64,000 nucleotides of DNA from Actinoalloteichus fjordicus (lineage in GTDB: Bacteria; Actinomycetota; Actinomycetes; Mycobacteriales; Pseudonocardiaceae): positions 4,242,249 through 4,306,248 of the forward strand of contig NZ_CP016076.1 in the NCBI RefSeq assembly GCF_001941625.1, given 5' to 3'. Each line of letters opens with the position of its first letter. Position 1 is the stretch's first letter. The position numbers and the translations under genes were made by a program. Shown here in pieces: positions 1 through 64,000 of the stretch. A model generated the notes under the pieces. That model saw only the letters and a program-made list of their open reading frames with translations. It was not told where the DNA came from and did no database searches.

Positions 1-211
1 TGGTCCACACGGTCCCAGCGGGCCGCCGCGCCGCCGACCGAGGCCGGTTGGCCGGCTGCCGCAAGGGCCGGGTGGCCGCTCCAGCGCCGGATTCGGCCGA
101 TCGTCGGCGAGACCTGCTCGCCGAATGCGCTGTCCGGGGGATGCGATCGACGATTCCGGGCGGTTACCGTCGTACCGGGTGCGCGGTATCAAGGTTAATC
201 CTCCACGAGAC
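1..211. other. Left edge, no gene recognised
   Basis: The first two hundred bases hold only short overlapping reading frames without a family signature. The stretch TTAATC at about 195-200 is the only AT-rich spot and could belong to the promoter of the following secreted oxygenase, but no convincing -35 is seen. Confidence 0.4.
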
Positions 212-223
212 ATGGAGAACGGG

Positions 224-895
224 ATGTCTTCTCTCACGCGTGCCCGAAATCCGCTGGCCGCTCGGGCGGTCGCCATCGCATCGGCAGTACTGCTGCTGCT
301 TGCGGGCGTGTTCACCGGGACCTCCTCGGCCCACGGTTCGGTGATCGACCCGCCGTCGCGGAACTTCGGCTGTCACGACCGCTGGGGTACCGACCACCTC
401 AACCCCGACATGGCCACCGAAGACCCGATGTGCTGGCAGGCCTGGCAGGACAATCCGAACGCGATGTGGAACTGGAACGGCCTCTACCGGGAGAACGTCG
501 GCGGCAATCACCAGGCGGCCATCCCGGACGGGCAGCTCTGCAGCGGCGGCCGCGCCGAGGGCGGGCGGTACAACTCGATGGACGCCGTGGGCGACTGGGC
601 AGCCGCCGACATCTCCAACGACTTCTCGGTGCACCTGTACGACCAGGCCTCCCACGGCGCCGACTACTTCCAGGTCTACGTCACCAGGCAGGGCTTCGAC
701 CCGCTGACCGAGAGCCTCGGCTGGGGCGATCTGGAGCTGGTCGAGGAGACCGGTTCCTACCCGCCCGCCACGGACATCACCTTCGACGTCAGCGCGCCGG
801 GTCGCACCGGGCGCCACATCGTCTACACGATCTGGCAGGCCAGCCACATGGACCAGTCGTACTACATCTGCAGTGACGTGCGGTTCACCGGCTGA
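224..895 (+). CDS. Secreted lytic polysaccharide monooxygenase (AA10, chitin/cellulose)
   Basis: A copper enzyme that oxidatively cleaves crystalline polysaccharide outside the cell. The ATG at 224 is chosen because GGAG lies 6 bases upstream; earlier in-frame ATGs at 125 and 212 lack this. Residues 1-36 form a signal peptide ending SSA, so the mature protein begins with His37 (HGSVIDPPSRN), the obligatory N-terminal histidine of the histidine brace; the likely second ligand is His96 in GGNHQAA. The catalytic domain fills the 223-residue protein and no carbohydrate-binding module follows. Chitin or cellulose specificity cannot be told by eye. It stands alone, with no regulator beside it. Confidence 0.93.
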   Translation: MSSLTRARNPLAARAVAIASAVLLLLAGVFTGTSSAHGSVIDPPSRNFGCHDRWGTDHLNPDMATEDPMCWQAWQDNPNAMWNWNGLYRENVGGNHQAAIPDGQLCSGGRAEGGRYNSMDAVGDWAAADISNDFSVHLYDQASHGADYFQVYVTRQGFDPLTESLGWGDLELVEETGSYPPATDITFDVSAPGRTGRHIVYTIWQASHMDQSYYICSDVRFTG

Positions 896-1266
896 TCGTT
901 CGCTCGCCGACAGCACAGGCGGCGCCCCGCGGGGCAACGCAGGTCCTGGGAGTTCGAGGACTCGTGGTGCTCGTTCGCCACGATTCGGACTCAGCACCGG
1001 CACCGCCCGCGCCGACCACGCGCCGGGCGGTGCCGGTCCAGGCGACCAGACGACCGACTTCGCCGGACCGAGGCAGGCAGGCCGGTCGGCTGCCCCTGGC
1101 TCCTCGGGACGGGGAGCCGCCCGCCCGGCGCCGAGCCACAGCCGGCCGCACCAGCACACCGCCCCGGCGGGAGGAGAGAATACGCTCGGTGGAGCGAACT
1201 CGGTGGACTGCCGCCGTGCCGCCGGACGGCAGCGCGGGGTCGCCCAGACGGAAGAAGGCGGCGGTC
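896..1266. other. Intergenic, nothing recognised
   Basis: No ORF with a family signature. A short self-complementary GCCCCGCGGGGC lies just downstream of the oxygenase stop and may be a weak terminator; the rest is unremarkable GC-rich sequence. Confidence 0.35.
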
Positions 1267-1713
1267 ATGACGGCGGTGGGACAGGCGCTTCCGGTGGCCG
1301 ACCTGCCTGCCTATCTCCTCGGCCGGTGGCGGCTGGAGCGGGAGATCCTCGACGTCACGGGCTCTCGGCTGGGCAGCGTGACCGGCATCGCCGAGGTCCT
1401 GGACCACGATGATCGGCTCGGCTACACCGAACAGGGCGAACTGGTGCTCGCCACGTACCGAGGCCCGGTCAGTCGACGGCTGGACTACCGCCTCACCGGT
1501 CCAGGCCGGGCCGAGGTCCACTTCGACCACGGCGGGTTCTTCCACGAGGTGGATCTGCGAGACGGCCGCTGGAGTACTCGACACCCGTGCCGCGACGACG
1601 ACTACCAGGGCTGCTACCACGTCGTGGACGAGGACCGCTGGCGGCAGAGGTGGACGGTGACCGGGCCGCGAAAGGACCATGCGATCGTCACCGAGTTCCG
1701 TCGTCTCGGCTGA
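1267..1713 (+). CDS. DUF6314 family protein
   Basis: A 148-residue soluble protein without signal peptide or membrane segment. It resembles the uncharacterised DUF6314 family: an opening region with YLLGRWRLEREI, then a lipocalin-like beta-rich run including FDHGGFFHEVDL and a Cys/Tyr-rich patch (HPCRDDDYQGCYHV) before a terminal WTVTGPRKDH segment. Its length matches that family. ATG 1267 follows a GGAAGAAGG purine run; the longer in-frame extension upstream is of low-complexity composition and was rejected. Function is unknown; the shape suggests small-ligand binding, which is inference. Confidence 0.75.
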   Translation: MTAVGQALPVADLPAYLLGRWRLEREILDVTGSRLGSVTGIAEVLDHDDRLGYTEQGELVLATYRGPVSRRLDYRLTGPGRAEVHFDHGGFFHEVDLRDGRWSTRHPCRDDDYQGCYHVVDEDRWRQRWTVTGPRKDHAIVTEFRRLG

Positions 1714-2063
1714 GAACGCGTCGGGCCGCATCGCCCCGTCGACATCCTGCCGGGCCGCCGGAGGCTCGGTGCCGCGATCCCAGCCGTTGCGCAACCGACG
1801 GGGCGTCGGCGCGACCGTGTCCCCGATCGACGCCGAAGCCCGCCGCCCCCCACGACCAGCCCGACACTCGGCGTCCACTGTGATCCCCGCGACCCGCCGC
1901 CACTTGGCGCCGCGACCGGTCGCCCCCGCTGTCCCCCGCAACGCAACTCGGCGACGCGACGCGGCGTCCCCGGCAGGGACCGGCAGGCCCTCGCCACGGC
2001 CGCACGGCCGATCGCGGCAGGCCCGGCCAACTCGTCAGGCGGTCCGGACGCGATGCGGCCCGG
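1714..2063. other. Intergenic between convergent genes, nothing recognised
   Basis: Three hundred and fifty bases between the DUF6314 gene and the converging iminopeptidase. Only overlapping low-complexity Arg/Pro/Ala-rich frames are open; no hairpin strong enough to call a terminator was found. Confidence 0.35.
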
Positions 2064-3038
2064 TCACGACTCGCGCGCCGCGAACCGGTCCAGTGCGCGG
2101 TGGAGGTCCGTGCGCATCGTGGCGCTGCCGGTGTGTCCGGAGTCCTCGACGACGATCAACTCGGCGTCCGGCCAGTTGCGGGCGAGTTCCCACGCGGTGT
2201 CCAGGGGCGACCCGAGGTCATGCCTGCCGTGGATCAACACGCCGGGGATGCCTGCCAGTCGCCCTGCCTCGCGCAGGAGCACCCCCTCGGCCAGCCAGGC
2301 TCCGTGGGAGAAGTAGTGCGCACAGATCCGGACGAAGGCGAGCAGGTCGTCCGAAGCTCGGTTGCTGTAGGCGTTGGGGGTGCCGTTGGGCTCTCGCGAG
2401 ATGACGGTGTCCTCCCACGTGATCCAGTCGTGCGCCGCGCGGGACCGCACCGTCGGGTCCGGATCAGCCGTCAGGCGGGCATAGGCCGCGAGCAGCTCGG
2501 GGACCCCGCCACCTCGGGCGGCCTCGGGAACGCCGTCGCGGAACCGTTCCCACTCCTGGGGGAACAGCCTCCCGACGCCTCGGTACAGCCAGTCGATCTC
2601 CGATCGTCGCGTCGTGGTGACGCCGGTGATGACGATCTCGGACACCCGGCTCGGATGACGTTCGGCGTAGGCGAGGATCAGGGTCGATCCCCAGGAGCCG
2701 CCGAAGAGCAGCCATCGATCGATGCCGAGGTGCTCGCGAAGCCGCTCCATGTCGGCCACCAGGTGGTCGGTGGTGTTGACGCTCATGTCGGTGGCCGGGT
2801 CACTCGCGTGCGGAGTGCTCTGTCCGCATCCCCGCTGGTCGAACAGCACGACCCGATAGCGTGCCGGATCGCAGTACCGGCTCAGTCCCCGGCTGCGGCC
2901 CGATCCCGGACCGCCGTGCACGATCAGGAGCGGCTTGCCGTCCGGGTTGCCGCCGACCGCCCAGGCGAGGTGGTTGCCGTCGCCGACGTCCAGCAGCCCC
3001 TCGTCGTAGGGCTCGATGGGCGGGGAGTGCTCGGTCAT
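2064..3038 (-). CDS. pip: Proline iminopeptidase (alpha/beta hydrolase, S33)
   Basis: Cytoplasmic exopeptidase that removes N-terminal proline from peptides. The 324-residue product has the oxyanion-hole motif HGGPGSG, the nucleophile elbow GGSWGS (Ser near residue 106) and the C-terminal catalytic histidine in EDSGHTGS; VLFDQRGCGQS is the family signature. Length and order fit S33 enzymes. The ATG at 3038 has GGAGG eight bases upstream; the frame extends further but into the divergent marR promoter. It is transcribed divergently from the MarR gene across 51 bases, so it is probably under MarR control. Confidence 0.92.
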   Translation of the reverse strand: MTEHSPPIEPYDEGLLDVGDGNHLAWAVGGNPDGKPLLIVHGGPGSGRSRGLSRYCDPARYRVVLFDQRGCGQSTPHASDPATDMSVNTTDHLVADMERLREHLGIDRWLLFGGSWGSTLILAYAERHPSRVSEIVITGVTTTRRSEIDWLYRGVGRLFPQEWERFRDGVPEAARGGGVPELLAAYARLTADPDPTVRSRAAHDWITWEDTVISREPNGTPNAYSNRASDDLLAFVRICAHYFSHGAWLAEGVLLREAGRLAGIPGVLIHGRHDLGSPLDTAWELARNWPDAELIVVEDSGHTGSATMRTDLHRALDRFAARES

Positions 3039-3063
3039 GCTCGGTTCCTCCAGCCTGCGCCAA

Positions 3064-3085
3064 TACATTAGTGCTGTTACATTAG
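3064..3085. promoter_or_regulatory. Candidate MarR operator / promoter, direct repeat
   Basis: TACATTAG occurs at 3064-3071 and again at 3078-3085, a 14-bp period, inside the 51-bp divergent pip/marR spacer. TACATT at 3078-3083 sits at -10 spacing from the marR ATG at 3090, so that mRNA may be leaderless. On the other strand TAATGT of the left copy could be the pip -10. Binding by the MarR protein is inferred from position. Confidence 0.5.
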
Positions 3086-3089
3086 CCGC

Positions 3090-3602
3090 ATGACGGAAGG
3101 CACCGACACCACCGGACCCGAGTTGCTCGGCACGCGGCTGCGCCACCTGCTGGAGCTGATGGAGGGTGACGTGGCGGCGGTGTACGCCGATCTCGGACTG
3201 GCCGACTTCCGCCCGCGATACACCCCGATCGTCTGGGCCGTCGCCGCCTCGGGCGGGAGTTCCATTCGCGATCTCGCCGCCGCCGTGGGCGTCACGCATT
3301 CGGCGGCCAGCCAGACCGTCGCGCAGATGGCCGAGGACGGACTGGTCGTGTTGACGCCCGGCTCCGACGCCAGGACACGCATCGTCGGACTGACGCCCAA
3401 GGCGGAACGACTGCTGCCCCGGCTCCGGACGGAATGGCAGGCGACCACGACGGCGGCCCGTGCCCTGGACGCCGAACTCTCCGCACCGTTGAGCGCACTG
3501 GTCGACGAGGCCATCGCCGCCGTCCGTCGCAGGCCGATGCGACAGCGCATCGCCGACGTCGCGCCCGATCTCATCGCACAGCACCGCGACGACCGGCCCT
3601 GA
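3090..3602 (+). CDS. MarR family transcriptional regulator
   Basis: A 170-residue winged-helix dimer. The HTH core is ASGGSSIRDLAAAVGVTHSAASQTVAQMAEDGLV (spread over residues 54-88), followed by the wing VVLTPGSDARTR and dimerising terminal helices. Length is slightly above the usual 140-160. No Shine-Dalgarno precedes the ATG; a -10-like TACATT ends 6 bases before it, which points to a leaderless transcript. Divergent from the iminopeptidase, which it probably represses together with itself. Ligand unknown. Confidence 0.88.
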   Translation: MTEGTDTTGPELLGTRLRHLLELMEGDVAAVYADLGLADFRPRYTPIVWAVAASGGSSIRDLAAAVGVTHSAASQTVAQMAEDGLVVLTPGSDARTRIVGLTPKAERLLPRLRTEWQATTTAARALDAELSAPLSALVDEAIAAVRRRPMRQRIADVAPDLIAQHRDDRP

Positions 3603-3675
3603 GCGGAGCCGACCCGACGACGGATCCCCGCCATTCCCGTTCCGGCCGAGCCTGCGGCCCGAGGACGGCCGTCGC

Positions 3676-4302
3676 TCACCTGGCTCGGCCCGCGGTCTCC
3701 AGATAGGACACGAGCACGGTCTGCAACTCCGCCGTCATGGCCGCCTGTTCCGACGGGCTCGCCTCGGCGATCAGCGGGATCATGCCGCGCACGATCTGGA
3801 TGACGACGGTCACGGTCCGGCTCAGAACGGCCGGGTCCAGTCCGGGCACCAGTGCCCCGATGAGCGCGGCGACCCGACCGTGGATGGCCTGCTGCACGGG
3901 GGCGACGGCGGCCCGCAGCGGCGCGGGCATGTCGGTCCTGGCGAACAGGGACTTGAAACCGGGATGCGCGAGGTTGAAGGCGACCAGCGGACCGACGACG
4001 CGCTCGACGGCGGCGGACAGCGTGACCCCGGCCGCCGACTCGGTGGCGAGCACCTCGGACCGGAACGCCTGGAGCCGCTCGGCGTAGTGGTCGGCCAGCG
4101 CCCGCGCGATGTCGTCCTTGTTCTTGAAGTACTGGTAGAGCGATCCGGGTGAGATCCCGGCCGCCCCGGCGATCGCGTTGGTGGTCGCACCCTCGTAGCC
4201 GTGTTCGGCGAACACCGTCGCCGACGCGTGCAGGATCTGCTCGATCCGCCGCTGCCCCCTGGCCTGTCGACGGGGCTCTCCCTGCCTCGCATCGTCGGTC
4301 AT
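3676..4302 (-). CDS. TetR family transcriptional regulator
   Basis: A 208-residue TetR-type repressor. The N-terminal HTH is clear: RRIEQILHASATVFAEHGYEG leads into GISPGSLYQYFKNKDDI, and the remaining residues form an alpha-helical ligand domain. It is divergent from the MMPL exporter, with two inverted repeats in the 121-bp spacer, so repression of the exporter and of itself, released by an exported compound, is the natural reading. The ligand is not predictable. Confidence 0.92.
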   Translation of the reverse strand: MTDDARQGEPRRQARGQRRIEQILHASATVFAEHGYEGATTNAIAGAAGISPGSLYQYFKNKDDIARALADHYAERLQAFRSEVLATESAAGVTLSAAVERVVGPLVAFNLAHPGFKSLFARTDMPAPLRAAVAPVQQAIHGRVAALIGALVPGLDPAVLSRTVTVVIQIVRGMIPLIAEASPSEQAAMTAELQTVLVSYLETAGRAR

Positions 4303-4344
4303 CAGTGCCCCCTGTTTCGGGATTCATCGGACGAACTAGACAAC

Positions 4345-4360
4345 ACGAGCAATTACTCGT
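4345..4360. promoter_or_regulatory. TetR operator candidate 1
   Basis: ACGAGCAATTACTCGT is an inverted repeat with 5-bp arms ACGAG/CTCGT. It matches the second, more symmetric site 38 bases downstream. Both lie between the divergent tetR and MMPL genes. Confidence 0.6.
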
Positions 4361-4382
4361 ATTCTCAGCGCCGTCGCAAACA

Positions 4383-4396
4383 CGAGTACTTACTCG
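4383..4396. promoter_or_regulatory. TetR operator candidate 2
   Basis: CGAGTACTTACTCG has perfect 6-bp arms CGAGTA/TACTCG around a 2-bp centre. It lies 27 bases before the MMPL start codon, where binding would block its transcription. Assignment to the adjacent TetR protein is inference from symmetry and position. Confidence 0.65.
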
Positions 4397-4423
4397 CCTA
4401 TCGTACAGGGAGCCCGAACTTCC

Positions 4424-6649
4424 ATGGTCGGTCGATTGACAACGCGCTTCCCCAAGTGGGTGCTCGCAGGCGCCGGGCTGTTATTCGTGCTCTTCGCGGT
4501 GCTGGCGGCAGGCACGATGGACGCGCTCGCGCTGAACCGCTACGAGGCGTTGAACTCGGAGTCGGTCGCCGCCCGCGAGGTACTCGGCGATCAGTTCGGC
4601 ACCGGCAGCCCGAACGTGGCGATCCTGGTGGACGCCACCGAAGGAACGGTCGACGACGCCGAGGTCGCCGAGATCGGGCGCGGGATCACCGAGGCGCTCG
4701 CCGCGAACCCCGACGTCGGCGACGCCTGGTCCTACTGGAGTCCGAACGCGCCGGAGACCCTCGCGAGCACGGACCGCGAGCATGCCCTCGTCCTGGCCTG
4801 GGTGCCCGGCGATGCCGACCACGTGCGCGGCGAGGTCCTGCCCGAGATCGACGAGACAGTCGTGCAGTCGGTCGACAGCCCGGCGGCGGAGGTCGTGCTC
4901 GGCGGCGGCGACGAGATCTTCCGCGTGGTCGCGGGGCAGGCCCGCGAGGACTTCCTCCGCGCCGAGATGATCATCCTGCCCCTGGTCGCGCTGCTGCTGT
5001 GGGCCGTGTACCGACGCATCGCCCCGGCCCTGGTCACCCTGGGCATCGGCCTGTTCTCCGTCGTGGGCACCCTGGGGATCCTGCGGGTGGTCACGAACTT
5101 CACCGAGGTCTCGACCTTCGCCTCCAACATCGCGCTGGTACTGGGCATCGGTCTCGGCGTCGACTACGGCCTCTTCGTCATCTACCGGTTCCGCGAGGAA
5201 CTCGCGGCAGGCCGGTCCGTCGAGGTCGCCGTGCGCCGCACCGCAGCAGGCGCAGGCCGCACCGTCATCTTCAGCGGACTCACCGTCGCGGCCTCGCTGG
5301 CCGTGCTGTTCGTGTTCCCCTTCCCGTTCCTCTCCTCCTTCGCCTATGCGGGCATCGCCGTGGTCGCCACGGCGATCCTCGGCGCCGTCGTCGTGCTGCC
5401 CGCCGCGCTCGCCCTGCTCGGACACCGCGTCGTCCGCAAGGGCCCGCAACGCACCGGGGAAGAGGGCTTCTGGCACCGCACCGCGACCAGGGTGATGCGT
5501 CGTCCGGTCATCGCGGGCGGCATCGGCCTGGTGGTCCTGCTCGCGTTGGGCGCACCCGCGCTCGGCATCAACTTCGGCTCGCCCGACGACCGGATCATGT
5601 CGGCCGACCAGCCCGTCCGGACCATGTACGACACGATCCGCACGGACTTCGCGACCGAGGATGCCGACGCCGTCCAGGTCGTCGCGGCGAACGCCGACGA
5701 GCAGGCGCTGCCCGCCTACGCCGCCACGCTCTCCGAGATCCCCGGCGTGCTGCGCGTCGACTCCGCCGCGGGCAGCTTCGCCGAGGGCGACCGCATCGGC
5801 GAGCCGGGGCCCGACGGCGCCGAGCGCTTCAGCGACGGCACCGGCACCTGGCTGGCGGTGCTGCCCACCGGCGAGCGGCTGGCGGACGACCCGATCGGGC
5901 TGGTCGCCGACGTGCGATCCACCGAGGCGCCGTTCGACGTCCAGGTCGGCGGCTACCCCGCCGAGCTGACCGACTACCGCGACGGGGTCGTGGAACGGCT
6001 GCCGCTGGTCCTGGCGCTCATCCTCGTCGTCACCTTCGTCGTGCTCTTCCTGATGACGGGCAGCGTGATCGCGCCGCTCAAGGCCTCGGTGTTGAACCTG
6101 CTGTCGCTGTCGGTCATGTTCGGCGTGCTGGTGTGGGGCTTCCAGGAGGGCGCCCTGTCCGGGCTGCTCGGCTTCACCACCACCGGCTCGATCGAACCGA
6201 GCATCGTGCTGCTGATGTTCTGCATCGCGTACGGCCTGTCGATGGACTACGAGGTCTTCCTGCTCGCCAGGATCAAGGAGGACTACGACCGGACCGGCGA
6301 CCTCAACGGGTCGGTGCCGCGCGGCATCGCCCGTTCCGCACCGCTGGTCACCGCCGCCGCCGCACTGCTGGCGGTCTCCTTCGCCGTCTACGCCACCAGC
6401 GAGATCACCTTCCTCCAGCAGTTGGGCATCGGCATGGCGCTGGCCGTCATCGTGGACGCGACCCTCATCCGGGGCGTCCTGGTTCCGGCCTTCATGCGCC
6501 TGGCGGGCGGGGCGAACTGGTGGGCACCCGGCCCGTTGCGTCGTCTGCACGACCGCATCGGTCTCCGGGAGGACATTCCCGACGAGCCGGGCGACGCGGA
6601 ACGGGCCGCGCAGGAGTCCCGGCCGACCGACACCGCTCCGGCGCGCTAG
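4424..6649 (+). CDS. MMPL-family RND transporter
   Basis: A 741-residue inner-membrane exporter of lipids or hydrophobic compounds, driven by proton motive force. It shows the MMPL two-fold layout: TM1 at about 12-32, an extracytoplasmic loop to about 185, five membrane segments including the LGIGLGVDYGLFVIYRFREE motif, then a second half with another large loop and the matching CIAYGLSMDYEVFLLARIKE motif. The Asp-Tyr pairs in those motifs are the proton-relay residues. Start ATG 4424 follows AGGGAG. Expression is likely controlled by the divergent TetR. A perfect hairpin follows the stop codon. Confidence 0.93.
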   Translation: MVGRLTTRFPKWVLAGAGLLFVLFAVLAAGTMDALALNRYEALNSESVAAREVLGDQFGTGSPNVAILVDATEGTVDDAEVAEIGRGITEALAANPDVGDAWSYWSPNAPETLASTDREHALVLAWVPGDADHVRGEVLPEIDETVVQSVDSPAAEVVLGGGDEIFRVVAGQAREDFLRAEMIILPLVALLLWAVYRRIAPALVTLGIGLFSVVGTLGILRVVTNFTEVSTFASNIALVLGIGLGVDYGLFVIYRFREELAAGRSVEVAVRRTAAGAGRTVIFSGLTVAASLAVLFVFPFPFLSSFAYAGIAVVATAILGAVVVLPAALALLGHRVVRKGPQRTGEEGFWHRTATRVMRRPVIAGGIGLVVLLALGAPALGINFGSPDDRIMSADQPVRTMYDTIRTDFATEDADAVQVVAANADEQALPAYAATLSEIPGVLRVDSAAGSFAEGDRIGEPGPDGAERFSDGTGTWLAVLPTGERLADDPIGLVADVRSTEAPFDVQVGGYPAELTDYRDGVVERLPLVLALILVVTFVVLFLMTGSVIAPLKASVLNLLSLSVMFGVLVWGFQEGALSGLLGFTTTGSIEPSIVLLMFCIAYGLSMDYEVFLLARIKEDYDRTGDLNGSVPRGIARSAPLVTAAAALLAVSFAVYATSEITFLQQLGIGMALAVIVDATLIRGVLVPAFMRLAGGANWWAPGPLRRLHDRIGLREDIPDEPGDAERAAQESRPTDTAPAR

Positions 6650-6665
6650 GGACCGCGGGGCGATC

Positions 6666-6704
6666 ATGCCGCCGACGCCGGGAGAACCTCGGCGTCGGCG
6701 GCAT
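6666..6704. terminator. Bidirectional hairpin terminator
   Basis: A perfect 15-bp stem (arms 6666-6680 and 6690-6704) with a 9-base loop, 17 bases after the MMPL stop and 62 bases after the end of the converging ene-reductase gene. There is no T-tract, as usual in high-GC actinobacteria. Confidence 0.8.
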
Positions 6705-6766
6705 CGCGCGCTCTGCCTCGCCCGGAGCGGGCGGAATCGCTCGCCGACTGTGTGAACCGCACGTCG

Positions 6767-7861
6767 TCAGTGCACCTCGGCGGCCGCGAGCGTCGGGTAG
6801 TCGGTGTAGCCGACGGCGTCGTGGGTGTGCAGAGTGGTCTCGTCGACCGCGTTGAGCGCAGCGTCGCGCGCGAAGCGTTCCGGCAGGTCCGGATTGGCGA
6901 TGAACGCCCGGCCGTAGGAGACCAGGTCGGCCAGTCCGGCGGCCAGGACGGCCTCGCCGCGCTCCCTGGTCGTCGGGTCGCCGTTCTCGCCGACGTTGGC
7001 GACGAGGGTGCCGTGCCAGCGAGGCCGCAGGTCGGCCAACGCCGGATAACGCTCGTCGTCGGTCAGATGCAGATACGCCAGCCCGAGCAGGTCCACCTCG
7101 CTCAGCAGCGCCCGGTAGACCGGTGCCGGGTCGGCCTCGCTCATGCCGAACTGCGGATTCCCCGGCGAGAGCCGCAAGCCGGTGCGGTGCGCGCCGACGG
7201 CCGAGGCGACCGCACTGACGACCTCCACCGGGAATCGGATGCGGTCGGCGATCGAGCCGCGCCCGTACTCGTCCGCCCGGAGATTGGTGTTGTCGGCGAG
7301 GAACTGGTGGATCAGGTAGCTGTTGGCGCCGTGCAGCTCGATGCCGTCGAAGCCCGCGTCCATCGCGTTGCGCGCCGCCTGGACGTGGTCCGCCACGGCC
7401 TGGCGGATCTCGTCCGTGGTCATCGCTCGCGGCACGATCGCGGCGGCCTTCCTCCCGTCGCGGACGTGCACCGGCCCCGGCGCGGCCACCGCCGACGGAC
7501 CCGCAGGCAGGTCTCCGGTCAGGCGGGCCAGCGGATGGCCCTTGCGTCCGCCGTGCATCAGCTGCGCGAAGATCCGCCCGCCCGCCGCATGGACGGCGTC
7601 CGTGACGCCGCGCCAGCCCCGAACGTGCTCGGCGGTCTCCAGACCTGGCAGCCGCCACTCGCTCTGGCCTCGGCTGCTCGGCCAGATCCCCTCGGTGACG
7701 ATGAGCCCGGCGCCTGCACGCTGGGCGTAGTGCTCGGCGACGATCGGCAGCGGGGTGCCGTCCTCGGCGGCGCGGTGTCGCGTCATCGGCGCCATGACCA
7801 GGCGATTGGGCAGTCGCAGCGACGCCGAGGAATACGATCGGAGCAGAGGCGAGGTCGTCAT
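6767..7861 (-). CDS. Old Yellow Enzyme family ene-reductase (NADH:flavin oxidoreductase)
   Basis: An FMN enzyme that reduces activated C=C bonds of enals, enones or nitro compounds with NAD(P)H. The TIM barrel spans the 364-residue product: LRLPNRLVMAPMTR at the start, QLMHGGRK, the substrate-binding pair in ELHGANSYLIHQF (His and Asn), the FMN-phosphate loop near VSYGRAFIANPDL. The ATG at 7861 (MTTSPLL) begins where family members begin; a 29-residue upstream extension would run through the promoter. It is divergent from a MerR regulator, which probably activates it in response to an electrophile. Confidence 0.92.
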   Translation of the reverse strand: MTTSPLLRSYSSASLRLPNRLVMAPMTRHRAAEDGTPLPIVAEHYAQRAGAGLIVTEGIWPSSRGQSEWRLPGLETAEHVRGWRGVTDAVHAAGGRIFAQLMHGGRKGHPLARLTGDLPAGPSAVAAPGPVHVRDGRKAAAIVPRAMTTDEIRQAVADHVQAARNAMDAGFDGIELHGANSYLIHQFLADNTNLRADEYGRGSIADRIRFPVEVVSAVASAVGAHRTGLRLSPGNPQFGMSEADPAPVYRALLSEVDLLGLAYLHLTDDERYPALADLRPRWHGTLVANVGENGDPTTRERGEAVLAAGLADLVSYGRAFIANPDLPERFARDAALNAVDETTLHTHDAVGYTDYPTLAAAEVH

Positions 7862-7878
7862 GCCGGTACGGTAGAACT

Positions 7879-7915
7879 TGACATTGATGTCAGATTCAAG
7901 TCCGAGGTCAGATTC
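7879..7915. promoter_or_regulatory. MerR operator candidate between ene-reductase and merR
   Basis: A dyad TGACAT-TG-ATGTCA occupies 7879-7892. It overlaps a direct repeat TCAGATTC at 7890-7897 and 7908-7915. All lie in the 79-bp divergent spacer, the place where MerR regulators bind promoter spacers. The exact promoter could not be fixed. Confidence 0.5.
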
Positions 7916-7940
7916 GATTCGGTGGGAAGGCGGAGGCCCG

Positions 7941-8300
7941 ATGCGCATCGGTGAACTGGCCCGACGGACGGCCGTGAGCGAGCGCTCCCTGCGCTACTAC
8001 GAGAAGCAGGGTCTGCTGGCGGCCGAGCGCACGACGGGCGGCCACCGGATCTACCCCGCCGACTCGGTGGATCGGGTCATCCGCATCCAGGAGCTCTTCG
8101 CCGCCGGGTTGTGCAGCGCGAAGATCGTCCATATCCTGCCCTGCATCCGGGACGCCGACGGCGGACCCGCCGAGACGGCCACCCCGTTCCTGGTCGACCA
8201 GCTCACCGTCGAGCGCGACCGGATCACCCGCACGATCGACGAGCTCGTCCGCTCCCGCGAGGTCCTGGACGAGGTGATCGACACTGCCTCCGGGCCGTGA
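7941..8300 (+). CDS. MerR family transcriptional regulator
   Basis: A short 119-residue MerR protein. The winged HTH is textbook: MRIGELARRTAVSERSLRYY, then EKQGLL and RTTGGHRIY, followed by a coiled-coil dimerisation helix (VDQLTVERDRITRTIDEL). There is no C-terminal effector domain beyond the helix. One Cys in the linker (GLCSAK) and another (LPCIRD) could sense thiol-reactive compounds, which would suit the divergent ene-reductase target; that is inference. ATG 7941 has GGAGG just upstream. Confidence 0.9.
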   Translation: MRIGELARRTAVSERSLRYYEKQGLLAAERTTGGHRIYPADSVDRVIRIQELFAAGLCSAKIVHILPCIRDADGGPAETATPFLVDQLTVERDRITRTIDELVRSREVLDEVIDTASGP

Positions 8301-8416
8301 GCGTTCGTCTCCCGGGTCGCCCCGTGCCGCTCCGCCCGCGATTCGGCCGCGCCGGGGCCCGAGCCTGCCGCTCCGCCAGGAGACCGCCGGGAGCTCGGGC
8401 GGCCGGAGCAGCAGCG

Positions 8417-9199
8417 TCACCGAGGCGAGGTCGCCCCGAGCAGGTGACGATCGAGGAACGCGCCGAGACGCGGTAGGACGACCTCGGGCTCGGCGGCGCC
8501 GAAGTGGTCCAGTCCGGCGATGACCTCGACCTCCCAGCCGAAGTCGATCAGTTCCTCTCGCCGCTCGGCGACGGTCGTCCCGAGATGCGCGATGGGTTCG
8601 CTGCCCGCGGTGATCTCGTCCGCCCCGCCGACGAAACACATCCGGGGACAGGTGAGGATCGGCTGCGCCGCCCGATCGTCGAAGCCCTGCAAGGCCTCGT
8701 AATAGGTGACGAACTGGGGCAGCTGCTCACGGGCGGCGGGCGGGATCGGCGCACCCATTGCGTCGACGTCGACCTCCGCCAGCAGACCGGCATAGCGCAG
8801 CATCGCCGCATAGGGTCCGCCCAGCGGCGGGAATCCGGTCATCGCCAGGGCGGTCAGCCGGTCGGTCCGCACGGCGAGCTGCAGGCCTGCGACGCCGCCC
8901 CAGGAATAGCCCCACCAGGCGAATTCCTCGGCGTCGACGGCATCGGCGATCGTCAGCAGATCCTCGGTCACGTTGTCCGGCGTGAGCGTCTGCGGTTTGG
9001 GTCTGCCCGGATAGCTCATCACCACGACGCGGTATCGATCGGCGAGCCCGTCGATCAGCGTGCGGCAGGATCTCAGGACCTCCTCGCGCAGTGGATGGTC
9101 CGGCGGCCGGGGGTCGGCGCTGCCCAGCAGCACCACTGGGCCGTCACCGTGCACCTCGTAGTAGACGTCCTCACCGTCGTGTGCTCGGACGATCGCCAT
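8417..9199 (-). CDS. Alpha/beta hydrolase
   Basis: A 260-residue soluble hydrolase. It has the nucleophile elbow GYSWGG, a preceding strand with VVVMSYPGRPK, an acid-region strand CPRMCFVGGADE and the catalytic histidine in AGLDHFGA. This gives a complete Ser-Asp-His triad. No signal peptide. Substrate is unknown; esterase or lactonase activity is as far as one can go. It is divergent from the GH13 gene across 391 bases. Confidence 0.85.
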   Translation of the reverse strand: MAIVRAHDGEDVYYEVHGDGPVVLLGSADPRPPDHPLREEVLRSCRTLIDGLADRYRVVVMSYPGRPKPQTLTPDNVTEDLLTIADAVDAEEFAWWGYSWGGVAGLQLAVRTDRLTALAMTGFPPLGGPYAAMLRYAGLLAEVDVDAMGAPIPPAAREQLPQFVTYYEALQGFDDRAAQPILTCPRMCFVGGADEITAGSEPIAHLGTTVAERREELIDFGWEVEVIAGLDHFGAAEPEVVLPRLGAFLDRHLLGATSPR

Positions 9200-9590
9200 G
9201 AGCGCCTCCCTCCTCGGGTCGGGCCATGCTCACACGGTCGACGTCAGACCCGTGTACACCTCGGGTCCGGCCTGCGATCCCGCCCGAGCGGTGATCCCCG
9301 CCCGGGACCGCCGAGCCGGACCGCCCGTCGAGTCGACGGGCTGACCGGTCCGCTTCGGCGCCGCCGTGCCACGTCGGCGGACGCGGTCCACACCGGACGA
9401 GTGCACAGTGGCCAGTGCGGCGCGGCAGCGCCCGGATGCGGCCGACCGCCGCAACATCCGGTGCGGGCAGGCAGGTCCGGCCGCTCCCGGCCGCTGGGTA
9501 ACATTTACTAAAAGGTGTTTCACGAGGCCTTCCGCCGCCCGCACCCCGCCGGTTGACTCCGGAGCGAGACCACCGCTCGAAAGGACTCCG
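9200..9590. other. Divergent intergenic region hydrolase / GH13
   Basis: Contains a perfect 8-bp palindrome GTGTACAC at 9252-9259 near the hydrolase start, and an AT-rich island around 9498-9525 (TAACATTTACTAAAAGG) about 70 bases before the glucosidase. The island is the likely glucosidase promoter and could hold the LacI operator, but no clear dyad was found in it. Confidence 0.4.
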
Positions 9591-11231
9591 ATGGCCAACG
9601 ACCTCGCCGTGACCGAGCCCAGCACCACCCCGGTCGGCACCCGACAGTGGTGGCACGACGCCGTGGTCTACCAGGTCTACTTCCGCAGCTTCGCCGACTC
9701 CGACGGCGACGGCATCGGCGACCTCCCCGGCATCCGCTCCCGACTGCCCTATCTGGTCGACCTCGGCGTGGACGCGCTGTGGATCACGCCGTTCTACGCC
9801 TCGCCGATGGCCGACGGCGGCTACGACGTGGCGGACTACCGCGCCGTCGATCCGACGGCGGGCACGCTCGACGACGCGGCGGAGCTGATCCGCGAGGCGC
9901 ACCGGCTGGACCTGCGCGTGATCGTCGACATCGTCCCCAACCACACCTCCGATGCGCATCGTTGGTTCGTCGAGGCGCTGGCCGCGCCGCCGAACTCCCC
10001 CGCCCGCGCTCGCTATCACTTCCGGCCCGGCCGAGGCGCGGGCGGCGAGCAACCGCCGAACGACTGGGAGTCGGTGTTCGGCGGACCGGCGTGGACGCGG
10101 CTGCCCGACGGCGACTGGTACCTGCACCTGTTCGCGCCGGAACAGCCCGACCTCAACTGGGATCTGCCCGAGGTACGCGAGGAGTTCCTGGACATCCTGC
10201 GGTTCTGGCTGGACCTCGGGGTGGACGGCTTCCGGGTCGACGTCGCCCACGGCCTGATCAAGGCCGACGGCCTGCCCGACGTCGGACACGACGACCACGT
10301 CCGGCTGCTCGGCGCGGCACCGCTGCCCTTCTTCGACCAGGACGGCGTGCACGAGGTCTATCGCGGCTGGCGGGAGGTGCTGGACTCCTATGACGGCCCG
10401 CGCATCGCCGTCGCCGAGGCGTGGACGCCCAGTGCAGAGCGCACCGCCCGCTATCTGGAGCCCGACGAACTGCATCAGGCCTTCAACTTCCACTATCTGC
10501 TCGCGGGCTGGTCGGCGCAGGCCCTGCGGACGGTCATCGACGACACCCTGACCTCGATGGCACCGCTGGGCGCCTCGGCGACCTGGGTGCTGGCCAATCA
10601 CGACGTGACGCGGACCGCGACCAGGCTCGGCGACGGTCCGGAAGGCCTGCGCCGCGCCCGTGCCGCCGCGATGCTCATGCTGGCCCTGCCCGGCTCCGCC
10701 TACGTGTACCAGGGCGAGGAACTCGGCCTTCCCGAGGTGCTCGACCTGCCAGAGGAGTCCCTGCAGGACCCGACCTGGGAACGCTCCGGACACACCGATC
10801 GGGGCCGCGACGGCTGTCGAGTCCCGCTGCCATGGAGCACCGAGGGCGACTCGCTCGGCTTCAGCCCGGCGGACTCGGCGGTGTCCTGGCTTCCGCAGCC
10901 TGCGGGCTGGGCGGAGTTGAGCGTGGCGGCGCAGGAGACCGATCCGCATTCGACCCTGGAGCTGTATCGACAGGCGCTACGGGTACGCCGCGAACACCCC
11001 GCCCTCGGCGCGGGCGAGGCGGTGGAGTGGGCGGCGGCTCCCGCCGACGTCCTACGGCTGCTCCGCCGGGACGCCGCCACCGGCCGGGCGGTGACGGTCG
11101 TGGCCAATCTCGGCGACCACAGCGTGCGGCTGCCCGGTCTGCACACCGTGCTGCTCGCCTCGGGACGCTACGGAGTCGACGGCGACGACCTCCTGCTCCC
11201 GCCCGACACGACCGTGTGGTGGGAGTGCTGA
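9591..11231 (+). CDS. GH13 alpha-glucosidase (oligo-1,6-glucosidase / trehalose-type)
   Basis: Cytoplasmic hydrolase for alpha-linked glucose oligomers. The 546-residue protein starts WWHDAVVYQVYFRSFADS, the classical opening of GH13 glucosidases. Conserved regions follow in order: DIVPNHTSD, GFRVDVAHG with nucleophile Asp217, AVAEAW with the acid/base Glu, and LANHDVTR with the stabilising Asp. A beta-rich domain C ends at WWEC. No signal peptide. The start at 9591 has AAGGA upstream. The stop codon overlaps the first base of a MITE-like repeat. A LacI regulator faces it from downstream and probably controls it. Confidence 0.92.
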   Translation: MANDLAVTEPSTTPVGTRQWWHDAVVYQVYFRSFADSDGDGIGDLPGIRSRLPYLVDLGVDALWITPFYASPMADGGYDVADYRAVDPTAGTLDDAAELIREAHRLDLRVIVDIVPNHTSDAHRWFVEALAAPPNSPARARYHFRPGRGAGGEQPPNDWESVFGGPAWTRLPDGDWYLHLFAPEQPDLNWDLPEVREEFLDILRFWLDLGVDGFRVDVAHGLIKADGLPDVGHDDHVRLLGAAPLPFFDQDGVHEVYRGWREVLDSYDGPRIAVAEAWTPSAERTARYLEPDELHQAFNFHYLLAGWSAQALRTVIDDTLTSMAPLGASATWVLANHDVTRTATRLGDGPEGLRRARAAAMLMLALPGSAYVYQGEELGLPEVLDLPEESLQDPTWERSGHTDRGRDGCRVPLPWSTEGDSLGFSPADSAVSWLPQPAGWAELSVAAQETDPHSTLELYRQALRVRREHPALGAGEAVEWAAAPADVLRLLRRDAATGRAVTVVANLGDHSVRLPGLHTVLLASGRYGVDGDDLLLPPDTTVWWEC

Positions 11232-11392
11232 GAGCCTGTCTTCGGTTCCGCTCCGTCGTGGGCGGGGCTCGACGTGGACGAACTGCACGGCGACCGGTGG
11301 GAGCCAGGGCGGAGTCATGGTGACCGGCGACGCCGCAGATCGCCGCGCCTGCCCCGCGCAACTCCGACAGCAGGGATCGAGAGGCAGGCTCC
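11231..11392 (+). mobile_element. MITE-like repeat, copy A (degenerate)
   Basis: About 162 bp beginning AGAGCCTGTC at 11231, inside the GH13 stop codon, and ending near GGCAGGCTCC at 11392. It shares a long internal block (CGCCGCAGATCGCCG and CTGCCCCGCGCAAC) with copies at 30914-31079 and 63137-63301, in the same orientation. It is the most diverged copy: the inverted ends no longer match well. No transposase gene is present. Confidence 0.7.
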
Positions 11393-11426
11393 GAGAAGCC
11401 CCGCAACGGGGTCGGCAGGCCGCGTC

Positions 11427-12500
11427 TCAGCCGCGCCGCGCGGGCGGCCGGGCCGTGGACTCTCGGACGATCAGCGCGGTGCTCAGCGTCTGGTGCGGAT
11501 GCTGGTCCTCGCCGTGGACGGCCGAGACCAGGAAGTCCGCGGCCAGCCGCCCCTTGGCCAGGATCGGCTGATTGACGGTCGTCAGCCGGGGACGCAGCCA
11601 GGCCGACTCCGGCAGGTCGTCGAATCCCGACACCGAGACCTCGCCGGGGACGGCCAGGCCGAGGTCGTGCAGGGCGTCGAGCGCGCCGATGGCGAGGACG
11701 TCGGAGAACGTGACGATCGCGGTGGGCCGGTCACCCGCCATCAACGTCTTGGTCGCGCGATAGCCGTCCATCCTGGTGCACGGCACCTCGAGGACGGCGA
11801 CGTCGTCGAGGGTCAACTCGGCCCCGGCCAGTGCCTCGGCGACGCCTGCCCTGCGGCGGGCGAGCGGGCCGTGATAGCCCCGGCTCGTCACCGAGGGGCC
11901 GGACTCCATCGACAGGATCGCGATCCGGCGATGGCCGAGGGCGAGGAGGTGGGCCACGACCTCGTAGGCGCCGCGCTGATCGTCGATGTCGACGCTGGGC
12001 ACTCCCTCGGGCGGATCGCTGTCGACCAGGACGAACGGGATACCACGCCGTTGCAGCTCGGCGACCTCGCCTCGGTCGGTCTCCAGCCCGCACACGATGA
12101 AGCCGTCGACGGCGGCGTACGGGATCGCCTTGAGCATCGAGTCGGCCACCGGTGGGACGAGCAGGGCGGTGAGGCTCTCCCGATCGCACACCTGGCCCAC
12201 CCCGACGAGGAAGCGGGAGTGGTACGGGTTCTCCATGATCTTCGCCAGCTCCTGGGGGAACAGCACCCCGAGCGACTGGGTCCGGCCGCGTTGCAGCATC
12301 CGCGCAACGGTGTTGGGGGCGTAGTCCAGGCTGCGGGCCGCCGCCAGGATGCGGTCCCTGGTCGCGACCGAGATCCGCGCCGGGTCGTTGAAGGCGAAGG
12401 ACACGGCGGACCGGGAGACGTTCGCCGCCGCGGCGACGTCCTTGGCGGTGGGGCGCGGCCGGGGTCTGCCCGGCTCCGCACCACTCTCACCCGTGCTCAT
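11427..12500 (-). CDS. LacI family transcriptional regulator
   Basis: A 357-residue regulator. The HTH begins TAKDVAAAANVSRSAVSFAF near residue 18, followed by the hinge helix and a sugar-binding core with GVLFPQELAKIMENPYHSRFL, the strand VDGFIVCG, and SVSGFDDLPES, typical of the periplasmic-binding-protein fold. ATG 12500 is chosen because it gives the normal short lead before the HTH; the upstream extension is low-complexity. It faces the GH13 gene, its likely target, and also lies downstream of the GH114 gene on the same strand. Confidence 0.9.
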   Translation of the reverse strand: MSTGESGAEPGRPRPRPTAKDVAAAANVSRSAVSFAFNDPARISVATRDRILAAARSLDYAPNTVARMLQRGRTQSLGVLFPQELAKIMENPYHSRFLVGVGQVCDRESLTALLVPPVADSMLKAIPYAAVDGFIVCGLETDRGEVAELQRRGIPFVLVDSDPPEGVPSVDIDDQRGAYEVVAHLLALGHRRIAILSMESGPSVTSRGYHGPLARRRAGVAEALAGAELTLDDVAVLEVPCTRMDGYRATKTLMAGDRPTAIVTFSDVLAIGALDALHDLGLAVPGEVSVSGFDDLPESAWLRPRLTTVNQPILAKGRLAADFLVSAVHGEDQHPHQTLSTALIVRESTARPPARRG

Positions 12501-12900
12501 CGACCGTCCCGTCCAGCTGTGTCTCGACGTCGAGTATGTGGCTCGGCACGGCCCCGCGAAGCTCGCCGAACACGGGCGCCCAGGCGCGGTACGACAGCCC
12601 GATGACGGCCGGTCGGTGTTCGGGCGCAGAGGCGGCGACGTGGGGAGACGACACGCCGACAGCTTCGCACACGCCGAGCGGGCGTGGCTGAGCCCGCTGC
12701 CCGCTCGACGAGCCGTTCCCCACCCCGGAGTCCCGGGCGGGCCGGTGCCCGCTCGATGACGGTCTCCCCTGGTCTCGGGCTTACTCGCCGTCCGCACCGA
12801 TCGCCTCGGGCCGCACCGATTTCGGCAGGCCGTCTGACGACCCGCCGAGCACGCGGCGGACAGTGGGGCGGCACCGGCCTGCTGCCGCCGCCGACGCGGA
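12501..12900. other. Intergenic, nothing recognised
   Basis: Four hundred bases separating the GH114-like gene from lacI, both read leftward. It must carry the lacI promoter, but no clear -10/-35 or operator dyad was found. Confidence 0.35.
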
Positions 12901-13761
12901 TCAGCAGGCGTCGTACTGGTAACCGGGCGTGCCGGGCCTGCTGACGGCGACGTTGCGCAGCACCACGGAGACCGAGTCCCCCACCTCGGCACAGGTGGCG
13001 TCGAAGTACTGGCGCTCGTACTCGATCGCGATCAGGTGATCGCCGTAGACCGCGCGGTAGTCCTGGCACTCCTGCCAACGGCCGCAGGACTCGGCGATGG
13101 CGAAGTCGAAGCCGATCTGCTCTCGGGAGACCTCGGCGGGCAGCTCGACGGTGTTCTTCTGTGCCGAGGCGAGCTCGAGCGAGTGGGCGACCTCGGTCAG
13201 CAGGGTGGCGAACTCGACCGCCTCCTCCTCGCCGAAGGGCACCTGGCCCTCCAGCGGTGTTCCGTCGAACCTGATCCAGGAGTCCAGGTTGTCGTACTCC
13301 ACTGCCGAGAAGCCCTTGGTCGCGCACGTCTCAATCATGGGTCGCAGGTATTCGATCGCATCCGCCTGCTTCTCCGGCGTGGAGATGTCGACCAGGTACT
13401 CCCCGCCCCAGTTCGGGTCGTCACCGAGTTCGCTGAGCACCAGGTGCGCGGGCCAGTTGGACTGTGCATCCGGCCGGTCGAGGCCGCCGTCGTCGCTCTG
13501 GGTCTGGAAGGCGTTGACGTAGCAGATCCCGTAGGCGCCGTCGGGCGACTCGCCTGCGTACCAGTCCCGGGACACGACGTCGACTCCGTCGGGCAGCGGG
13601 TAGTCCCCGCCGATCTGGTAGTCGAAGGTCGCGTCGATCGGCGGAGCGCTCCAGGCCTGCTCGGGTAACGCGGTCACCCCGGAGGTGAGTTCGGGGGCCG
13701 CGACGGCGCAGCTCGCCGCCAGGGGGATCGCGAGGGCCAGAACCGAGACGCGACGAATCAT
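12901..13761 (-). CDS. Secreted GH114-like endo-alpha-1,4-polygalactosaminidase
   Basis: A predicted secreted hydrolase of galactosaminogalactan-type polysaccharide. Residues 1-22 are a signal peptide ending SCAVAA. The catalytic TIM barrel shows family features: the opening strand FDYQIGGDYPLPDGVDVVSRD, ICYVNAFQTQ and the acidic pair in FSAVEYDNLDSW, where GH114 places its catalytic residues, then the matching FDFAIAESCGRWQEC. Its 286-residue length fits a single-domain enzyme. ATG 13761 follows GAAGGA. Such enzymes act on fungal biofilm polymer, which suits a soil actinomycete; substrate is inferred from family. Confidence 0.82.
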   Translation of the reverse strand: MIRRVSVLALAIPLAASCAVAAPELTSGVTALPEQAWSAPPIDATFDYQIGGDYPLPDGVDVVSRDWYAGESPDGAYGICYVNAFQTQSDDGGLDRPDAQSNWPAHLVLSELGDDPNWGGEYLVDISTPEKQADAIEYLRPMIETCATKGFSAVEYDNLDSWIRFDGTPLEGQVPFGEEEAVEFATLLTEVAHSLELASAQKNTVELPAEVSREQIGFDFAIAESCGRWQECQDYRAVYGDHLIAIEYERQYFDATCAEVGDSVSVVLRNVAVSRPGTPGYQYDAC

Positions 13762-14021
13762 GACGGCATCCTTCTCGATCGATCTGCGGAGGCGCGCACC
13801 CACGGGCCCGGCTGCTTCGAGTTCGGCCCGTCGCCGCGCGTCATGATCTTGCGGACGGTCCTCACCCTACGACGCCTTCGGTGGGAGATTCCCCGATTCG
13901 TCGCCCGCTCTGCCGCCAGGGAACCGGACAGGTCGCTTGCCTCGATCGGCGGGCCTGCCCCCGCGACGGCGGCGCACGACTGCGGCGGTGCGATCCACTT
14001 CGGCCGTCCACAGTCGACCGA

Positions 14022-14037
14022 TGTGACTCAGGTCACT
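14022..14037. promoter_or_regulatory. CRP/GlxR-like site
   Basis: TGTGACTCAGGTCACT matches the TGTGA-N6-TCACA consensus of CRP-family regulators at all but the last base. It lies about 180 bases upstream of the 24-residue peptide gene and 260 bases from the GH114-like gene, so either could be the target. Confidence 0.5.
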
Positions 14038-14198
14038 CAGAATCCGAGATCGTTTCGGAACCAGCGACCGGTCTGCGACGACTAGTCGGTGCACGGATGG
14101 CACGAGCGACAGGTCGGGGACCGCGAGGGCCGGCAGGAGTCGAAGGACGCCTGCCGACGCACGCGCACGGTGCCGACGTCGTCGTTCGGCGACGCCCG

Positions 14199-14207
14199 AG
14201 GAGGTGA
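14199..14207 (+). promoter_or_regulatory. Perfect Shine-Dalgarno of the 24-residue peptide gene
   Basis: AGGAGGTGA is fully complementary to the 3' end of 16S rRNA and ends 6 bases before ATG 14214. It is among the strongest ribosome binding sites in the window and is the main reason to accept such a short gene. Confidence 0.75.
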
Positions 14208-14213
14208 CCGCAG

Positions 14214-14288
14214 ATGCGCAAGAAGGTGATGACGGCGAAGATCCGCCGGAAGAAGACCCGTACTCGCACCCTCACCAACCACGGCTGA
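14214..14288 (+). CDS. 24-residue basic peptide, candidate RiPP precursor or small effector
   Basis: The product has 24 residues: MRKKVMTAKIRRKKT followed by RTRTLTNHG. Ten residues are Lys or Arg, there is no Cys or Ser, and five Thr occur, four of them alternating near the C-terminus. The perfect Shine-Dalgarno argues that it is translated at high level. It lies 163 bases before a SagB-type dehydrogenase with a small hairpin between. SagB enzymes commonly modify ribosomal peptides, so a precursor role is attractive. No YcaO cyclodehydratase, protease or dedicated transporter adjoins on this strand. Family not recognised; a leader or attenuator peptide remains possible. Confidence 0.5.
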   Translation: MRKKVMTAKIRRKKTRTRTLTNHG

Positions 14289-14307
14289 TCCTGACGACGC
14301 ATCACCG

Positions 14308-14331
14308 CCGACGTCGCCGAGACGGCGTCGG
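14308..14331 (+). promoter_or_regulatory. Hairpin between peptide gene and sagB
   Basis: Arms CCGACG (14308-14313) and CGTCGG (14326-14331) with two more inner pairs. It could stabilise or partly terminate the upstream transcript, so that the peptide is made in excess over the enzyme. No T-tract follows. Confidence 0.35.
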
Positions 14332-14451
14332 AAGACGGTGATCGAACAGATCGGCAGCAGTACCCGGTCGGCGTCGCGGGCGTGGAGACGTCGCGCCTGC
14401 GACGCCGACCGGTCGGTCGACGACGACGCGGACGCGGAAGGCGAGGTTCAG

Positions 14452-15630
14452 GTGGAGTACCGACGTTCCCGCAGCCTGGCACTGTACTGGCACGACGGTG
14501 AACTGACCGTGGAGAACTATCTGGAGACCCGCTCGACGGACGAGGAGCAGGACAACGCGCTCGCCATCGACGAGGAGACCGTGACGCTGCTCAGCCGCTT
14601 CGAGGAGTTCTCCGACGTCGACGAGGTGGTCGCGTCCTTCCCCGAGCACGACCCCGACTCCGTCCGCAAGGCCGTCCTGGGGCTGGCCGAGGACGGGCTG
14701 CTGCTGACCCGCGACGAGACCGAGCGGGAGGACCGACTGCTGGCGACCTGGGGCGCCTGGGGCGAAGAGGCCCGCTACTTCCACTTCGGCACCCGCAACG
14801 CGATCTACTCCGGCGACAGCCTGGAACAGCGTCGCTCCGACGCCCGGTGGATCAGGGAGACCGGCGGCGAACCGCCCGCGATCTTCAAGAGCTACCCCGA
14901 CGCGCCGCGCGTGTACCTGCCCCGGCTGCCCCGCCGCATCGACGACGACTTCGTCGACGTCCTCACCCGCCGCCGCACCCACCGCGTGTTCACCGGCGAG
15001 CAGGTGAGCCTGGCCGACTTCGCGACCGCGCTGTACTACACCTTCGCGCCCATGCAGCTCTACGACGCGGGCGACCTCGGCACGCTCATGCTGCGGACGA
15101 GCCCGTGCGGCGGCGCCCGACACGAGCTGGAGGGCTATGTCGGGGTGTTCGACGTGCAGGGTGTGGCGCCGGGGCTCTACCACTACAACGCCGAGAGTCA
15201 CGCGCTGGAGCTGATCGACGCCGACTTCGATCGTGATCGGCTGCACCGGCTCACCTACGAGTCGGAGATGTGCACGCCGTCGGCCTTCGTCTGCTTCGTC
15301 ACCGCCGTCTTCGAGCGCACCATGTACAAGTACCGGCATCCGCGCGCCTACCGGGTGACGCTGCTGAGCGCAGGCCACCTGGGGCAGACCTTCGTGCTCA
15401 CCAGCACGGCGCTGGGCCTCGGCGCCTGGCAGACGGCCGCGTTCCGGGATGACGAACTCGATGCCGCGCTCGGCGTGGACGGCTTCGCCGAAGGCGTGTT
15501 GTACATGTTCGGCGCGGGCCATCCGGTGTACGCGGCGGACGGGATGCCCGCCGGGATCTCCCGCGCCGGACTCGTCGATCCGACCGCGCTCATCGCCCGG
15601 CATCCGACCTCAGGCGGCGACCAGGCGTGA
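14452..15630 (+). CDS. SagB/ThcOx-type FMN dehydrogenase
   Basis: An FMN-dependent nitroreductase-fold enzyme of the kind that oxidises azolines to azoles in ribosomal peptides. Of its 392 residues, about 1-115 form a helical winged-helix-like region (DEETVTLLSRFEEF, DSVRKAVLGLAEDGLLL) as in many SagB-type proteins, possibly peptide-binding. The nitroreductase domain begins RRRTHRVFTGEQV and contains TSPCGGARHELEGYV, then HLGQTFVLTSTALGLGAWQ and a terminal GAGHPVYA. The GTG at 14452 has GGAAGGCGAGG upstream; an earlier GTG at 14338 would add 38 Arg/Ser-rich residues. Its natural substrate is unknown; the adjacent 24-mer is the obvious candidate. Confidence 0.85.
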   Translation: MEYRRSRSLALYWHDGELTVENYLETRSTDEEQDNALAIDEETVTLLSRFEEFSDVDEVVASFPEHDPDSVRKAVLGLAEDGLLLTRDETEREDRLLATWGAWGEEARYFHFGTRNAIYSGDSLEQRRSDARWIRETGGEPPAIFKSYPDAPRVYLPRLPRRIDDDFVDVLTRRRTHRVFTGEQVSLADFATALYYTFAPMQLYDAGDLGTLMLRTSPCGGARHELEGYVGVFDVQGVAPGLYHYNAESHALELIDADFDRDRLHRLTYESEMCTPSAFVCFVTAVFERTMYKYRHPRAYRVTLLSAGHLGQTFVLTSTALGLGAWQTAAFRDDELDAALGVDGFAEGVLYMFGAGHPVYAADGMPAGISRAGLVDPTALIARHPTSGGDQA

Positions 15631-15734
15631 GCCGTCGCCTCGGCAGGTCGCAGGCCCCGGTGGCTGATCCCGCTTCGGCGCCGGGGCCCGACATCGGCGG
15701 GCGCGTGCGGCGCGGTCACACGACGTCGTCGGCC

Positions 15735-15760
15735 GTCCGGTGCTCGCGCGAGCACCGGAC
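15735..15760. terminator. Perfect 26-bp palindrome after sagB
   Basis: The sequence reads the same on both strands over 26 bases (11-bp stem with a GCGC loop if folded). It lies 105 bases after the sagB stop and 208 bases before the haem protein. As RNA it would be a strong terminator hairpin; as DNA it could be a dimer-binding site. Confidence 0.55.
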
Positions 15761-15968
15761 CCCCGGCACGGTGCCACCGCGAGCGGCCATGATCGACTCG
15801 TCCCGGACGGTCGAGACGTCGAGCGACCCGGCGTCCCGGTCCATCGAGCGGCCCGCAGGCGACGCCCACGACTCAGCTGCCGAGGCACGACGCGCAGCAG
15901 GCGGCACGCGGGCGTCCTGACGGGCGATGGCGGCGGCGCAGGCCGCCGGTTACAACAAGGAGATGACG

Positions 15969-16892
15969 GTGGAACGTACCGACGACAGCCCGAGATCCTC
16001 GCGCGGCGACCTGCGGACCGACCTGGGTTCGACGGCGGTCGAGCTGGTGGTCGCCGCGCTGCTGACCGCCGCGGTGTACGCCCTGCTGTATCAGCGGATC
16101 GAGGCGGAGACCTCGGACACCACCCTGGTCATGCCGTTCATGAGCGACGCGGCGACGCACTGGCCGTACTGGCTCAGCCAGGCGTTCGGCTGGACGGCGC
16201 TGCTGTGGTCCTGGGTGACGGTGCTGCTCGGGCTGGCCGTCTCTGGCAGGTCGCCCGGCTGGCTGCCGCTCTCCCCGGCGCGACTGGAGCGGCTGCACCG
16301 GTCGACGAGCCTCACCACGATCGTGTTGATCTTCGCGCACGCGCTCGTGCTGGCGTGGGACCCCGCCGACCCCAACCTGGCGGGCAGCTTCATCCCGTGG
16401 ATGTACTCGCATCCGCCCGGCCGATTCGGCGTCGCGCTCGGCGTCATCGCCTTCTGGCTGGCCATTCCGCTGGGGCTGTCGTTCTATCTGCGCAGGCGCA
16501 TCGGTCCCCGGCTCTGGCGGATCACGCATCGTTTCGTGATCGTCGTCTACATCCTGGGTGTGTGGCATACCCTGCTGTGGGGGACGAACGTGTGGTTCGA
16601 CGGAACCGCGCGGCTCGTGCTGTGGGCCCTGCAGATTCCCGTCGCGGTCCTGCTCGTCCTGCGGCTGGTGGAACCCGCTCGACGACGTGAGCGACTCGGG
16701 CTGCGCCCCGCCGAGCTGCGCGGCAACCTCACCGCAGGCACCCTCGCCCGGCTCGGCGGCAGGCTGATCGCCGCCCTCGCCGCCGTCGCGCTCCTCGTCG
16801 TGGTCGTCACCGGCTCCATCGGCGGACGCGACCGCGACGACTACGAGCGGGTGCCCGCAAGCGAGCAGCAGGATCACGACCACAGTCATTAA
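15969..16892 (+). CDS. Ferric-reductase-like haem membrane protein
   Basis: A 307-residue integral membrane protein with about six transmembrane helices. Paired histidines suit b-type haem: LERLHRSTSL and IFAHALVLAW in the third helix region, ITHRFVIVVYILGVWHTLLW later. This is the ferric-reductase transmembrane domain (NOX/YedZ-like), here without the FAD/NAD domain of full reductases. The C-terminus ends in a His-rich tail (DHDHSH). GTG 15969 is preferred because AAGGAG lies 6 bases upstream; ATG 15963 abuts it. It may pass electrons to or from the neighbouring SagB flavoprotein, which is inference from context. A strong hairpin terminates the gene. Confidence 0.8.
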   Translation: MERTDDSPRSSRGDLRTDLGSTAVELVVAALLTAAVYALLYQRIEAETSDTTLVMPFMSDAATHWPYWLSQAFGWTALLWSWVTVLLGLAVSGRSPGWLPLSPARLERLHRSTSLTTIVLIFAHALVLAWDPADPNLAGSFIPWMYSHPPGRFGVALGVIAFWLAIPLGLSFYLRRRIGPRLWRITHRFVIVVYILGVWHTLLWGTNVWFDGTARLVLWALQIPVAVLLVLRLVEPARRRERLGLRPAELRGNLTAGTLARLGGRLIAALAAVALLVVVVTGSIGGRDRDDYERVPASEQQDHDHSH

Positions 16893-16896
16893 GCCT

Positions 16897-16935
16897 GCCG
16901 GGTGGTGATCCAGCCGCTCTGGATCACCACCCGGC
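16897..16935. terminator. Bidirectional hairpin terminator
   Basis: A perfect 17-bp stem (arms 16897-16913 and 16919-16935) with a 5-base loop. It lies 4 bases after the haem-protein stop and 22 bases after the end of the converging ABC operon, the strongest hairpin in the window. Confidence 0.9.
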
Positions 16936-16957
16936 CGAGGGCGACCGCGTTTCAGAC

Positions 16958-17725
16958 TCAGACGCGAGTGTCGCTGCGGTCGAGCAGCATCGACGTGACC
17001 GCGACGATCACTGCGGTCAGCACGACGGCGACGAGGACCACGAACGCCGCACTCTGCAGGGTCAGCGCGGAGGCCTCGAAGCTCGTGGCCTCCCCGGAGA
17101 CGAGGGCCGTGCCGATCTGCGTGGCCTGGGTGAGCAGCGCATAGGGCAGCACGGCGACGACGTCGACTCCCAGGAGCAGCGCCATCGTGCAGGCTCCGGT
17201 GCAGACGAGCGCGATCGCGACCGGCGCCGCGAAGGAGCGGAAGAACGTCGAGAGCGCCGACTGCAGTGCGGCCACGGGAACACACGCGACGATCACCAGG
17301 ACGCTGCTGACGTAGTACTCGGCGGGCAGCATCCCCGGAAGTCCGAATGCGACCCTGCCGAGCACGATCACGGTCGCGACGAAGACGAGCTGCATCGCGG
17401 CGGCGAGGACGGCGATCGCCGCGAGCTTGCCGAGCACGACGTGTGCGGTGGGGACCGGGCCGCTCATGAGGGCGTTCCAGTTGCTGTTGCGGTGTTCGAC
17501 GCGCCAGACGAGCGAGGCGAGGATCGCGATCCCCACCGAGAGGATCACCATGCCGTAGAACCCGATCGATCTGATCCAGAGGGTGTGCCAGCCGTCGGCG
17601 AATCCGCCGTCACCGGCGAGGGTGCTCACCGAGCCCGCGATCACCATGATGACCGGGAGGAGGACGACGACCGCCCAGCTGGTGGAACGCTTGAGTTTCA
17701 GGAACTCGGACGTGACGGGACCCAT
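16958..17725 (-). CDS. ABC transporter permease (BcrB/LanG-like), second subunit
   Basis: A 255-residue membrane protein with six predicted helices and the ABC-2 layout: a cytoplasmic start TSEFLKLKRSTSW, then helices around VVVLLPVIMVIAG, YGMVILSVGIAILASLVW and further pairs. FLKLKRSTSW is typical of permeases of lantibiotic-immunity exporters. The ATG at 17725 is chosen over 17731 because AGGAGG lies 7 bases upstream of it. It ends the five-gene leftward unit and probably forms a heteromeric exporter with the preceding permease and ATPase. Confidence 0.85.
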   Translation of the reverse strand: MGPVTSEFLKLKRSTSWAVVVLLPVIMVIAGSVSTLAGDGGFADGWHTLWIRSIGFYGMVILSVGIAILASLVWRVEHRNSNWNALMSGPVPTAHVVLGKLAAIAVLAAAMQLVFVATVIVLGRVAFGLPGMLPAEYYVSSVLVIVACVPVAALQSALSTFFRSFAAPVAIALVCTGACTMALLLGVDVVAVLPYALLTQATQIGTALVSGEATSFEASALTLQSAAFVVLVAVVLTAVIVAVTSMLLDRSDTRV

Positions 17726-17727
17726 GG

Positions 17728-18483
17728 TCATGCCTCCTGACGGTCGAAGCGCCCGGTGACGAGCACGAACAGGCCACCGCCGACGACGGCGAGACCGAGG
17801 ACGCTGAGCCGGGGAAGGTCGAAGTACACCAATTCCTCGCCGACGTAATCCGCCGGGGCGGTGAGCGAGTAGTAGCCCCAGGGGGTCAGGTGTGCTGCCC
17901 ACGGCGGCAGGATGGAACTGAAGACGGCGAGGAAGATCCCGACGACGCCGACACCGAGACTGACGAGCTGGTTCTCGATCCGGGCGGCGAGCAGGATCTG
18001 GCAGGCCAGGACGGCAAGGTTGATCACGGTCAGCGAGGCGATGTACTCCGCCCACCGCCCGATCGGCACCGGCGCCGAGACGCCGATCGCCGCCCCGAGA
18101 CCGATCAGCAGCGCTCCCCACGCCACGGTCGCCGAGGTGACCAGGAGCCCGAGTGCGACGAACTTCGCCCGGCAGAGCCGTCCCGGCGTCAGGCCGGACG
18201 TCGCGGAGGCCAGCCACCCGTTTCCGGAATGCTCGATCTCCACCTGACGACTGGCGAGCACGGCCAGCACCACCGGGGAGACCAATGAGACTCCCATGCC
18301 GAGACCGGCGAACAGCACCTTCCATCCGTACCCGTCGGGGTCGTCGAGCCTGCCGAGCACACCCGACCCGAAGGCGGTGAACGCCGCCATCCCCACCGCA
18401 CCGACCACCAGCAGCGCGACGACGAGACCGGCCTTGAGACCTCGCATCTTGGCGAACTCGTTCGCGACGGCCTTCGTGCTCAT
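17728..18483 (-). CDS. ABC transporter permease, first subunit
   Basis: A 251-residue permease, distantly similar to the next one downstream. It begins ANEFAKMRGLKAGLVVALL and has six helices, with EIEHSGNGWLAS in the first cytoplasmic loop, a hallmark of ABC-2 permeases of the BcrB/LanE-G type. An in-frame ATG at 18501 gives six more residues; 18483 is chosen because GGGAAG precedes it, but the choice is weak. It is read between the ATPase and the second permease. Confidence 0.83.
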   Translation of the reverse strand: MSTKAVANEFAKMRGLKAGLVVALLVVGAVGMAAFTAFGSGVLGRLDDPDGYGWKVLFAGLGMGVSLVSPVVLAVLASRQVEIEHSGNGWLASATSGLTPGRLCRAKFVALGLLVTSATVAWGALLIGLGAAIGVSAPVPIGRWAEYIASLTVINLAVLACQILLAARIENQLVSLGVGVVGIFLAVFSSILPPWAAHLTPWGYYSLTAPADYVGEELVYFDLPRLSVLGLAVVGGGLFVLVTGRFDRQEA

Positions 18484-18509
18484 CGTCTTCCCGGCGAGCA
18501 TCCGCGCCG

Positions 18510-19415
18510 TCACAGCCCGCCGCCCTCGGTGAGGGACAGGAAGACGTCCTCGAGGGTCTGCTCGTCGCGGCGGACGCCGTAGACGCCGATGCGTTCCCCG
18601 ACGAGGGCAGCCACCACACCGGCGGCGCCTTGGTTCTTGAGCCCGGGGACTCGGAGGATGCCGTCCGCCACCGTGACGTCCAGGCCGGGCTTCAGGAGTG
18701 CCTGCGCCCTGCGCGGATCGGAGCATTCGATGAGGACATCCGGCGTCGAGGCCGTGGAGAGCTCGTCTCGGGTGCCCTGGAAGATCATCCGCCCGCCGGA
18801 GAGGATGCCGAGCATCGTGGCGGTCTTGTCGATCTCGCCGAGGAGATGGCTGGAGACCAGGACGGTGACGCCGTCGTCGGCCAGCCGTCGAAGGAGATCG
18901 CGAATCTCCTCGATCCCGGCGGGGTCGAGCCCGTTGGTGGGTTCGTCGAGGATGAGCAGCCTCGGCTGCCGCGCGAGCGCCATGGCGATGCCCAGGCGCT
19001 GCTTCATGCCGAGGGAGTAGTCGCGGACCTTCTTGTCCAGCTGCCCCTGCATCCGCACCGTCTGCACCGCGAACTCGATCTGCTTGTCGTGCAGATCAAG
19101 GAGACGCGCGACGATGCGCAGGTTCTCCCGGCCGGTCAGATGCGCATATCCCGGCGGGGCTTCGATGAGCGAACCGATGCTGCCGAGCTGCTGCCTGCGG
19201 GTGGCACGAGTCATGGGTCGACCCATGATCCGGACTTCACCCTCAGACGGGCGGACGAGGGAGAGCAGCATCTTCATCGTGGTGGACTTGCCCGACCCGT
19301 TCGGGCCGAGGAACCCGTACACGCACCCTTCCGGGACGCGCAGGTTCAGATCCTCCACGACGGTGCGTGCACCGTACTTCTTGGTGAGGTGATCCGTGGC
19401 GACAATGCAGGACAT
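18510..19415 (-). CDS. ABC transporter ATP-binding protein (BcrA/LanF-like)
   Basis: A 301-residue ATPase driving the two adjacent permeases. Walker A is GPNGSGKSTT (residues about 38-47), the signature is YSLGMKQR and Walker B is RLLILDEPTNGLDP, followed by SSHLLGEID with the switch histidine. The C-terminal 80 residues are the extra domain usual in BcrA-type ATPases. The context (sensor kinase and regulator upstream, two permeases downstream) suggests export of, or immunity to, a membrane-active peptide. Confidence 0.92.
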   Translation of the reverse strand: MSCIVATDHLTKKYGARTVVEDLNLRVPEGCVYGFLGPNGSGKSTTMKMLLSLVRPSEGEVRIMGRPMTRATRRQQLGSIGSLIEAPPGYAHLTGRENLRIVARLLDLHDKQIEFAVQTVRMQGQLDKKVRDYSLGMKQRLGIAMALARQPRLLILDEPTNGLDPAGIEEIRDLLRRLADDGVTVLVSSHLLGEIDKTATMLGILSGGRMIFQGTRDELSTASTPDVLIECSDPRRAQALLKPGLDVTVADGILRVPGLKNQGAAGVVAALVGERIGVYGVRRDEQTLEDVFLSLTEGGGL

Positions 19416-19459
19416 GCCTGCAACGGTGTCAAGATCACCGGCTCGGCTCGTCTGCTGGA

Positions 19460-19481
19460 ACGACTATCTTTCGCTAGTCGT
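19460..19481. promoter_or_regulatory. Inverted repeat before the ABC operon
   Basis: ACGACTA (19460-19466) and TAGTCGT (19475-19481) form a 7-bp inverted repeat with an 8-base centre, 45 bases upstream of the ATPase start. It is a candidate binding site for the response regulator encoded just upstream. Confidence 0.5.
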
Positions 19482-19558
19482 GTCGTTGACGAGTCGCCGG
19501 AGCGTAGTCGGCCTGTTTACCTGCCGTCCTGTGCGGACGAGCGTGCGGCGGTGCCTGC

Positions 19559-20233
19559 TCAGTTCCTGCCGCCTGCGACGAGACCGATCTTGTAGGCGAG
19601 AACGACGGCCTGCACCCGGTCACGGAGGCCCAATTTGGTCACGATGCGGCCGACGTGGACGCGGACGGTGTTCTCCGCGATCACCAGCGCATCGGCGATC
19701 TCCGCGTTCGACAGTCCCTCGGCCATCCGCGCCAGCACCTCGCGTTCCCGCGCGGTCAGTCCCGACAGCCGAGAACCGGTCCAGGGTTCGCCGTCGTCTC
19801 GGCGCGGCGGCCGCCCGGCGGCGAAGTGGTCGAGCAGCCGCCTCGTGGTGCTCGGCGCGACGACGGCGTCGCCCCGGTGCACGTGGACGATCGCGGCGGC
19901 CAGCTCGTCCAGCGTCGCGTCCTTGAGCAGGAATCCGCTCGCGCCCGCCTGGATGGCGTCGTAGGCATACTCGTCCAGATCGAAGGTGGTCAGCACCAGC
20001 ACCTGCGGGCCGCCCCCGACCCGGATGCGGCGGGTCGCCGCCACGCCGTCCATGCGCGGCATCCGGACATCCATGAGCACCACGTCGGCCTCGACCGTGC
20101 GGAGCAGCTCGAGGGCGGTGTCGCCGTCATCGGCCTCGCCGACCACGGCGAACTCGGGTCGGGTGCTCAACAGCATCCGGAAGCCCGCCCGATACATCTC
20201 CTGGTCGTCGACCAGCATGATGCGGATCGTCAC
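19559..20233 (-). CDS. NarL/FixJ-type response regulator
   Basis: A 224-residue regulator. The receiver domain (1-120) has the acidic pair Asp9-Asp10, phosphoacceptor Asp55 in VLMDVRMP and the lysine in FLLKDA. The LuxR-type HTH begins LTAREREVLARMAEGLSNAEIA and contains NTVRVHVGRI. Its ATG overlaps the kinase stop by 4 bases, so the two are translationally coupled. The likely target is the ABC operon 143 bases downstream, where an inverted repeat is visible. Confidence 0.95.
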   Translation of the reverse strand: MTIRIMLVDDQEMYRAGFRMLLSTRPEFAVVGEADDGDTALELLRTVEADVVLMDVRMPRMDGVAATRRIRVGGGPQVLVLTTFDLDEYAYDAIQAGASGFLLKDATLDELAAAIVHVHRGDAVVAPSTTRRLLDHFAAGRPPRRDDGEPWTGSRLSGLTAREREVLARMAEGLSNAEIADALVIAENTVRVHVGRIVTKLGLRDRVQAVVLAYKIGLVAGGRN

Positions 20234-21486
20234 CGGTCACCCTCGATCGGCAGCACCGCGCGGACGTCGAAGCCGCCGCGCAGGCGAGGGCCTGCATGCA
20301 GGGTGCCGCCGTAGGCGGTGATCCGCTCGCGCATTCCGATCAACCCGTGTCCGCCCTTCCCACCCGTCCAGGGATCCTCGGGCGGATTCTGCCCGTCGTC
20401 ACGGACGCGCAGTTCGACGGCATCCTCGTGGTAGTGCACGGCCACGTCGACGATGCTCAGCAGCGTACCGCCGTGTCGCCGTGCGTTCGTGAGTGCTTCC
20501 TGGATGATGCGGTAGGCGGCGAGGTCCATCCCGGCGGGCAGCGCCACCGGATCGCCGACCACCGCCACATCGACGCGAAGCCCCGTCGCACGCAGCTCGT
20601 CGACCAGCCGATCCAGTCCGGCCAGGCCCGGCTGTGGGACGCGCGAGGCGGTGTCGTCATCGCGAAGCACGTCGAGCATGCGTCGCATCTCCGTCATCGC
20701 GGCCCGGCCGGTGTCCCGGACCCGTGCCATCGCACGACCGGCCTCCACGGGCGCCGTCTCGACGGTCCGCGACGCAGCGTCGGCCATCACCACCATGGTG
20801 CCGAGGCTGTGCGAGACGATGTCGTGGATCTCCCTGGCGATCCGGGCCCGTTCCTCGGCGGCGGAGATCCGCGCCTGAGCGTCCCGCTGCCGCTCCAGTT
20901 CCCGCGCACGATCGCGCAGACTCGCCACCAGCTCCCGGCGGGCTCGCTGCAGTGTGCCCGCCAGCCACACCAGCAGAACGCCGATCATGAACTGCACCAT
21001 GGCGCCGACGCCGAGGTAGCCGTCGTCGACGTACGGCATGGCGGCGACGGGCAGCCACAGCAGCACCGCCACCACGGACCATCCGCTCTGTGTCCAGGGA
21101 AAGCGTGCGGCGAGCGAGAACACCGCGAACACCAGCGTCACGTCCGCAACGAGGAGTCCCGCATCGAACAGCACCTGCACGCAGGCGGCGGCGAACATGA
21201 CCCCGAACGCCGCGACCGGGTGCGCGCGGCGGAACAGATACGGCACGCACAGGAACACCGAGACACCCAGCAGTCCGAAGACCACCGCCTGCTCGGCGTG
21301 CTCGAGGAACGTCGTGATGTGCGAACCGCTGTACGCGAAGATCACGGCGATGGTGATCCCGTCGATCAGTCGGGAGTGCCGTGAAGACCAGTTACTCGCC
21401 GTCGTCGGGCTCACGGACGCACCGACGGGCTGTCGCATCACCGGTCGCGTCGCACCCTTCATGCAACCGGAGACTACCGTCGCCAT
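20230..21486 (-). CDS. Sensor histidine kinase (HisKA_3 type)
   Basis: A 418-residue membrane kinase. About five helices lie between residues 40 and 160 (e.g. VVFGLLGVSVFLCVPYLF), with almost no extracytoplasmic loop, as in intramembrane-sensing kinases linked to peptide-antibiotic exporters. The H-box is ARIAREIHDIVSHS, and the ATPase domain shows EALTNARRHGG and GKGGHGLIGMRERI. GTG/ATG alternatives exist at the N-terminus; ATG 21486 has AGGGGA upstream, but starts at 21462 or 21438 cannot be excluded. First gene of the leftward five-gene unit. Confidence 0.92.
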   Translation of the reverse strand: MATVVSGCMKGATRPVMRQPVGASVSPTTASNWSSRHSRLIDGITIAVIFAYSGSHITTFLEHAEQAVVFGLLGVSVFLCVPYLFRRAHPVAAFGVMFAAACVQVLFDAGLLVADVTLVFAVFSLAARFPWTQSGWSVVAVLLWLPVAAMPYVDDGYLGVGAMVQFMIGVLLVWLAGTLQRARRELVASLRDRARELERQRDAQARISAAEERARIAREIHDIVSHSLGTMVVMADAASRTVETAPVEAGRAMARVRDTGRAAMTEMRRMLDVLRDDDTASRVPQPGLAGLDRLVDELRATGLRVDVAVVGDPVALPAGMDLAAYRIIQEALTNARRHGGTLLSIVDVAVHYHEDAVELRVRDDGQNPPEDPWTGGKGGHGLIGMRERITAYGGTLHAGPRLRGGFDVRAVLPIEGDR

Positions 21487-21802
21487 GGACCCGTCCCCTC
21501 GGCCGCGAAATCCGCGCGCGATGCGCCGCGGACCGCCCCGACGTCGCGAGTCAGGTCCACTGTTTCACACACTGATCAAACGATTTCTGCAAGAATTTTC
21601 AGTCGGCTCGCCGCCGGTAGTGCTCTCAATCCGTCGCAGGTACGACGGCAATCGCCGATCGAGCAGCCCGTGCTCCTCCGCCGATCTCGACGGCCGAATC
21701 GCCCTATCCCAACGAACACACTGCTCCGACGGCGAATCGACATGGCGCGCTCCGGCACTCGACACGGGCTGACGGGCGAATCGAACTCAGGGTCGTCAGG
21801 CC

Positions 21803-21831
21803 TTGACGACGACTCCCTGAGTCTTTACCTT
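21803..21831 (+). promoter_or_regulatory. Amylase promoter candidate
   Basis: TTGACG (21803-21808) and TACCTT (21826-21831) are separated by 17 bases, a good vegetative-type promoter. The start point would fall near 21838, about 150 bases before the amylase GTG. Confidence 0.6.
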
Positions 21832-21851
21832 CAGAACACATCCCGGAAACC

Positions 21852-21878
21852 CTGCAAATTCTTCCCTACTCTTGCAAG
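21852..21878 (+). promoter_or_regulatory. Candidate LacI/MalR-type operator in the amylase leader
   Basis: The palindrome CTTGCAAG at 21871-21878 and a CTGCAAAT half-site near 21852 lie just downstream of the predicted start point, a position where a repressor would block transcription. TTGCAA-centred sites are common for actinobacterial maltose regulators of the LacI family; which of the two LacI proteins here binds is unknown. Confidence 0.4.
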
Positions 21879-21988
21879 GCATTGTCACGCCCGAGCGGCG
21901 TGCCGTCGACATGCCCTGCTCCGCTTGAGGTGTCGCGGCCGCCCACTCCGCCGCGCCGGGCTGTTTCACGCGTTCCAAGGAGGCAACC

Positions 21989-23764
21989 GTGAGATCGAGA
22001 TCCCGTTCCACCACCCGGCCCAGACTCGGCCGATTACTCGCAGGCCTGCTCGCGGGCGTGCTCGCGACGTCCACGGCCACCGGAGTGCTGGCCGCACCGG
22101 AGGCCGAGGCGGCGCCGCCCGGCGACAAGGACGTCACCGCTGTGCTCTTCGAGCAGACCTTCTCGTCGGTGGCCCGCGCCTGCACCGAGGTCCTCGGGCC
22201 GAAGGGCTACGGCTACGTGCAGGTCTCCCCGCCGCAGGAACGCATCCAGGGCCCGCAGTGGTGGACCGCCTACCAGCCCGTCAGCTACCGGATCGCAGGC
22301 CCGCTCGGCGACAGGGCCGCGTTCCAGTCGATGATCTCCACCTGCAACAACGCCGGTGTCGACGTGATCGTGGACGCCGTCGTCAACCACATGTCCGCCG
22401 GTTCCGGGACCGGGACGGGCGGCACTCAGTACTCCAAGTACAACTATCCCGGCCACTACCAGGATCAGGACTTCCACGGCTGTCGGCAGCCGATCAACAA
22501 CTACAACGACCGCTACAACGTCCAGCAGTGCGAACTGGTCGGCCTCTCGGACCTGAACACCGGCAGCGAGTACGTGCGCTCCGAGATCGCCGAGTATCTG
22601 AACGACCTGATCTCGATGGGCGTCGACGGGTTCCGCGTCGACGCGGTCAAGCACATGGCCACCGACGATCTCCGCGCCATCAAGAGCAGGCTGTCGAATC
22701 CGAACGTCTACTGGGTTCAGGAGGCCATCTTCGGCGCGGGCGAGGCCGTGAGTCCCGCTGAGTACCTCCAGAACGGGGACGTGCAGGAGTTCCGCTACGC
22801 CACCGGACTCAAGCGGGTCTTCACCGATGAGAGCCTGGCGTATCTGGCGAACTACGGCGAGGCCTGGGGATTCATGCCCGCCGGGCAGTCCGGGGTGTTC
22901 ATCGCCAATCACGACACCGAGCGCAACGGCTCGACCATGAACTACCGGGACGGCGCGGCCTACACCCTGGCCCACGTGTTCATGCTGGCGCACCCCTACG
23001 GCACGCCCTCGGTGCACTCCGGCTACGACTTCTCCGACCACGACGCGGGCGCGCCCGGCGGCGGGAACGTCGGCGCCTGCTACAGCGGCGGCTGGCGTTG
23101 TCAGCACGCCTGGCCGCAGATCGCCAACATGGTCGGCTTCCGCAACGCCGCAGGCGACGCGGGCATCACGAACTGGTGGGACAACGGCAACGACGCCATC
23201 GCCTTCGGTCGAGGCGACCGGGCCTTCGTGGCGATCAACCACGAGGGATCGAGCATCACCCAGACCTTCCAGACCTCGCTGCCTGCGGGAACCTACTGCG
23301 ACGTCCAGCACGGCGATCCGACCTCGGGCGGCGGCTGCACCGGCACCACCTACACCGTCGACGGCGGCGGCCGGTTCACCGCGACCATCGGCGCCCACGA
23401 CGCCGTGGCCCTCCACGTCGGCGCCACCGGCAGCCCCGGACCCGGCCCAGGCCCTGGACCGGACCCCGGCCGGACCGGTGCGGCGTTCAGCGTGACCGCG
23501 ACGACGTCCTGGGGCGAGAACATCCTCGTCGTGGGCGACCACGCGGGCCTCGGGGCGTGGAACCCGGCGGCTGCGGTGCCGCTGTCCTCGGCGAGCTACC
23601 CGACCTGGACCGGGGACGTCTCGCTGCCCGCAGGCACCGTGGTGCAGTACAAGTACCTGCGCAAGGGCGCGAACGGCTCGGTCACCTGGGAGAGCGGCGC
23701 CAATCGCAGCGCCACCGTGCCCGCCAGCGGGGTGGTCCGGATGACGGACGCCTGGCGCGGTTGA
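21989..23764 (+). CDS. Secreted alpha-amylase with C-terminal starch-binding CBM20
   Basis: Extracellular endo-acting enzyme on starch. The 591-residue precursor has a signal peptide (residues 1 to about 41, ending AEAAPP), a GH13 catalytic domain of the Streptomyces/animal amylase type with [16 protein letters not shown] (nucleophile Asp218), WVQEAIF (acid/base Glu245) and ANHDTE (Asp309), a beta-rich domain C, a short Gly-Pro linker near 490, and a CBM20 at about 500-591 with the WGENI and LGAWNP signatures. GTG 21989 follows AAGGAGG. It is monocistronic with its own promoter, leader operator candidates and terminator. Confidence 0.96.
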
Positions 23765-23806
23765 TCGTCTGACACCGCCCGCGCCGACGTTGCGACCTTC
23801 TCCGCC

Positions 23807-23840
23807 GCGCCCGGCCCTCGTCTCGGACGGGGCCGGGCGC
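23807..23840. terminator. Hairpin terminator after amylase
   Basis: A perfect 11-bp stem (23807-23817 and 23830-23840) with a 12-base loop, 43 bases after the amylase stop. Confidence 0.7.
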
Positions 23841-24239
23841 CCGGCTTGCGTCCTGCGCTGTGGCGAGCCCTGCTGTGGCAAGCCCTGCCCTGCTCCTTGC
23901 GTGCGGGTGGCCGGACGCCGGCTGGCTGCGTGCGGAATGCCCGCTGCCACGCGGGATCTCGCGCGCACCGCCTGCGGGCCGAACGCCCGGCGACGTGTCC
24001 GCGCCCGTCCGCCGCGCCCGCCTGCCCTGCCTGGCAAGCTCGCTGGACGCGCGACTGATCGGAGCGGCCGCCCCGCCGCTCCCGGTTCGGCTGCCGGGTC
24101 ACCGCCCGCGCCATCGAACAACCGCTCCTCCGGACCGGCTGCGGCCGCGCGGTGGCGAGACGACGGCTCCGGCGCCATGCTGCGGCAGGGTGCGCGTCGG
24201 CCGCCTGCACCGGCCATCGCCGCCTGCAGACCGAACGCC
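23841..24239. other. Intergenic, nothing recognised
   Basis: About 400 bases with imperfect CCTGC/GCTGTGGC repetitions near 23850-23890 but no supported gene. Open frames on both strands are Arg/Pro/Ala-rich and lack ribosome binding sites. Confidence 0.35.
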
Positions 24240-24277
24240 CACGACATCAGGGAATATAAGCCGGCACTGATGTCGTG
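24240..24277. promoter_or_regulatory. 11-bp inverted repeat flanking a -10 box, SRPBCC gene
   Basis: CACGACATCAG (24240-24250) and CTGATGTCGTG (24267-24277) are perfect inverted copies, 16 bases apart. TATAAG at 24255-24260 sits between them, so a bound dimer would cover the promoter 33 bases before the SRPBCC start. No regulator gene adjoins, so the binding protein is encoded elsewhere. Confidence 0.6.
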
Positions 24278-24309
24278 TCGCCTCACCAGGACGAGGAGAG
24301 GGAGAAGGC

Positions 24310-24960
24310 ATGAGCGACATCGTCGACCAGGTCAACCAGACGCACCGCGAGGTCGGCACGGGTCGCATCCCCGCAGGCGAGGGCCGCACCGTCCTGCTGC
24401 GCAGGCATTACGCGGCCGACGTCGAGGACGTCTGGGACGCCTGCACCGACCCGGACCGCATCAGCCGCTGGTTCCTGCCGATCACCGGAGATCTGCGCCT
24501 CGGCGGCCGCTACCAGCTCCAGGGCAATGCGGGCGGGGAGATCCTGCGCTGCGAGCCGCCGAGCCTGCTGGCGGTGACCTGGGTGTTCGGGGACGCTCCG
24601 ACGGAGGAGGACGTCACCGAGGTGGAGGTGCGACTGGCCCCGGCCCCGGAGGGCGGCACGCTGTTCGAGCTGGTGCACACCGCCGTCGTCGACGAACAGC
24701 GATGGGCGCAGTACGGTCCCGGCGCGGTCGGCGTGGGCTGGGATCTCACCGTGATCGGCCTTCACCTGCACCTGAGCGGACAGGTCATCGAGGACCCGGC
24801 GGCCTGGGAGTCCTCGCCGGAGGCTCGGGAGCTGGCCGTCACGAGCAGCCTCGCGTGGGGCGCGGCGCTCCAGGCCTCGGGCGCCACCGCAGAGGAGGCC
24901 GCCATCGCGGCCGAGAACACCACCGCGTTCTACGCCCCGGAGCCCGACACCGCCCCGTGA
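24310..24960 (+). CDS. SRPBCC (AHSA1/START-like) domain protein
   Basis: A 216-residue soluble protein with the START-like fold used for hydrophobic ligands. It shows AHSA1 features: VLLRRHYAADVEDVWDACTDPDRISRWFLP split over residues 28-57, LRLGGRYQLQGNAGGEIL, and PPSLLAVTWVFGD. The C-terminal helix carries the ligand-pocket lid. Similar genes are often regulated by ArsR-type repressors; none lies beside it, but a perfect inverted repeat straddles its -10 box. Function is otherwise unknown. The ATG is preceded by GAGGAGAGGGAG. Confidence 0.85.
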   Translation: MSDIVDQVNQTHREVGTGRIPAGEGRTVLLRRHYAADVEDVWDACTDPDRISRWFLPITGDLRLGGRYQLQGNAGGEILRCEPPSLLAVTWVFGDAPTEEDVTEVEVRLAPAPEGGTLFELVHTAVVDEQRWAQYGPGAVGVGWDLTVIGLHLHLSGQVIEDPAAWESSPEARELAVTSSLAWGAALQASGATAEEAAIAAENTTAFYAPEPDTAP

Positions 24961-24990
24961 TCGGCCGCAGGCGCAGCACGCCCCCGATCG

Positions 24991-25019
24991 GCCCCGTCAC
25001 GGCATTTCCGTGGCGGGGC
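24991..25019. terminator. Hairpin terminator after SRPBCC gene
   Basis: Arms GCCCCGTCACGG and CCGTGGCGGGGC pair over 12 bp with one G-U, loop CATTT, 30 bases after the stop. Confidence 0.7.
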
Positions 25020-25125
25020 TGAACCGGCCCCGTCTGCCGGCCGGCTCCGGCGGCACGAGCCCGCGCGCGCGAGCCCCGACCGCGACCGAACCACCGACGG
25101 TGGGCGCCGATCGTGGCACCGAATG

Positions 25126-25185
25126 ATTCGACGACCCGATTCGCCGATCGGTCGAATTCATTCGACGAGAAATCACCGATTCGAC
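25126..25185. promoter_or_regulatory. Cluster of ATTCGAC motifs before the sugar ABC operon
   Basis: ATTCGAC occurs at 25126, 25160 and 25179, and 25151-25166 forms a perfect dyad GTCGAAT-TC-ATTCGAC. The cluster lies about 300 bases before the binding-protein gene and 150 bases before a possible promoter (TTCTTT 25313-25318, 17-base spacer, TAATCT 25336-25341). It is a plausible regulator-binding region. Confidence 0.4.
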
Positions 25186-25449
25186 TCGACATCGATTGCG
25201 ACGGGACGGAATCTCCGGGTCTCGTCCCACGAATTCTCGCAATCGGCGGCACAGTGCTGCGTCGAGCGCGGGAATACCGGCCGCCGAACGCCTGATCCCC
25301 GCTCGAAGGTTCTTCTTTCGCCGTCAACCATGCGCTAATCTCCACGACACGGAGTCGCCGTCGAACCCGACGACTCGACCACGCTGCGACAGTCGGGGAA
25401 CCAGGGCCGGCGTCGAAGGAACAGCTCGGACGTCGACGGAGGTTCATGC

Positions 25450-26727
25450 GTGCGGAATTCCCGCTATTCCGGGGGCCTCCCCGCATCTCCCCACCATTCG
25501 ATTCCCCGCCGAACGATTCTGCGGGCGGCGGGACACGGACTACTCGCGGCGGGTGCGCTCTCCGCAGTGGCGGGTTGTGGAACGGCGACTCGGGACGGAC
25601 CCGCGCTGCAATGGTGGGATTACATCATCGAGCCGGAGCGGCAGGCCGGGGTGGCGGCGCTGATCGCCGAGATCGAACGGGCGAATCCCGACATCCGCAT
25701 CGAGCGGCGGGTGTTCCCCTATGCCGATCTGCAGCCCGCGCTGCTGCGGGGCGCCGTCTCCGGCGAGCTGCCGGACATCGCCGTCGTCGACACCGTGCAG
25801 GTCGGCGTGCTCGGCGGCTACGGCCTGCTGGTCGATCTCAGCGAGCACGTGCGCCGCTGGGGCATGGCCGATCAGTACGTCCCGGCGGCCTGGGATGCCG
25901 GAGTGATCGGCGACCGGGTGCTGTCGGTCCCCAACAACAGCAACTGTCTCGCCCTGATCTCCAACGTCGACCACCTCGACGAGGCAGGCGTGGACGTCCC
26001 CGCCGACTGGCCCGAGCTGGCGGCCGCCGGGCGCGCCCTGACCACCTCGGACCATCGCGGGCTCGCCGTGGCCGCCACCGCATCGGAGGAGGGGGTCTTC
26101 CAGTTCCTGCCCTTCCTCTGGCAGACCGGCGGCGACCTCGCCGACTTCGAGACGGCGGGCGCCGAGGCACTGGACCTGCATCGGCGGCTGGTCGCCGACG
26201 GCGCCCTGTCGGCGCAGGCCGTGGGCTGGACGCAGCAGGACGTCGCGGGACAGTTCACCTCGGGAGCCGTGTCGATGATGCTCAACGGCCCGTGGCAGCT
26301 GCCCACCCTGCGGGCCGCCGAGGGACTGCGGTTCCGGGTCGACCCGCTGCCCGCCGGCCGGACTCGGGCGTCGTGTCTCGGCGGCGAGGGCTGGACGGTC
26401 ATCGCGGGGTCGACGAAGGTCGAGGCCGCCTGGCGGGTGATCGAGCACAGCCAGCGCAGTGAGGTGCTCGTCCCGTATCTGGACACGATGGGCCTGCTGC
26501 CCGCCAGGACCGACCTGACCGACGCAGGACCCTGGGCGCAGGACCCCGAGCTCCAGGTCTTCCTCGCCGAGCTGCACCATGCCCGGCCGAGGGCCTACGG
26601 CGCGGGCTATCCGGAGATATCCCAGGAGGTCTCGCGGGCGCATCAGACGGTGCTCTCGGACCCGGCGGCCGATCCGCTCGAGGTCGCATCGGCGGCCTTC
26701 CAGCGCATCGCGGGAGACCTGCCGTGA
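25450..26727 (+). CDS. Sugar ABC transporter substrate-binding lipoprotein
   Basis: Extracellular solute receptor of a CUT1-type importer. The 425-residue precursor has a twin-arginine signal (PRRTILRAAGHGLL) ending in a lipobox AVAGC, so it is exported folded and lipid-anchored. The mature part follows the maltose-binding type: ALQWWDYIIEPERQ, ANPDIRIERRVFPYADLQ, SVPNNSNCLALISN, MMLNGPWQLP and GGEGWTV. GTG 25450 has GGAGG 7 bases upstream. It overlaps the first permease by 4 bases. No ATPase gene is present; CUT1 systems in actinobacteria usually share MsiK. The substrate is an oligosaccharide, not further defined. Confidence 0.92.
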   Translation: MRNSRYSGGLPASPHHSIPRRTILRAAGHGLLAAGALSAVAGCGTATRDGPALQWWDYIIEPERQAGVAALIAEIERANPDIRIERRVFPYADLQPALLRGAVSGELPDIAVVDTVQVGVLGGYGLLVDLSEHVRRWGMADQYVPAAWDAGVIGDRVLSVPNNSNCLALISNVDHLDEAGVDVPADWPELAAAGRALTTSDHRGLAVAATASEEGVFQFLPFLWQTGGDLADFETAGAEALDLHRRLVADGALSAQAVGWTQQDVAGQFTSGAVSMMLNGPWQLPTLRAAEGLRFRVDPLPAGRTRASCLGGEGWTVIAGSTKVEAAWRVIEHSQRSEVLVPYLDTMGLLPARTDLTDAGPWAQDPELQVFLAELHHARPRAYGAGYPEISQEVSRAHQTVLSDPAADPLEVASAAFQRIAGDLP

Positions 26728-27710
26728 CGCGCGGCGGCGGGACGCCGACTCGCCTATCGCAGACGCGCGGTAGAGCCGAGCCGCCGGGGCGGCACCGAGG
26801 TCGCCGGGCAGGCGGGCGCGGGGCGGTGTCGACGGCCCGCAGGAGGGAGGGTCTGCTGCTCGCGGCGCCCGCGCTGCTCTTCCTCCTGGCGCTCCTGGCC
26901 TTTCCGCTGCTCTACAACCTGGTGACCTCCGTCCTGGACGTCGATTTGGCCGGCCTGCTCGGCGAGGGAACCCCGTTCGTCGGCGCCGAGAACTACCGGG
27001 CGGCGGTCTCGGAGGCCGAGTTCTGGTCGGCCGTGGGACTGACCGTCGTGTTCACCGTCAGCTCGCTCGTCCTCCAGTTCGGCATCGGGTTCGCCCTGGC
27101 GCTGCTGTTCGCGCGCCCGTTCCCGCTGAACGGCCTGCTGCGGTCGCTGATGCTCGTGGCCTGGCTGCTGCCGCCGGTGGTCAGCGGCTCGTTGTTCCGC
27201 TGGATGCTCGACGCCGACGCGGGCGCCTATAACGCGATCCTGCGCTCGCTGGGGCTGGAGGCGCTGACCAACGCCTGGCTCACCGACACCGGCACCGCGC
27301 TGGCGGGGGTGATCTTCGCGAACGTCTGGATCGGCGTGCCGTTCAACATGATCCTGCTGCTGGTCGGCCTCACCTCGCTGGATCGTGATCTCTACTCCTC
27401 TGCCGCGTTGGACGGGGCGAGTGTCTGGCAGCGGTTCCGGTACCTGACCGTCCCGCTGATGCGGCCGGTGGCGGCGGCCGTGCTGCTGCTCGGGCTGATC
27501 TACACGTTCAAAGCCTTCGACCTGATCTTCGTGATGACCGGCGGCGGGCCGGTGGACGCCACCAGGGTGCTTCCGCTGCTCGCCTATGAACGGTTCTTCG
27601 AGTTCTTCCGGTTCGGCGAGGGCGCCGCGATCACCGTCCTGCTGCTGGTGATCCCGCTGGTGGTGTCGCTCTGGTACGTCCGCCAGCTCGGCAAGGAGAC
27701 CGACCGATGA
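26724..27710 (+). CDS. Sugar ABC transporter permease (MalF type)
   Basis: A 328-residue membrane subunit. After a basic cytoplasmic tail of about 35 residues come six helices (APALLFLLALLAFPLLYNLV first). The EAA loop that contacts the ATPase is YSSAALDGASVWQRFRYLTVP. It starts with a GTG inside the stop codon of the binding-protein gene (GTGA overlap) and overlaps the next permease by 4 bases, so the three genes are translationally coupled. Confidence 0.92.
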   Translation: MTRGGGTPTRLSQTRGRAEPPGRHRGRRAGGRGAVSTARRREGLLLAAPALLFLLALLAFPLLYNLVTSVLDVDLAGLLGEGTPFVGAENYRAAVSEAEFWSAVGLTVVFTVSSLVLQFGIGFALALLFARPFPLNGLLRSLMLVAWLLPPVVSGSLFRWMLDADAGAYNAILRSLGLEALTNAWLTDTGTALAGVIFANVWIGVPFNMILLLVGLTSLDRDLYSSAALDGASVWQRFRYLTVPLMRPVAAAVLLLGLIYTFKAFDLIFVMTGGGPVDATRVLPLLAYERFFEFFRFGEGAAITVLLLVIPLVVSLWYVRQLGKETDR

Positions 27711-28534
27711 CGTCGACGCGACGGCCGTGGCTGCTCACCGGGATCGCGACGGCGATCGTGGCGGTCTTCCTGCTGCCGCTGTACTGGATGGCCGCCACCG
27801 CGCTGAAGCGTCCGGAGGACGTCCTGGCCACCCCGCCGCAGTGGCTGCCGATCCCGCCGTCCGGCGCCGGATTCTCCTCGGCGGTCTCGGACCCGCTGCT
27901 GTTCCAGGCCCTGCTGAGCAGCGCGATCATCGCGTCGGGTACCACGATCCTGACACTGCTGCTCGCCGCCCCGGTGACCTATGCGATCGCCCGCACCCGG
28001 GTGCCCGGCTCCCGGCTGATGCTGCTGGCGATGATGGTCGCGCAGTTGTTGCCGAGCATCGTGCTGGCCGCACCGCTGCTGCTGCTCATGCGGATCGTCG
28101 GACTCACCGACACCCATCTGGGGCTGATCCTGGCCGACACGACCCTGACGCTGCCCTTCGCCGTCATCGTGCTGCGACCGCTGATGGCGGCGCTGCCCGC
28201 CGAGCTGGAGGAGGCCGCCCGCATGGACGGCGCCTCGGTGGTCGCCCTGTTGCGCCGCATCGTGCTCCCGGTGCTGCGACCGGGACTGATCGCGGCGGGC
28301 GCGTTCGCGTTCCTCCTGGCCTGGGGCGAGTTCGTCTTCGGCATCACCCTGGCCAGCTCGGAGTCCGTGCAGCCGGTGACGGTGCTGCTGAACTCCTTCG
28401 TCGGCCGCTACGGCACGGCGTGGGGCTCGCTGATGGCCGTGGCCACCTTGATCAGCGTGCCGATAGTCCTGATCTTCGCGGCCTTCCAGCGCTTCATCGT
28501 CAGCGGCCTCACGGCGGGCAGCGTCAAGTCCTGA
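27707..28534 (+). CDS. Sugar ABC transporter permease (MalG type)
   Basis: A 275-residue partner permease. Six helices, with the EAA loop ELEEAARMDGASVVALLRRIVLP in the cytoplasm (only part quoted as ELEEAARMDGAS in contact position). The N-terminus begins PWLLTGIATAIVAVFLLPLYW. It forms the membrane heterodimer with the preceding subunit. Last gene of the three-gene unit; no ATPase follows. Confidence 0.92.
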   Translation: MTSTRRPWLLTGIATAIVAVFLLPLYWMAATALKRPEDVLATPPQWLPIPPSGAGFSSAVSDPLLFQALLSSAIIASGTTILTLLLAAPVTYAIARTRVPGSRLMLLAMMVAQLLPSIVLAAPLLLLMRIVGLTDTHLGLILADTTLTLPFAVIVLRPLMAALPAELEEAARMDGASVVALLRRIVLPVLRPGLIAAGAFAFLLAWGEFVFGITLASSESVQPVTVLLNSFVGRYGTAWGSLMAVATLISVPIVLIFAAFQRFIVSGLTAGSVKS

Positions 28535-28855
28535 TCACCTCGGTCGGCGCGGCCCGGCGGCGGCCAGGCGGGGCGGGTGGTGCAGGGAGGCGATCTCAGG
28601 GCGGCAGGACCGGACGGACGGCGAGAAGGCGATGCGCGACGCCGGAGTCCGTCCGGGTCGGCGGGCGCTCGCTCACCCGGCGACGGACCGGGCCGCCCGC
28701 ATCCGCCGCCTCAGCCTGCCCGTATCGCGGTGCGTCCGGGCAGGCCCGCAGGGCGAGACGCGACCCCGCCCGACGCCGGGGCGGCGCGGCGCTCGTGCCG
28801 CGCCGCCGTCGCGCACGGCACGCCCGCTCGGCACCTCGGCGTCGCGCCGCCGAAC
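28535..28855. other. Intergenic between convergent genes, nothing recognised
   Basis: About 320 bases of GC-rich sequence between the permease and the PIG-L gene. A CGGCGCGGCG-rich inverted stretch near 28785-28810 may help termination but is imperfect. Confidence 0.35.
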
Positions 28856-28905
28856 CCGTCAGAGCCCTACGAATCCGTCAGAGCCCTACGAATCCGTCAG
28901 AGCCC
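28856..28905. repeat. 19-bp tandem repeat at the PIG-L 3' end
   Basis: A 19-bp unit starting CCGTCAGAGCCCTACG is present twice in full (28856-28874, 28875-28893) and once partly (28894-28905). The partial copy contains the stop codon of the PIG-L gene, so the array looks like slippage duplication of the gene end. Confidence 0.85.
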
Positions 28906-29691
28906 GGCGAACAGGTCGGTCTCGGTGATACCGGGTCCCTGGCCCTCGCGGATGAACCACTCGATGCCGAAGGCGACCGAGAAGGGCTCCTCGGACATCG
29001 ACAGGAAGAACGACTCCTCGCTGATCTGGCTCGCGTGCGCCCGCATGGCCCGCCGCTTGTGGTCGTTGTAGGCGGTGACGTCGACTCTGGCGGTCAGGAC
29101 CGACTCCGGCTTGCCGACCTCGTCGCCCCCGTTCATGTCCGGCACCTCGAGACCGGCGGCCTCGGCCTGTGCGGCGAAGGCGGCCATGCCCCGCTGAAGG
29201 TGATCGCGATTCATCGTGTTCTGGTACACGCGCGGCGTCCCGGCCAGCTCCGCCGCCCGCATCCCCACCCGGTGCACCTGGATGTGATCGGGATGCCCGT
29301 AGCCGCCGTTGTCGTCGTAGCAGGTCAGCACGTCCGCGTTCTCCTCACGAAGAATAGCGGCGAGCTTCTCGGCCGCCTCCTCGACCGACGCCGTCCAGAA
29401 CGATCCCGGCGCGTCGTTGGTGGCCTCGCCCATCATCCCGGAATCGACGTAGCCCAGGAACTCCGTCCGCGCCACGCCGAGGATCTCGGCGGCGGCCTCG
29501 GTCTCGACGACCCGTCGCTGCCACAGTTCCTCGCCCTCGGCCAGAAATCCCTCGGGCACCTCGCCGTGCTCCCCGCGAGTGGCGACCACCAGGACCACTC
29601 GGTGGCCCTCCTCGAAGGCCTTGCGCATCACCCCGCCGCACGCGATGCACTCGTCGTCGGGATGAGCGTGAAACGTCACCATCGTCGCCAT
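28897..29691 (-). CDS. PIG-L family N-acetylglucosaminyl deacetylase
   Basis: Zinc-dependent amidase/deacetylase of the LmbE/MshB superfamily. The 264-residue protein begins VTFHAHPDDECIACGG, with the metal-binding HPDDE motif, and has the second metal histidine in YGHPDHIQVH; TRGEHGEVP follows the first strand. In actinomycetes this family includes mycothiol biosynthesis (MshB) and mycothiol conjugate amidase (Mca), but also natural-product deacetylases; I cannot decide among them. ATG 29691 (MATMVTF) starts just before the first strand, as usual. It stands alone between the ABC operon and lacI. Confidence 0.88.
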   Translation of the reverse strand: MATMVTFHAHPDDECIACGGVMRKAFEEGHRVVLVVATRGEHGEVPEGFLAEGEELWQRRVVETEAAAEILGVARTEFLGYVDSGMMGEATNDAPGSFWTASVEEAAEKLAAILREENADVLTCYDDNGGYGHPDHIQVHRVGMRAAELAGTPRVYQNTMNRDHLQRGMAAFAAQAEAAGLEVPDMNGGDEVGKPESVLTARVDVTAYNDHKRRAMRAHASQISEESFFLSMSEEPFSVAFGIEWFIREGQGPGITETDLFAGL

Positions 29692-29847
29692 GCGGCGAAG
29701 GTACTCGGCGCGGGAGACATCGGATCGACGGCTCCACGGCGGCGATCGGGTCGGCGGCACCGCCTGAGCCCCAGTCGCCGAGTCCCGCCCGGCACCCGGC
29801 CGCAGGCACGTGCCGAGCCGACGGCGGTCCGTCGCGGGTCGCCCTGT

Positions 29848-30852
29848 TCAGCGACCGGTCTCGGGGGGTCCGCTGGACTCGCGCACGGTGAGACGCACCG
29901 CGTCGGGCAGCGGGAAGGAGTCGGCAGGCAGGCCGTTGAGCGCGCCGAGGGCGATCTCGGCGACGTAGCGGCCGAACGCCTGGTTGTCGATCGCCACCGT
30001 GGTCAGCGAGGGCACCAACAGGCGGGCGACGGGCGTGTCGTCGAAGCCGACGACCGAGAGATCGGCGGGCACCCGCAGGCCCTGTCGCAGCGCGGCGGAC
30101 ACGACGGCGGCGGCGAGTTCGTCGTCATAGCCGCAGACCGCCGTCACGCGATCCTCGCAAAGCCAGCTCCGCATGGCGGTCGTGGCGCTCTCGAGGTCGG
30201 GATCAATCAGAGCGATCCTCGGCTCCGGGAGTCCGTTGACCACACAGGCCTGCCGCAGGACCGTCTCCCGCTGTGCGGCCCGCGCAGCTAGCCTGGGCTC
30301 GGCAGGCAGCGCGCAGCCGACGCGTCGGTGGCCCAGGGCCGTGAGGTGTCTGATCTGGAGCGCGACGCCCTGCGCCGCAGGCCAGAAGGTCGCCACCGGC
30401 CGGTCGCCCTCCGCAGGGAGGATGCGCTCGACCCCGGCGCGTCGCATCGACAGCATCTCGGCGGCCGAGAACGGTTCGAAGCCCACCACCATCTCGGGCA
30501 TCAGCACCGACCAGAGGGGCGCGGCAGACTCCGGCGGCCGATGGTGGACGACGAGCTGGTACCCGGCGTCGGCCAGCCGCACCGTAGCGGCCTCGAGGAG
30601 TTCCCGGAGCGCATGGCCGACCGGCAGGTTCGGCAGCACGATCAACACGATCCGGCTGTGACCGCTGCGCAGCGCGCGAGCCCCGTTGTGCGGCTGGTAG
30701 CCGAGCCGTTCCGCCGCGGCGAGAACCCGTTTCGCGGTGGCCGCCGAGATCGACTGCGATGACGTGCGATTGAGCACGAAGCCGACGGTCGCCCTGGACA
30801 CCCCCGCCTCAGCGGCCACGTCGGTGGCCGTGACCCGTCTGCCCGTCGTCAT
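29848..30852 (-). CDS. LacI family transcriptional regulator
   Basis: A 334-residue regulator. The HTH is VTATDVAAEAGVSRATVGFV followed by LNRTSSQSIS and the hinge RVLAAAERLGYQPHNGARALR. The sugar-binding core contains VGFEPF, LGHRRVGCALP, VCGYDDELAA and DLSVVGFDDTPVARL. ATG 30852 has GAGGTG upstream. Its nearest carbohydrate genes are the three-gene ABC importer (25.4-28.5 kb), its most likely target; the amylase is another. A MITE-like repeat lies 61 bases upstream of its start. Confidence 0.9.
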   Translation of the reverse strand: MTTGRRVTATDVAAEAGVSRATVGFVLNRTSSQSISAATAKRVLAAAERLGYQPHNGARALRSGHSRIVLIVLPNLPVGHALRELLEAATVRLADAGYQLVVHHRPPESAAPLWSVLMPEMVVGFEPFSAAEMLSMRRAGVERILPAEGDRPVATFWPAAQGVALQIRHLTALGHRRVGCALPAEPRLAARAAQRETVLRQACVVNGLPEPRIALIDPDLESATTAMRSWLCEDRVTAVCGYDDELAAAVVSAALRQGLRVPADLSVVGFDDTPVARLLVPSLTTVAIDNQAFGRYVAEIALGALNGLPADSFPLPDAVRLTVRESSGPPETGR

Positions 30853-30913
30853 CCCGGTGTGCACCTCATTCGCCGCCGCACCGATCCCGCCGCTGCTCCG
30901 ATCGGGCAATCTT

Positions 30914-31079
30914 AGAGCCTGTCCTTGATCCCCCTGGAGTCGTGAGCGGGGACCAGCGTGGATGAGCTGCCAGGCGGAGGAAGGAGACATGACGAAGTCA
31001 TGTCGACTGACGACAACACGCCGCAGATCGCCGCTGCCTGCCCCGCACAACAGGAAAGTGGGGATCAAAGACAGGCTCT
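30914..31079 (+). mobile_element. MITE-like repeat, copy B (intact ends)
   Basis: A 166-bp element with terminal inverted repeats: AGAGCCTGTCCTTGATCCCC at the left and its inverse at the right, with one mismatch in 20. Inside lies a perfect hairpin GACATGAC-GAA-GTCATGTC (30986-31004). No transposase is encoded. Near-identical copy C is at 63137-63301 and diverged copy A at 11231-11392. Ends of the GAGCCTGTC type resemble those of IS5-family elements (from memory). It sits in the divergent region between lacI and the P450 gene. Confidence 0.85.
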
Positions 31080-31408
31080 CAGCTGCCTGCCACTACTAGC
31101 ACGTGCTAGCTTCGGATCACCGACCGCACTGCCGTGATCCCGACCGACCTCCGACAGGAACCGCCCGAGACGCCCGGCCCGATCCGGCCCGCAGGCCGTT
31201 CGACCGGTCAGGGCACCCACCACCACAGCAGCCTGCCTCGCGGGCCCGGCTCGTCGCCACCCGTCTCTGCCGGAGACGGCCGGGTGTCGGGTCGAGGTGC
31301 AGGCTCCGGCGCGTCGTCGCCCAGCACTCCCCCGCAATCGACCAGCAGACGAGACCAGGCGCGGCGGAACCGTCCCGGCGGCGCCGTCGCCGTCCCAGGA
31401 GGAACTCA
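31080..31408. other. Upstream region of the P450 gene
   Basis: About 330 bases without a supported gene. GCACGTGCTAGC near 31098-31109 is close to a palindrome and could be an operator or the -10 region; no firm promoter is called. Confidence 0.35.
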
Positions 31409-32620
31409 GTGACCACCGAGGACCGACAGCCGCTCGACTACCCCTTCGCCCTGCCCACGCCCAACGAGCCGCCGCCGGAGTGGGCACGCCTCCGGCAGGA
31501 GTGTCCGGTCGCCGCCGTCCGGCTGGCCAGCGGCGACGAGGCGCTGCTGCTCACGCGCTATGAGGACGTGAAGCAGGTCCTCGCCGACCCCCGGTTCACC
31601 CGCTCGCTCAGCGCCGACGACGCCGCTCGGGTCACGGCCAACGAATCCGGCGGGATCTTCGCGTCCGAGAGTCAGATCGACTCCTCCACGGACGCGCACC
31701 AGCAGTGGCGCAGGCTGGTCGGCAAGGCGTTCACCGCCAAGCGGATGTCCCAGATGCGGCCCGCCATCGAGGCGATGGCCGATCGGCTCCTCGACGAGAT
31801 GTGCGAGCGGGGCGCGCCCGCCGACCTCGTCTCCTCCTTCGCCTTCCCGTTGCCGGTGTGGGTGATCTGCGACCTGTTGGGCGTGCCGGACTCCGACCGG
31901 GACCGCTTCTCCTACTGGTCGGACACCATGCTCAGCCTCGATCGGTACGAGCAGGCGGAGATCGACGCCGCACAGCAGGAGTTCGGCGAGTACTTCGCGG
32001 CCCACATCGCGACCCGCCGGGCCGATCCCGGCGAGGACCTGCTGAGCGAGCTGATCGCCGTCGCGGACTCCGCAGACGGCAGGCTGCCGGAGGAGCTGCT
32101 CATGCTCACCGGGCAGGGCCTGCTGGTCGCGGGACACGAGACCACCGCGAACATGATCTCGAAGATGGTGGTGCTGCTGCTCGGCGAGCGCGAGCGGTGG
32201 ACGGCGCTGGTCGCCGACCCCTCGTTGGTGCGCACGGCCGCCGAGGAGGCGCTGCGCTTCGACGCCAACGCAGGCTTCGGCCTGCCCCGCTACCTCACCG
32301 AGGACATCGAGGTGGGCGGCCGGACCGTGACCAGGGGAACCACGGTCGTCACCAGTCTCGCCTCGGCCAATCGCGACGAGCAGGCCTTCGCCGACGCCGA
32401 CGCCATGGACCTGCGACGGGCGCCGAATCCGCATCTCGCCTTCGGGATCGGCCCGCACTCGTGTCTCGGGCAGGCTTTGGCCCGCACCGAACTCCAGGCC
32501 GTGCTGAGCGTGCTGGTGCGCAGGCTGCCGGGACTGGAACTCGCCGTCGGTGTCGAGGAGCTGCCTCTCCGGCAGGGGCTGCTCGTCGGCGGGCTCGATC
32601 GACTGCCGGTCCGGTGGTGA
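31409..32620 (+). CDS. Cytochrome P450 monooxygenase
   Basis: A 403-residue soluble bacterial P450. The I-helix oxygen-activation motif is AGHETTAN, the ExxR motif is EEALR, and the haem loop is FGIGPHSCLG, whose Cys is the iron ligand. The N-terminus lacks a membrane anchor. GTG 31409 is chosen because AGGAGG lies 6 bases upstream; the frame is open further but into Arg/Pro-rich sequence. A ferredoxin gene follows 295 bases downstream and is the probable electron donor. Substrate unknown. Confidence 0.94.
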   Translation: MTTEDRQPLDYPFALPTPNEPPPEWARLRQECPVAAVRLASGDEALLLTRYEDVKQVLADPRFTRSLSADDAARVTANESGGIFASESQIDSSTDAHQQWRRLVGKAFTAKRMSQMRPAIEAMADRLLDEMCERGAPADLVSSFAFPLPVWVICDLLGVPDSDRDRFSYWSDTMLSLDRYEQAEIDAAQQEFGEYFAAHIATRRADPGEDLLSELIAVADSADGRLPEELLMLTGQGLLVAGHETTANMISKMVVLLLGERERWTALVADPSLVRTAAEEALRFDANAGFGLPRYLTEDIEVGGRTVTRGTTVVTSLASANRDEQAFADADAMDLRRAPNPHLAFGIGPHSCLGQALARTELQAVLSVLVRRLPGLELAVGVEELPLRQGLLVGGLDRLPVRW

Positions 32621-32915
32621 CCGGACGCCCGAGATCCGTGCTGCGCTGATCATTCCGGCGTGATGCGGCCCTCATCCGGCGCCCGCCGGGCCGGGCCGAC
32701 CAGCGTCCGATCGGCCGTGCCGCAGGCGATCTGCGGTGCCCGCCGGCTGGGGCGAGCAGGCCTCGCCGTCGGCGCGCGGCGGTCGGCGGTCGGCGGGCAC
32801 GCGTTGGACGTGTCCGCCGGACGCCCCACCCGGGGCACCTCGACCGCGATGCCGACCAGGCTGCGCGGACTTCCATCGGCCTTAGCGGGCCGTCCCCGAT
32901 GAGAGGAGCCACCCG

Positions 32916-33110
32916 ATGCACGTGGACGTGGACACCCAGAAGTGCTGTGGAGCGGGCCAGTGTGTGCTGCTCGCCCCGGCGGTGTTCGATCAACGGGAGG
33001 ACGACGGCATCGTCCTGCTGCTCGACGCCGATCCTCCCGAGGGCCAGCACGGCCCGGTCCGGGAGGCGGCGGCGGTGTGCCCCGGCATGGCGATCACCGT
33101 CACCACGTGA
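32916..33110 (+). CDS. 3Fe-4S ferredoxin, P450 partner
   Basis: A 64-residue ferredoxin of the type that reduces bacterial P450s. It has the family layout: MHVDVDTQKCCGAGQCVLLAP, then VFDQREDDGIVLLL, and the distal cysteine in VCPGMAITV. Ligands are the first Cys, Cys16 and Cys56, with Gly-Ala in place of a fourth cysteine, which favours a 3Fe-4S cluster. ATG 32916 follows GAGGAG. No ferredoxin reductase is nearby. Confidence 0.93.
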   Translation: MHVDVDTQKCCGAGQCVLLAPAVFDQREDDGIVLLLDADPPEGQHGPVREAAAVCPGMAITVTT

Positions 33111-33534
33111 CGGCCATGCGGGCCGGGGCGCTCCGAGGGTGACGCGGGCCGGGGCCGCGGGCGGACCGGATGTCGCGGGCGGATCGGTCCGGGCCCCGGC
33201 TGGGCACGGCGGCAAGCCGACAGAGGGCCAACGGCGGCGAGCCGCCACAGAGCCACGGCGGCCCGCCGCAACCGAAGTCCATCTCGGCGAGCCGCCGTCG
33301 GCACGGAAGGCGCGAGTCGCTGACAGCCACACTGCCGAGCCGCGTCGGCGAAGGAAGACGCCGAGGCAGACAGGCCCGCGGGTGCCCTGCCGCCGTGTTC
33401 GGGGCTCCGCCCTGGCGCATGCGCCGGGGTCCCGTGCACCGCAGCCCGCAGGACACGCCCCCTCGCGCGCCCCGCCCGCCGCCACCCGATGTGAACCTGT
33501 GGTGAAGAAGGCGTCTTCCTCCACGCTGCCCGAT
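33111..33534. other. Intergenic, GC-rich repeats before the riboswitch
   Basis: About 420 bases. GGCGGCGAGCCGCC and related GCGAGCCGCC repeats around 33225-33305 can fold and may terminate ferredoxin transcription. The riboswitch promoter should lie near 33490-33530; no firm -10/-35 is called. Confidence 0.4.
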
Positions 33535-33685
33535 GAGCTACCGTCGAGAGGTCGTCTCTCCACAAGAGACGAATGCGTCCTGCCGTTCGATGGGGGAAGC
33601 CGGTGTGAGTCCGGCACTGTCCCGCAGCCGTGAGCACCCGTGTTCCTCGGGTGTCAGTCGGAATGCCCGTCGTGCGGTACTGCTC
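33535..33685 (+). ncRNA. Cobalamin riboswitch
   Basis: Contains the diagnostic B12-box region: GGGGGAAGCCGGTG, then AGTCCGGCACTGTCCCGCA and GCCGTGAG at 33592-33635, followed by a stem-loop ending in GTGTCAGTCGGAATGCCCG, the usual 3' part of the aptamer. A closing P1-like helix can form between GAGC-TACCG (33535-33543) and CGGTA-CT-GCTC (33675-33685). Together these are far beyond chance. It represses in the presence of adenosyl- or methylcobalamin, so the three genes behind it are expected to be made when B12 is scarce. Confidence 0.93.
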
Positions 33686-33718
33686 GGCTCCTCTGTCGTG
33701 GTGTGCAGCGCGGAGCTT

Positions 33719-33737
33719 CGGAGCCTGCGCGGCTCCG
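33719..33737 (+). promoter_or_regulatory. Expression-platform hairpin of the riboswitch
   Basis: CGGAGCC (33719-33725) and GGCTCCG (33731-33737) form a 7-bp stem with loop TGCGC between the aptamer and the start codon. Without a T-tract it may act on translation or Rho-dependent termination rather than as an intrinsic terminator. Confidence 0.5.
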
Positions 33738-33775
33738 GACTGCGGTCTGCCCGAACCGAAGGGAACTCACAGGCC

Positions 33776-34360
33776 ATGTCCTTGAGCCTCTCCGTCCGGC
33801 GTCGTCTCTTAACCGGCCTCTTCGCAGGTTCTCTGCTTCTGTTCGGCGGCACGGCCGTCGCGGCCGTCCCGGCCGCCGCGCCCACCGCCGACGACTCGGT
33901 CACCGTCGCCTGGACCGACGGTCCCTGCACCGGGACGACCGGCGTCACGGTGGTCGTCGACTTCACCGGACACGCGGGCGGCGACGTCGTCCGGCGGTGC
34001 ACCGACGGCGACCCGGCGACCGCGTTCGCCGCGCTGACCGATGTGGACGTCGCGCCGGAGCACGGCATCGGACAGGGCGAGACCGGCCCCTACCAGTACC
34101 TGTGCCGGATCGACGGCCTGCCCTCGGCCACCGCCGACGCGTGCGACGGTTTCCTGCCCAACGCGCCGTACTGGGCGTTCTGGGTGCCCGACGTGGCCGG
34201 CGACGCGTGGGGTTATGCGGATGAGGGCGTGGACACCTACGACCCGCCGTTGGGCGACGTCCTCGGCTTCTCCTTCGGGGCGGGCACCGTGGCCGACCCG
34301 AACGAGATGAGCCTGACGCTGGACGAGGCACTCGACCCGAACTGGACGCCGACCAGCTGA
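33776..34360 (+). CDS. Secreted beta-type domain protein, B12-regulated (DUF4430-like)
   Basis: A 194-residue protein with a signal peptide (residues 1 to about 30, ending AVAAVPAA) and no anchor, hence secreted. The mature domain has [21 protein letters not shown], then [32 protein letters not shown] and LGFSFGAG, with four cysteines that can form disulphides. The same order occurs in the third gene of the operon, so the two are paralogues. DUF4430/beta domains of this sort accompany cobalamin-binding alpha6/alpha6 domains in transcobalamin-like proteins; that assignment is inferred. ATG 33776 is the first gene behind the riboswitch, and its stop overlaps the next start (TGATG). Confidence 0.8.
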
Positions 34361-35946
34361 TGCTCAAGCCTCTCCTCGGCCTGACGGCGGGAGCGCTGCT
34401 CCTCGCCTCGACGGTCGTTCCCTCTGCCGCCTCGGCAGACCCGGCGATCATCGCCGCGTCGGCCGAGGCGGGCACGGCGGCCGAGTTCCTGGAACGGGAG
34501 TTCGTCCGACTCGACTACGTCTATCCCAGCGCCACCCCTGGTTCCCCCGACGCGGGCCTGCAGGCGGATGCGCTGCTCGGCCTGCATGCGGCGGGCCGCA
34601 CCGGGACGACCTTCGATCTCGGCGTCCGCGCGCTGCGCGAGATGTTCTACAACGGCAACCTCGCCAACTCCGGTGTTCTCGCGAAACGACTGATGGTCGC
34701 CCTGCGGGCCGGGGTCGACCCGGCGGACTGGGGCGTCGACTCCAACGGTGTCCCGATCGACCTGGTGGACCGGCTCACCGCGACGCTCGACGTCGACGGT
34801 CGGTACCGCAACCTGAACGCGGGTGATTACGACCCGCGACGAGACCTGTCGAACACCTTCTCCCAGGCGCTGGCGTTGATCGCCATGGACGAGCACGCCC
34901 GGCACACCGGCACGCCGATCGATCAGCGAGCGAGCATCGACTACCTGGTGCGGCAACAGTGCCCCAGCGGCGGCTTCCGCGCGAACCCCCCGCCCGAGAA
35001 CGTCGGCTCGACCTGCGCGGGCAGCGACGACGCGCTGGTCAGCGTCGACAACACGGCGATGGCCGTCTGGGCGCTGGCCGAGGTCGGCGGTAACGCGGGC
35101 GCCCTGGATCGGGGCGTGCGCTGGCTGCTCGACCGGCAGTACCACGACGGCGCCTTCGGCTTCGACTCCTCCACGCCGGAGCTGATCGAGCAGACCCGCA
35201 ACGCCAACAGCACCGGTCTCGCCGCCCTCGCGCTCACCGTCGCGGACCAGACGGGGCCCGCCGGACGCGCGGGCGGCTGGCTGACCTCGATCCAGCTCCG
35301 TGCCGGTGTCGACCCCGGCGCCATGACCGGCGCGGTCTCCTACTCGGCGCGCGACTACCTGGACGTCCAGACCGACGGGCCGCTGTACTGGAGCCGCGCG
35401 GGCAACCAGGACCGGCTGCGGCGGGCGACCGCGCAGGCGCTGCTCGGGCTGTCGGCGACACCACCCGTCGAGCCGCCCGAGCCGCCGACGACCACGCCGC
35501 CGCCCGAGCCGCCCGACGGCAGTCCCGGCGAGCCGGGACAACCGGGTCAGCCCGGTCAGCCCGGCCTTCCCGGTCAGCCGGGACAACCGGGGCTTCCCGG
35601 GCAGCCCGGGTTACCTGGCGAGCCGGGGTATCCCGGCCAGTCGGGGCTCGGCGGTGATCCGGGCAGTCCCGGTCTCGACGGCGCGCAGGGCGAGGCGGGC
35701 GAGAATCCCGACGCCGTCGATCAGACCCCTCGGGTCGATCCTCCCTTGGCGGTCGCCCAGGAGCCTCGGGCGGTGGACAGGCCGGCCGAGCAGACGGCCG
35801 CGCCTGCGACCTCGTTGGCATTGGTCGGCGACTTCCTGCGCAGTCCCGTCGGGCTGGCGTCCTCGGCGGGCGTGGCGCTGCTGCTGGCGGCGATCAGCTA
35901 CCTGCTGATCAGCAGGCCACGTCGACGGGGCGGAGTGCCGCGATGA
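34360..35946 (+). CDS. Transcobalamin-like alpha6/alpha6 protein with collagen-like stalk and membrane anchor
   Basis: A 528-residue surface protein, probably the B12-binding component. Residues 1-26 are a signal peptide. About 30-365 form repeated helical pairs of the terpene-cyclase/intrinsic-factor fold: [61 protein letters not shown] and [16 protein letters not shown]. The last two resemble the helix signatures of mammalian intrinsic factor and transcobalamin (from memory). A Pro-rich linker follows, then a collagen-like Gly-X-Y run at about 390-446, and a C-terminal membrane helix (about 492-515) with the basic tail [10 protein letters not shown]. It would display the domain outside the cell. 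Overlaps both neighbours. Confidence 0.85.
35515..35700 (+). repeat. Collagen-like Gly-X-Y coding repeat
   Basis: Encodes about 19 Gly-X-Y triplets, mostly GQP, GLP and GEP with occasional Tyr and Asp, inside the transcobalamin-like gene. At DNA level the units GGTCAGCCC and GGGCTTCCC recur, so the number of repeats may vary between strains. Confidence 0.85.
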
Positions 35947-36821
35947 GACTGACGCGTCTGCTGGGCACGGCGCTGTTCGCCGCCGCCGTCACCCTGGCCG
36001 CCCCGACGCCCGCCCCGGCCGCCGCGCAGGCCTGCACGGCGGAGACCGGCGTCGTGGTGGTCGTGGACTTCGGTTCGCTCGGGGGCACCGTGTCCCGCTG
36101 CGTCCCCGGCACGCCCGAGACGGGATACGCGGCGTTGCAGGAGGCAGGCTTCCGACTCGCGGGCACCGCGCACGACGGTGCCGGGTTCGTCTGCCGCATC
36201 GACGATCGGCCCGGCCCCGATCAGGAACCGTGCGACGACACGCCCTCCGGGGACGCCTACTGGTCGTACTGGATCGACGAGGGCGGCGGCAGCTGGTCGT
36301 ACAGCACACGGGGCGCGATGGCGTCCTATCCCGAGGCCGACCGCGTCGAGGGCTGGTCCTTCGGCGCGGGCGATCCACCGGGGATGACGGGTTCGGCGGC
36401 CAGGGCACGGTTCGCTCCGAGCGGACCAGGCGACGCACCGAATCCCGGCGATCCGGCCCCGCCCGCCGCGCCGGGGGATCCCGCGCCCGGCGGTTCGGCC
36501 GACCGGCCGCATCAGCCTGCGCAGCCCGCCGAGGGCGGTACGGCGCCCACGGACGGGGCCGCCACCGATCCCGAGAACCCGGCCGATCCCACCGAGCAGG
36601 ACGGCGACGAGCAGACCGAGAGCGACACCGAGGCGCCCGCGCTCGACGGGTCGGCGGGTCAGGACCCGTCCGTCGCGGCGGACGGCACCGAGCAGACCGC
36701 CCAGGACGCCACCGGGGCCGGCGGGGTGCCATGGGCGACGATCATCGCGTTCGCCGCGATCTGGGTGCTGGGCATCGGCGCCGGGATCATCGCCCGACGC
36801 CGCCGTCGCGCGGCCGAGTGA
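35943..36821 (+). CDS. Membrane-anchored beta-type domain protein, B12-regulated
   Basis: A 292-residue protein: signal peptide (1 to about 27, ending APAAA), one beta-type domain to about residue 155 with [48 protein letters not shown] and GWSFGAG, a long disordered Pro/Glu/Asp-rich spacer, and a C-terminal membrane helix ([19 protein letters not shown]) with an Arg-rich tail. The domain repeats the motif order of the first operon gene. The ATG overlaps the previous stop by 4 bases. It may cap the ligand bound by the alpha6/alpha6 protein, by analogy to the two-domain transcobalamins; this is inference. Confidence 0.8.
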
Positions 36822-36971
36822 GCGGCGGCGGGGCGGAGTCAAGGCAGGGGCGCCGGGACGCTGCGGCGGCCGTGGAGCGGCCCGAGTTCACCCGTGGGTT
36901 GTCGCCATGACCGGGAGTCACAGCCCGAGCCGCAGGCGCCGACCGGCGGCCCGCACTCGACGGACCGGCCC

Positions 36972-37826
36972 TCACACGACGGCCGACCCGTTGAAGAGGA
37001 ACAGCACGATCGCCAGGGCGGCCGTCAGCACGGCGGCCCGGAAGGGTCGTCGGCTGTCCGGCGCAGCGGGCACCGCCGTCCCGGCGATCGCCACCGCCAC
37101 CGCCACCCCGGCGACGATCAGACTGGGCAGATCGATCCGCCCCGGCGTCCCCACCAGCAGCACGCCCACCGCGGCGAGCATCACCAGCGGCGTCAAGGTC
37201 CGACAGGCGGCCCGCCCGATGCGCTGTGGGAATCCCCGCACCCCTGTCGCCAGATCGCCCTCGATGTCGGGCAGTGCGTTGACCAGATGGGCGCCCACGC
37301 CGAGCAGGGCGGCCGTGACGACCGCCCACCACGCGGGCCAGGGCGCGCCGGGCAGCCCGAGCGTCACGAACGCGGGCAGCGTCCCGAAGCCCACGGCGTA
37401 GGTCAACGGGGAGGCGACGGTGCGCTTGAGACCGAGGTTGTAGGCCCAGCCCGCCGCCACCATGCCGAGCAGGTGCACCGAGCCAGCAAGGAGTCCGTTG
37501 GCCAGCGACAGCGGGACGCACACCAGCAGGGCCATCGCCGCGGCCACTCCGACGACGCGCGGCGAGAGCGCCCCGGCGGCCACCGGCTTGTCGCGACGAC
37601 CGGTGAGCACGTCCCGCCGGGCGTCCAGCGCGTCGTTGGACCAGCCGATCGAGAGCTGTCCGGCCAACACCGACGCGGCGACCAACGCCGACCCACCCGC
37701 TCCCCGACCGGTCGCCACGGCCAGCACCGTGGTGAACAGGGTCACCGCCACGGCGGGCTCGGGATGCGCACTGCCGAGCAACGCGCCGAGGCGGGCGGCC
37801 GGAGACGGCCGAGAGATCGGGGACAT
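36972..37826 (-). CDS. UbiA-type prenyltransferase
   Basis: A 284-residue membrane prenyltransferase with about eight helices. The two prenyl-diphosphate motifs are SNDALDARRD and the later DIEGDLATG; SIGWSNDALD and AAGWAYNLGLK are typical of the SCO7190-like subgroup. Such enzymes attach isoprenoid chains to phenols or quinones. No good Shine-Dalgarno was found; ATG 37826 gives MSPISRP, while GTG 37892 would add a TSPASP-repeat. It lies near a type III PKS, an ICMT-like methyltransferase and a FAD reductase and probably acts with them. Confidence 0.82.
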   Translation of the reverse strand: MSPISRPSPAARLGALLGSAHPEPAVAVTLFTTVLAVATGRGAGGSALVAASVLAGQLSIGWSNDALDARRDVLTGRRDKPVAAGALSPRVVGVAAAMALLVCVPLSLANGLLAGSVHLLGMVAAGWAYNLGLKRTVASPLTYAVGFGTLPAFVTLGLPGAPWPAWWAVVTAALLGVGAHLVNALPDIEGDLATGVRGFPQRIGRAACRTLTPLVMLAAVGVLLVGTPGRIDLPSLIVAGVAVAVAIAGTAVPAAPDSRRPFRAAVLTAALAIVLFLFNGSAVV

Positions 37827-38109
37827 CGGGGAGGCCGGAGACGTCGGAGAGGCCGGGGACGTCGACGGGGCGGAACGAGGTCGCAGGTCCACCAGCCCAG
37901 TGATACACGCGAAACGCCTCGGCCCGGGCGGTCCCACGCCGACCGGGCAGCGAGTTTCGCCGAGCTGGCGGCCAGATCCGACCCGGCCCAGCCGAGGAGA
38001 CCGGCGAGATCGGCACGCCGACGGCAGGCGGGTTCCGGCCGATGCCCGTTATCTTCGGAGGAAGATCCTCGAGAGATCGACCCCTGACCATCGACGACGG
38101 GTAGTCCGA
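37827..38109. other. Divergent spacer UbiA / ICMT-like gene
   Basis: Carries a run of imperfect GGAGACGTCGGAGAGGCCGGGGAC repeats (37827-37865, encoding the alternative Ser-Pro-rich N-terminus of the UbiA protein) and presumably both promoters. Nothing else recognised. Confidence 0.4.
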
Positions 38110-38625
38110 ATGCTGTGGTACATCCTGCTCGTCCTGGCCGTCGCGCTGGAACGGCTCGCCGAACTCGTCGTGGCACAGCGCAACGGTCGACGAAGTCTGG
38201 CACGGGGCGCGGTGGAGTCGGGTCGAGGCCACTATCCGGTGATGGTCGTCCTGCACACCGGGCTGCTCGTCGCGTGCCTGGCCGAGGCCGTCCTGCTCGA
38301 CCGGCCGTTCATCCCCGCCCTGGGCGTCCCGATGCTCGCGCTGGTGGTGCTGGCCCAGGCCCTGCGCTGGTGGTGCATCGTCTCGCTCGGCGACGCCTGG
38401 AACACCCGCGTCCTGGTCGTGCCCGGCGCCGAGCCCGTCCGCAGCGGCCCGTACCGCTTCCTTCGGCATCCCAACTACGTCGCGGTGGTCGTGGAGATCA
38501 TCGCGCTGCCGCTGGTGCACTCGGCCTGGTTGACGGCGCTGACCTTCACCGTGGCCAACGCCGCGCTGCTCACGGTCCGCATCCGCTGTGAGGACAGGGC
38601 GCTGGCGCAGCTCGCGACCGCATGA
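38110..38625 (+). CDS. ICMT-like membrane methyltransferase
   Basis: A 171-residue membrane protein of the isoprenylcysteine carboxyl methyltransferase family, which in actinobacteria methylates phenolic lipids rather than prenyl-cysteine. Four helices start at residue 2 (WYILLVLAVALERLAELVV). The SAM-binding C-terminal signature includes GPYRFLRHPNYVAVV. In Streptomyces the SrsB-type enzyme next to a type III PKS has this role. The stop overlaps the FAD reductase start by 4 bases, so the two are coupled. Confidence 0.85.
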   Translation: MLWYILLVLAVALERLAELVVAQRNGRRSLARGAVESGRGHYPVMVVLHTGLLVACLAEAVLLDRPFIPALGVPMLALVVLAQALRWWCIVSLGDAWNTRVLVVPGAEPVRSGPYRFLRHPNYVAVVVEIIALPLVHSAWLTALTFTVANAALLTVRIRCEDRALAQLATA

Positions 38626-39659
38626 GTCTCGACCACGATCTGCTGATCGCGGGCGGCGGGCCCGCCGGACTGGCCACCGCCCTGTACGCCGTGCGGGCAG
38701 GCCTGCGGCCGGTGGTGATCGAGCCGCGCGCGGCCCCGACGGACAAGGCCTGCGGCGAGGGGCTGCTGCCCGGTGCGGTGCGGGCGCTGACCGCGCTGGG
38801 CGTGCCGGTGCCCGGCCATCGGATCGACGGCATCAGCTACATCCAGGGCGATCGGCAGGTGCGGGCGGCCTTCCGCGCGGGCCCCGGTCTCGGGGTGCGG
38901 CGGACCGTGCTCCACGCGGCCTTGCATCAGGCGGTGCTGGACGCGGGCGTGCCGATCCTGCCCACCCGAGTCGACGAGGTGCGGGTGGACGCGACGGGGG
39001 TGACCGCGCTCGGCCCGGACCTGCGCGGCCGCTGGCTGGCAGCCGCCGACGGGCTGCACTCGCCGACGGCCCGCGCGCTCGGCCTCCGGACCGAGGACAC
39101 CCGCCCGGCCCGATTCGGACTGCGCAGGCACTATGCCGTCGCCCCGCCCTCCTCGGCCGTCGAGGTCCACTATGGACCGTTTGGCGAGGCCTATCTGACT
39201 CCGCTCGGGCCCGAACTCACCGGAGTCGCCCTGCTGACCAGCCGCCGAGCGCCGTTCGGTGAGCAGCTGGCCGAGTATCCCGCGCTGCTCGCACGATTCC
39301 CGGCGGCGTCGGCCGTCACCGCCGTGCGCGGCGCGGGACCGCTGCGACAACGGATGCGACGGCGGGTCGCGGGCGGCGGCCGGGTGCTGTTCGTCGGCGA
39401 CGCGGCAGGCTATGTGGACGCGCTGACCGGTGAGGGCATCACCTTGGCCATGGCGGGCGCGGCGGCACTGGTGGACAGCCTGCGCCGGGATCGGCCGCAG
39501 GAGTACGAACGCGCCTGGCTGCGCGCGACCCGACGCCACCGGCTGCTGACGGAGTGTCTGGTGCTGGCCAGGGCGAACCCGCTCACCGCAGGCCGGATCG
39601 TCCCGGCCGCCGAGCGCCTGCCCTCGGTGTTCGGCGCCGTCGTCAACGCACTGGCGTGA
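38622..39659 (+). CDS. FAD-dependent oxidoreductase (geranylgeranyl-reductase / hydroxylase family)
   Basis: A 345-residue flavoprotein. The Rossmann motif IAGGGPAGLATALYAV opens it, ADGLHSPTARALGL is the middle motif and FVGDAAGYVDALTGEGI the second FAD motif. The sequence fits the group shared by geranylgeranyl reductases and the SrsC-type hydroxylase that oxidises alkylresorcinols to quinones. Given the adjacent type III PKS and methyltransferase, hydroxylation of a phenolic lipid is the best guess; isoprenoid reduction is the alternative. Confidence 0.87.
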   Translation: MSLDHDLLIAGGGPAGLATALYAVRAGLRPVVIEPRAAPTDKACGEGLLPGAVRALTALGVPVPGHRIDGISYIQGDRQVRAAFRAGPGLGVRRTVLHAALHQAVLDAGVPILPTRVDEVRVDATGVTALGPDLRGRWLAAADGLHSPTARALGLRTEDTRPARFGLRRHYAVAPPSSAVEVHYGPFGEAYLTPLGPELTGVALLTSRRAPFGEQLAEYPALLARFPAASAVTAVRGAGPLRQRMRRRVAGGGRVLFVGDAAGYVDALTGEGITLAMAGAAALVDSLRRDRPQEYERAWLRATRRHRLLTECLVLARANPLTAGRIVPAAERLPSVFGAVVNALA

Positions 39660-39827
39660 GCGAGGTGGCGGGCCGTAGGCGCAGGGTCGAGCGGAACGTG
39701 ACCGCAGTGTTGTCCACAGAGGACGAATCGATCGGTGCGTTCCCTGCACAGAAGTCAGGTCGCGAGTCCGCCTACCATGGAGCATCACAGATGAATAACG
39801 CCCGAGCTGCGCCGCAGGTGGCGAAGG
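39660..39827. other. Upstream flank of the CRISPR array
   Basis: About 170 bases between the FAD gene and the first CRISPR repeat, less GC-rich than its surroundings (e.g. AGCATCACAGATGAATAACG at 39781). It may contain the leader, but orientation is not fixed by this alone. Confidence 0.4.
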
Positions 39828-40038
39828 GCAAGCCCCGCGCAGGCGGGGGTGGTCCGACCATCGCGGAGCGGTCGTCGCAGGTCCGGGTGTAAGCCCCGCG
39901 CAAGCGGGGGTGGTCCGGGCAAGGACGCGCAGCTGTCGTGCAACCGTGCGTAAGCCCCGCGCAAGCGGGGGTGGTCCACCGCCGAGGCTGATCTCCGACA
40001 GCAGAGTTGCGTAAGCCCCGCGCAAGCGGGGATGGCCC
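39828..40038. CRISPR. Orphan CRISPR array, type I-E-like, 4 repeats
   Basis: Four 28-base repeats at 39828-39855, 39889-39916, 39950-39977 and 40011-40038 are separated by three unique spacers of exactly 33 bases. The repeat has a CCCCGC-GCAA-GCGGGG hairpin and ends GGTGGTCC, as in actinobacterial type I-E repeats. Repeats 2 and 3 are identical; repeat 1 differs at two positions and repeat 4 at two, so both ends have decayed. No cas gene lies in the window. Confidence 0.93.
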
Positions 40039-40268
40039 GATGTCAGCCGGGATGGTGGGCAGTTCGTCGGGGTGGGCCGCACCAGGAGGCAGAGGACTTC
40101 GACCAACTCACTCCGGCAAGGTCAAGAGCCTTCGCAAGCCGGAACGCCCCGCCCGCCCGTCGGCGCCCCGGCGAAGCAGGTCTCCGGCACGCGGCCGAGA
40201 TGGGCCGGACCACCAACGGACGGCGTCGGGCTTCTCTGCCCGGCCAGCCTGCCCCGGCGGTTCGGCGT
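40039..40268. other. Flank between CRISPR array and PKS gene
   Basis: About 230 bases downstream of the last repeat with no gene. No further repeat remnants were found at the 61-base period. Confidence 0.4.
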
Positions 40269-41756
40269 TCACCAGCGCAGCAGCACGAGTTCCGCGCAGA
40301 AGCCGGGGCCCATCGCGAGCAGCAGGCCCGGTGTCCCGGCGGGCGGGCGGGGTTGGGCGAGGGTTCTTCGCAGCACGTCGAGGACCGAGGCCGAGGAGAG
40401 GTTGCCCAGGGCCGACAGCGACTCCCGGGTGTGCGCCAGCGCGGTGGCGGGCAGTGCGAGCGAATCGGTGACGGCGTCGATGACCTTCGGCCCGCCCGGA
40501 TGGCAGATCCACGTCCCGACGTCCTCGGCGACCAGGCCGTGATCGGCGAGGAAGCCGACGACGTCCTTGCTGAGGAACTCGCGCGCGATGGTCGGGACGT
40601 CGGCGGAGAGCACCAGACGGAAGCCGCTGGCGCCGATGTCCCAGCCCATGACGTCCTCGGTGTCGGGGTAGAGCCTGCTGCGGGTCGCGATGATCTCGGG
40701 CAGCGCACCGACGCCGTCGGCGGGACGAAGGCCTTCGACGGATCGTCGCTGCGGGACGAGACGCGCGGCGCCGACGTCGGACCCGCCGCCGTCGGCCGCC
40801 TCTGCGGGCGCCGCGTTGGACACGGCAGGCCCGGCAGTGCCCGGTAGGGCTGCGTGCCCCGCCTCGGCGCCGTCCCGCTCGGCGCTCCCCGGTCGGCTGC
40901 CGCTGCCGCTCATCCGAATGCCACCCGGCACGCCGGACCCGGACGTGTTCCCCACGTCCTCGCCGGGCGCCGCCCGCATCACCCCCGATGCGGTCACCCC
41001 CGATCGGGTGCGGCCCGTGGCTGCGGGCCCGGCCTCGGGACGGTCGTCGAACCCGGCAGCGCCTCGACGATTCCCCCCGAGGAGCACGACGGCGGCCGCG
41101 CCGTCGCCGAACAGGCTGCTGCCGACGACGTTGGCAACGGAGACGTCGTCGCGCTGCAGGGTCAGCGAGCACAGCTCCACGGCGAGCAGCACGGCCACCT
41201 GATCCGGCCAGGCCCGCAGGTAGTCGGCCACCCGCGCGATGCCCGCCGCGCCCGCGACGCAGCCGAGGCCGAACATCGGAATCCGTTTCACGTCCTCGCG
41301 GAGGCCCAGCCGCCGGGCCAGCCGAGCCTCCAGCGAGGGGACGGCGAGCCCCGTCACCGTCGTGGACACCACGAGGTCGACCTCGTCCGGGCTGATCCCC
41401 GCCTCCGCCAGCGCCCGGCGGACGGCCCGCTCGCCGAGTTCGAGCGCGGCCGTCAGATAGGCCTCGTTGGCCTCGGTGAAGCTCGCGAGTGCGCGCAGTT
41501 GTTCGAGTGGAACCGCGAAGTGCCGGGTGTCCACCCCGGCGTTGTCGGAGATCCGCTCCGCAGCCCGGCGCCTCGGGCTCCCGACCGGGAGGAACTCGTC
41601 GACGAAGGCCGCCAGGATCTCCTCCTGGCGGTAGACGTGCTCGGGCAGGGCCGTGGCGGCCGACGCGATCCGAGGCGGCGGGGCCGTCCGCAGCGCGTCG
41701 GCTCCTCGCCCCCGATCCTCGTCCTGACTGCGGCGCGTCCCCGTGACCTGAGACAT
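40269..41756 (-). CDS. Type III polyketide synthase with a large internal insertion
   Basis: Chalcone-synthase-like enzyme making phenolic or pyrone polyketides from acyl starter and malonyl-CoA. The catalytic triad is complete: Cys166 in FGLGCVAGAAG, His419 in WICHPGGPKV and Asn452 in LGNLSSASV. At 495 residues it is about 120 longer than the usual 350-390: residues 229-352, between VVLLGG and PEIIATRSRLYP, are a Gly/Ala/Ser/Pro-rich insertion with no family similarity that I recognise. ATG 41756 has GGAAGG 6 bases upstream. With the UbiA, ICMT-like and FAD genes it forms a probable phenolic-lipid or meroterpenoid-quinone pathway. Confidence 0.9.
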   Translation of the reverse strand: MSQVTGTRRSQDEDRGRGADALRTAPPPRIASAATALPEHVYRQEEILAAFVDEFLPVGSPRRRAAERISDNAGVDTRHFAVPLEQLRALASFTEANEAYLTAALELGERAVRRALAEAGISPDEVDLVVSTTVTGLAVPSLEARLARRLGLREDVKRIPMFGLGCVAGAAGIARVADYLRAWPDQVAVLLAVELCSLTLQRDDVSVANVVGSSLFGDGAAAVVLLGGNRRGAAGFDDRPEAGPAATGRTRSGVTASGVMRAAPGEDVGNTSGSGVPGGIRMSGSGSRPGSAERDGAEAGHAALPGTAGPAVSNAAPAEAADGGGSDVGAARLVPQRRSVEGLRPADGVGALPEIIATRSRLYPDTEDVMGWDIGASGFRLVLSADVPTIAREFLSKDVVGFLADHGLVAEDVGTWICHPGGPKVIDAVTDSLALPATALAHTRESLSALGNLSSASVLDVLRRTLAQPRPPAGTPGLLLAMGPGFCAELVLLRW

Positions 41757-42268
41757 CGACATCCTTCCCGCTCGCGTCGCCGATCCCCACCGGATCGAGA
41801 TCCGATGCGGCCTTCCGGTGCGATGGGCACCCGATCGTGTCCCGGTACCGCGCACCCGTCCTCCGCCAACGGCGACGGACCGGCATCGACACGCCGAGCG
41901 CCGCCCACCGACGAGGTGAAAGGTGAACCGTCGACCTTCATCATCCATGGGTTCTCGGCGCGGGGCAGTCGTGAGCACGCTCGGATCGGCGGGACAGACG
42001 CTTGTGGGCGAAGCACGGTGGTGTCGGAACAGGGCCGACGTGGCGTGCGGTCGCCCGGAGGTTCGGGGATCGCCTGCCGGGCGACCCGCCCGCCCGGACA
42101 CGGTGCGTGACCGCTCTGGGCCCGCGTCATGCTGCGACAGCACGCCGCCGGGGCCCACGGTCGAGCGATCAGCGGCGACCCGTGTCCCGACCGCGCCGCG
42201 CGGGATGATCTCGTGAGCATCCGACGCACCGACCGGAGTGCGCGACTCGGGAGCAGGAGAGGCGGGCT
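41757..42268. other. Divergent region PKS / CobW, nothing recognised
   Basis: Five hundred bases containing both promoters. The frames open here continue the PKS frame upstream of its ribosome binding site and are not supported as coding. No clear operator. Confidence 0.35.
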
Positions 42269-43384
42269 GTGGCAGGCAGAGCAGGGGCGCGTATCCCCGT
42301 CGTCATCGTCGCGGGGTTCCTCGGCGCGGGGAAGACGACGCTGCTGAACCATCTGTTGACCAATCGGGCCGGGGTGCGGATCGGCGTCGTGGTCAACGAC
42401 TTCGGCAGTATCGAGATCGACGCGATGACAGTGGCGGGCCAGGTCGACTCGATGATCTCGCTCGGCAACGGTTGTCTCTGCTGCGCGGTGGACACCAGCA
42501 CGATGGACGAGCTGCTCGACCGGCTGGCCCGGCCCTCGGCCGGGATCGACGTCATCGTGATCGAGGCGAGCGGGCTGGCCGAGCCGCGCGACATGATCAG
42601 ACTCGTGCTGGCCAGCGAGAACCCGCGCGTCGAGTACGGCGGGCTCGTCGAGGTGGTCGACGCCGCCGAGTTCGAGAGCACGCGGTCTCGGCATCCCGAG
42701 CTGGGCACCAGACTGTCGTTGGCCGATCTCATCGTGGTGAACAAGGCCGACCGAATGCCCGTCGAGGCGCGGCCCGCGCTGCTCGCGACGGTGCGGGCGT
42801 CGAGCCCCGGCACGCCCGTGATCACGACCTCCCACGGCCGGGTCGATCCAGAACTCCTCTTCGAGCCGCCGGATCGGCCTCGCCCCACCGAGCGGTTTGG
42901 CCAGCTCTCCTTCGATCAGCTCACCTTCGAGGACGGCGACGCCGGGCGCTCCGGTGCTTGCGAGGCCGGGCCCGACTCGGGACGACGCGAAGGCGGGCAA
43001 CACGACGACGGCTGCGCGGACACCGCCCATCTGCACCACGCCTACGAGACCGTCTCCTTCACCTCCGACACGCCGCTGCACCCCCGACGGCTGATGGCCT
43101 TCCTCGACGACCGGCCGCCGGGGCTGTACCGGATGAAGGGCTTCGTCTACTTCGGGGTCACCGGCTACCGGCAGAAGTTCGGCCTGCACACCGTCGGCGC
43201 GTTCCTGCGCTTCCGACGCTCCCGATGGTCGGCAGGCGAGGACCGCACCACCCGGCTGGTGCTGATCGGCTCGGGGATCGACGCCGAGGCCGTCCGCGCG
43301 GCGCTGGCGGCCTGCGTCGAACCACGATCGGCCGAGGTGACCGAGCAGGACATGCTCTGCGTGCTGAAGTTCGTCGAGTCCTGA
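42269..43384 (+). CDS. CobW/COG0523 family GTPase (metal chaperone type)
   Basis: A 371-residue P-loop GTPase. Walker A is GFLGAGKTT, the metal-binding motif is NGCLCCAV (CxCC), the guanine motif is VNKADRMP, and a CobW C-terminal domain starts near HAYETVSFTSDTPLH. COG0523 proteins insert or allocate zinc or cobalt; this one has a linker with HDDGCADTAHLHH, suited to metal binding. GTG 42269 is the start. A B12-related role is not implied by the name; a zinc role is at least as likely. No metal-responsive operator was recognised. Confidence 0.88.
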   Translation: MAGRAGARIPVVIVAGFLGAGKTTLLNHLLTNRAGVRIGVVVNDFGSIEIDAMTVAGQVDSMISLGNGCLCCAVDTSTMDELLDRLARPSAGIDVIVIEASGLAEPRDMIRLVLASENPRVEYGGLVEVVDAAEFESTRSRHPELGTRLSLADLIVVNKADRMPVEARPALLATVRASSPGTPVITTSHGRVDPELLFEPPDRPRPTERFGQLSFDQLTFEDGDAGRSGACEAGPDSGRREGGQHDDGCADTAHLHHAYETVSFTSDTPLHPRRLMAFLDDRPPGLYRMKGFVYFGVTGYRQKFGLHTVGAFLRFRRSRWSAGEDRTTRLVLIGSGIDAEAVRAALAACVEPRSAEVTEQDMLCVLKFVES

Positions 43385-43752
43385 GGGCTGCTCGCGGCAC
43401 GACTCGGCTTCCCCAGGACTCACCTCACCCGGCCTCGGCGCCGCACGATTCGGCACCGCCGGACTCGGCAGCACGCGGCTCGGCACCGCGCGCTGCCCAG
43501 GACCGGCCCGGCCGATGGTCGCCTCGACGGTGCGGGCCTTGCGCACCGCAGCAGTCGCTCCGGCTCTGCCCCTCGAAGAGCCGGCGAACGATGCTGATCA
43601 CCACGGCCGCCGCGCCGGGTCAACCGGTCGTTCTCGTCCAGTCGCCCGAGAACGAACCGACGACAAGCGACGACAACCGACGACGCACCGCCGCGAGACA
43701 CCTCGGGTGCCGCCGTCAATGCCCGCGACGCCCCACCACCCGTCCCGTCCGC
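43385..43752. other. Intergenic between convergent genes
   Basis: About 370 bases. Imperfect repeats of a CGACTCGGCACCGC-like unit follow the CobW stop (43400-43495). No gene and no strong hairpin. Confidence 0.4.
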
Positions 43753-44883
43753 TCAGTCCAGCACCAGCACCGGCTGCTCCGGACAGTCCAACCACAACGT
43801 GTGCGTGCCGTCGGGTGTGATGGTGAGCCCGTACCTGGCGGGCTCCGGCCTGCCGTGCTCATTCCAGAGCCGGGCGATCCGCATGTAGTCGTCCCAGAGG
43901 TCCCGGATGCCGCCGTGCACGACGGCGGCCCGGGAGGAGCCGATGAACCTCGCACGGGCCCAGGAACCGGTCGCGGGATCGCCGAGCACATGCGCCTCCC
44001 CGCCCCCGTCGTGCCGGATCACCTTGTGCACGTCGGGATGGACCAGCGCCCGCAGGCACTCCAACGGTCGGGCGCCGAGGAAGTCGGGGAATCCGTCGGT
44101 GCGGACGGCACTCTGCGCACCGTCCTCTGTGGTCATCTCGACGATCTCGCGGCCGGTCGGCGTCCGATAGGCCGGATGCGGCCGCAGCCGCATGAACGCG
44201 GCGTAGTCGGTGAACGGGCCGAGCGCCCGCCCCTCGTCGTCGACCGTGAGCCGCGCCAGGGCGTAGCCGAGGTTCACCAGGATCACCCCGCCCGGCACGA
44301 CCTGGCGCAGCCAGGACACGGGCACCCTGGCCACGCCGCAGGTGGCGATCAGCCGGTCGTACGGCGCGTATTCGACGACGCCCTGTGTGCCGTCGCCGAT
44401 GATCAGGTGCGGGTGCTGGCCGAGCCCGTCGAGCGCGTCGCGAGCCCGCACCACCAGTCCGGGATCAATGTCGATGCTGGTCACCGTGTGGTCGCCGAGA
44501 ACATGGCAGAGCAGGGCGGTGTTGTAACCGGTTCCGGTGCCGATCTCCAGCACCGAGTGTCCTTCTCGGACGTCCAGCCGCTCCAGCATCAAGGCCATCA
44601 GGCTGGGCGTGGTGGAGGAGCTGGTGGCGGTGCCGCCCGCATCGCGCTGGGTCAGCAGGTTGGTGTCGCGGTAGACGGCCTCCAGCGCGAGCGGCCGGTC
44701 GACGGTGAGATCGAAGAGGGTCTGCTCCCCGGTGGGACTGCTGACGATGAATCGGTCGACGAATGCCTCGCGCGGCACCGTGCGGAACGCCTCCAGCCAG
44801 CGGCGGCTCTGGAGGTAGCCGCCCGATCGCAGCGAATCGGCCAGCCGGTGGCGCAGGCGGTAACTGTCGACGGTGGTGATCAT
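43753..44883 (-). CDS. PCMT-like methyltransferase of the ATP-grasp/graspetide type
   Basis: A 376-residue SAM-dependent O-methyltransferase. The N-terminal part has LADSLRSGGYLQSRRW and TVPREAFVDRF; the SAM motif is VLEIGTGTGYNTALL, preceded by SSSTTPSLMALMLERL, and followed by VTSIDIDPGLV. This arrangement fits the methyltransferase family associated with ATP-grasp peptide maturases, which acts on an aspartate of a ribosomal peptide. No ATP-grasp gene lies in the window. ATG 44883 has GGAG 7 bases upstream; GTG 44889 is less well placed. A regulator and two small ORFs lie upstream on the same side. Confidence 0.82.
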   Translation of the reverse strand: MITTVDSYRLRHRLADSLRSGGYLQSRRWLEAFRTVPREAFVDRFIVSSPTGEQTLFDLTVDRPLALEAVYRDTNLLTQRDAGGTATSSSTTPSLMALMLERLDVREGHSVLEIGTGTGYNTALLCHVLGDHTVTSIDIDPGLVVRARDALDGLGQHPHLIIGDGTQGVVEYAPYDRLIATCGVARVPVSWLRQVVPGGVILVNLGYALARLTVDDEGRALGPFTDYAAFMRLRPHPAYRTPTGREIVEMTTEDGAQSAVRTDGFPDFLGARPLECLRALVHPDVHKVIRHDGGGEAHVLGDPATGSWARARFIGSSRAAVVHGGIRDLWDDYMRIARLWNEHGRPEPARYGLTITPDGTHTLWLDCPEQPVLVLD

Positions 44884-45039
44884 GTGCACGCTCCGATGAG
44901 TTTCCTCGGCCGGTGGCGGCGATGTGGCGGGAGAGAAGGAGACGTCCCGTCGGGCCTGCCGTCGGCGTGGTGGCTTCCAGGGGCGGCCGAGCGCCCGCAG
45001 GGCGAAGGGCTCGGCGGTGCGGGATCGAGGCCGGGCGCC

Positions 45040-45366
45040 TCAGCGGCGCCGAGGCCTCGTTCTCGACCGTGACCGGCGAGCGGCGCAGGCGGGCCGGGCC
45101 GGGTCACTCGACCCGGCGGCTGCGGCCGAGGCGGCAGGCCCCGATGCGGCCGACGGACGGCGCGGCGCCGGGGGCTCCGCCGGTCCGGGCTCCTCGGCGG
45201 GCGGCGACGCAGGAAGCGTCGAGGGGTTCGGCGCCGGGCGTTGGGACGGGATCGGCGCCGGGGCTCCGCCGTCGGTGTCGTCCGGCGGGGCCACCGCCAC
45301 GGGAACGACGGCGCGCTCCCGGCGAAGCCGGACGCAGTCACGAGTCTGCGGCACACCCGAGGTCAT
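45040..45366 (-). CDS. Hypothetical Pro/Ala-rich protein, possible peptide precursor
   Basis: A 108-residue ORF beginning MTSGVPQTRDCVRLRRERAV, followed by a low-complexity Pro/Ala/Ser stretch with VAPPDDTDGGAPAP. Third-position GC is high, as in real genes here. Its ATG overlaps the stop of the preceding 24-residue ORF (ATGA), which supports translational coupling. It ends 157 bases before the RiPP-type methyltransferase. It could be the methyltransferase substrate or leader region, but no known precursor motif was recognised. Confidence 0.35.
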   Translation of the reverse strand: MTSGVPQTRDCVRLRRERAVVPVAVAPPDDTDGGAPAPIPSQRPAPNPSTLPASPPAEEPGPAEPPAPRRPSAASGPAASAAAAGSSDPARPACAARRSRSRTRPRRR

Positions 45367-45437
45367 GGCGCACGCACACCGAGGACGACGGCGGATCCAC
45401 TCTGGACGAGCGAATCTCGGTCGATGAGACGGGTCAT
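45363..45437 (-). CDS. 24-residue ORF with strong ribosome binding site
   Basis: Encodes MTRLIDRDSLVQSGSAVV followed by LGVRAP. AAGGGGGAG lies just upstream of the ATG, a strong Shine-Dalgarno, and the stop overlaps the next ORF by 4 bases. It is the first ORF of the leftward unit that ends with the RiPP-type methyltransferase. Precursor peptide or leader ORF; family not recognised. Confidence 0.4.
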   Translation of the reverse strand: MTRLIDRDSLVQSGSAVVLGVRAP

Positions 45438-45473
45438 GGACTCCCCCTTGATTGACACGCACAGTGCTCGTGC

Positions 45474-45490
45474 GGACACTCAGAGTGTCC
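45474..45490. promoter_or_regulatory. Inverted repeat before the methyltransferase unit
   Basis: GGACACT-CAG-AGTGTCC is a perfect 7-bp inverted repeat, 37 bases upstream of the 24-residue ORF and 128 bases from the divergent XRE regulator. It is a good candidate for that regulator's operator. Confidence 0.55.
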
Positions 45491-45617
45491 ATCCTGGTGG
45501 GCTCGCGAACATTCACAGTCCATGCACAACCGCCTACGCTGTGAAGTCAACCGCACGGGCCTGCCACGCCACGAGTCCCCGGTACGGGGGCGCGACCAGA
45601 AGAGAAGAGACGAAGTC

Positions 45618-46814
45618 ATGGTCGAGGACGCATCCCATGTCGGCGCCGCCATTCGTCGCGCACGACTGGCCGCCAACCTCACCCAACCCCGGCTTGCCAG
45701 GCAGGCCGCCGTCTCACTCAGTCTTCTCGGCAAGGTCGAATGCGGCGATCGGGTCGCGACACACGCTCTGCTCGCCGCCGTGTCGCGGGCGTTGAAGATT
45801 CCGGTCGAGCGACTCACCGGCCAGCCCTATGCCGACAATCACCGTGACGAACAGACCCACCGCGCCGTGGAGGCGTTACGCACGGTACTGCGGCACTACG
45901 ACCTGCCCGGCGACGTCACGCCGCGCCCGCTGGCCGCGCTGACCGCCGACGTCGAGTCGATCGCCCGGATGCGACGCAACGCCCAGTACGGCGCGCTAGC
46001 CGCGCGGCTGCCCTCACTGGTGGAGGAGCTGACCGCCGCGAGCCAGCTGGCGGGAACCACCAACGCACACCACGTCTTCGGGCTGCTGGTCACCGTCTAT
46101 CACGCCACGCACACCCTGCTGCACCGCCTCGGCTACGCCGACCTCGCCGAGTCCGTCGAACACCATCTCGCCCACGCCGCCCACCGGGCGAGCGATCCGC
46201 TGGCGGGCGGACTCGCGCACTGGGCACGAGTGCAGAGCTTCCAGTCGGCGGGCGACTACGCCCACGGGCTTCGCCTGATGGACGCCGCCCGCGCCGAGCT
46301 CGACGACACGCTGCGGGCGCCCGACGAGGCGGCCATCACCGTCTACGGGAGCCTGCATCTGCGCTCGGTCACCCTCGCCTCGCGGGCGGGCGACGCGGAC
46401 ACGGCACGATCGCACCTGGCCGCCGCGCGTGACCTGGCCAGGGATCTGAACACCGACCACGTCCACTATGGGCTGACCTTCGGCCCGGCGAACATCACCA
46501 CCCACGAGGTGGCCGCGCACGTCGAACTGGGCGACGGCGCGGCGGCGCTCACCGCCGCGACGGGCTGGGCGCCGCCACGCACGATGCCCAGGACCCGCCG
46601 GGGACATCACCATCTCGACCTGGCGCGGGCGCACCTGATCCTCGGCGACCGACACAGCTGTCTCAACGCGCTCCAGCACGCGAAGCACATCGCACCCCAG
46701 CAGACGAGGTTGCATCCGATGGTGCGGGAGACCACCTCGGTGCTGATCAGCCTGTATCGCAGGTCGCACCCCGAGCTGTCGCACTACGCGGACTGGCTGG
46801 GGCTCACCGCCTGA
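45618..46814 (+). CDS. XRE-family regulator with TPR-like domain
   Basis: A 398-residue regulator. The N-terminal HTH_XRE domain reads VGAAIRRARLAANLTQPRLARQAAVSLSLLGKVECGDR (residues 7-44 in parts), and the rest is all-helical with TPR-like pairs such as HHLDLARAHLILGDRH. This layout is widespread in actinomycetes, often next to RiPP or signalling genes. It is divergent from the methyltransferase unit with a perfect inverted repeat in between. ATG 45618 is used although its ribosome binding site is weak (GAAGAGA). Confidence 0.85.
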   Translation: MVEDASHVGAAIRRARLAANLTQPRLARQAAVSLSLLGKVECGDRVATHALLAAVSRALKIPVERLTGQPYADNHRDEQTHRAVEALRTVLRHYDLPGDVTPRPLAALTADVESIARMRRNAQYGALAARLPSLVEELTAASQLAGTTNAHHVFGLLVTVYHATHTLLHRLGYADLAESVEHHLAHAAHRASDPLAGGLAHWARVQSFQSAGDYAHGLRLMDAARAELDDTLRAPDEAAITVYGSLHLRSVTLASRAGDADTARSHLAAARDLARDLNTDHVHYGLTFGPANITTHEVAAHVELGDGAAALTAATGWAPPRTMPRTRRGHHHLDLARAHLILGDRHSCLNALQHAKHIAPQQTRLHPMVRETTSVLISLYRRSHPELSHYADWLGLTA

Positions 46815-47022
46815 GCGGTGGGGGCGGCGGGCGTCCGGGTCGGCGGCACACCGTCGACTTCGGATGCCGTCGCCCCGGCGACCGGGCCGTCGCGGAAGGC
46901 CCGGTGCGTCCGGACCGGACCGAACCGCCGACGCAGGCCCGATTCCGAGTTCGGCGAGCGGGTCAGTCCCGTGTCCGTGCGGCCGACAGCGCCGCGCCGG
47001 ACAGCCCGTCGAATATGGCCCG
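46815..47022. other. Intergenic, nothing recognised
   Basis: About 200 bases downstream of the XRE gene, without ORF support or clear hairpin. Confidence 0.35.
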
Positions 47023-47049
47023 CATCACGTACATCACGTACATCACGTA
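47023..47049. repeat. 9-bp tandem repeat, three copies
   Basis: CATCACGTA is repeated exactly three times (47023-47031, 47032-47040, 47041-47049), 45 bases before a CRISPR repeat remnant. The 9-bp period is not coding here. Confidence 0.9.
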
Positions 47050-47094
47050 GTAGAGAATCGGGTCCCGACGCAGGAGAAACCCAGGTCAGCAGGT

Positions 47095-47180
47095 GTCGGC
47101 CCCGCGCACGCGGGGATGGTCCCGCGCAGCAGACCCAGGACATCCCAGCGCACGCGTCGACCCCGCTGCGGGGCGGGTCC
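47095..47180. CRISPR. CRISPR mini-array remnant (repeat, 33-base spacer, decayed repeat)
   Basis: A 28-base type I-E repeat at 47095-47122 (CCCCGC-GCAC-GCGGGG stem, ending GATGGTCC) is followed by exactly 33 unique bases and then a decayed repeat at 47156-47180 that keeps GTCG-CCCCGC and GGGTCC. The repeat differs from the 39.8-kb array (GTCGG against GTAAG at the start), so it may belong to another array type or lineage. No cas genes. Confidence 0.75.
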
Positions 47181-47276
47181 TGACCCGCTACGGCCAGAGG
47201 GTCAGTAGCCGTCCCCACTCGACAGCCCGGCTCCCGGCGCACCGTCCTCTCCCCGCGAGGCGCGGAGCCGCAACGG

Positions 47277-49739
47277 TCAGCCCGTCACCGTGTACGTCTC
47301 CCCCGCCGTCGCCTCGATCAGCAGCGTCGCGCCGTCCCGGTCGGCCTCGACGGCGGCGCCTGCGGAGTCGGTGACCGCCACGGCGTCCGCGCCGGCCGCG
47401 AAGCGTCCGACGGCGATACGCAGCGGACCGTCCCGGCCCGTGTGCAGCTCCGCCCTGGTCGGCACGCCCGCCGCCCACTCGACGTCCACCGTTACGTCGC
47501 CTCGGGCCCGGAGTCCGGCCACCGAGCCGGTGTCCCAGGCCGACGGCAGGGCGGGCAGCAGCTCGACGACGTCCAGGTGGCTCTGCACCAGCATCTCGGC
47601 AACCCCGGCTGTGGCGCCGAAGTTGCCGTCGATCTGGAACGGCGGGTGGGTGTCCCAGAGGTTCGGCAGCGTCGAGTGCATGAGCTGTTCGGCCAGCATC
47701 GTGTGGGCGTGGTCGCCGTCCCACAGCCGCGCCCAGAAGTTAATCTTCCAGGCCTTGCTCCAGCCGGTGCCGCCGTCGCCGCGTGCGGTCAACGAGACCT
47801 CGGCGGCCACCGCCTCCGGTGTGCCCGGCTCGATCGCCGCGCCGGGATGCAGGGCGAACAGGTGCGAGACGTGCCGGTGGTCGTTGCCGGGGTCGTCCCA
47901 GTCCTCCTTCCACTCCTGAAGCTGTCCCCACGACCCGATCCGGATGCCGGGGTCCAGCTCGGCGAGCGCGGCACCGAGCCTGGCGCGGAACTCCTCGTCC
48001 TCGCCGAGCTGTTCCGCGGCGGCCAGGGTGGTGGTGAGCAGGTGCGTCACGATCTGCTGAGACATCGCCGCGCCTGCGGAGAAGTCGCCCTGTTCGGGGG
48101 AGTAGCTCGGCGAGACCACCAGCGAACCGTCCCGAGGGTCGGTGTGCAGGGTGTCCAGCCAGAACTCGCTCGCCTCCCGCATCACCGGATACACGACGTC
48201 GCGCAGGTAGGCCTCGTCGCGGGTGAACAGGTACTGGTCGTAGAGCTGCTGGGTCAGCCAGCCTGCGGCCTCCGGGAACCAGAATGACGTCGCCCAGTCA
48301 TGGACCCCGGTGAAGCCGAAGGGGTTGGTCTCGTTATTGACCAGCCACCCGGCCGCGCCGTGCATCGTCTCGGCGGTGCGCCTGCCGGGTGCGCGCAAGG
48401 CATCGACGAACTCGTCGTAGGGGCCGGTGGTCTCGGCCAGGTTGGTGGTCATCGCGGGCCAGTAGTTCATCTGCAGGTTGATGTTGACGTGATAGTCCGA
48501 ACTCCACGGCGGCGCGGTGGAGTCGTTCCAGACGCCCTGAAGGTTCGCGGGCAGCGAGCCGTCCCGCGAGGAGGCGATGAGCAGGTAGCGCCCGTAGGCG
48601 AAGAACAACGCCTCCAACGCCCGGTCGTCGGTGGACGCACCGCCCGTGTAGTCGGCGAGCAGGGCGTCGGTGGTCTTCGTCGGCGGCTGCTGGCCGATGT
48701 CCAGCCGCACGCGGTCGAACAGGGCGGTGTGGTCGGCGACGTGGTCGGCGCGCACGGTCGAGAATCCCGCCGTCACGGCCTGATCGAGCGTCTCGGCGAC
48801 CCGGCCGTGCGGGTCGACGCCCCGGTAATCCGGGTAGGAGTCGGCGTAGTCGGTGCCGGCCGCCAGCAGCAGGGTCACCGTGTCGGCGCCGCTGACGGTG
48901 ATCGAGTCGCCGCCGGAGGTGATGCTGCCTCCGTCGGCGAGCACCTGGATCTGCGTCTCGTAGCGCAGTCCGTTGTCGGGCAGGGCGCCCCGCAGGGTCA
49001 GTCGGCCGTCGGCGACGGAGACGGTGTGGCCCGCGTGCGGCGACTCCGTGCGCAGGATGAACGACACCGAGCCCGGCCGGTCCGCGCCCAGTCGGCCCGC
49101 GATGACGCCGTGCGGGTGGCTGGCGAGGTATTCGCGCTCGTGACGGACCTCGCCGTCGCGATAGGAGACCCGCGCGACGGCCTCGGTCAGGTCGAGTTCG
49201 CGTCGATAGTCGGTGGGTTCGGCCGGTGCGTCGGGGAAGTCCAACAGGACATCGCCGAAGGTCTGATAGGCACCGAAGCCGCGTTTGGGCAGGCCCAGGC
49301 GGTCGGCGACCGACTCCGGCGTGGCCCGCAGCTCGGCGTCGAGTTCCGCCTGAACCTCCTCGATCGCGCCGGGACGCGGCTCGACCCAGTCGCCGTGGTC
49401 GTAGCCCTGGACCGAGCCGGGCCCGCCGGTCCACAGGCTCTTCTCATTGAACTGGAGGCGCTCGCCTGCCACGCCGCCGAAGACGGCGGCACCGAGGGCT
49501 CCGTTGCCGATGGGCAGTGACTCGGACTCCCAGGACTCGGCGGGTTCGTCATACCAGAGGGTCATTCCGTCGGCGACCTCCGTCGAGGATGGACGGTCCA
49601 GTGTCATGGCGGGCGACGCCAGGCCGATGATCAGCAGCGTCGACAGGCCCAGCACGCCCCAGCCCGCGCGGCGGGAACGGGTTGTGGTCGGGCCGGTCGG
49701 GATCGAACCGCGTGGCGTCGAACGGAAGCTCCGTCTCAT
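47277..49739 (-). CDS. GH95 alpha-L-fucosidase, secreted
   Basis: An 820-residue glycosidase that removes alpha-1,2-fucose (or galactose in some members) from glycans. An N-terminal signal or anchor (WGVLGLSTLLIIGLASPA) precedes the N-domain with WYDEPAESWESESLPIGNGALGAAVFG (parts quoted), then QFNEKSLWTGGPG. The catalytic alpha/alpha barrel has LQMNYWPAMTTNL and the family Asn/Asp cluster NETNPFGFTGVHDW, GDGGTGWSKAWK and QIDGNFGATAG. ATG 49739 has AAGGAG 6 bases upstream; the earlier GTG does not. Last gene of a leftward unit behind a ribose-type ABC importer, which probably takes up the released sugar. Confidence 0.94.
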   Translation of the reverse strand: MRRSFRSTPRGSIPTGPTTTRSRRAGWGVLGLSTLLIIGLASPAMTLDRPSSTEVADGMTLWYDEPAESWESESLPIGNGALGAAVFGGVAGERLQFNEKSLWTGGPGSVQGYDHGDWVEPRPGAIEEVQAELDAELRATPESVADRLGLPKRGFGAYQTFGDVLLDFPDAPAEPTDYRRELDLTEAVARVSYRDGEVRHEREYLASHPHGVIAGRLGADRPGSVSFILRTESPHAGHTVSVADGRLTLRGALPDNGLRYETQIQVLADGGSITSGGDSITVSGADTVTLLLAAGTDYADSYPDYRGVDPHGRVAETLDQAVTAGFSTVRADHVADHTALFDRVRLDIGQQPPTKTTDALLADYTGGASTDDRALEALFFAYGRYLLIASSRDGSLPANLQGVWNDSTAPPWSSDYHVNINLQMNYWPAMTTNLAETTGPYDEFVDALRAPGRRTAETMHGAAGWLVNNETNPFGFTGVHDWATSFWFPEAAGWLTQQLYDQYLFTRDEAYLRDVVYPVMREASEFWLDTLHTDPRDGSLVVSPSYSPEQGDFSAGAAMSQQIVTHLLTTTLAAAEQLGEDEEFRARLGAALAELDPGIRIGSWGQLQEWKEDWDDPGNDHRHVSHLFALHPGAAIEPGTPEAVAAEVSLTARGDGGTGWSKAWKINFWARLWDGDHAHTMLAEQLMHSTLPNLWDTHPPFQIDGNFGATAGVAEMLVQSHLDVVELLPALPSAWDTGSVAGLRARGDVTVDVEWAAGVPTRAELHTGRDGPLRIAVGRFAAGADAVAVTDSAGAAVEADRDGATLLIEATAGETYTVTG

Positions 49740-49852
49740 CTGACTCTCCTTAACCACGAAGTGCTCTCGATGTCAGCTCGTCCTGCGGGCGGCCTGCCGG
49801 GTCTGGTCTGATGTCAGCTCACCGCCCTGGGGTCCCGGTAGCCGAGGCCAGC

Positions 49853-50866
49853 TCAGGTCTGCCCTCGGCCGCTGGCGAGTCGGGCGACCATCAGCGCGAG
49901 GAGGATCAGTCCGCCCTGGATGGCCTGAATCCAGAACGAGGACACCTGGGCGAGAGTCAGCAGGTTGTTCACGACCCCCAGCAGCAGCACGCCGGTCAGC
50001 GCGCCGAGCATCGTCCCCCGCCCGCCGTCCAGGCTGATGCCGCCGATCACCGCCGCCGCGAACACGGTGAAGACGAGGTTCTCCCCCTGGTTGGCGCTGA
50101 TCGCGCCGACATAGCCGGTCAGGATCAGGCCGCCCACGGCGGCTAAGGCGCCCGCGATGACATACACGCCCAGCAGCACCCGGTCGACGCGGATGCCCGC
50201 CGTCCTGGCCGCCTCCCGGTTGCCGCCGATGGCGTACAGCGCGCGGCCGAGGCGGTGTCGGCGCAGCAGCAGCCCGGCCACCGCGAACGCGGCGGCGGCC
50301 AGCCACACCGACATCGGAATGCCGAGGAAGGTCGTGGTCGCGACGGCGAAGAAAACCTCCGGCATGTCGAAGAGGGTCTGGCCCTCGGTGAGGCCGACGT
50401 GCAGGCCGCGCAGCACGATGAGCATCGCCAGCGTCACGATGAAGGCGTTGAGCTGGAAGCGGACGATCAACACGGCGTTGAGCAGCCCGACCAGCGCCCC
50501 CGCGACGACGGCGGCGAGCAGGCCGACGGCGGCGGGCAGCTCGGCACCGAGTCCCGATGAGGCGACCGGCAGCACTAGGAGCGCGCCCAGCGCGGGTGCC
50601 AGGCCTGCGGTGGACTCCACGGAGAGGTCGAACTTCCCGGAGATCAACACCAGCGACTCGGCGAGCACCAGCATCGCCAGGGCGGCCGAGGCGCCGAGGA
50701 TGCTGATCAGGTTGGCGTAGGACAGGAAGTTGGGGTGGACGAAGGCGCCCGCGACGAGCAGGGCGACGATCGCGGGTAGCAGGGCCAGTTCCCGCAGCCT
50801 GCCTGCCAACGGCCCGCGCCGGACTGCCTGCGGCCGGGCGCCGGTCGACTCCACGGTGTCGGTCAC
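49853..50866 (-). CDS. Ribose-type ABC sugar transporter permease (RbsC-like)
   Basis: A 337-residue permease of the CUT2 class with eight to ten helices. Typical segments are LISILGASAALAMLVLAESLVLISGKFDLSVE (in parts), NALNAFIVTLAMLIVLRG and AVIGGISLDGGRGTMLGALTG. The start GTG overlaps the ATPase stop by 4 bases. With the ATPase and the binding protein upstream it forms a complete monosaccharide importer. Confidence 0.92.
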   Translation of the reverse strand: MTDTVESTGARPQAVRRGPLAGRLRELALLPAIVALLVAGAFVHPNFLSYANLISILGASAALAMLVLAESLVLISGKFDLSVESTAGLAPALGALLVLPVASSGLGAELPAAVGLLAAVVAGALVGLLNAVLIVRFQLNAFIVTLAMLIVLRGLHVGLTEGQTLFDMPEVFFAVATTTFLGIPMSVWLAAAAFAVAGLLLRRHRLGRALYAIGGNREAARTAGIRVDRVLLGVYVIAGALAAVGGLILTGYVGAISANQGENLVFTVFAAAVIGGISLDGGRGTMLGALTGVLLLGVVNNLLTLAQVSSFWIQAIQGGLILLALMVARLASGRGQT

Positions 50867-52386
50867 GTCGAGATCCCTTCGATCGAGGACACCAGGTCCG
50901 CGTCTCGCCAGCCCGCCGGATGCTCCGCGACGATCACGCCTCGGAGCAGGACCAGGACGCGATCACAGCGCCGGAGGTCGTCGAGTTCGTCGGAGACGAG
51001 GACCACGGCCGTCCCCTCGGCGCGCACCCGGTCGAGTGCGTCGAGCAGCGACTCCTTGGACTTCACGTCCACGCCTGCGGTGGGGTTGATCAACACCAGC
51101 AGGCGGGGATCGGTGGCTAGTGCGCGGGCGGTGACCACCTTCTGCTGATTGCCGCCGGAGAGCGACGCCACCGGCTGATCGAGGCCGTCGGCATGCACGT
51201 CCAGCTCCTCGGTCGACCGCGCGGCGACGGCGGCGCGGGAGCGCGACGAGACGAACCCGGCCCGGCCGAGTCGGCCGGTGACGGTCATGGTGGCGTTCTC
51301 CGCCACCGACAGCTCGGGGACCAGGCCCTGTTCGTGGCGGTCGCGGGGCACGCAGCCGACGCCTGCCGCCAGCGCGGCGGGAACGTCGCCGGTGGGACAG
51401 ATTCGACCGCCCAGCCGCAGGTAGCCCTCGGCGACGCGCAGACCCGCGAGCGACTCGGCCAGCTCGACCTTCCCGCTGGCGCTGCTGCCCGCCAGGCCGA
51501 CGACCTCGCCCGCGCGCACGACGAGGTCGACTCCGGCGAAGCGATCACCGTGGAAGCCGGTCAGGCGCAGGACCTCCGGCTCCTCCGTCCCGCCCCTCGG
51601 CGCGGTCAGGCCGGTGCCCAGCTCCGCCGCCTCCCCGGTCATCGCCGCGACCAGGTCGGCCCGACCCAGCTGATCGACCGGTGCGGTAAGCACGTGGCGG
51701 GCGTCGCGCAGGACGGTGACGTCCTGACACACCTCGTAGACCTCGCGCAGGTGGTGCGAGATGAACAGGAAGGTGACGCCGCCCTCCTGGAGGCGCCGCA
51801 TCCTAGTGAAGAGCTGCTCGATCTCGGCGCTGTCGAGCTGCGCGGTCGGCTCGTCCAGCACGATGAACCGGGCACCGAAGGAGAGGGCCCTGGCGATCTC
51901 GACCAGCTGCCGGTCCTCGATCGACAGCTCCCGCACCTGCCGGTCCACGTCGACCTCGACGTTCCATTCGTCGAGCAGCTCCCGTGCCGCGCGGCGCAGT
52001 CGTCGCCAGTCCACCAGCCCGAGCCGACCCGTCGGCTGCCGGTTGAGGAACAGGTTCTCGGCGACGGTCAGGCCCGGCACCACGGTCGGTCGCTGGTAGA
52101 CGCAGGCCACGGCCCTCCGCCACGCGTCGCGGTCGGCGGGCGGCGGGGCGGGGCGCCCGCCGAGACGGACCTCGCCCGTATCGGGCCGTTCCAGCCCGGT
52201 GAGCAGTCGGACCAGGGTGGACTTCCCGGCTCCGTTGCGACCCACCAGGGCGTGCGATCGGCCTGCGACCACACGGAGACCGACGTCGTCGAGGGCGACG
52301 GTGGAGCCGTAGCGGCGGTGCACGGCGACGGCCTCGACGAGCGGCGGCTCGACGCCGGGTGGAGGAGTCGACTTCGGATGCGTCAT
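50863..52386 (-). CDS. Ribose-type ABC sugar transporter ATPase (RbsA-like, two NBDs)
   Basis: A 507-residue protein with two nucleotide-binding domains. NBD1 has Walker A GRNGAGKSTL, signature-like ELSIEDRQ and Walker B RFIVLDEPTAQLDS. NBD2 has GSSASGKVELAESL, the canonical signature LSGGNQQK but LLVLINPTAGVD at Walker B, where the usual Asp-Glu pair is replaced by Ile-Asn. So the second site looks hydrolysis-defective, which occurs in a subgroup of CUT2 ATPases. It drives the adjacent permease. Confidence 0.92.
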   Translation of the reverse strand: MTHPKSTPPPGVEPPLVEAVAVHRRYGSTVALDDVGLRVVAGRSHALVGRNGAGKSTLVRLLTGLERPDTGEVRLGGRPAPPPADRDAWRRAVACVYQRPTVVPGLTVAENLFLNRQPTGRLGLVDWRRLRRAARELLDEWNVEVDVDRQVRELSIEDRQLVEIARALSFGARFIVLDEPTAQLDSAEIEQLFTRMRRLQEGGVTFLFISHHLREVYEVCQDVTVLRDARHVLTAPVDQLGRADLVAAMTGEAAELGTGLTAPRGGTEEPEVLRLTGFHGDRFAGVDLVVRAGEVVGLAGSSASGKVELAESLAGLRVAEGYLRLGGRICPTGDVPAALAAGVGCVPRDRHEQGLVPELSVAENATMTVTGRLGRAGFVSSRSRAAVAARSTEELDVHADGLDQPVASLSGGNQQKVVTARALATDPRLLVLINPTAGVDVKSKESLLDALDRVRAEGTAVVLVSDELDDLRRCDRVLVLLRGVIVAEHPAGWRDADLVSSIEGIST

Positions 52387-52864
52387 GACGCCGGGCCTTC
52401 CTGTGTCGCGGTGCGGCGGGGATTGCGCAGTCGGGGCGGACGGGCGCGCATCCGGCGTCGGAGGGGCTCACGCCTGGATGCGCGGGCGGCCGGTGCCGCC
52501 GCAGGCCCGAGACCGCGTCGTCGAGGCCGCAGGGCGACGGCCGGGGCCGGGGTTCGTCGCGCGCCGTGCGGCGGTCGAGCCGGAACCGGCCGATCCCCTG
52601 CCGTGCTGGGACATCCGACCGAGAACGACTCGGTATGAGCCGTTCATCGACTCGGCGGACCTTGCGGTTCCGTGCCGTCGTGCGAATTCGTCGAGTTCGT
52701 GGGCGGTCCCCCGGTCCCTTCGTCACAAAGGTCTGCGGCCTGCCGGAATCGGTGCCCGCGTCGGCTACTCCGTCTCGTTCTCGTTCTGCGCGGGCGGGTT
52801 GTCCGCCCGGTCTTCGCCGGCCCGCCTGCTCGACCGATTCCGCCGTGCAGGCTGCGGCGCCGGT
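52387..52864. other. Intergenic inside the sugar transport unit
   Basis: Nearly 480 bases between the binding-protein gene and the ATPase, both leftward. No gene supported; the length suggests either a second promoter for the ATPase-permease-fucosidase part or an mRNA-processing region that lets the binding protein be made in excess. Confidence 0.4.
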
Positions 52865-53902
52865 TCAGCCCACGGTGTTGCCCCACAGCGCGGGATCTTC
52901 GACGTTGTCGATGTCGACCAGTGGTGTCGGCAGTTGGTCCTCCAGTAGGCCGTTGGGCAGTTCGACGATCTCGCTGCCGTGCGCGGTCGGTCCCGGCGCG
53001 AAGGTCTCGCCTGCCATCGCGGCCTTGAGGTAGGACAGGGCCGTGCCTGCGTAGCCGTCGGCGGGCTGGGAGAGCGTTGCGTCGATCTCGCCTCGGCGGA
53101 TCGCGTCGAGTTCCTGCGGGATGCCGTCGTTGGAGACGATGACGATGTGGTCGGCGTGGCCGCGTTCGTGCAGCATTCCCCGGCCGCGCAGGGTCTGGAG
53201 CGCGGGCGCCAGGTACACCCCGCCCGCCTGGAGGTAGACGCCCGCGATGTCGGGTTCGGCGGTGAGGAGGCCGTCGAGCTGCGCGGCGGCCGTCTCGCCG
53301 TCCCAGTTCGCCGGGATGTCGAACACCTCGATGTCGGGGTGCCGCCGGGCCATGCAGTCGTGGAAGGCCTCGGACCGCTCTCGACCGTTCACCGAGGACA
53401 GATCGCCCTGGATCTGGACCACCTTCCCGGCGCCGATCTCCTCCCCCAGATAGCGGCAGGCCTGGTCGCCGTAGGCGCGGTTGTCGGCGCGCACCACCAT
53501 GACGACCTCGCCGTCCTCCGGGGCGACGTCCACGGCGACGACGGGGACGCCGCGCCGCTGCGCCTGGTTGAGCCCCGCGACGATGGCCGCACTGTCCAAC
53601 GGGGCGACCACCAGACCGGCCACCCCCTGGTTCAGCAGGTTGTTGATGTCGGTGATCTGCTGCGCCGGGTCGCCCGCCGAGTTCACCGTCGGCAGCACGT
53701 CGACGTCCTGTTCGGCGGCCAGCTCCGGGACGTAGTCGTTGTAGGACTGCCAGAACGGCGAGGTGAGCATCGGGAGCACCACGCCGACGTGACCGCCGTC
53801 CCCGACGGGTCCGAGGATGTCGGCGGTGGTCCCGCAGCCTGCGATCAGGAACACCGCCAGTGCCGTCGTCGAGAGTCGCCGTCGCCGTCCGCCCGTGCCC
53901 AT
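52865..53902 (-). CDS. Sugar ABC transporter substrate-binding lipoprotein (Peripla_BP_4)
   Basis: A 345-residue lipoprotein receptor of the ribose/galactose type. The signal ends in the lipobox LIAGC. The mature protein begins HVGVVLPMLTSPFWQSYND, followed by GLVVAPLDSAAIV, VPVVAVDVAPE, the ligand-binding Arg/Asp region VVRADNRAYGDQAC, VNGRERSEAFHDC and VIVSNDGIPQELDAIRRGE. The ligand is a monosaccharide; L-fucose is suggested by the fucosidase in the same unit. Its promoter region contains two GntR-type half-sites. Confidence 0.92.
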   Translation of the reverse strand: MGTGGRRRRLSTTALAVFLIAGCGTTADILGPVGDGGHVGVVLPMLTSPFWQSYNDYVPELAAEQDVDVLPTVNSAGDPAQQITDINNLLNQGVAGLVVAPLDSAAIVAGLNQAQRRGVPVVAVDVAPEDGEVVMVVRADNRAYGDQACRYLGEEIGAGKVVQIQGDLSSVNGRERSEAFHDCMARRHPDIEVFDIPANWDGETAAAQLDGLLTAEPDIAGVYLQAGGVYLAPALQTLRGRGMLHERGHADHIVIVSNDGIPQELDAIRRGEIDATLSQPADGYAGTALSYLKAAMAGETFAPGPTAHGSEIVELPNGLLEDQLPTPLVDIDNVEDPALWGNTVG

Positions 53903-53948
53903 GTCCGTCTCCTCGGCTGTCGACCGGCGCCCGAGACGAATCGCCTCA

Positions 53949-53985
53949 TTGTCCGACCATTCCGGACCGCGACAATGTCCGAACA
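53949..53985. promoter_or_regulatory. FadR/GntR-type operator candidate
   Basis: TTGTCCGACCA at 53949-53959 is a near-symmetrical GntR-type site (TTGTC/GACCA), and TGTCCGAACA follows at 53976-53985. They lie 47-83 bases upstream of the binding-protein start, in the divergent spacer with the FCD-type regulator. Confidence 0.55.
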
Positions 53986-54160
53986 GCCGACTACGCCGTG
54001 TTTCTCGGAGATTTCTCCACTATTACGCGGAATTGGTAGGATCACTTCTACTCGCGGGGGCGAAAGCGTGTCAAGAGCCGCACCGCAGGCCGCTCCTCAC
54101 CACAGTCGGCGTCGATCACCGCCGATCGGCCGAGTCGGCTAGACCGAGAGGACGGACGGA

Positions 54161-54976
54161 ATGGACACCGTGCGAGACGAGTTCCCCGGCCGATTCCCGG
54201 ATCGCTCGTCCACGAGCGTCGACTCCGCCGGGCGGGCTCCGGCTCGCACGGCGCCCGCAGCCTCGGCGAGCGGTGCGGCCGCCGAGGCGGGCCGGACGTC
54301 CGTCACCCAGCGGACGATCGAGCAGGTGAAGACGATGATCGCCGAGGGCGAGCTGGTCGCTGGCCAACAACTGCCGACCGAACGGGACTTCGCCGCGCTG
54401 CTGGGGATCTCCCGAGGCTCGGTGCGCGAGGCGATCCGCGCGCTGACGATCCTCGGCATCCTGGAGACCCGCCACGGCGCGGGCGTCTACGTGACGGGGC
54501 TGCGCCCGGGTGATCTGCTGGAGACCTTCGGCGTGGTCGCCGAGATCTCCCGAGGCCAGACGCTCGTCGAGCTGTTACAGGTGCGGCGGGTGCTCGAATC
54601 GGCGGCCACCGCGACCGCCGCCGCCCGCATCACCGAGGCGCAACTGGCCGACGTCGCCGAACACCTGGATCGCATCGGGCGCGGCGGCAGCGTGGAGGAG
54701 ATCGTCGCCGCCGACCGCGACTTCCACCAGACGATCGTGCACGCGGCGGGCAATGATCTGCTGACCGCGATGCTCGACGGCCTGTCCTCCCGCACCTTCC
54801 GGGCCAGGGTGTGGCGGGGCCACGAGGACGCGGCGGCGGTCGGCAGGCTGTGGCAGGAGCACGAACGGATCTACCTCGCCCTGGCCGCCCGCGATCCCGA
54901 TGCGGCCCGGGCTGCGGCGGCGGCCCACGTCTTGGAGGTGGAGAACTGGCTCGCCGCCAACCTCACCGGACGCTGA
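54161..54976 (+). CDS. FadR-subfamily GntR transcriptional regulator (FCD domain)
   Basis: A 271-residue regulator. After a 40-residue disordered start comes the GntR winged helix: QVKTMIAEGELVAGQQLPTERDFAALLGISRGSVREAIRAL (parts), ILETRHGAGVYV. The all-helical FCD domain follows with LLQVRRVLESAA, DRDFHQTIVHAAGN, and HERIYLALAARDPDAARAA, including the His/Asp positions that bind a metal and small acid. It is divergent from the sugar ABC unit and probably controls it; the inducer would be a sugar acid or catabolite. Confidence 0.92.
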   Translation: MDTVRDEFPGRFPDRSSTSVDSAGRAPARTAPAASASGAAAEAGRTSVTQRTIEQVKTMIAEGELVAGQQLPTERDFAALLGISRGSVREAIRALTILGILETRHGAGVYVTGLRPGDLLETFGVVAEISRGQTLVELLQVRRVLESAATATAAARITEAQLADVAEHLDRIGRGGSVEEIVAADRDFHQTIVHAAGNDLLTAMLDGLSSRTFRARVWRGHEDAAAVGRLWQEHERIYLALAARDPDAARAAAAAHVLEVENWLAANLTGR

Positions 54977-54992
54977 CCGCCGCCGTCCGAGT

Positions 54993-55838
54993 TCAGGGCC
55001 GCCAGTCGTCGGTGGGCAGCCCCAACCCTGCCTCGACGCCCATCAGTGACACGCCCCCGTCCACCCGCATCGAGGCACCGGTGACATAGGACGCGGCAGG
55101 CGAGGCGAGGAAGGCCGTCAGCGCCGCGACCTCCGAGACGCCACCAGGTCTGCCCAGCGGAACGCCCGGCCGGGGCAGGTCGCGGGGATCGACGTCCTCG
55201 CGCCGGGTCATCGCGGTGTTGATCTCGCCGGGAGCGACCGCGTTGACGGTGATCCCGTAGCGGCCGAGTTCGAGAGCCATCACCTTGCACAGTGCGCCCG
55301 CGCCCGCCTTGGCCGCCGAGTAGGCCGCGAAGCCTGCGCGGGGCAGGTGCTCGTGCACGCTGGTGATCGTGATGATCCGACCGCCCCGGCCAGCGGTGAT
55401 CATCCGCCGGGCGGCCCGCTGGGAACAGAGGAACACCGCGTCCAGGTCGACGCGCTGCGTCAGGCGCCAGGTCTCGTAGGAGGTGTCGAGGAAGTTCTCG
55501 TCGGTGGTGATCCCGGCGTTGTTCACCAGGATGTCGAGGCCGCCCAGATCCTCGGCCAGTTCGTCGATCACGTCGGCGGCCTCGGGCAGCTCGGTCAGCT
55601 CCACCTGCCGGATCGCGGCCCGCACCCCCAGGGCGCGAACCTGCTCGGCGACGGCCCGTGCGGCCCGGTCCTCGGTGCGGAAGGTGATGCCCACGTGGAC
55701 GCCCTGCCGGGCCAATTCGATGGCGACCGCCCGGCCGATGCCGGACTCCGAGCCGGTGACCACGGCGACGCGGTCCCCGGCCGTACCGTCCGAGGGCAAC
55801 GGGGCGAGCGGGGTGGGCATGCTGATGGAGTCGCTCAT
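54993..55838 (-). CDS. Short-chain dehydrogenase/reductase
   Basis: A 281-residue NAD(P)-dependent oxidoreductase. The cofactor motif is TGSESGIG, NNAG is present in LVNNAGITTDENF, the catalytic Ser is in TITSVHEH and the YxxxK in YSAAKAG. The closest types by eye are sugar and sugar-alcohol dehydrogenases, so oxidation of the imported sugar (for example L-fucose to its lactone) is plausible but inferred only from context. It converges on the FadR gene. ATG 55838 is the nearest start to the Rossmann fold. Confidence 0.9.
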   Translation of the reverse strand: MSDSISMPTPLAPLPSDGTAGDRVAVVTGSESGIGRAVAIELARQGVHVGITFRTEDRAARAVAEQVRALGVRAAIRQVELTELPEAADVIDELAEDLGGLDILVNNAGITTDENFLDTSYETWRLTQRVDLDAVFLCSQRAARRMITAGRGGRIITITSVHEHLPRAGFAAYSAAKAGAGALCKVMALELGRYGITVNAVAPGEINTAMTRREDVDPRDLPRPGVPLGRPGGVSEVAALTAFLASPAASYVTGASMRVDGGVSLMGVEAGLGLPTDDWRP

Positions 55839-56144
55839 GGGTCCGGGATATACCCGAAGGCGCCCCGCCGCGCACGACGGATGAGCTGATCCGTCCTGGC
55901 GAGCAGGCCGAACGGCGTGTCCGCCTGCTCGCCACGCGATGGCCGGACTAGCACGGCGTCCCCGCAGCACGCCCTTCCGCCCGCGCCGATGCGAGGCTCG
56001 ACGGCCCTGATCGCCGAGCCGTCGCGCCTTCCTGACCGGCCCGGGGGCAAGCGGTGTGCCCACGTGTTGCCCTCCTGGTCCTGGCACGGCGGGCCTGGTG
56101 CAGGTATCCAGGTGGAGTGTCCGCCCCGACCCTGTGGAGAGATC
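55839..56144. other. Divergent region SDR / DUF4157 gene
   Basis: About 300 bases holding both promoters; no convincing boxes or dyads were seen. Confidence 0.35.
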
Positions 56145-58457
56145 ATGCGCGCCCAGGAGAAGCAGGATCAGACCGAACCGCCGCGCCGGAGGCGGGAACC
56201 GACCGTCGACACCGACGTGCCCTCGGTGCCGGATCGTCTGACGCCCGCCGGGGTGTACGCGTTGCAACGCAGCGTCGGCAACGCCGCCGTCGCCCGGCTG
56301 TTGGCCGGTCGTCCCGAGGCCCCGGCGGACGGGCCTGCCGGACAGCACACATCGGTGCCGGACGTGCTGCGCTCGTCGGGACGGCCGCTGGACGAGGCGA
56401 CCCGCGACGACATGGAGTCCAGGCTGGGCGCGGACTTCTCGGACGTGCGGGTGCACACCGGCACGGCGGCCCGGCGCTCGGCGGCCGAGATCGGCTCACG
56501 GGCCTACACCTCGGGCAACCACGTAGTGATCGGGGATGGCGGTGGTGACCGGCACACGCTCGCCCACGAGCTTGTGCACGTGATGCAGCAGCGTTCGGGT
56601 CCGGTGTCGGGTACCGACGACGGATCGGGTCTGAGCGTGTCGGACCCGTCGGACCGATTCGAGCGCGAGGCGGAGCAGACCGCGCACCGGGTGATGTCCC
56701 GACGGCCGTCGGCACCGGCTCGGCTCGCGGCGGCGGGGCCGTCCGGCACGGTTCAGCGCGCACCGGGAACGGAGGTCCAACGGGCGGCGGGCGATCCGCC
56801 GGGCGCGCAGCTCTCCCTGCGCAGTCTGGCGCGTCGATGGAAGACCCAGTCCTTCTTCTCGCTCACCACGGGGCGGTCTGGTGAGCTGCAACGGGTGGAC
56901 GCCGCCGTCGACGCGTGGCGGCGGGCAGAGGCCGAGGACCCGTCCTCGAACCACCCGGATCTGCTGCGCGCCGTCCAACAGGCCGTCCGGGACTGGCGGG
57001 CCGCCAAGGCAGGCGGCGGCACGAGCTTCCGAGGCGTGCACGTCAACAGCCTGGCGCGGCGGGTTGCCCTCGTCCTCGGTGAGGGGCCCGCACCCTCGAC
57101 AGGCAGTCCCACGGAGGGCGTCGAGGAGGAGGACTCCGAGGTGCTTCCGGTGGTGGAGGCACCCGGCGGCGGCGACCTGGCGGAAGAGGAGCGCGCGCCC
57201 TCGGAACGGGTGCCGTCGAAGCACGCCCCGTCCGGGCGGTCCCCGTCGCCGGGGGACGGCGAGAAGAGCGAGGAGGAGTTCTTCAGTGACCAGGACATCG
57301 AGGAGAACGTCACCCTGAGCGAGAGTGATTCCGACAGCGGCGCCGAAGGCGACCCGTGGATCTACTCCACGAGCGGGAACGTGGCGATCGGCAGACGCTC
57401 CCAGACCAAGGACCTCTACGCGGCGGAGTCCGTCATCGCCACGGCGAACGCGGAGCTCGAGGCCTCCGGCGCGGCCGTGCGGCTCAGGAAGGCGGACGGG
57501 GAGGTGCCCGGCGAGTTGGCCGAGCGCGGACTCACGAAGTGGCGGCCGGTGATCGTGGCGGGCGGTCAGGAGCGCGGCGACGAGGACATGCTGAGTCCGG
57601 ACCAGTGCATCGAGGTCGCTCGCGACGTCACGGGCAAGTCGCTGAACAAGGTGCTGCTCGCCCCGGACGAGGGCACGACGGAGCGGGTGGAGCATGACCA
57701 GCGGCCGGACGACGTGATCGGTCTGACCTCGTACCCTCGCCTGGTCACCCGACCGGGCATGACGCCCGGCGGCCTCGCCCGCCGCCTCCCCAGCGACGAC
57801 GGATACCTGCTGTTCAGCTGGCGGAACGTCGACGTCGACGTCGACATCGAGGAGGAACACGAGGGGGAGGTCGTGCCTGCCATGAAGGCAGTCCGCACCG
57901 CACTCACCGATGCTGGCATGCCGCTGGGGCACGCCAGCACGCTGCTGAACGCGATGAGATCCCAGGTGCTGGAGACGTACCCGGCCCTGCAACAGATCCT
58001 GGTCGACCGCCTGGAGGACGCCGGGGTGTTTGACCGGGAGCCCACGGACGACACCAAGAACAGCATCCAGACCACCACGGGGAACGTGGCCCGGCTCGCC
58101 AAGTCGCGCTACCGGCCGTACGACCGGCCCGATCCGGAACGGGACGGGCGGCTGGGGATCAACGAGTCGGCCGACGCCCGCGTCGGCGAGGCGCTCGCGA
58201 TCTACTCCACGCGGGGCCGGTCGAGGGCCGAACAGGTGGCGGACCAGGAGTCCGGCGCCAGACCGCCGTGGGCGTACCACTTCGCGGGCGTCGTGCTCAC
58301 CGACGGCGAGGACAAAGTCACCCTGGAGAACTACAACCGCCGAGGGAAGCCGAATGCGAACAGGATGTGGTATTTCGCCCTGTACGGTCCCGGACGCACG
58401 TTCCACGAGGCGCACCGGGAGACGGTCACCGGAGCACTCACCCTCGCCATGAGGTGA
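56145..58457 (+). CDS. DUF4157 zincin-motif protein, putative toxin / injection-system cargo
   Basis: A 770-residue protein without signal peptide. Residues about 30-45 (GVYALQRSVGNAAVARLL) and the DUF4157 region at 75-150, with MESRLGADFSDVRVHTG and the metalloprotease-like HELVH (His141-His145), are a module found at the N-terminus of polymorphic toxins and of cargo of extracellular contractile injection systems. A disordered acidic stretch lies at about 310-400. The C-terminal 370 residues show no family that I recognise; Cys488 in DQCIEVARD and His712 in AYHFAGVVLT followed by LENYNRR could be a papain- or deamidase-like Cys-His-Asn set. No injection-system genes lie in the window. Confidence 0.75.
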   Translation: MRAQEKQDQTEPPRRRREPTVDTDVPSVPDRLTPAGVYALQRSVGNAAVARLLAGRPEAPADGPAGQHTSVPDVLRSSGRPLDEATRDDMESRLGADFSDVRVHTGTAARRSAAEIGSRAYTSGNHVVIGDGGGDRHTLAHELVHVMQQRSGPVSGTDDGSGLSVSDPSDRFEREAEQTAHRVMSRRPSAPARLAAAGPSGTVQRAPGTEVQRAAGDPPGAQLSLRSLARRWKTQSFFSLTTGRSGELQRVDAAVDAWRRAEAEDPSSNHPDLLRAVQQAVRDWRAAKAGGGTSFRGVHVNSLARRVALVLGEGPAPSTGSPTEGVEEEDSEVLPVVEAPGGGDLAEEERAPSERVPSKHAPSGRSPSPGDGEKSEEEFFSDQDIEENVTLSESDSDSGAEGDPWIYSTSGNVAIGRRSQTKDLYAAESVIATANAELEASGAAVRLRKADGEVPGELAERGLTKWRPVIVAGGQERGDEDMLSPDQCIEVARDVTGKSLNKVLLAPDEGTTERVEHDQRPDDVIGLTSYPRLVTRPGMTPGGLARRLPSDDGYLLFSWRNVDVDVDIEEEHEGEVVPAMKAVRTALTDAGMPLGHASTLLNAMRSQVLETYPALQQILVDRLEDAGVFDREPTDDTKNSIQTTTGNVARLAKSRYRPYDRPDPERDGRLGINESADARVGEALAIYSTRGRSRAEQVADQESGARPPWAYHFAGVVLTDGEDKVTLENYNRRGKPNANRMWYFALYGPGRTFHEAHRETVTGALTLAMR

Positions 58458-58876
58458 GCGGCCGCCGGTGCTCAAGTCCGGCGGGGCGGCGAGTCCGACG
58501 TGCTCCGCCGAGGAGCGGGTAGGCCGGGATTCGCCTCCGCTCCACCGACGGCAGCAGGCTGGTCGACTACCCCGAGTGTGGTCGTGACGACGGCGTGCCG
58601 AACACCGCGAGACAGAACCATCGGGTCGGCCGGTGACCGTCGGGTCCCGGTGCCGGGCGAGGTCCCGGCATGCGGGCCGCTGTCCCGGTCCCATGGTGGT
58701 CGACGGGTCCACGTGAGCCATGGCGCGCCCGGCGGGCGGGAGCGCGCCTCCCGCGACCGCGTCCATCCACTTCAGCCGAACGCGCCTCGCCGATCCGCAT
58801 TCCCGACCCGCCGCCGAGCCGCCCGCGGATCGACGAGGTCGCCTGCGGATCGCGGTGTGATCGGCGAGGCGCTGCC
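58458..58876. other. Intergenic, nothing recognised
   Basis: About 420 bases between the DUF4157 gene and the converging Cys-rich gene. Repeated GTCCCGG/CCGGGAC elements around 58636-58690 may form hairpins. A long antisense frame passes through but is a shadow of the DUF4157 gene. Confidence 0.35.
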
Positions 58877-59569
58877 TCAGTCCTCGCCCGTCGGCGGGCG
58901 GCCGTCGCGTCTGCGTGCCGAACCGCCTCGGGTGCGCGGGCGCCCACAGCACGCCGGACCACCTGCGAAGACTCGACATCGGCGTGGCAGCATGCCGCCC
59001 AGTCTGCGACTCACCGCGGCACCCGCCGCCGTCCCGGCCGCGCCCTCCGCGCCCATCACCATCAGGGAGGCGGCGAGACAGACCCCGCAGGGCATCCCCG
59101 TCGCCGCGTCGATGACGTCCAGGATGTCGAGGTCGACGACCGGCAGCTCCGCCCCGCATCGCGCCCGCAGCACGGCGGGGGCCGGGTCCGGCGGCGGACA
59201 GACGTGCACCAGTCTGCCCGGCTCAGGAGCGAGGCCGCTGCGGAGCCGGACCAGCCGCACGGGATCGAACTCCAGGACGTTCGGCGGCGGCGGCCTCCGC
59301 CCGGCGGCGACCTCCGCGCACTCCCAGCACAGCCGGTATCCCGGTGCGTCGGCGCCGCCTTCGGCACCCTCCCCGGTTCCGACGCCCCAGTCGCCGGGCT
59401 CACCGCAGGCGATCTCGGGTGCACCGCCGACGATCAGCGAGCGGCAGCAGAGGGTGACCACCACGGTCCCGATCTCCGGTCGCAGTCCGGCGACGAGATG
59501 CCGGTCGCGACGCAGGCCTGCCTCGGACGTGGTGTCCTCGGCGAACCAGGCGTCACGGTCATCGGTCAT
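58877..59569 (-). CDS. Hypothetical cysteine-rich protein
   Basis: A 230-residue protein of unknown family. It has several cysteine pairs (TLCCRSL, LCWECAEV, MPCGVCLA, ACCGRP) that could hold zinc or form a treble-clef-like fold, and an Ala/Gly-rich region near 175-195. No signal peptide; no clear membrane helix. Its ATG overlaps the stop of the preceding small membrane protein gene by 4 bases, so the two are coupled. The pair lies beside an XRE-DUF397 pair, suggesting a role in the same signalling unit. Confidence 0.65.
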   Translation of the reverse strand: MTDDRDAWFAEDTTSEAGLRRDRHLVAGLRPEIGTVVVTLCCRSLIVGGAPEIACGEPGDWGVGTGEGAEGGADAPGYRLCWECAEVAAGRRPPPPNVLEFDPVRLVRLRSGLAPEPGRLVHVCPPPDPAPAVLRARCGAELPVVDLDILDVIDAATGMPCGVCLAASLMVMGAEGAAGTAAGAAVSRRLGGMLPRRCRVFAGGPACCGRPRTRGGSARRRDGRPPTGED

Positions 59570-59778
59570 CGGTTCGCCGCCACCCGCGTCTCCGCAGCAC
59601 GTATCCGCGCCCAGTCGCGCCTGCTCGGGCTTCTGCGCCGGGGATGGGACTCGCGCCAGCAACGCCAGGCGCAGTCGAGCGCGCCGAAGCCCAGCAGCAC
59701 GATGCCCGTCGTGGCCACCACCGGGAACAGATGGTCTCCGGCGGTGTCCAGCACACCGCTCAGGAACTGATTTCCCAT
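59566..59778 (-). CDS. Small membrane protein
   Basis: A 70-residue protein with one predicted helix (LFPVVATTGIVLLGFGALDCAW) and a basic cytoplasmic tail. ATG 59778 is chosen from three candidates because GGAGG lies 5 bases upstream; the long upstream frame would pass over the XRE promoter. Unknown family. Translationally coupled to the downstream Cys-rich protein. Confidence 0.6.
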   Translation of the reverse strand: MGNQFLSGVLDTAGDHLFPVVATTGIVLLGFGALDCAWRCWRESHPRRRSPSRRDWARIRAAETRVAANR

Positions 59779-60073
59779 CATCTCCTCCATGAATGTCTCG
59801 GCAGGCGAGCCCGTCGCCGATCCGCGTGCGGACGTCGCGCGGGCAGGACGGCGATCCGAGGCGGTCGCCGCCCCGGTCGTCCCGGTCGATCCCGTTCTGC
59901 GATCGAAGAGGATCAGCGACACGCCCTCGGCAGGCAAGGTATCGAACCCTGTTCGCAAAACCTGAATTCAAGATTGAAATTCAGCCTTCCGAGTGAGGCC
60001 GACGACACGATGATGATCTTTGGGTACGGTGGGTGGCCGCGAACCGCTGCCCGCGCAGGAAGGCAAGGCTGAG

Positions 60074-60922
60074 ATGTCCCTCGGACCCACCGCGCGGCGG
60101 CGCAGACTCGGTACCTCGCTCACCGAACTTCGGGCGAGTGCCCGGAGAAGCCTGGCCGAGGCGGCAGAGCACATCGGCTGCAGTGCCGGGAAGATCCGAA
60201 ACTGGGAGGCCGGGCGGTCCGGCATCAAGAAGTTCGAGCTGACGGCACTGCTCGACTACTACGAGACACCCGAGAGAGTACGGTCCCTGCTGGAAGAACT
60301 GCGCAGAGAGGGCGCACAACGCGGATGGTGGTCGACTTATCGGCTGCCCGAGTGGTTCAAACCCTATGTCGGACTCGAACAGGCCGCCTCGGAAGTGCAC
60401 AACTTCGAGATCGAGCTGATTCCCGGACTGCTGCAGACCGAGGCCTACGCGCGCGAGATCCACTCGGCGGGTCGGCATATCACGGACCCGGCCGATGTGG
60501 AGAAGCGCGTCGCCGCCAGGATGGAACGACAGCAGCGGCTGACCGCGCCCGTACCGCTTGAGCTGCGTGCCGTGGTCAGCGAGTCCGCGCTGTACCGACA
60601 GATCGGCGGGCCGGCGATCATGACGGAGCAGCTGCACCACCTGCGACGGCTGGGCCGACTTCCTAATGTGATTCTTCAAGTACTTCCCAACAGCGTCGGT
60701 ACTCATCCGAGTCTGGCGGGCGGATTCACCCTTCTCCGCTTCGTTGAACAGGCGGACCCCGATGTGGGATGGTCGGAGAATCCCTTGGGCGGTCATGTGA
60801 TCGAGGATCGCGACGACGTCGCAGCCTTGACATTCATGTTCGACGAGCTGCGCGGGCTTGCTCTGTCCAAACGAGAGACCGCACAGCTCATCGCTAGGAT
60901 AGTCGCGGAATTCACTCCCTGA
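60074..60922 (+). CDS. XRE-family regulator with DUF5753 domain
   Basis: A 282-residue regulator of the group found all over actinomycetes. HTH_XRE covers residues 14-70 (LTELRASARRSLAEAAEHIGC, KIRNWEAGRSGI). The DUF5753-type effector domain follows, with GLEQAASEVHNFEIELIPGLLQTEAYAR (parts), VEKRVAARMERQQRL, VVSESALYRQIGG and SLAGGFTLLRF. These proteins are usually encoded beside a small DUF397 protein, as here (18 bases downstream). Some pairs control development or antibiotic production; target unknown. Confidence 0.92.
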   Translation: MSLGPTARRRRLGTSLTELRASARRSLAEAAEHIGCSAGKIRNWEAGRSGIKKFELTALLDYYETPERVRSLLEELRREGAQRGWWSTYRLPEWFKPYVGLEQAASEVHNFEIELIPGLLQTEAYAREIHSAGRHITDPADVEKRVAARMERQQRLTAPVPLELRAVVSESALYRQIGGPAIMTEQLHHLRRLGRLPNVILQVLPNSVGTHPSLAGGFTLLRFVEQADPDVGWSENPLGGHVIEDRDDVAALTFMFDELRGLALSKRETAQLIARIVAEFTP

Positions 60923-60939
60923 GAAGGAAGAGGCGCGGC

Positions 60940-61134
60940 GTGCATCCATTGACCAGTGTCCGGTGGCGTACCAGTAGTCGCAGCGCCAACGGCGGCCAGT
61001 GCGTCGAGATCGGGCAGACCGCCGATGTCGTCGGCATCCGCGATACGAAGAATCGTCAGGGCGGCGTGCTCACCATGGCACCTCGCACATTCGGCGCTTT
61101 CCTGTCCGCGGCCAAACACGATCGACTCGGCTGA
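60940..61134 (+). CDS. DUF397 protein
   Basis: A 64-residue protein with the DUF397 signature: WRTSSRSANGGQCVEIGQ, then VGIRDTKNRQGGVL and the aromatic end FGAFLSAAK. It starts with GTG 60940 behind a GAAGGAAGAGG ribosome binding site, 18 bases after the XRE gene, and probably binds or modulates that regulator, as for other XRE/DUF397 pairs. Confidence 0.93.
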   Translation: MHPLTSVRWRTSSRSANGGQCVEIGQTADVVGIRDTKNRQGGVLTMAPRTFGAFLSAAKHDRLG

Positions 61135-61482
61135 CCACCCAGTACGCCGTAGGATCACCGTCGGCGACGTGGCGAGAATCGGCGGGAACGCGGTGCGAAT
61201 CCCGGCCGTTCTCTTCGACCGGTAAGCCGTCAGAAGGATCGGTCTTATCCACCGAGGGGTCGCACTTCCCGCCTGCCTCGTCGACGATTCAATCAGCAGA
61301 CGAAAGACCGTAGGACGGTCGTTCGATCCACGGTCGTTCGATCCACGGTCGTTCGAAATCTCGGCAGGACGGATCATCGCGACCGGTCGACGCGGTGCGG
61401 GGGCAACCGCGCGTGAGTGTCCGGTGATTCCCACTGTCTGTCGCGGGCCCGCCGTCTTCGGTGTGCCCTCGGGTGTACACCC
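61135..61482. other. Intergenic between convergent genes
   Basis: About 350 bases between DUF397 and the terminator of the formaldehyde dehydrogenase gene. It holds a 15-bp tandem repeat (61317-61356) and GTGTACAC (61474-61481) but no gene. Confidence 0.45.
61317..61356. repeat. 15-bp tandem repeat
   Basis: The unit GGTCGTTCGATCCAC is present twice in full (61317-61331, 61332-61346) and once for 10 bases (61347-61356). Confidence 0.9.
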
Positions 61483-61522
61483 GGGGACCGGCTCGGCGCC
61501 GAAGCGCACCGAGCCGGTCCCC
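61483..61522. terminator. Hairpin terminator downstream of fdhA
   Basis: A perfect 14-bp stem (61483-61496 and 61509-61522) with a 12-base loop, 76 bases beyond the formaldehyde dehydrogenase stop. Confidence 0.75.
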
Positions 61523-61597
61523 GCGCAGCAGCGCGCGACGGTGCCCGACGGGAAGGAGTCTCCGGCGGCCTGCCGGGTCCTGCCTGCCCGAATCGCC

Positions 61598-62821
61598 TCA
61601 GCCTCGCTGAGGAAGCAGGCCGTGCGGGTCGAGCACGTACTTGCGGGCCGCGCCCTCATCGAACTCCTGGTAGCCGCGCGGCGCCTCGGTGAGCGGGATG
61701 GTCCTCGCATCGACCGCCTTGGCGATCTGCACCCGGTCGTGCAGGATCGCCATCATCAGCTGACGGTGATACCGCATCACGGGGCACTGCCCGGTGGCGA
61801 AGGAGTGCGACTTCGCCCAGCCGAGCCCGAAGTTGAGCGACAGCGATCCCTGCCGCGCCGCGGCGTCGGCCGCACCGGGATCGCCGGTGACGTACAGGCC
61901 GGGAATGCCGAGCGAGCCGCCCGCCCTGGTGAGGTCCATCAGCGAGTTGAGCACCGTCGCGGGCTTCTCGGTGCCCGCGTCACGCCCGTGGCCGCGCGCC
62001 TCGAACCCGACGGCGTCCACCGCCGAGTCGACCTCCGGCACGCCGAGCAGCTGCTCGATCTGATCCCTCGGCTCGCCCTGCGAGATGTCGATGGTCTCGC
62101 ACCCGAAGCTGCGGGCCTGCGCGAGCCGATCGGCGTTGAGGTCGCCGACGATGACCACCGCCGCGCCGAGCAGTTGCGCGGATGCGGCGGCGGCGAGCCC
62201 GACGGGACCGGCTCCGGCGATGTACACCGTCGATCCGACGCCCACCCCGGCCGTGACACAGCCGTGGAAGCCGGTCGGGAAGATGTCCGACAACATCGTG
62301 AGGTCCAGGATCTTCTCCATCGCCTGATCACGATCAGGGAAGCGCAGCAGGTTCCAGTCGGCGTAGGGCACCATCACGTACTCGGACTGACCGCCGACCC
62401 ACCCACCCATGTCGACGTATCCGTAGGCGGAGCCTGCGCGGTCCGGGTTGACGTTCAGACAGATCCCGGTCTGGCCCTCTTTACAGTTCCGGCACCGGCC
62501 GCAGGCGATGTTGAACGGCACCGAGACGAGATCGCCCTGCTTGACGAACTCGACGTCCCGGCCCGTCTCCACGACCTCACCGGTGATCTCGTGGCCGAGC
62601 ACCAGACCTTCCGGCGCCGTGGTCCTGCCGCGAACCATGTGTTGATCCGAGCCGCAGATGTTCGTGGCGACGTTCTTCAGGATCACGCCGTGATCGCAGC
62701 GCCGTCCCACGTTGGCCGGGTTGACGCCGGGACCGTCGCGGAGGGTGAGACTGGGATAGCCGATGTCACGAACCTCGACTGCGCCCTTGCCGACATAGGC
62801 GATCGCCTTGTTCCCCGTCAT
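61598..62821 (-). CDS. fdhA: Glutathione-independent formaldehyde dehydrogenase (zinc ADH family)
   Basis: A 407-residue medium-chain dehydrogenase of the Pseudomonas putida FdhA type, which oxidises formaldehyde with NAD. Catalytic zinc ligands are in NICGSDQHMV and GHEITGEV, the structural zinc site is the four-cysteine CGRCRNCKEGQTGIC, and the NAD fold shows AGAGPVGLAAAA. The insertions typical of FdhA (VNPDRAGSAYGYVDMGGW and ARGHGRDAGTEK) are present. Monocistronic, with a hairpin terminator. It probably detoxifies formaldehyde from demethylation. Confidence 0.93.
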   Translation of the reverse strand: MTGNKAIAYVGKGAVEVRDIGYPSLTLRDGPGVNPANVGRRCDHGVILKNVATNICGSDQHMVRGRTTAPEGLVLGHEITGEVVETGRDVEFVKQGDLVSVPFNIACGRCRNCKEGQTGICLNVNPDRAGSAYGYVDMGGWVGGQSEYVMVPYADWNLLRFPDRDQAMEKILDLTMLSDIFPTGFHGCVTAGVGVGSTVYIAGAGPVGLAAAASAQLLGAAVVIVGDLNADRLAQARSFGCETIDISQGEPRDQIEQLLGVPEVDSAVDAVGFEARGHGRDAGTEKPATVLNSLMDLTRAGGSLGIPGLYVTGDPGAADAAARQGSLSLNFGLGWAKSHSFATGQCPVMRYHRQLMMAILHDRVQIAKAVDARTIPLTEAPRGYQEFDEGAARKYVLDPHGLLPQRG

Positions 62822-63136
62822 CGATCTGTCACCTCGCTTCTGGTTCTGCGGTGCACACGGCGGCGTCGGACACCGTGACCGGCGTCACCTGGACCGAACC
62901 ATCCTAGAAGCCCCCCGCGCCCCGTGCCATGGGACGAGGCGCCGGCCCCACTCGGCATCAAGCCTGGTGACCTGCGGTGATTCGCCGACGAGATTCGGAT
63001 TCCGGCTGGGGAGCCCGACGCCACGTCCGAACCATCCGTCGCAGGAGAACGGCGCCGACCGCCGACGAGGTCACGGTTCGTCTGATCGACGGGAGGCGGT
63101 CGGCGCCCGCCACTCACCGCCGCAGGACGACCTCTC
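62822..63136. other. Intergenic, nothing recognised
   Basis: About 315 bases upstream of fdhA. It should contain its promoter; no clear boxes. It adjoins the third MITE-like repeat. Confidence 0.35.
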
Positions 63137-63301
63137 AGGGCCTGTCCTTGGTCCCCCTGGAGTCGTGAGCGGGGATCAGCGTGGGATGAGCTGCCAGGCG
63201 GAGGAAGGAGACATGACGGAGTGATGTCGACTGACGACAACGCCGCAGATCGCCGCCGCCTGCCCCGCGCAACAGGAAAGTGGGGATCGAAGACAGGCTC
63301 T
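63137..63301 (+). mobile_element. MITE-like repeat, copy C
   Basis: A 165-bp element nearly identical to copy B (30914-31079), beginning AGGGCCTGTCCTTGGTCCCC and ending GGGGATCGAAGACAGGCTCT. The inverted ends match at 16-17 of 20 positions, and the inner hairpin has one mismatch. No transposase. It lies 48 bases before a truncated SDR gene. Confidence 0.85.
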
Positions 63302-63349
63302 TTCAGTCTGTCGCTCCGACGGCGCTGATCATCGACTAAGACTGGTCGG

Positions 63350-63606
63350 ATGGGAATCCTGGACGGCAAGGCAGTGGTGATCACCGGGGCGGGTCGGGGG
63401 CTGGGCAGGGCCTACGCCCGGCATGCCGCAGGCAGGGGTGCCTCGGTACTGGTCAACGACGTCGATGTGGCGACGGCACATGCCGTGGTCGCCAAGATCC
63501 AGGCTGCGGGCGGGACGGAAGCGGCCCACGGCGGCTCGGTGGCCGACCCCGCCCAGGCGGAGTCGCTGATCAGCCAGTGGGTGGCGCGCTTCGGTGCGAT
63601 CGACGG
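63350..63606 (+). pseudogene. Truncated short-chain dehydrogenase
   Basis: The first 85 residues are a clean SDR N-terminus: VVITGAGRGLGRAYARHAAG with the cofactor motif, VNDVDVATAH and SLISQWVARFGAIDG, where the NNAG strand should follow. Instead the frame turns into Arg/Gly-rich sequence unlike any SDR, so the gene is broken near 63606. The frame stays open to 63826 by chance. The rest of the gene is absent from the window. The break abuts a fragment of another gene on the opposite strand. Confidence 0.75.
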
Positions 63607-63760
63607 CGGCCTTCGATCCGCCGGGCCATGGCGTCGAACTCCTCGGCGAACATCTGCGATTCGACGTCGCGGCCTGCGGCGGCGAGGCGGGTCATCGCGA
63701 CGGCACCCAGGCTGCCATCCTGACGACGTCGGTGGCGAGTGCGTCGAGGTCGGCGGGCCA
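63600..63760 (-). pseudogene. Gene fragment of unknown family, opposite strand
   Basis: Read leftward, DGSLGAVAMTRLAAAGRDVE continuing SQMFAEEFDAMARRIEGRR has normal protein composition and ends at the junction with the truncated SDR. Upstream frames are interrupted. It looks like part of an unrelated helical protein joined to the SDR by deletion or recombination. No family recognised; limits are approximate. Confidence 0.35.
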
Positions 63761-63821
63761 GGGCAGTCGAGAACGTGTCAACCTGACACCGTCATTCTGA
63801 CCGGCGAGACGGGCGGCAGAC

Positions 63822-64000
63822 AGTGAGCATGCACAGGGAGGACGCCGTCCCGAGCGGCCTGGAACTGCTGCGAGCCGCACGGGGCCACGAGACCTCGGCA
63901 GGCATCGGTCTGCTGCTCGGCATGCGGTTCGAGGACATCGAGGACGGCAGGCTGACGCTCCGCTGCCGCACTCGCTCACAGTTCGCCAATCCGCTGGGCA
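63822..64000 (+). CDS. PaaI-family thioesterase (hot-dog fold), partial at window edge
   Basis: The first 59 residues of a protein that runs off the right edge. SGLELLRAARGHETSAGIGLLLGMRFEDIEDGRLTLRCR (parts) ends with SQFANPLG, the typical lead to the catalytic GxxHGG of PaaI-like acyl-CoA thioesterases, whose motif would follow just outside. GTG 63822 or ATG 63828 are possible starts. It may have been transcribed with the now broken SDR. Confidence 0.75.

Follow-up and report, generated by a model that had tools for sequence, protein, structure and literature searches.

What does a B12 riboswitch govern in Actinoalloteichus fjordicus, where the three genes behind it encode exported proteins? 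The locus lies in a stretch of 64,000 nucleotides (the window). Judged from its sequence, the operon probably (we would put this at about three chances in four) encodes a surface trap for B12, or for corrinoids more generally, which would resemble a transcobalamin split into separate proteins and would feed an ECF importer.

Across the 64 kb window, the RF00174 Cobalamin aptamer is the sole match that cmscan places above an Rfam gathering cut-off (Table 1), and the two further members of the genus whose genomes were examined (L026 and L027) keep both the aptamer and all three genes. The hairpin that directly follows the aptamer may belong to the expression platform: its motif, TCGNGG, follows 108 of 128 riboswitch matches at no more than 75 nt, compared with 31 of 128 stretches drawn at random from these loci, and the stems that close this hairpin covary as pairs. 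From inspection by eye, we claim no kissing-loop function for it. A cobalamin riboswitch, on another gene, is described for Streptomyces griseus (PMC8914203).

Table 1. Features of the riboswitch-controlled operon (positions in the window).
Feature	Position	Strand	Basis
Cobalamin riboswitch aptamer (RF00174)	33532-33688	+	cmscan 42.3 bits, gathering cut-off 31.5, E 2.6e-7
Hairpin with loop TCGTGG, directly 3' of the aptamer, possible expression-platform element	33687-33716	+	
Gene 1, secreted beta-domain protein, 194 aa	33776-34360	+	signal peptide, without C-terminal helix
Gene 1 beta domain	33920-34309	+	local beta HMM, residues 49-178
Gene 2, toroid protein, 528 aa	34360-35946	+	signal peptide, toroid, stalk, C-terminal helix
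Gene 2 toroid	34456-35475	+	toroid HMM, residues 33-372
Gene 2 collagen-like stalk	35518-35700	+	Gly-X-Y stretch, residues 387-445
Gene 2 C-terminal membrane helix	about 35848-35919	+	hydrophobic helix and basic tail
Gene 3, membrane-anchored beta-domain protein, 292 aa	35943-36821	+	signal peptide, C-terminal helix and basic tail
Gene 3 beta domain	36027-36389	+	beta HMM, residues 29-149
Gene 3 Pro-rich linker between beta domain and C-terminal helix	C-terminal helix about 36726-36794	+	

The riboswitch is followed by genes for a secreted beta-domain protein, an anchored toroid and an anchored beta-domain protein, which overlap by 1 base (TGATG, genes 1 and 2) and by 4 bases (ATGA, genes 2 and 3). 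The start of gene 1 at 33776 corrects an earlier annotation, since the longer reading frame from 33533 passes through the aptamer. Signal peptides and membrane helices were assigned by eye and not by a prediction program; the stalk of gene 2 matches Pfam Collagen (PF01391) with 34.6 bits against a cut-off of 27.2 (E 1.6e-8). The original prediction of a clear B12 riboswitch before three overlapping genes, with a stalked, anchored toroid between a secreted and an anchored beta-type protein, thus agrees with the reading frames, the HMMs and the Rfam and Collagen matches. By sequence the products fall in the same families as NCBIfam SCO2321 (gene 2, E 1.5e-20, 73.5 bits) and SCO2322 (genes 1 and 3, E 4.5e-4 and 1.5e-4, 20.6 and 22.1 bits), all below the curated cut-offs of 300 and 85 bits, respectively. 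Within these families, the genus of the window differs by its collagen-like stalk and its distant ECF genes.

The alpha6/alpha6 toroid of gene 2 had been likened to intrinsic factor and transcobalamin, a likeness that is upheld by the comparison of profiles and not by Pfam or by direct searches. Pfam Cobalamin_bind (PF01122, cut-off 25 bits) has no match in gene 2 at E 1; among 56 toroid relatives it matches 13 at E <=1 (best E 3.8e-4; 21.1 bits in L028). Aligned by hhalign with the alpha domains of solved animal carriers, the toroids give a colinear match over 172 columns (E 3.4e-5, probability 72%), whose score of 41.8 compares with a maximum of 17.0 in 40 column shuffles; five random samples of 11 toroids scored 30.9-38.6. 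A control of 11 squalene cyclase domains reached 16.3 (E 0.23) against the same animal set, but one of its rows (L184) was mis-extracted and its rows are more alike than the toroids, which makes it the weaker profile. In these comparisons the similarity to animal alpha domains is greater than that of other toroids. Three invariant toroid residues, D230, N281 and Q359 of P0002, align with D153, D204 and Q252 of intrinsic factor (2pmv chain numbering), which we take to be B12 contacts; of the seven contacts that we presume for intrinsic factor, only these three have an invariant polar toroid residue opposite.

Could the toroid instead be an enzyme that the cell secretes, either like a terpene cyclase or a modifier of corrinoids, acting on a corrinoid or envelope substrate with the beta domains as accessories? 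Direct profile searches place squalene-hopene cyclases nearest to it among solved proteins (E 4.3e-27 and 1.5e-26; E 2.8e-9 by hhalign), no intrinsic factor or transcobalamin chain stands among the 47 matches of the toroid profile to solved structures, and Pfam SQHop_cyclase_C matches 48 of the 56 relatives at E <=1. However, DxDD, the catalytic motif of class II cyclases, was not found in the window toroid and is present in only six of the 56 relatives, at scattered positions; SQHop_cyclase_C and Prenyltrans stay below their cut-offs in gene 2, which by motif and Pfam cut-off together does not count as a class II squalene or terpene cyclase. That the toroid is secreted and anchored, that it is usually accompanied by a beta domain and an ECF importer, and that the animal alpha domains are matched by toroids and not by squalene cyclase domains also argue against an enzyme, which we consider improbable.

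The assignment of the beta-type domains to DUF4430 likewise stands at the level of profile-profile comparison and fails in Pfam itself. Pfam DUF4430 (PF14478) has no match in the window proteins and matches none of 42 single beta domains at E 1; for the beta domain of L030 it gave E 0.009 (16.8 bits, cut-off 23.8). By hhalign, the beta domains match DUF4430 sequences from other actinobacterial genomes at E 1.1e-5 (score 35.2; maximum of 16.7 in 40 shuffles, all of which scored), and the beta domains of animal carriers match the same set at E 1.3e-9. Two mis-extracted rows (L127 and L142) in a first version of this set were removed, with nearly the same result (E 9e-6 before, 1.1e-5 after); 5 of the 40 shuffles for that version gave no score. 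Compared directly with animal beta domains, the match is weak (E 0.086, above 40 of 40 shuffles) and suggestive at most, and DUF4430 was consequently used as a bridge. Against a local DUF4430 profile, the beta domain of gene 3 alone reaches E 9.2e-5 (in a search of 42 sequences, with the two mis-extracted rows still in the profile) and gene 1 alone only E 0.24; the beta profile found nothing in the PDB at E 10. As far as such profiles can tell, the beta domain counts as a remote member of DUF4430, the family to which the B12-binding beta domain of transcobalamin belongs. The key hhalign matches carry moderate probabilities, 72% and 82%.

Where, then, is the importer that a trap would serve? 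The original prediction saw no ECF or BtuCD permease in the window. HMMs for the ECF T and S parts have no match in its six frames, and inspection of its ORFs by eye revealed no ECF or BtuCD permease genes. The same genome carries an ECF operon 1.3 Mb from the surface operon (L038), behind an RF00174 riboswitch of its own (41.6 bits). There, a run at 7281-10860 brings together a T protein (CbiQ, PF02361, 36.4 bits, cut-off 25), a two-domain ABC ATPase (ABC_tran in two stretches) and an S component (ECF_trnsprt, PF12822, 35.1 bits, cut-off 30.7), which are 68-74% identical to their counterparts downstream of the orthologous operon in Amycolatopsis antarctica (L040). In each of the three genomes from the genus, the S gene stands away from the surface operon. 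A BtuFCD-like operon lies elsewhere in the genome, and a B12-binding domain exceeds its cut-off at five places. Searches of this genome did not find CbiC, CbiG or CbiJ, and therefore the host probably imports B12. PMC12713380 states that ECF-type components of cobamide transporters are not known from any mycobacterium.

The system might capture cobalt, a cobalt chelate or a corrinoid precursor such as cobinamide instead of B12. By Pfam the T protein belongs to the CbiQ family of cobalt transport, some nickel/cobalt transporters are reported to stand under B12 riboswitches (PMC2667541), and ECF-CbrT is described as carrying cobinamide too (PMC5997447). However, the S component is of the PF12822/ECF_trnsprt family and not of the CbiM type, the failure to find CbiC, CbiG and CbiJ leaves no obvious need of cobalt for de novo synthesis, and a metal ion should require no large two-part receptor. 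We therefore give little credence to a ligand that replaces B12; cobinamide may be a ligand additional to it.

Homologous loci also speak for a link between the surface proteins and an importer. The toroid family is widespread in Actinomycetota, and we compared the best 80 of 285 loci, chosen by toroid sequence only, a sample consequently biased towards closer relatives. Upstream of the toroid operon, a riboswitch match (up to E 0.05) is present in 74 of these best 80 and lacking in six. Among the 64 loci longer than 15 kb, the count is 58 for each of beta, T, A and S taken singly and 57 for the full set of four, and T, A and S matches are entirely absent from five. In A. antarctica the riboswitch, beta, toroid, beta, T, A and S genes form a single run that is orthologous to the window genes, with 71.7% identity between gene 1 and the first beta protein (beta1) and 57.4% between the toroids. 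The beta-toroid proteins of L032 and L034 have no riboswitch at gathering level and no ECF genes called within 19.5 kb.

Several loci join these parts in one polypeptide. The toroid precedes the beta domain, in the order of the animal carriers, in L083 and L115, and follows it in L056, L067 and L090. Fusions of S component and toroid are found in L157, L158 and L164; in L158 both the Pfam S family and the toroid family exceed their cut-offs, and in L157 the toroid does so with the S part below (E 3.9e-5). The surface proteins might instead not bind B12 and serve in assembly or docking, either of the ECF complex or at the cell wall. Such a role would also fit the S-toroid fusions, as it would the spacing that a collagen-like stalk suggests, but is very improbable given that the beta domains group with DUF4430, that a secreted, unanchored gene 1 product would make a poor docking factor, and that the surface and importer operons lie apart in the genus, both under cobalamin riboswitches in the genome of the window.

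We thus return to a surface trap for B12. From the riboswitch, the domains, the co-occurrence with ECF genes and the fusions we infer B12 binding, an order of binding and a hand-over, which might proceed as follows. At low intracellular B12 the riboswitch would permit expression of the operon. The beta-domain proteins, one secreted and one membrane-anchored, would take B12 first, and the membrane-tethered toroid would then close, sandwiching the corrinoid as the alpha and beta domains of transcobalamin and intrinsic factor do. The loaded trap would deliver its B12 to an ECF importer by way of the S component, an importer which in the genus would be the distant one under its own cobalamin riboswitch and in most long homologous loci the one that adjoins the surface genes. 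In animals, the beta domain is reported to receive B12 first and the alpha domain to close afterwards (PMC11107200), and alpha and beta fragments of an animal carrier, though separated, are reported to bind B12 jointly (PMC6257451). The B12-regulated Gram-positive capture device of the original prediction is therefore well supported by its genomic context (74 of 80 loci, 57 of 64 loci and the fusions), its alpha-domain part being the weaker one.

The animal B12 carriers (intrinsic factor, haptocorrin and transcobalamin, with a PF01122 alpha and a DUF4430-like beta domain) share with the window proteins a six-hairpin toroid and a small beta domain. The toroids are tied to them by the colinear hhalign match that squalene cyclases do not give, the beta domains by way of DUF4430, and a single chain with alpha before beta is common to the animals and to L083 and L115. 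Unlike these carriers, the window has alpha and beta domains on separate proteins, two beta proteins and membrane anchors on two of the three; its proteins are riboswitch-controlled, ECF-linked and, by Pfam, outside PF01122. BtuG and BtuH of Bacteroides are surface proteins that capture B12 and supply an importer, as is proposed here, but they are Gram-negative outer-membrane lipoproteins of other folds that supply the TonB-dependent BtuB. ECF-CbrT of Lactobacillus delbrueckii has the same importer logic of T, A and S parts, the S component of the window's genome being in PF12822. The S component of ECF-CbrT is itself described as a high-affinity binder, and the accessible part of that description mentions no capture proteins outside the cell (PMC5997447).

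A B12 riboswitch, surface proteins that look like a dismantled animal carrier and importer genes next to them in relatives together suggest extracellular capture of B12 in bacteria. In general accounts of ECF importers, the vitamin is caught by the membrane S component alone, and a riboswitch-controlled extracellular receptor would, if real, be a new layout for them. It would also give a function to SCO2321 and SCO2322, NCBIfam families with none in their names, and, for the human B12 carriers, supply relatives in bacteria of their beta domain and perhaps of their alpha domain, so that the origin of these carriers would become testable. A literature search, which covered mostly papers outside subscription, found no description of such a system for SCO2321/SCO2322, for DUF4430 or for transcobalamin together with ECF.

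More tentatively, and with the odds somewhat against it, these loci could represent an actinobacterial class of B12 importers in which a two-part receptor of transcobalamin type, separate, fused or sometimes joined to the S component, serves an ECF transporter and shares a common origin with the animal carriers, with the alpha-beta order of animals seen already in fusions from bacteria, L083 among them. The collagen-like stalk was seen in three of the 117 toroid proteins examined, all from the genus of the window.

The operon of genes 1–3 and its relatives are predicted to combine ECF-type B12 import with a transcobalamin-type receptor. A literature search of limited reach found no description of such a B12 receptor–importer system. 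The original prediction of a riboswitch-led operon of three overlapping genes is borne out by the Rfam match and the open reading frames: its layout stands, but its start of gene 1 does not and has been moved. The cobalamin riboswitch is the one gathering-level Rfam match in the 64-kb window, and the genes follow downstream with stop-to-start overlaps throughout. The two other Actinoalloteichus genomes examined (L026 and L027) share this riboswitch and gene order.

Coordinates of the operon and of related features, in the window or in the named locus
Feature	Sequence	Positions	Strand	Details
Cobalamin riboswitch RF00174	window	33532-33688	+	42.3 bits (gathering 31.5), E 2.6e-7
TCGNGG-loop hairpin	window	33687-33716
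Gene 1	window	33776-34360	+	194 aa, secreted
Gene 2	window	34360-35946	+	528 aa; signal peptide, alpha/alpha toroid, Gly-X-Y stretch, C-terminal hydrophobic helix and basic tail
Gene 3	window	35943-36821	+	292 aa; signal peptide, beta domain, Pro-rich linker, C-terminal helix and basic tail
Adjoining genes	window	36972-41762		UbiA prenyltransferase, ICMT-type methyltransferase, FAD-dependent oxidoreductase, type III polyketide synthase (Pfam)
Host T, A, S run	L038	7281-10860	-	G000:C1 ~2.95 Mb
Peripla_BP_2 protein, FecCD permease, ABC ATPase	L039	6226-9785		G000:C1 ~5.066-5.070 Mb
S-toroid fusion	L157	5919-7871
S-toroid fusion	L158	5553-7109
S-toroid fusion	L164	4917-6953
Beta-toroid protein	L032	8533-10260
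Beta-toroid protein	L034	9273-10583

Signal peptides and helices of the three products were called by eye. The beta domain of gene 3 resembles that of gene 1, and the Gly-X-Y stretch of gene 2 matches Pfam Collagen (34.6 bits, cut-off 27.2), a collagen-like stalk seen in only 3 of the 117 toroid proteins examined, all from this genus. NCBIfam relates all three products remotely to its families, with scores below the cut-offs: gene 2 to SCO2321 (E 1.5e-20), gene 1 to SCO2322 (E 4.5e-4) and gene 3 likewise to SCO2322 (E 1.5e-4). Pfam otherwise gave toroid families at sub-threshold scores only for gene 2, and no match for genes 1 and 3.

A search of the genomes of 84,980 species with the toroid alignment A1 yielded 285 confirmed relatives; the best 80 loci (L040–L119), a selection biased towards closer relatives, were retained, and their genes were called and annotated with HMMs made from the window's relatives. 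A local riboswitch model, R1, built from nine sequences (the window's included, none from the 80 loci, some perhaps from species that recur among them), gave 124 matches at E <=0.05 in this 1.2 Mb. Upstream of the toroid operon, no more than 600 bases from its first gene, an R1 match is present in 74/80 loci; for loci longer than 15 kb the count is 62 of 64. In six-frame searches of these 64, the beta domain and the three parts of an ECF importer (T protein, ABC ATPase A and substrate component S) were each detected in 58 and all four in 57; five gave no T, A or S match whatever. Five of the first relatives (L028, L029, L030, L031 and L033) likewise have RF00174 upstream and surface genes followed by T, A and S. 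Exceptions to this usual context are the beta-toroid proteins of L032 and L034, where no gathering-level riboswitch was found and no ECF genes were called in about 19.5 kb. The L032 protein has an LPETG motif close to its C-terminus, and the two may represent a free-standing branch of the family.

The window itself had been said to lack an ECF permease, and HMMs of T and S indeed have no match there. The host genome carries T, A and S as a single run 1.3 Mb from the operon, preceded by its own cobalamin riboswitch (41.6 bits); Pfam assigns T to CbiQ and S to ECF_trnsprt, each above cut-off. In Amycolatopsis antarctica (L040), riboswitch, beta, toroid, beta, T, A and S form one run. Identities of its surface proteins to the products of genes 1–3 are 71.7, 57.4 and 48.5%, and those of its S, A and T to the distant ECF genes of the host 73.7, 71.2 and 68.3%. 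Since this single run matches both host operons, the host has the same system, divided between two operons that are each under a riboswitch. The S gene is separated from the surface genes by 270 kb or more in each of the three genomes of the genus. A BtuFCD-like route, as a second corrinoid importer, may exist in the host as well, because the L039 gene set is preceded by a cobalamin element of sub-threshold score (27.5 bits). Two more cobalamin riboswitches (L036 and L037, 75.2 and 68.1 bits, at ~2.53 and 2.54 Mb of the host contig) have downstream genes that by eye are one ribonucleotide reductase-like and one metE-like.

Operon and importer could alternatively serve cobalt uptake for synthesis. 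Against this, the host is probably a B12 user dependent on import, since the corrin-ring enzymes CbiC, CbiG and CbiJ gave no match at E 1e-3 in its 7.1-Mb genome, and B12-binding domains match in six places, five of them above cut-off.

The B12 receptor reading draws on likeness to the animal carriers (intrinsic factor, haptocorrin, transcobalamin). In hhalign, 56 toroids (alignment A4) align colinearly with alpha domains from four animal carriers (E 3.4e-5, probability 72%, 172 columns); the score is 41.8, that of the best shuffle 17.0. This likeness exceeds common membership of the toroid superfamily, because a control of squalene cyclase domains (11 rows, one mis-extracted) reaches 16.3 (E 0.23) with the same animal set, whereas toroids, in five random samples of 11, reach 30.9–38.6. 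There is contrary evidence: squalene-hopene cyclases head two hmmsearches of the PDB (E 4.3e-27, and E 1.5e-26 with 60 of 78 matches listed), the 47 matches of the first include neither intrinsic factor nor transcobalamin, and in hhalign the toroids match squalene cyclases (E 2.8e-9) more closely than they match animal carriers. Pfam Cobalamin_bind matches 13/56 relatives (best E 3.8e-4). The window toroid lacks the terpene-cyclase motif DxDD, which occurs, at scattered positions, in 6/56 relatives. D230, N281 and Q359 (numbered on the toroid protein P0002) are among the positions invariant across the 56 toroids, and in hhalign alignments they stand opposite intrinsic-factor D153, D204 and Q252 (2pmv numbering), the last pair under a relaxed setting only. 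These three intrinsic-factor residues, with S38, T70, H73 and Y115, are reportedly B12 contacts in the 2007 structure; the latter four face no invariant polar toroid residue.

For the beta domain, 42 window-type sequences (A5) matched 28 DUF4430 domains in hhalign (E 1.1e-5, probability 82%, score 35.2; top score of 40 column shuffles 16.7). Beta domains of animal B12 carriers match the same 28 (E 1.3e-9). From these comparisons the window-type domain is most likely a remote member of DUF4430, to which the transcobalamin beta domain also belongs. Against a local DUF4430 profile gene 3 gave E 9.2e-5 and gene 1 0.24; directly compared with four animal beta domains, A5 matched weakly (E 0.086), yet above 40/40 shuffles. 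A sample of 198 genomes from the phylum contains 34 with a Pfam DUF4430 match and 56 with a match to the SCO2321 family; in 14 the two share a contig within ~6 kb (lists compared by eye). In most of these 14 loci, which with two others make up L150–L165, DUF4430 is followed by ECF genes and toroid; the local T model had no match in L154, L157, L158 and L164. Gathering-level RF00174 occurs in 14/16 loci, in L150 on the opposite strand (the operon's own element there is an R1 match) and in several others ~3 kb from DUF4430.

Natural fusions join these parts. Toroid-then-beta chains (L083, L115, two Nocardioidaceae MAGs) have the alpha-then-beta order of the single-chain animal carriers, unlike the window operon with its separate polypeptides; L056, L067 and L090 are beta-then-toroid, and L028 has a beta-toroid-toroid chain. 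Three loci (L157, L158 and L164) encode an S-component domain and a toroid within a single open frame. An A gene adjoins this frame, and the strand that carries it also holds a cobalamin riboswitch and a canonical DUF4430 match. The Pfam scan took in two of these: in L158 both ECF-ribofla_trS (28.8 bits, cut-off 26.7) and the toroid family exceed their cut-offs, and in L157 the toroid does and the S part falls below (ECF_trnsprt, E 3.9e-5). The toroid is therefore physically tied to both beta domain and importer.

By analogy, a receptor split over separate chains should be workable, because animal domains or fragments bind B12 stepwise, separately or when cleaved. Passages of PMC11107200 describe B12 binding first to the beta domain, the alpha domain closing over afterwards, and an alpha-beta association that requires B12; parts of PMC6257451 and PMC5599065 describe, respectively, fragments of cleaved intrinsic factor that together still bind B12 and a transcobalamin beta domain that binds it in isolation. 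In the mechanism we propose, the secreted and anchored beta domains would collect B12, the tethered toroid would then close over it and the loaded complex would dock on the S component, with B12 repressing all parts via the riboswitches.

The genes adjoining the operon are a small biosynthetic cluster without an obvious connection to B12; by eye, comparable genes lie beside the operon in both other genomes of the genus. The TCGNGG-loop hairpin just behind the window riboswitch recurs at the same position behind 108/128 cobalamin riboswitch matches of L040–L119 (motif in 31/128 random stretches of these loci). Its closing stems vary as complementary pairs, and it may be an expression platform conserved in this group of riboswitches.
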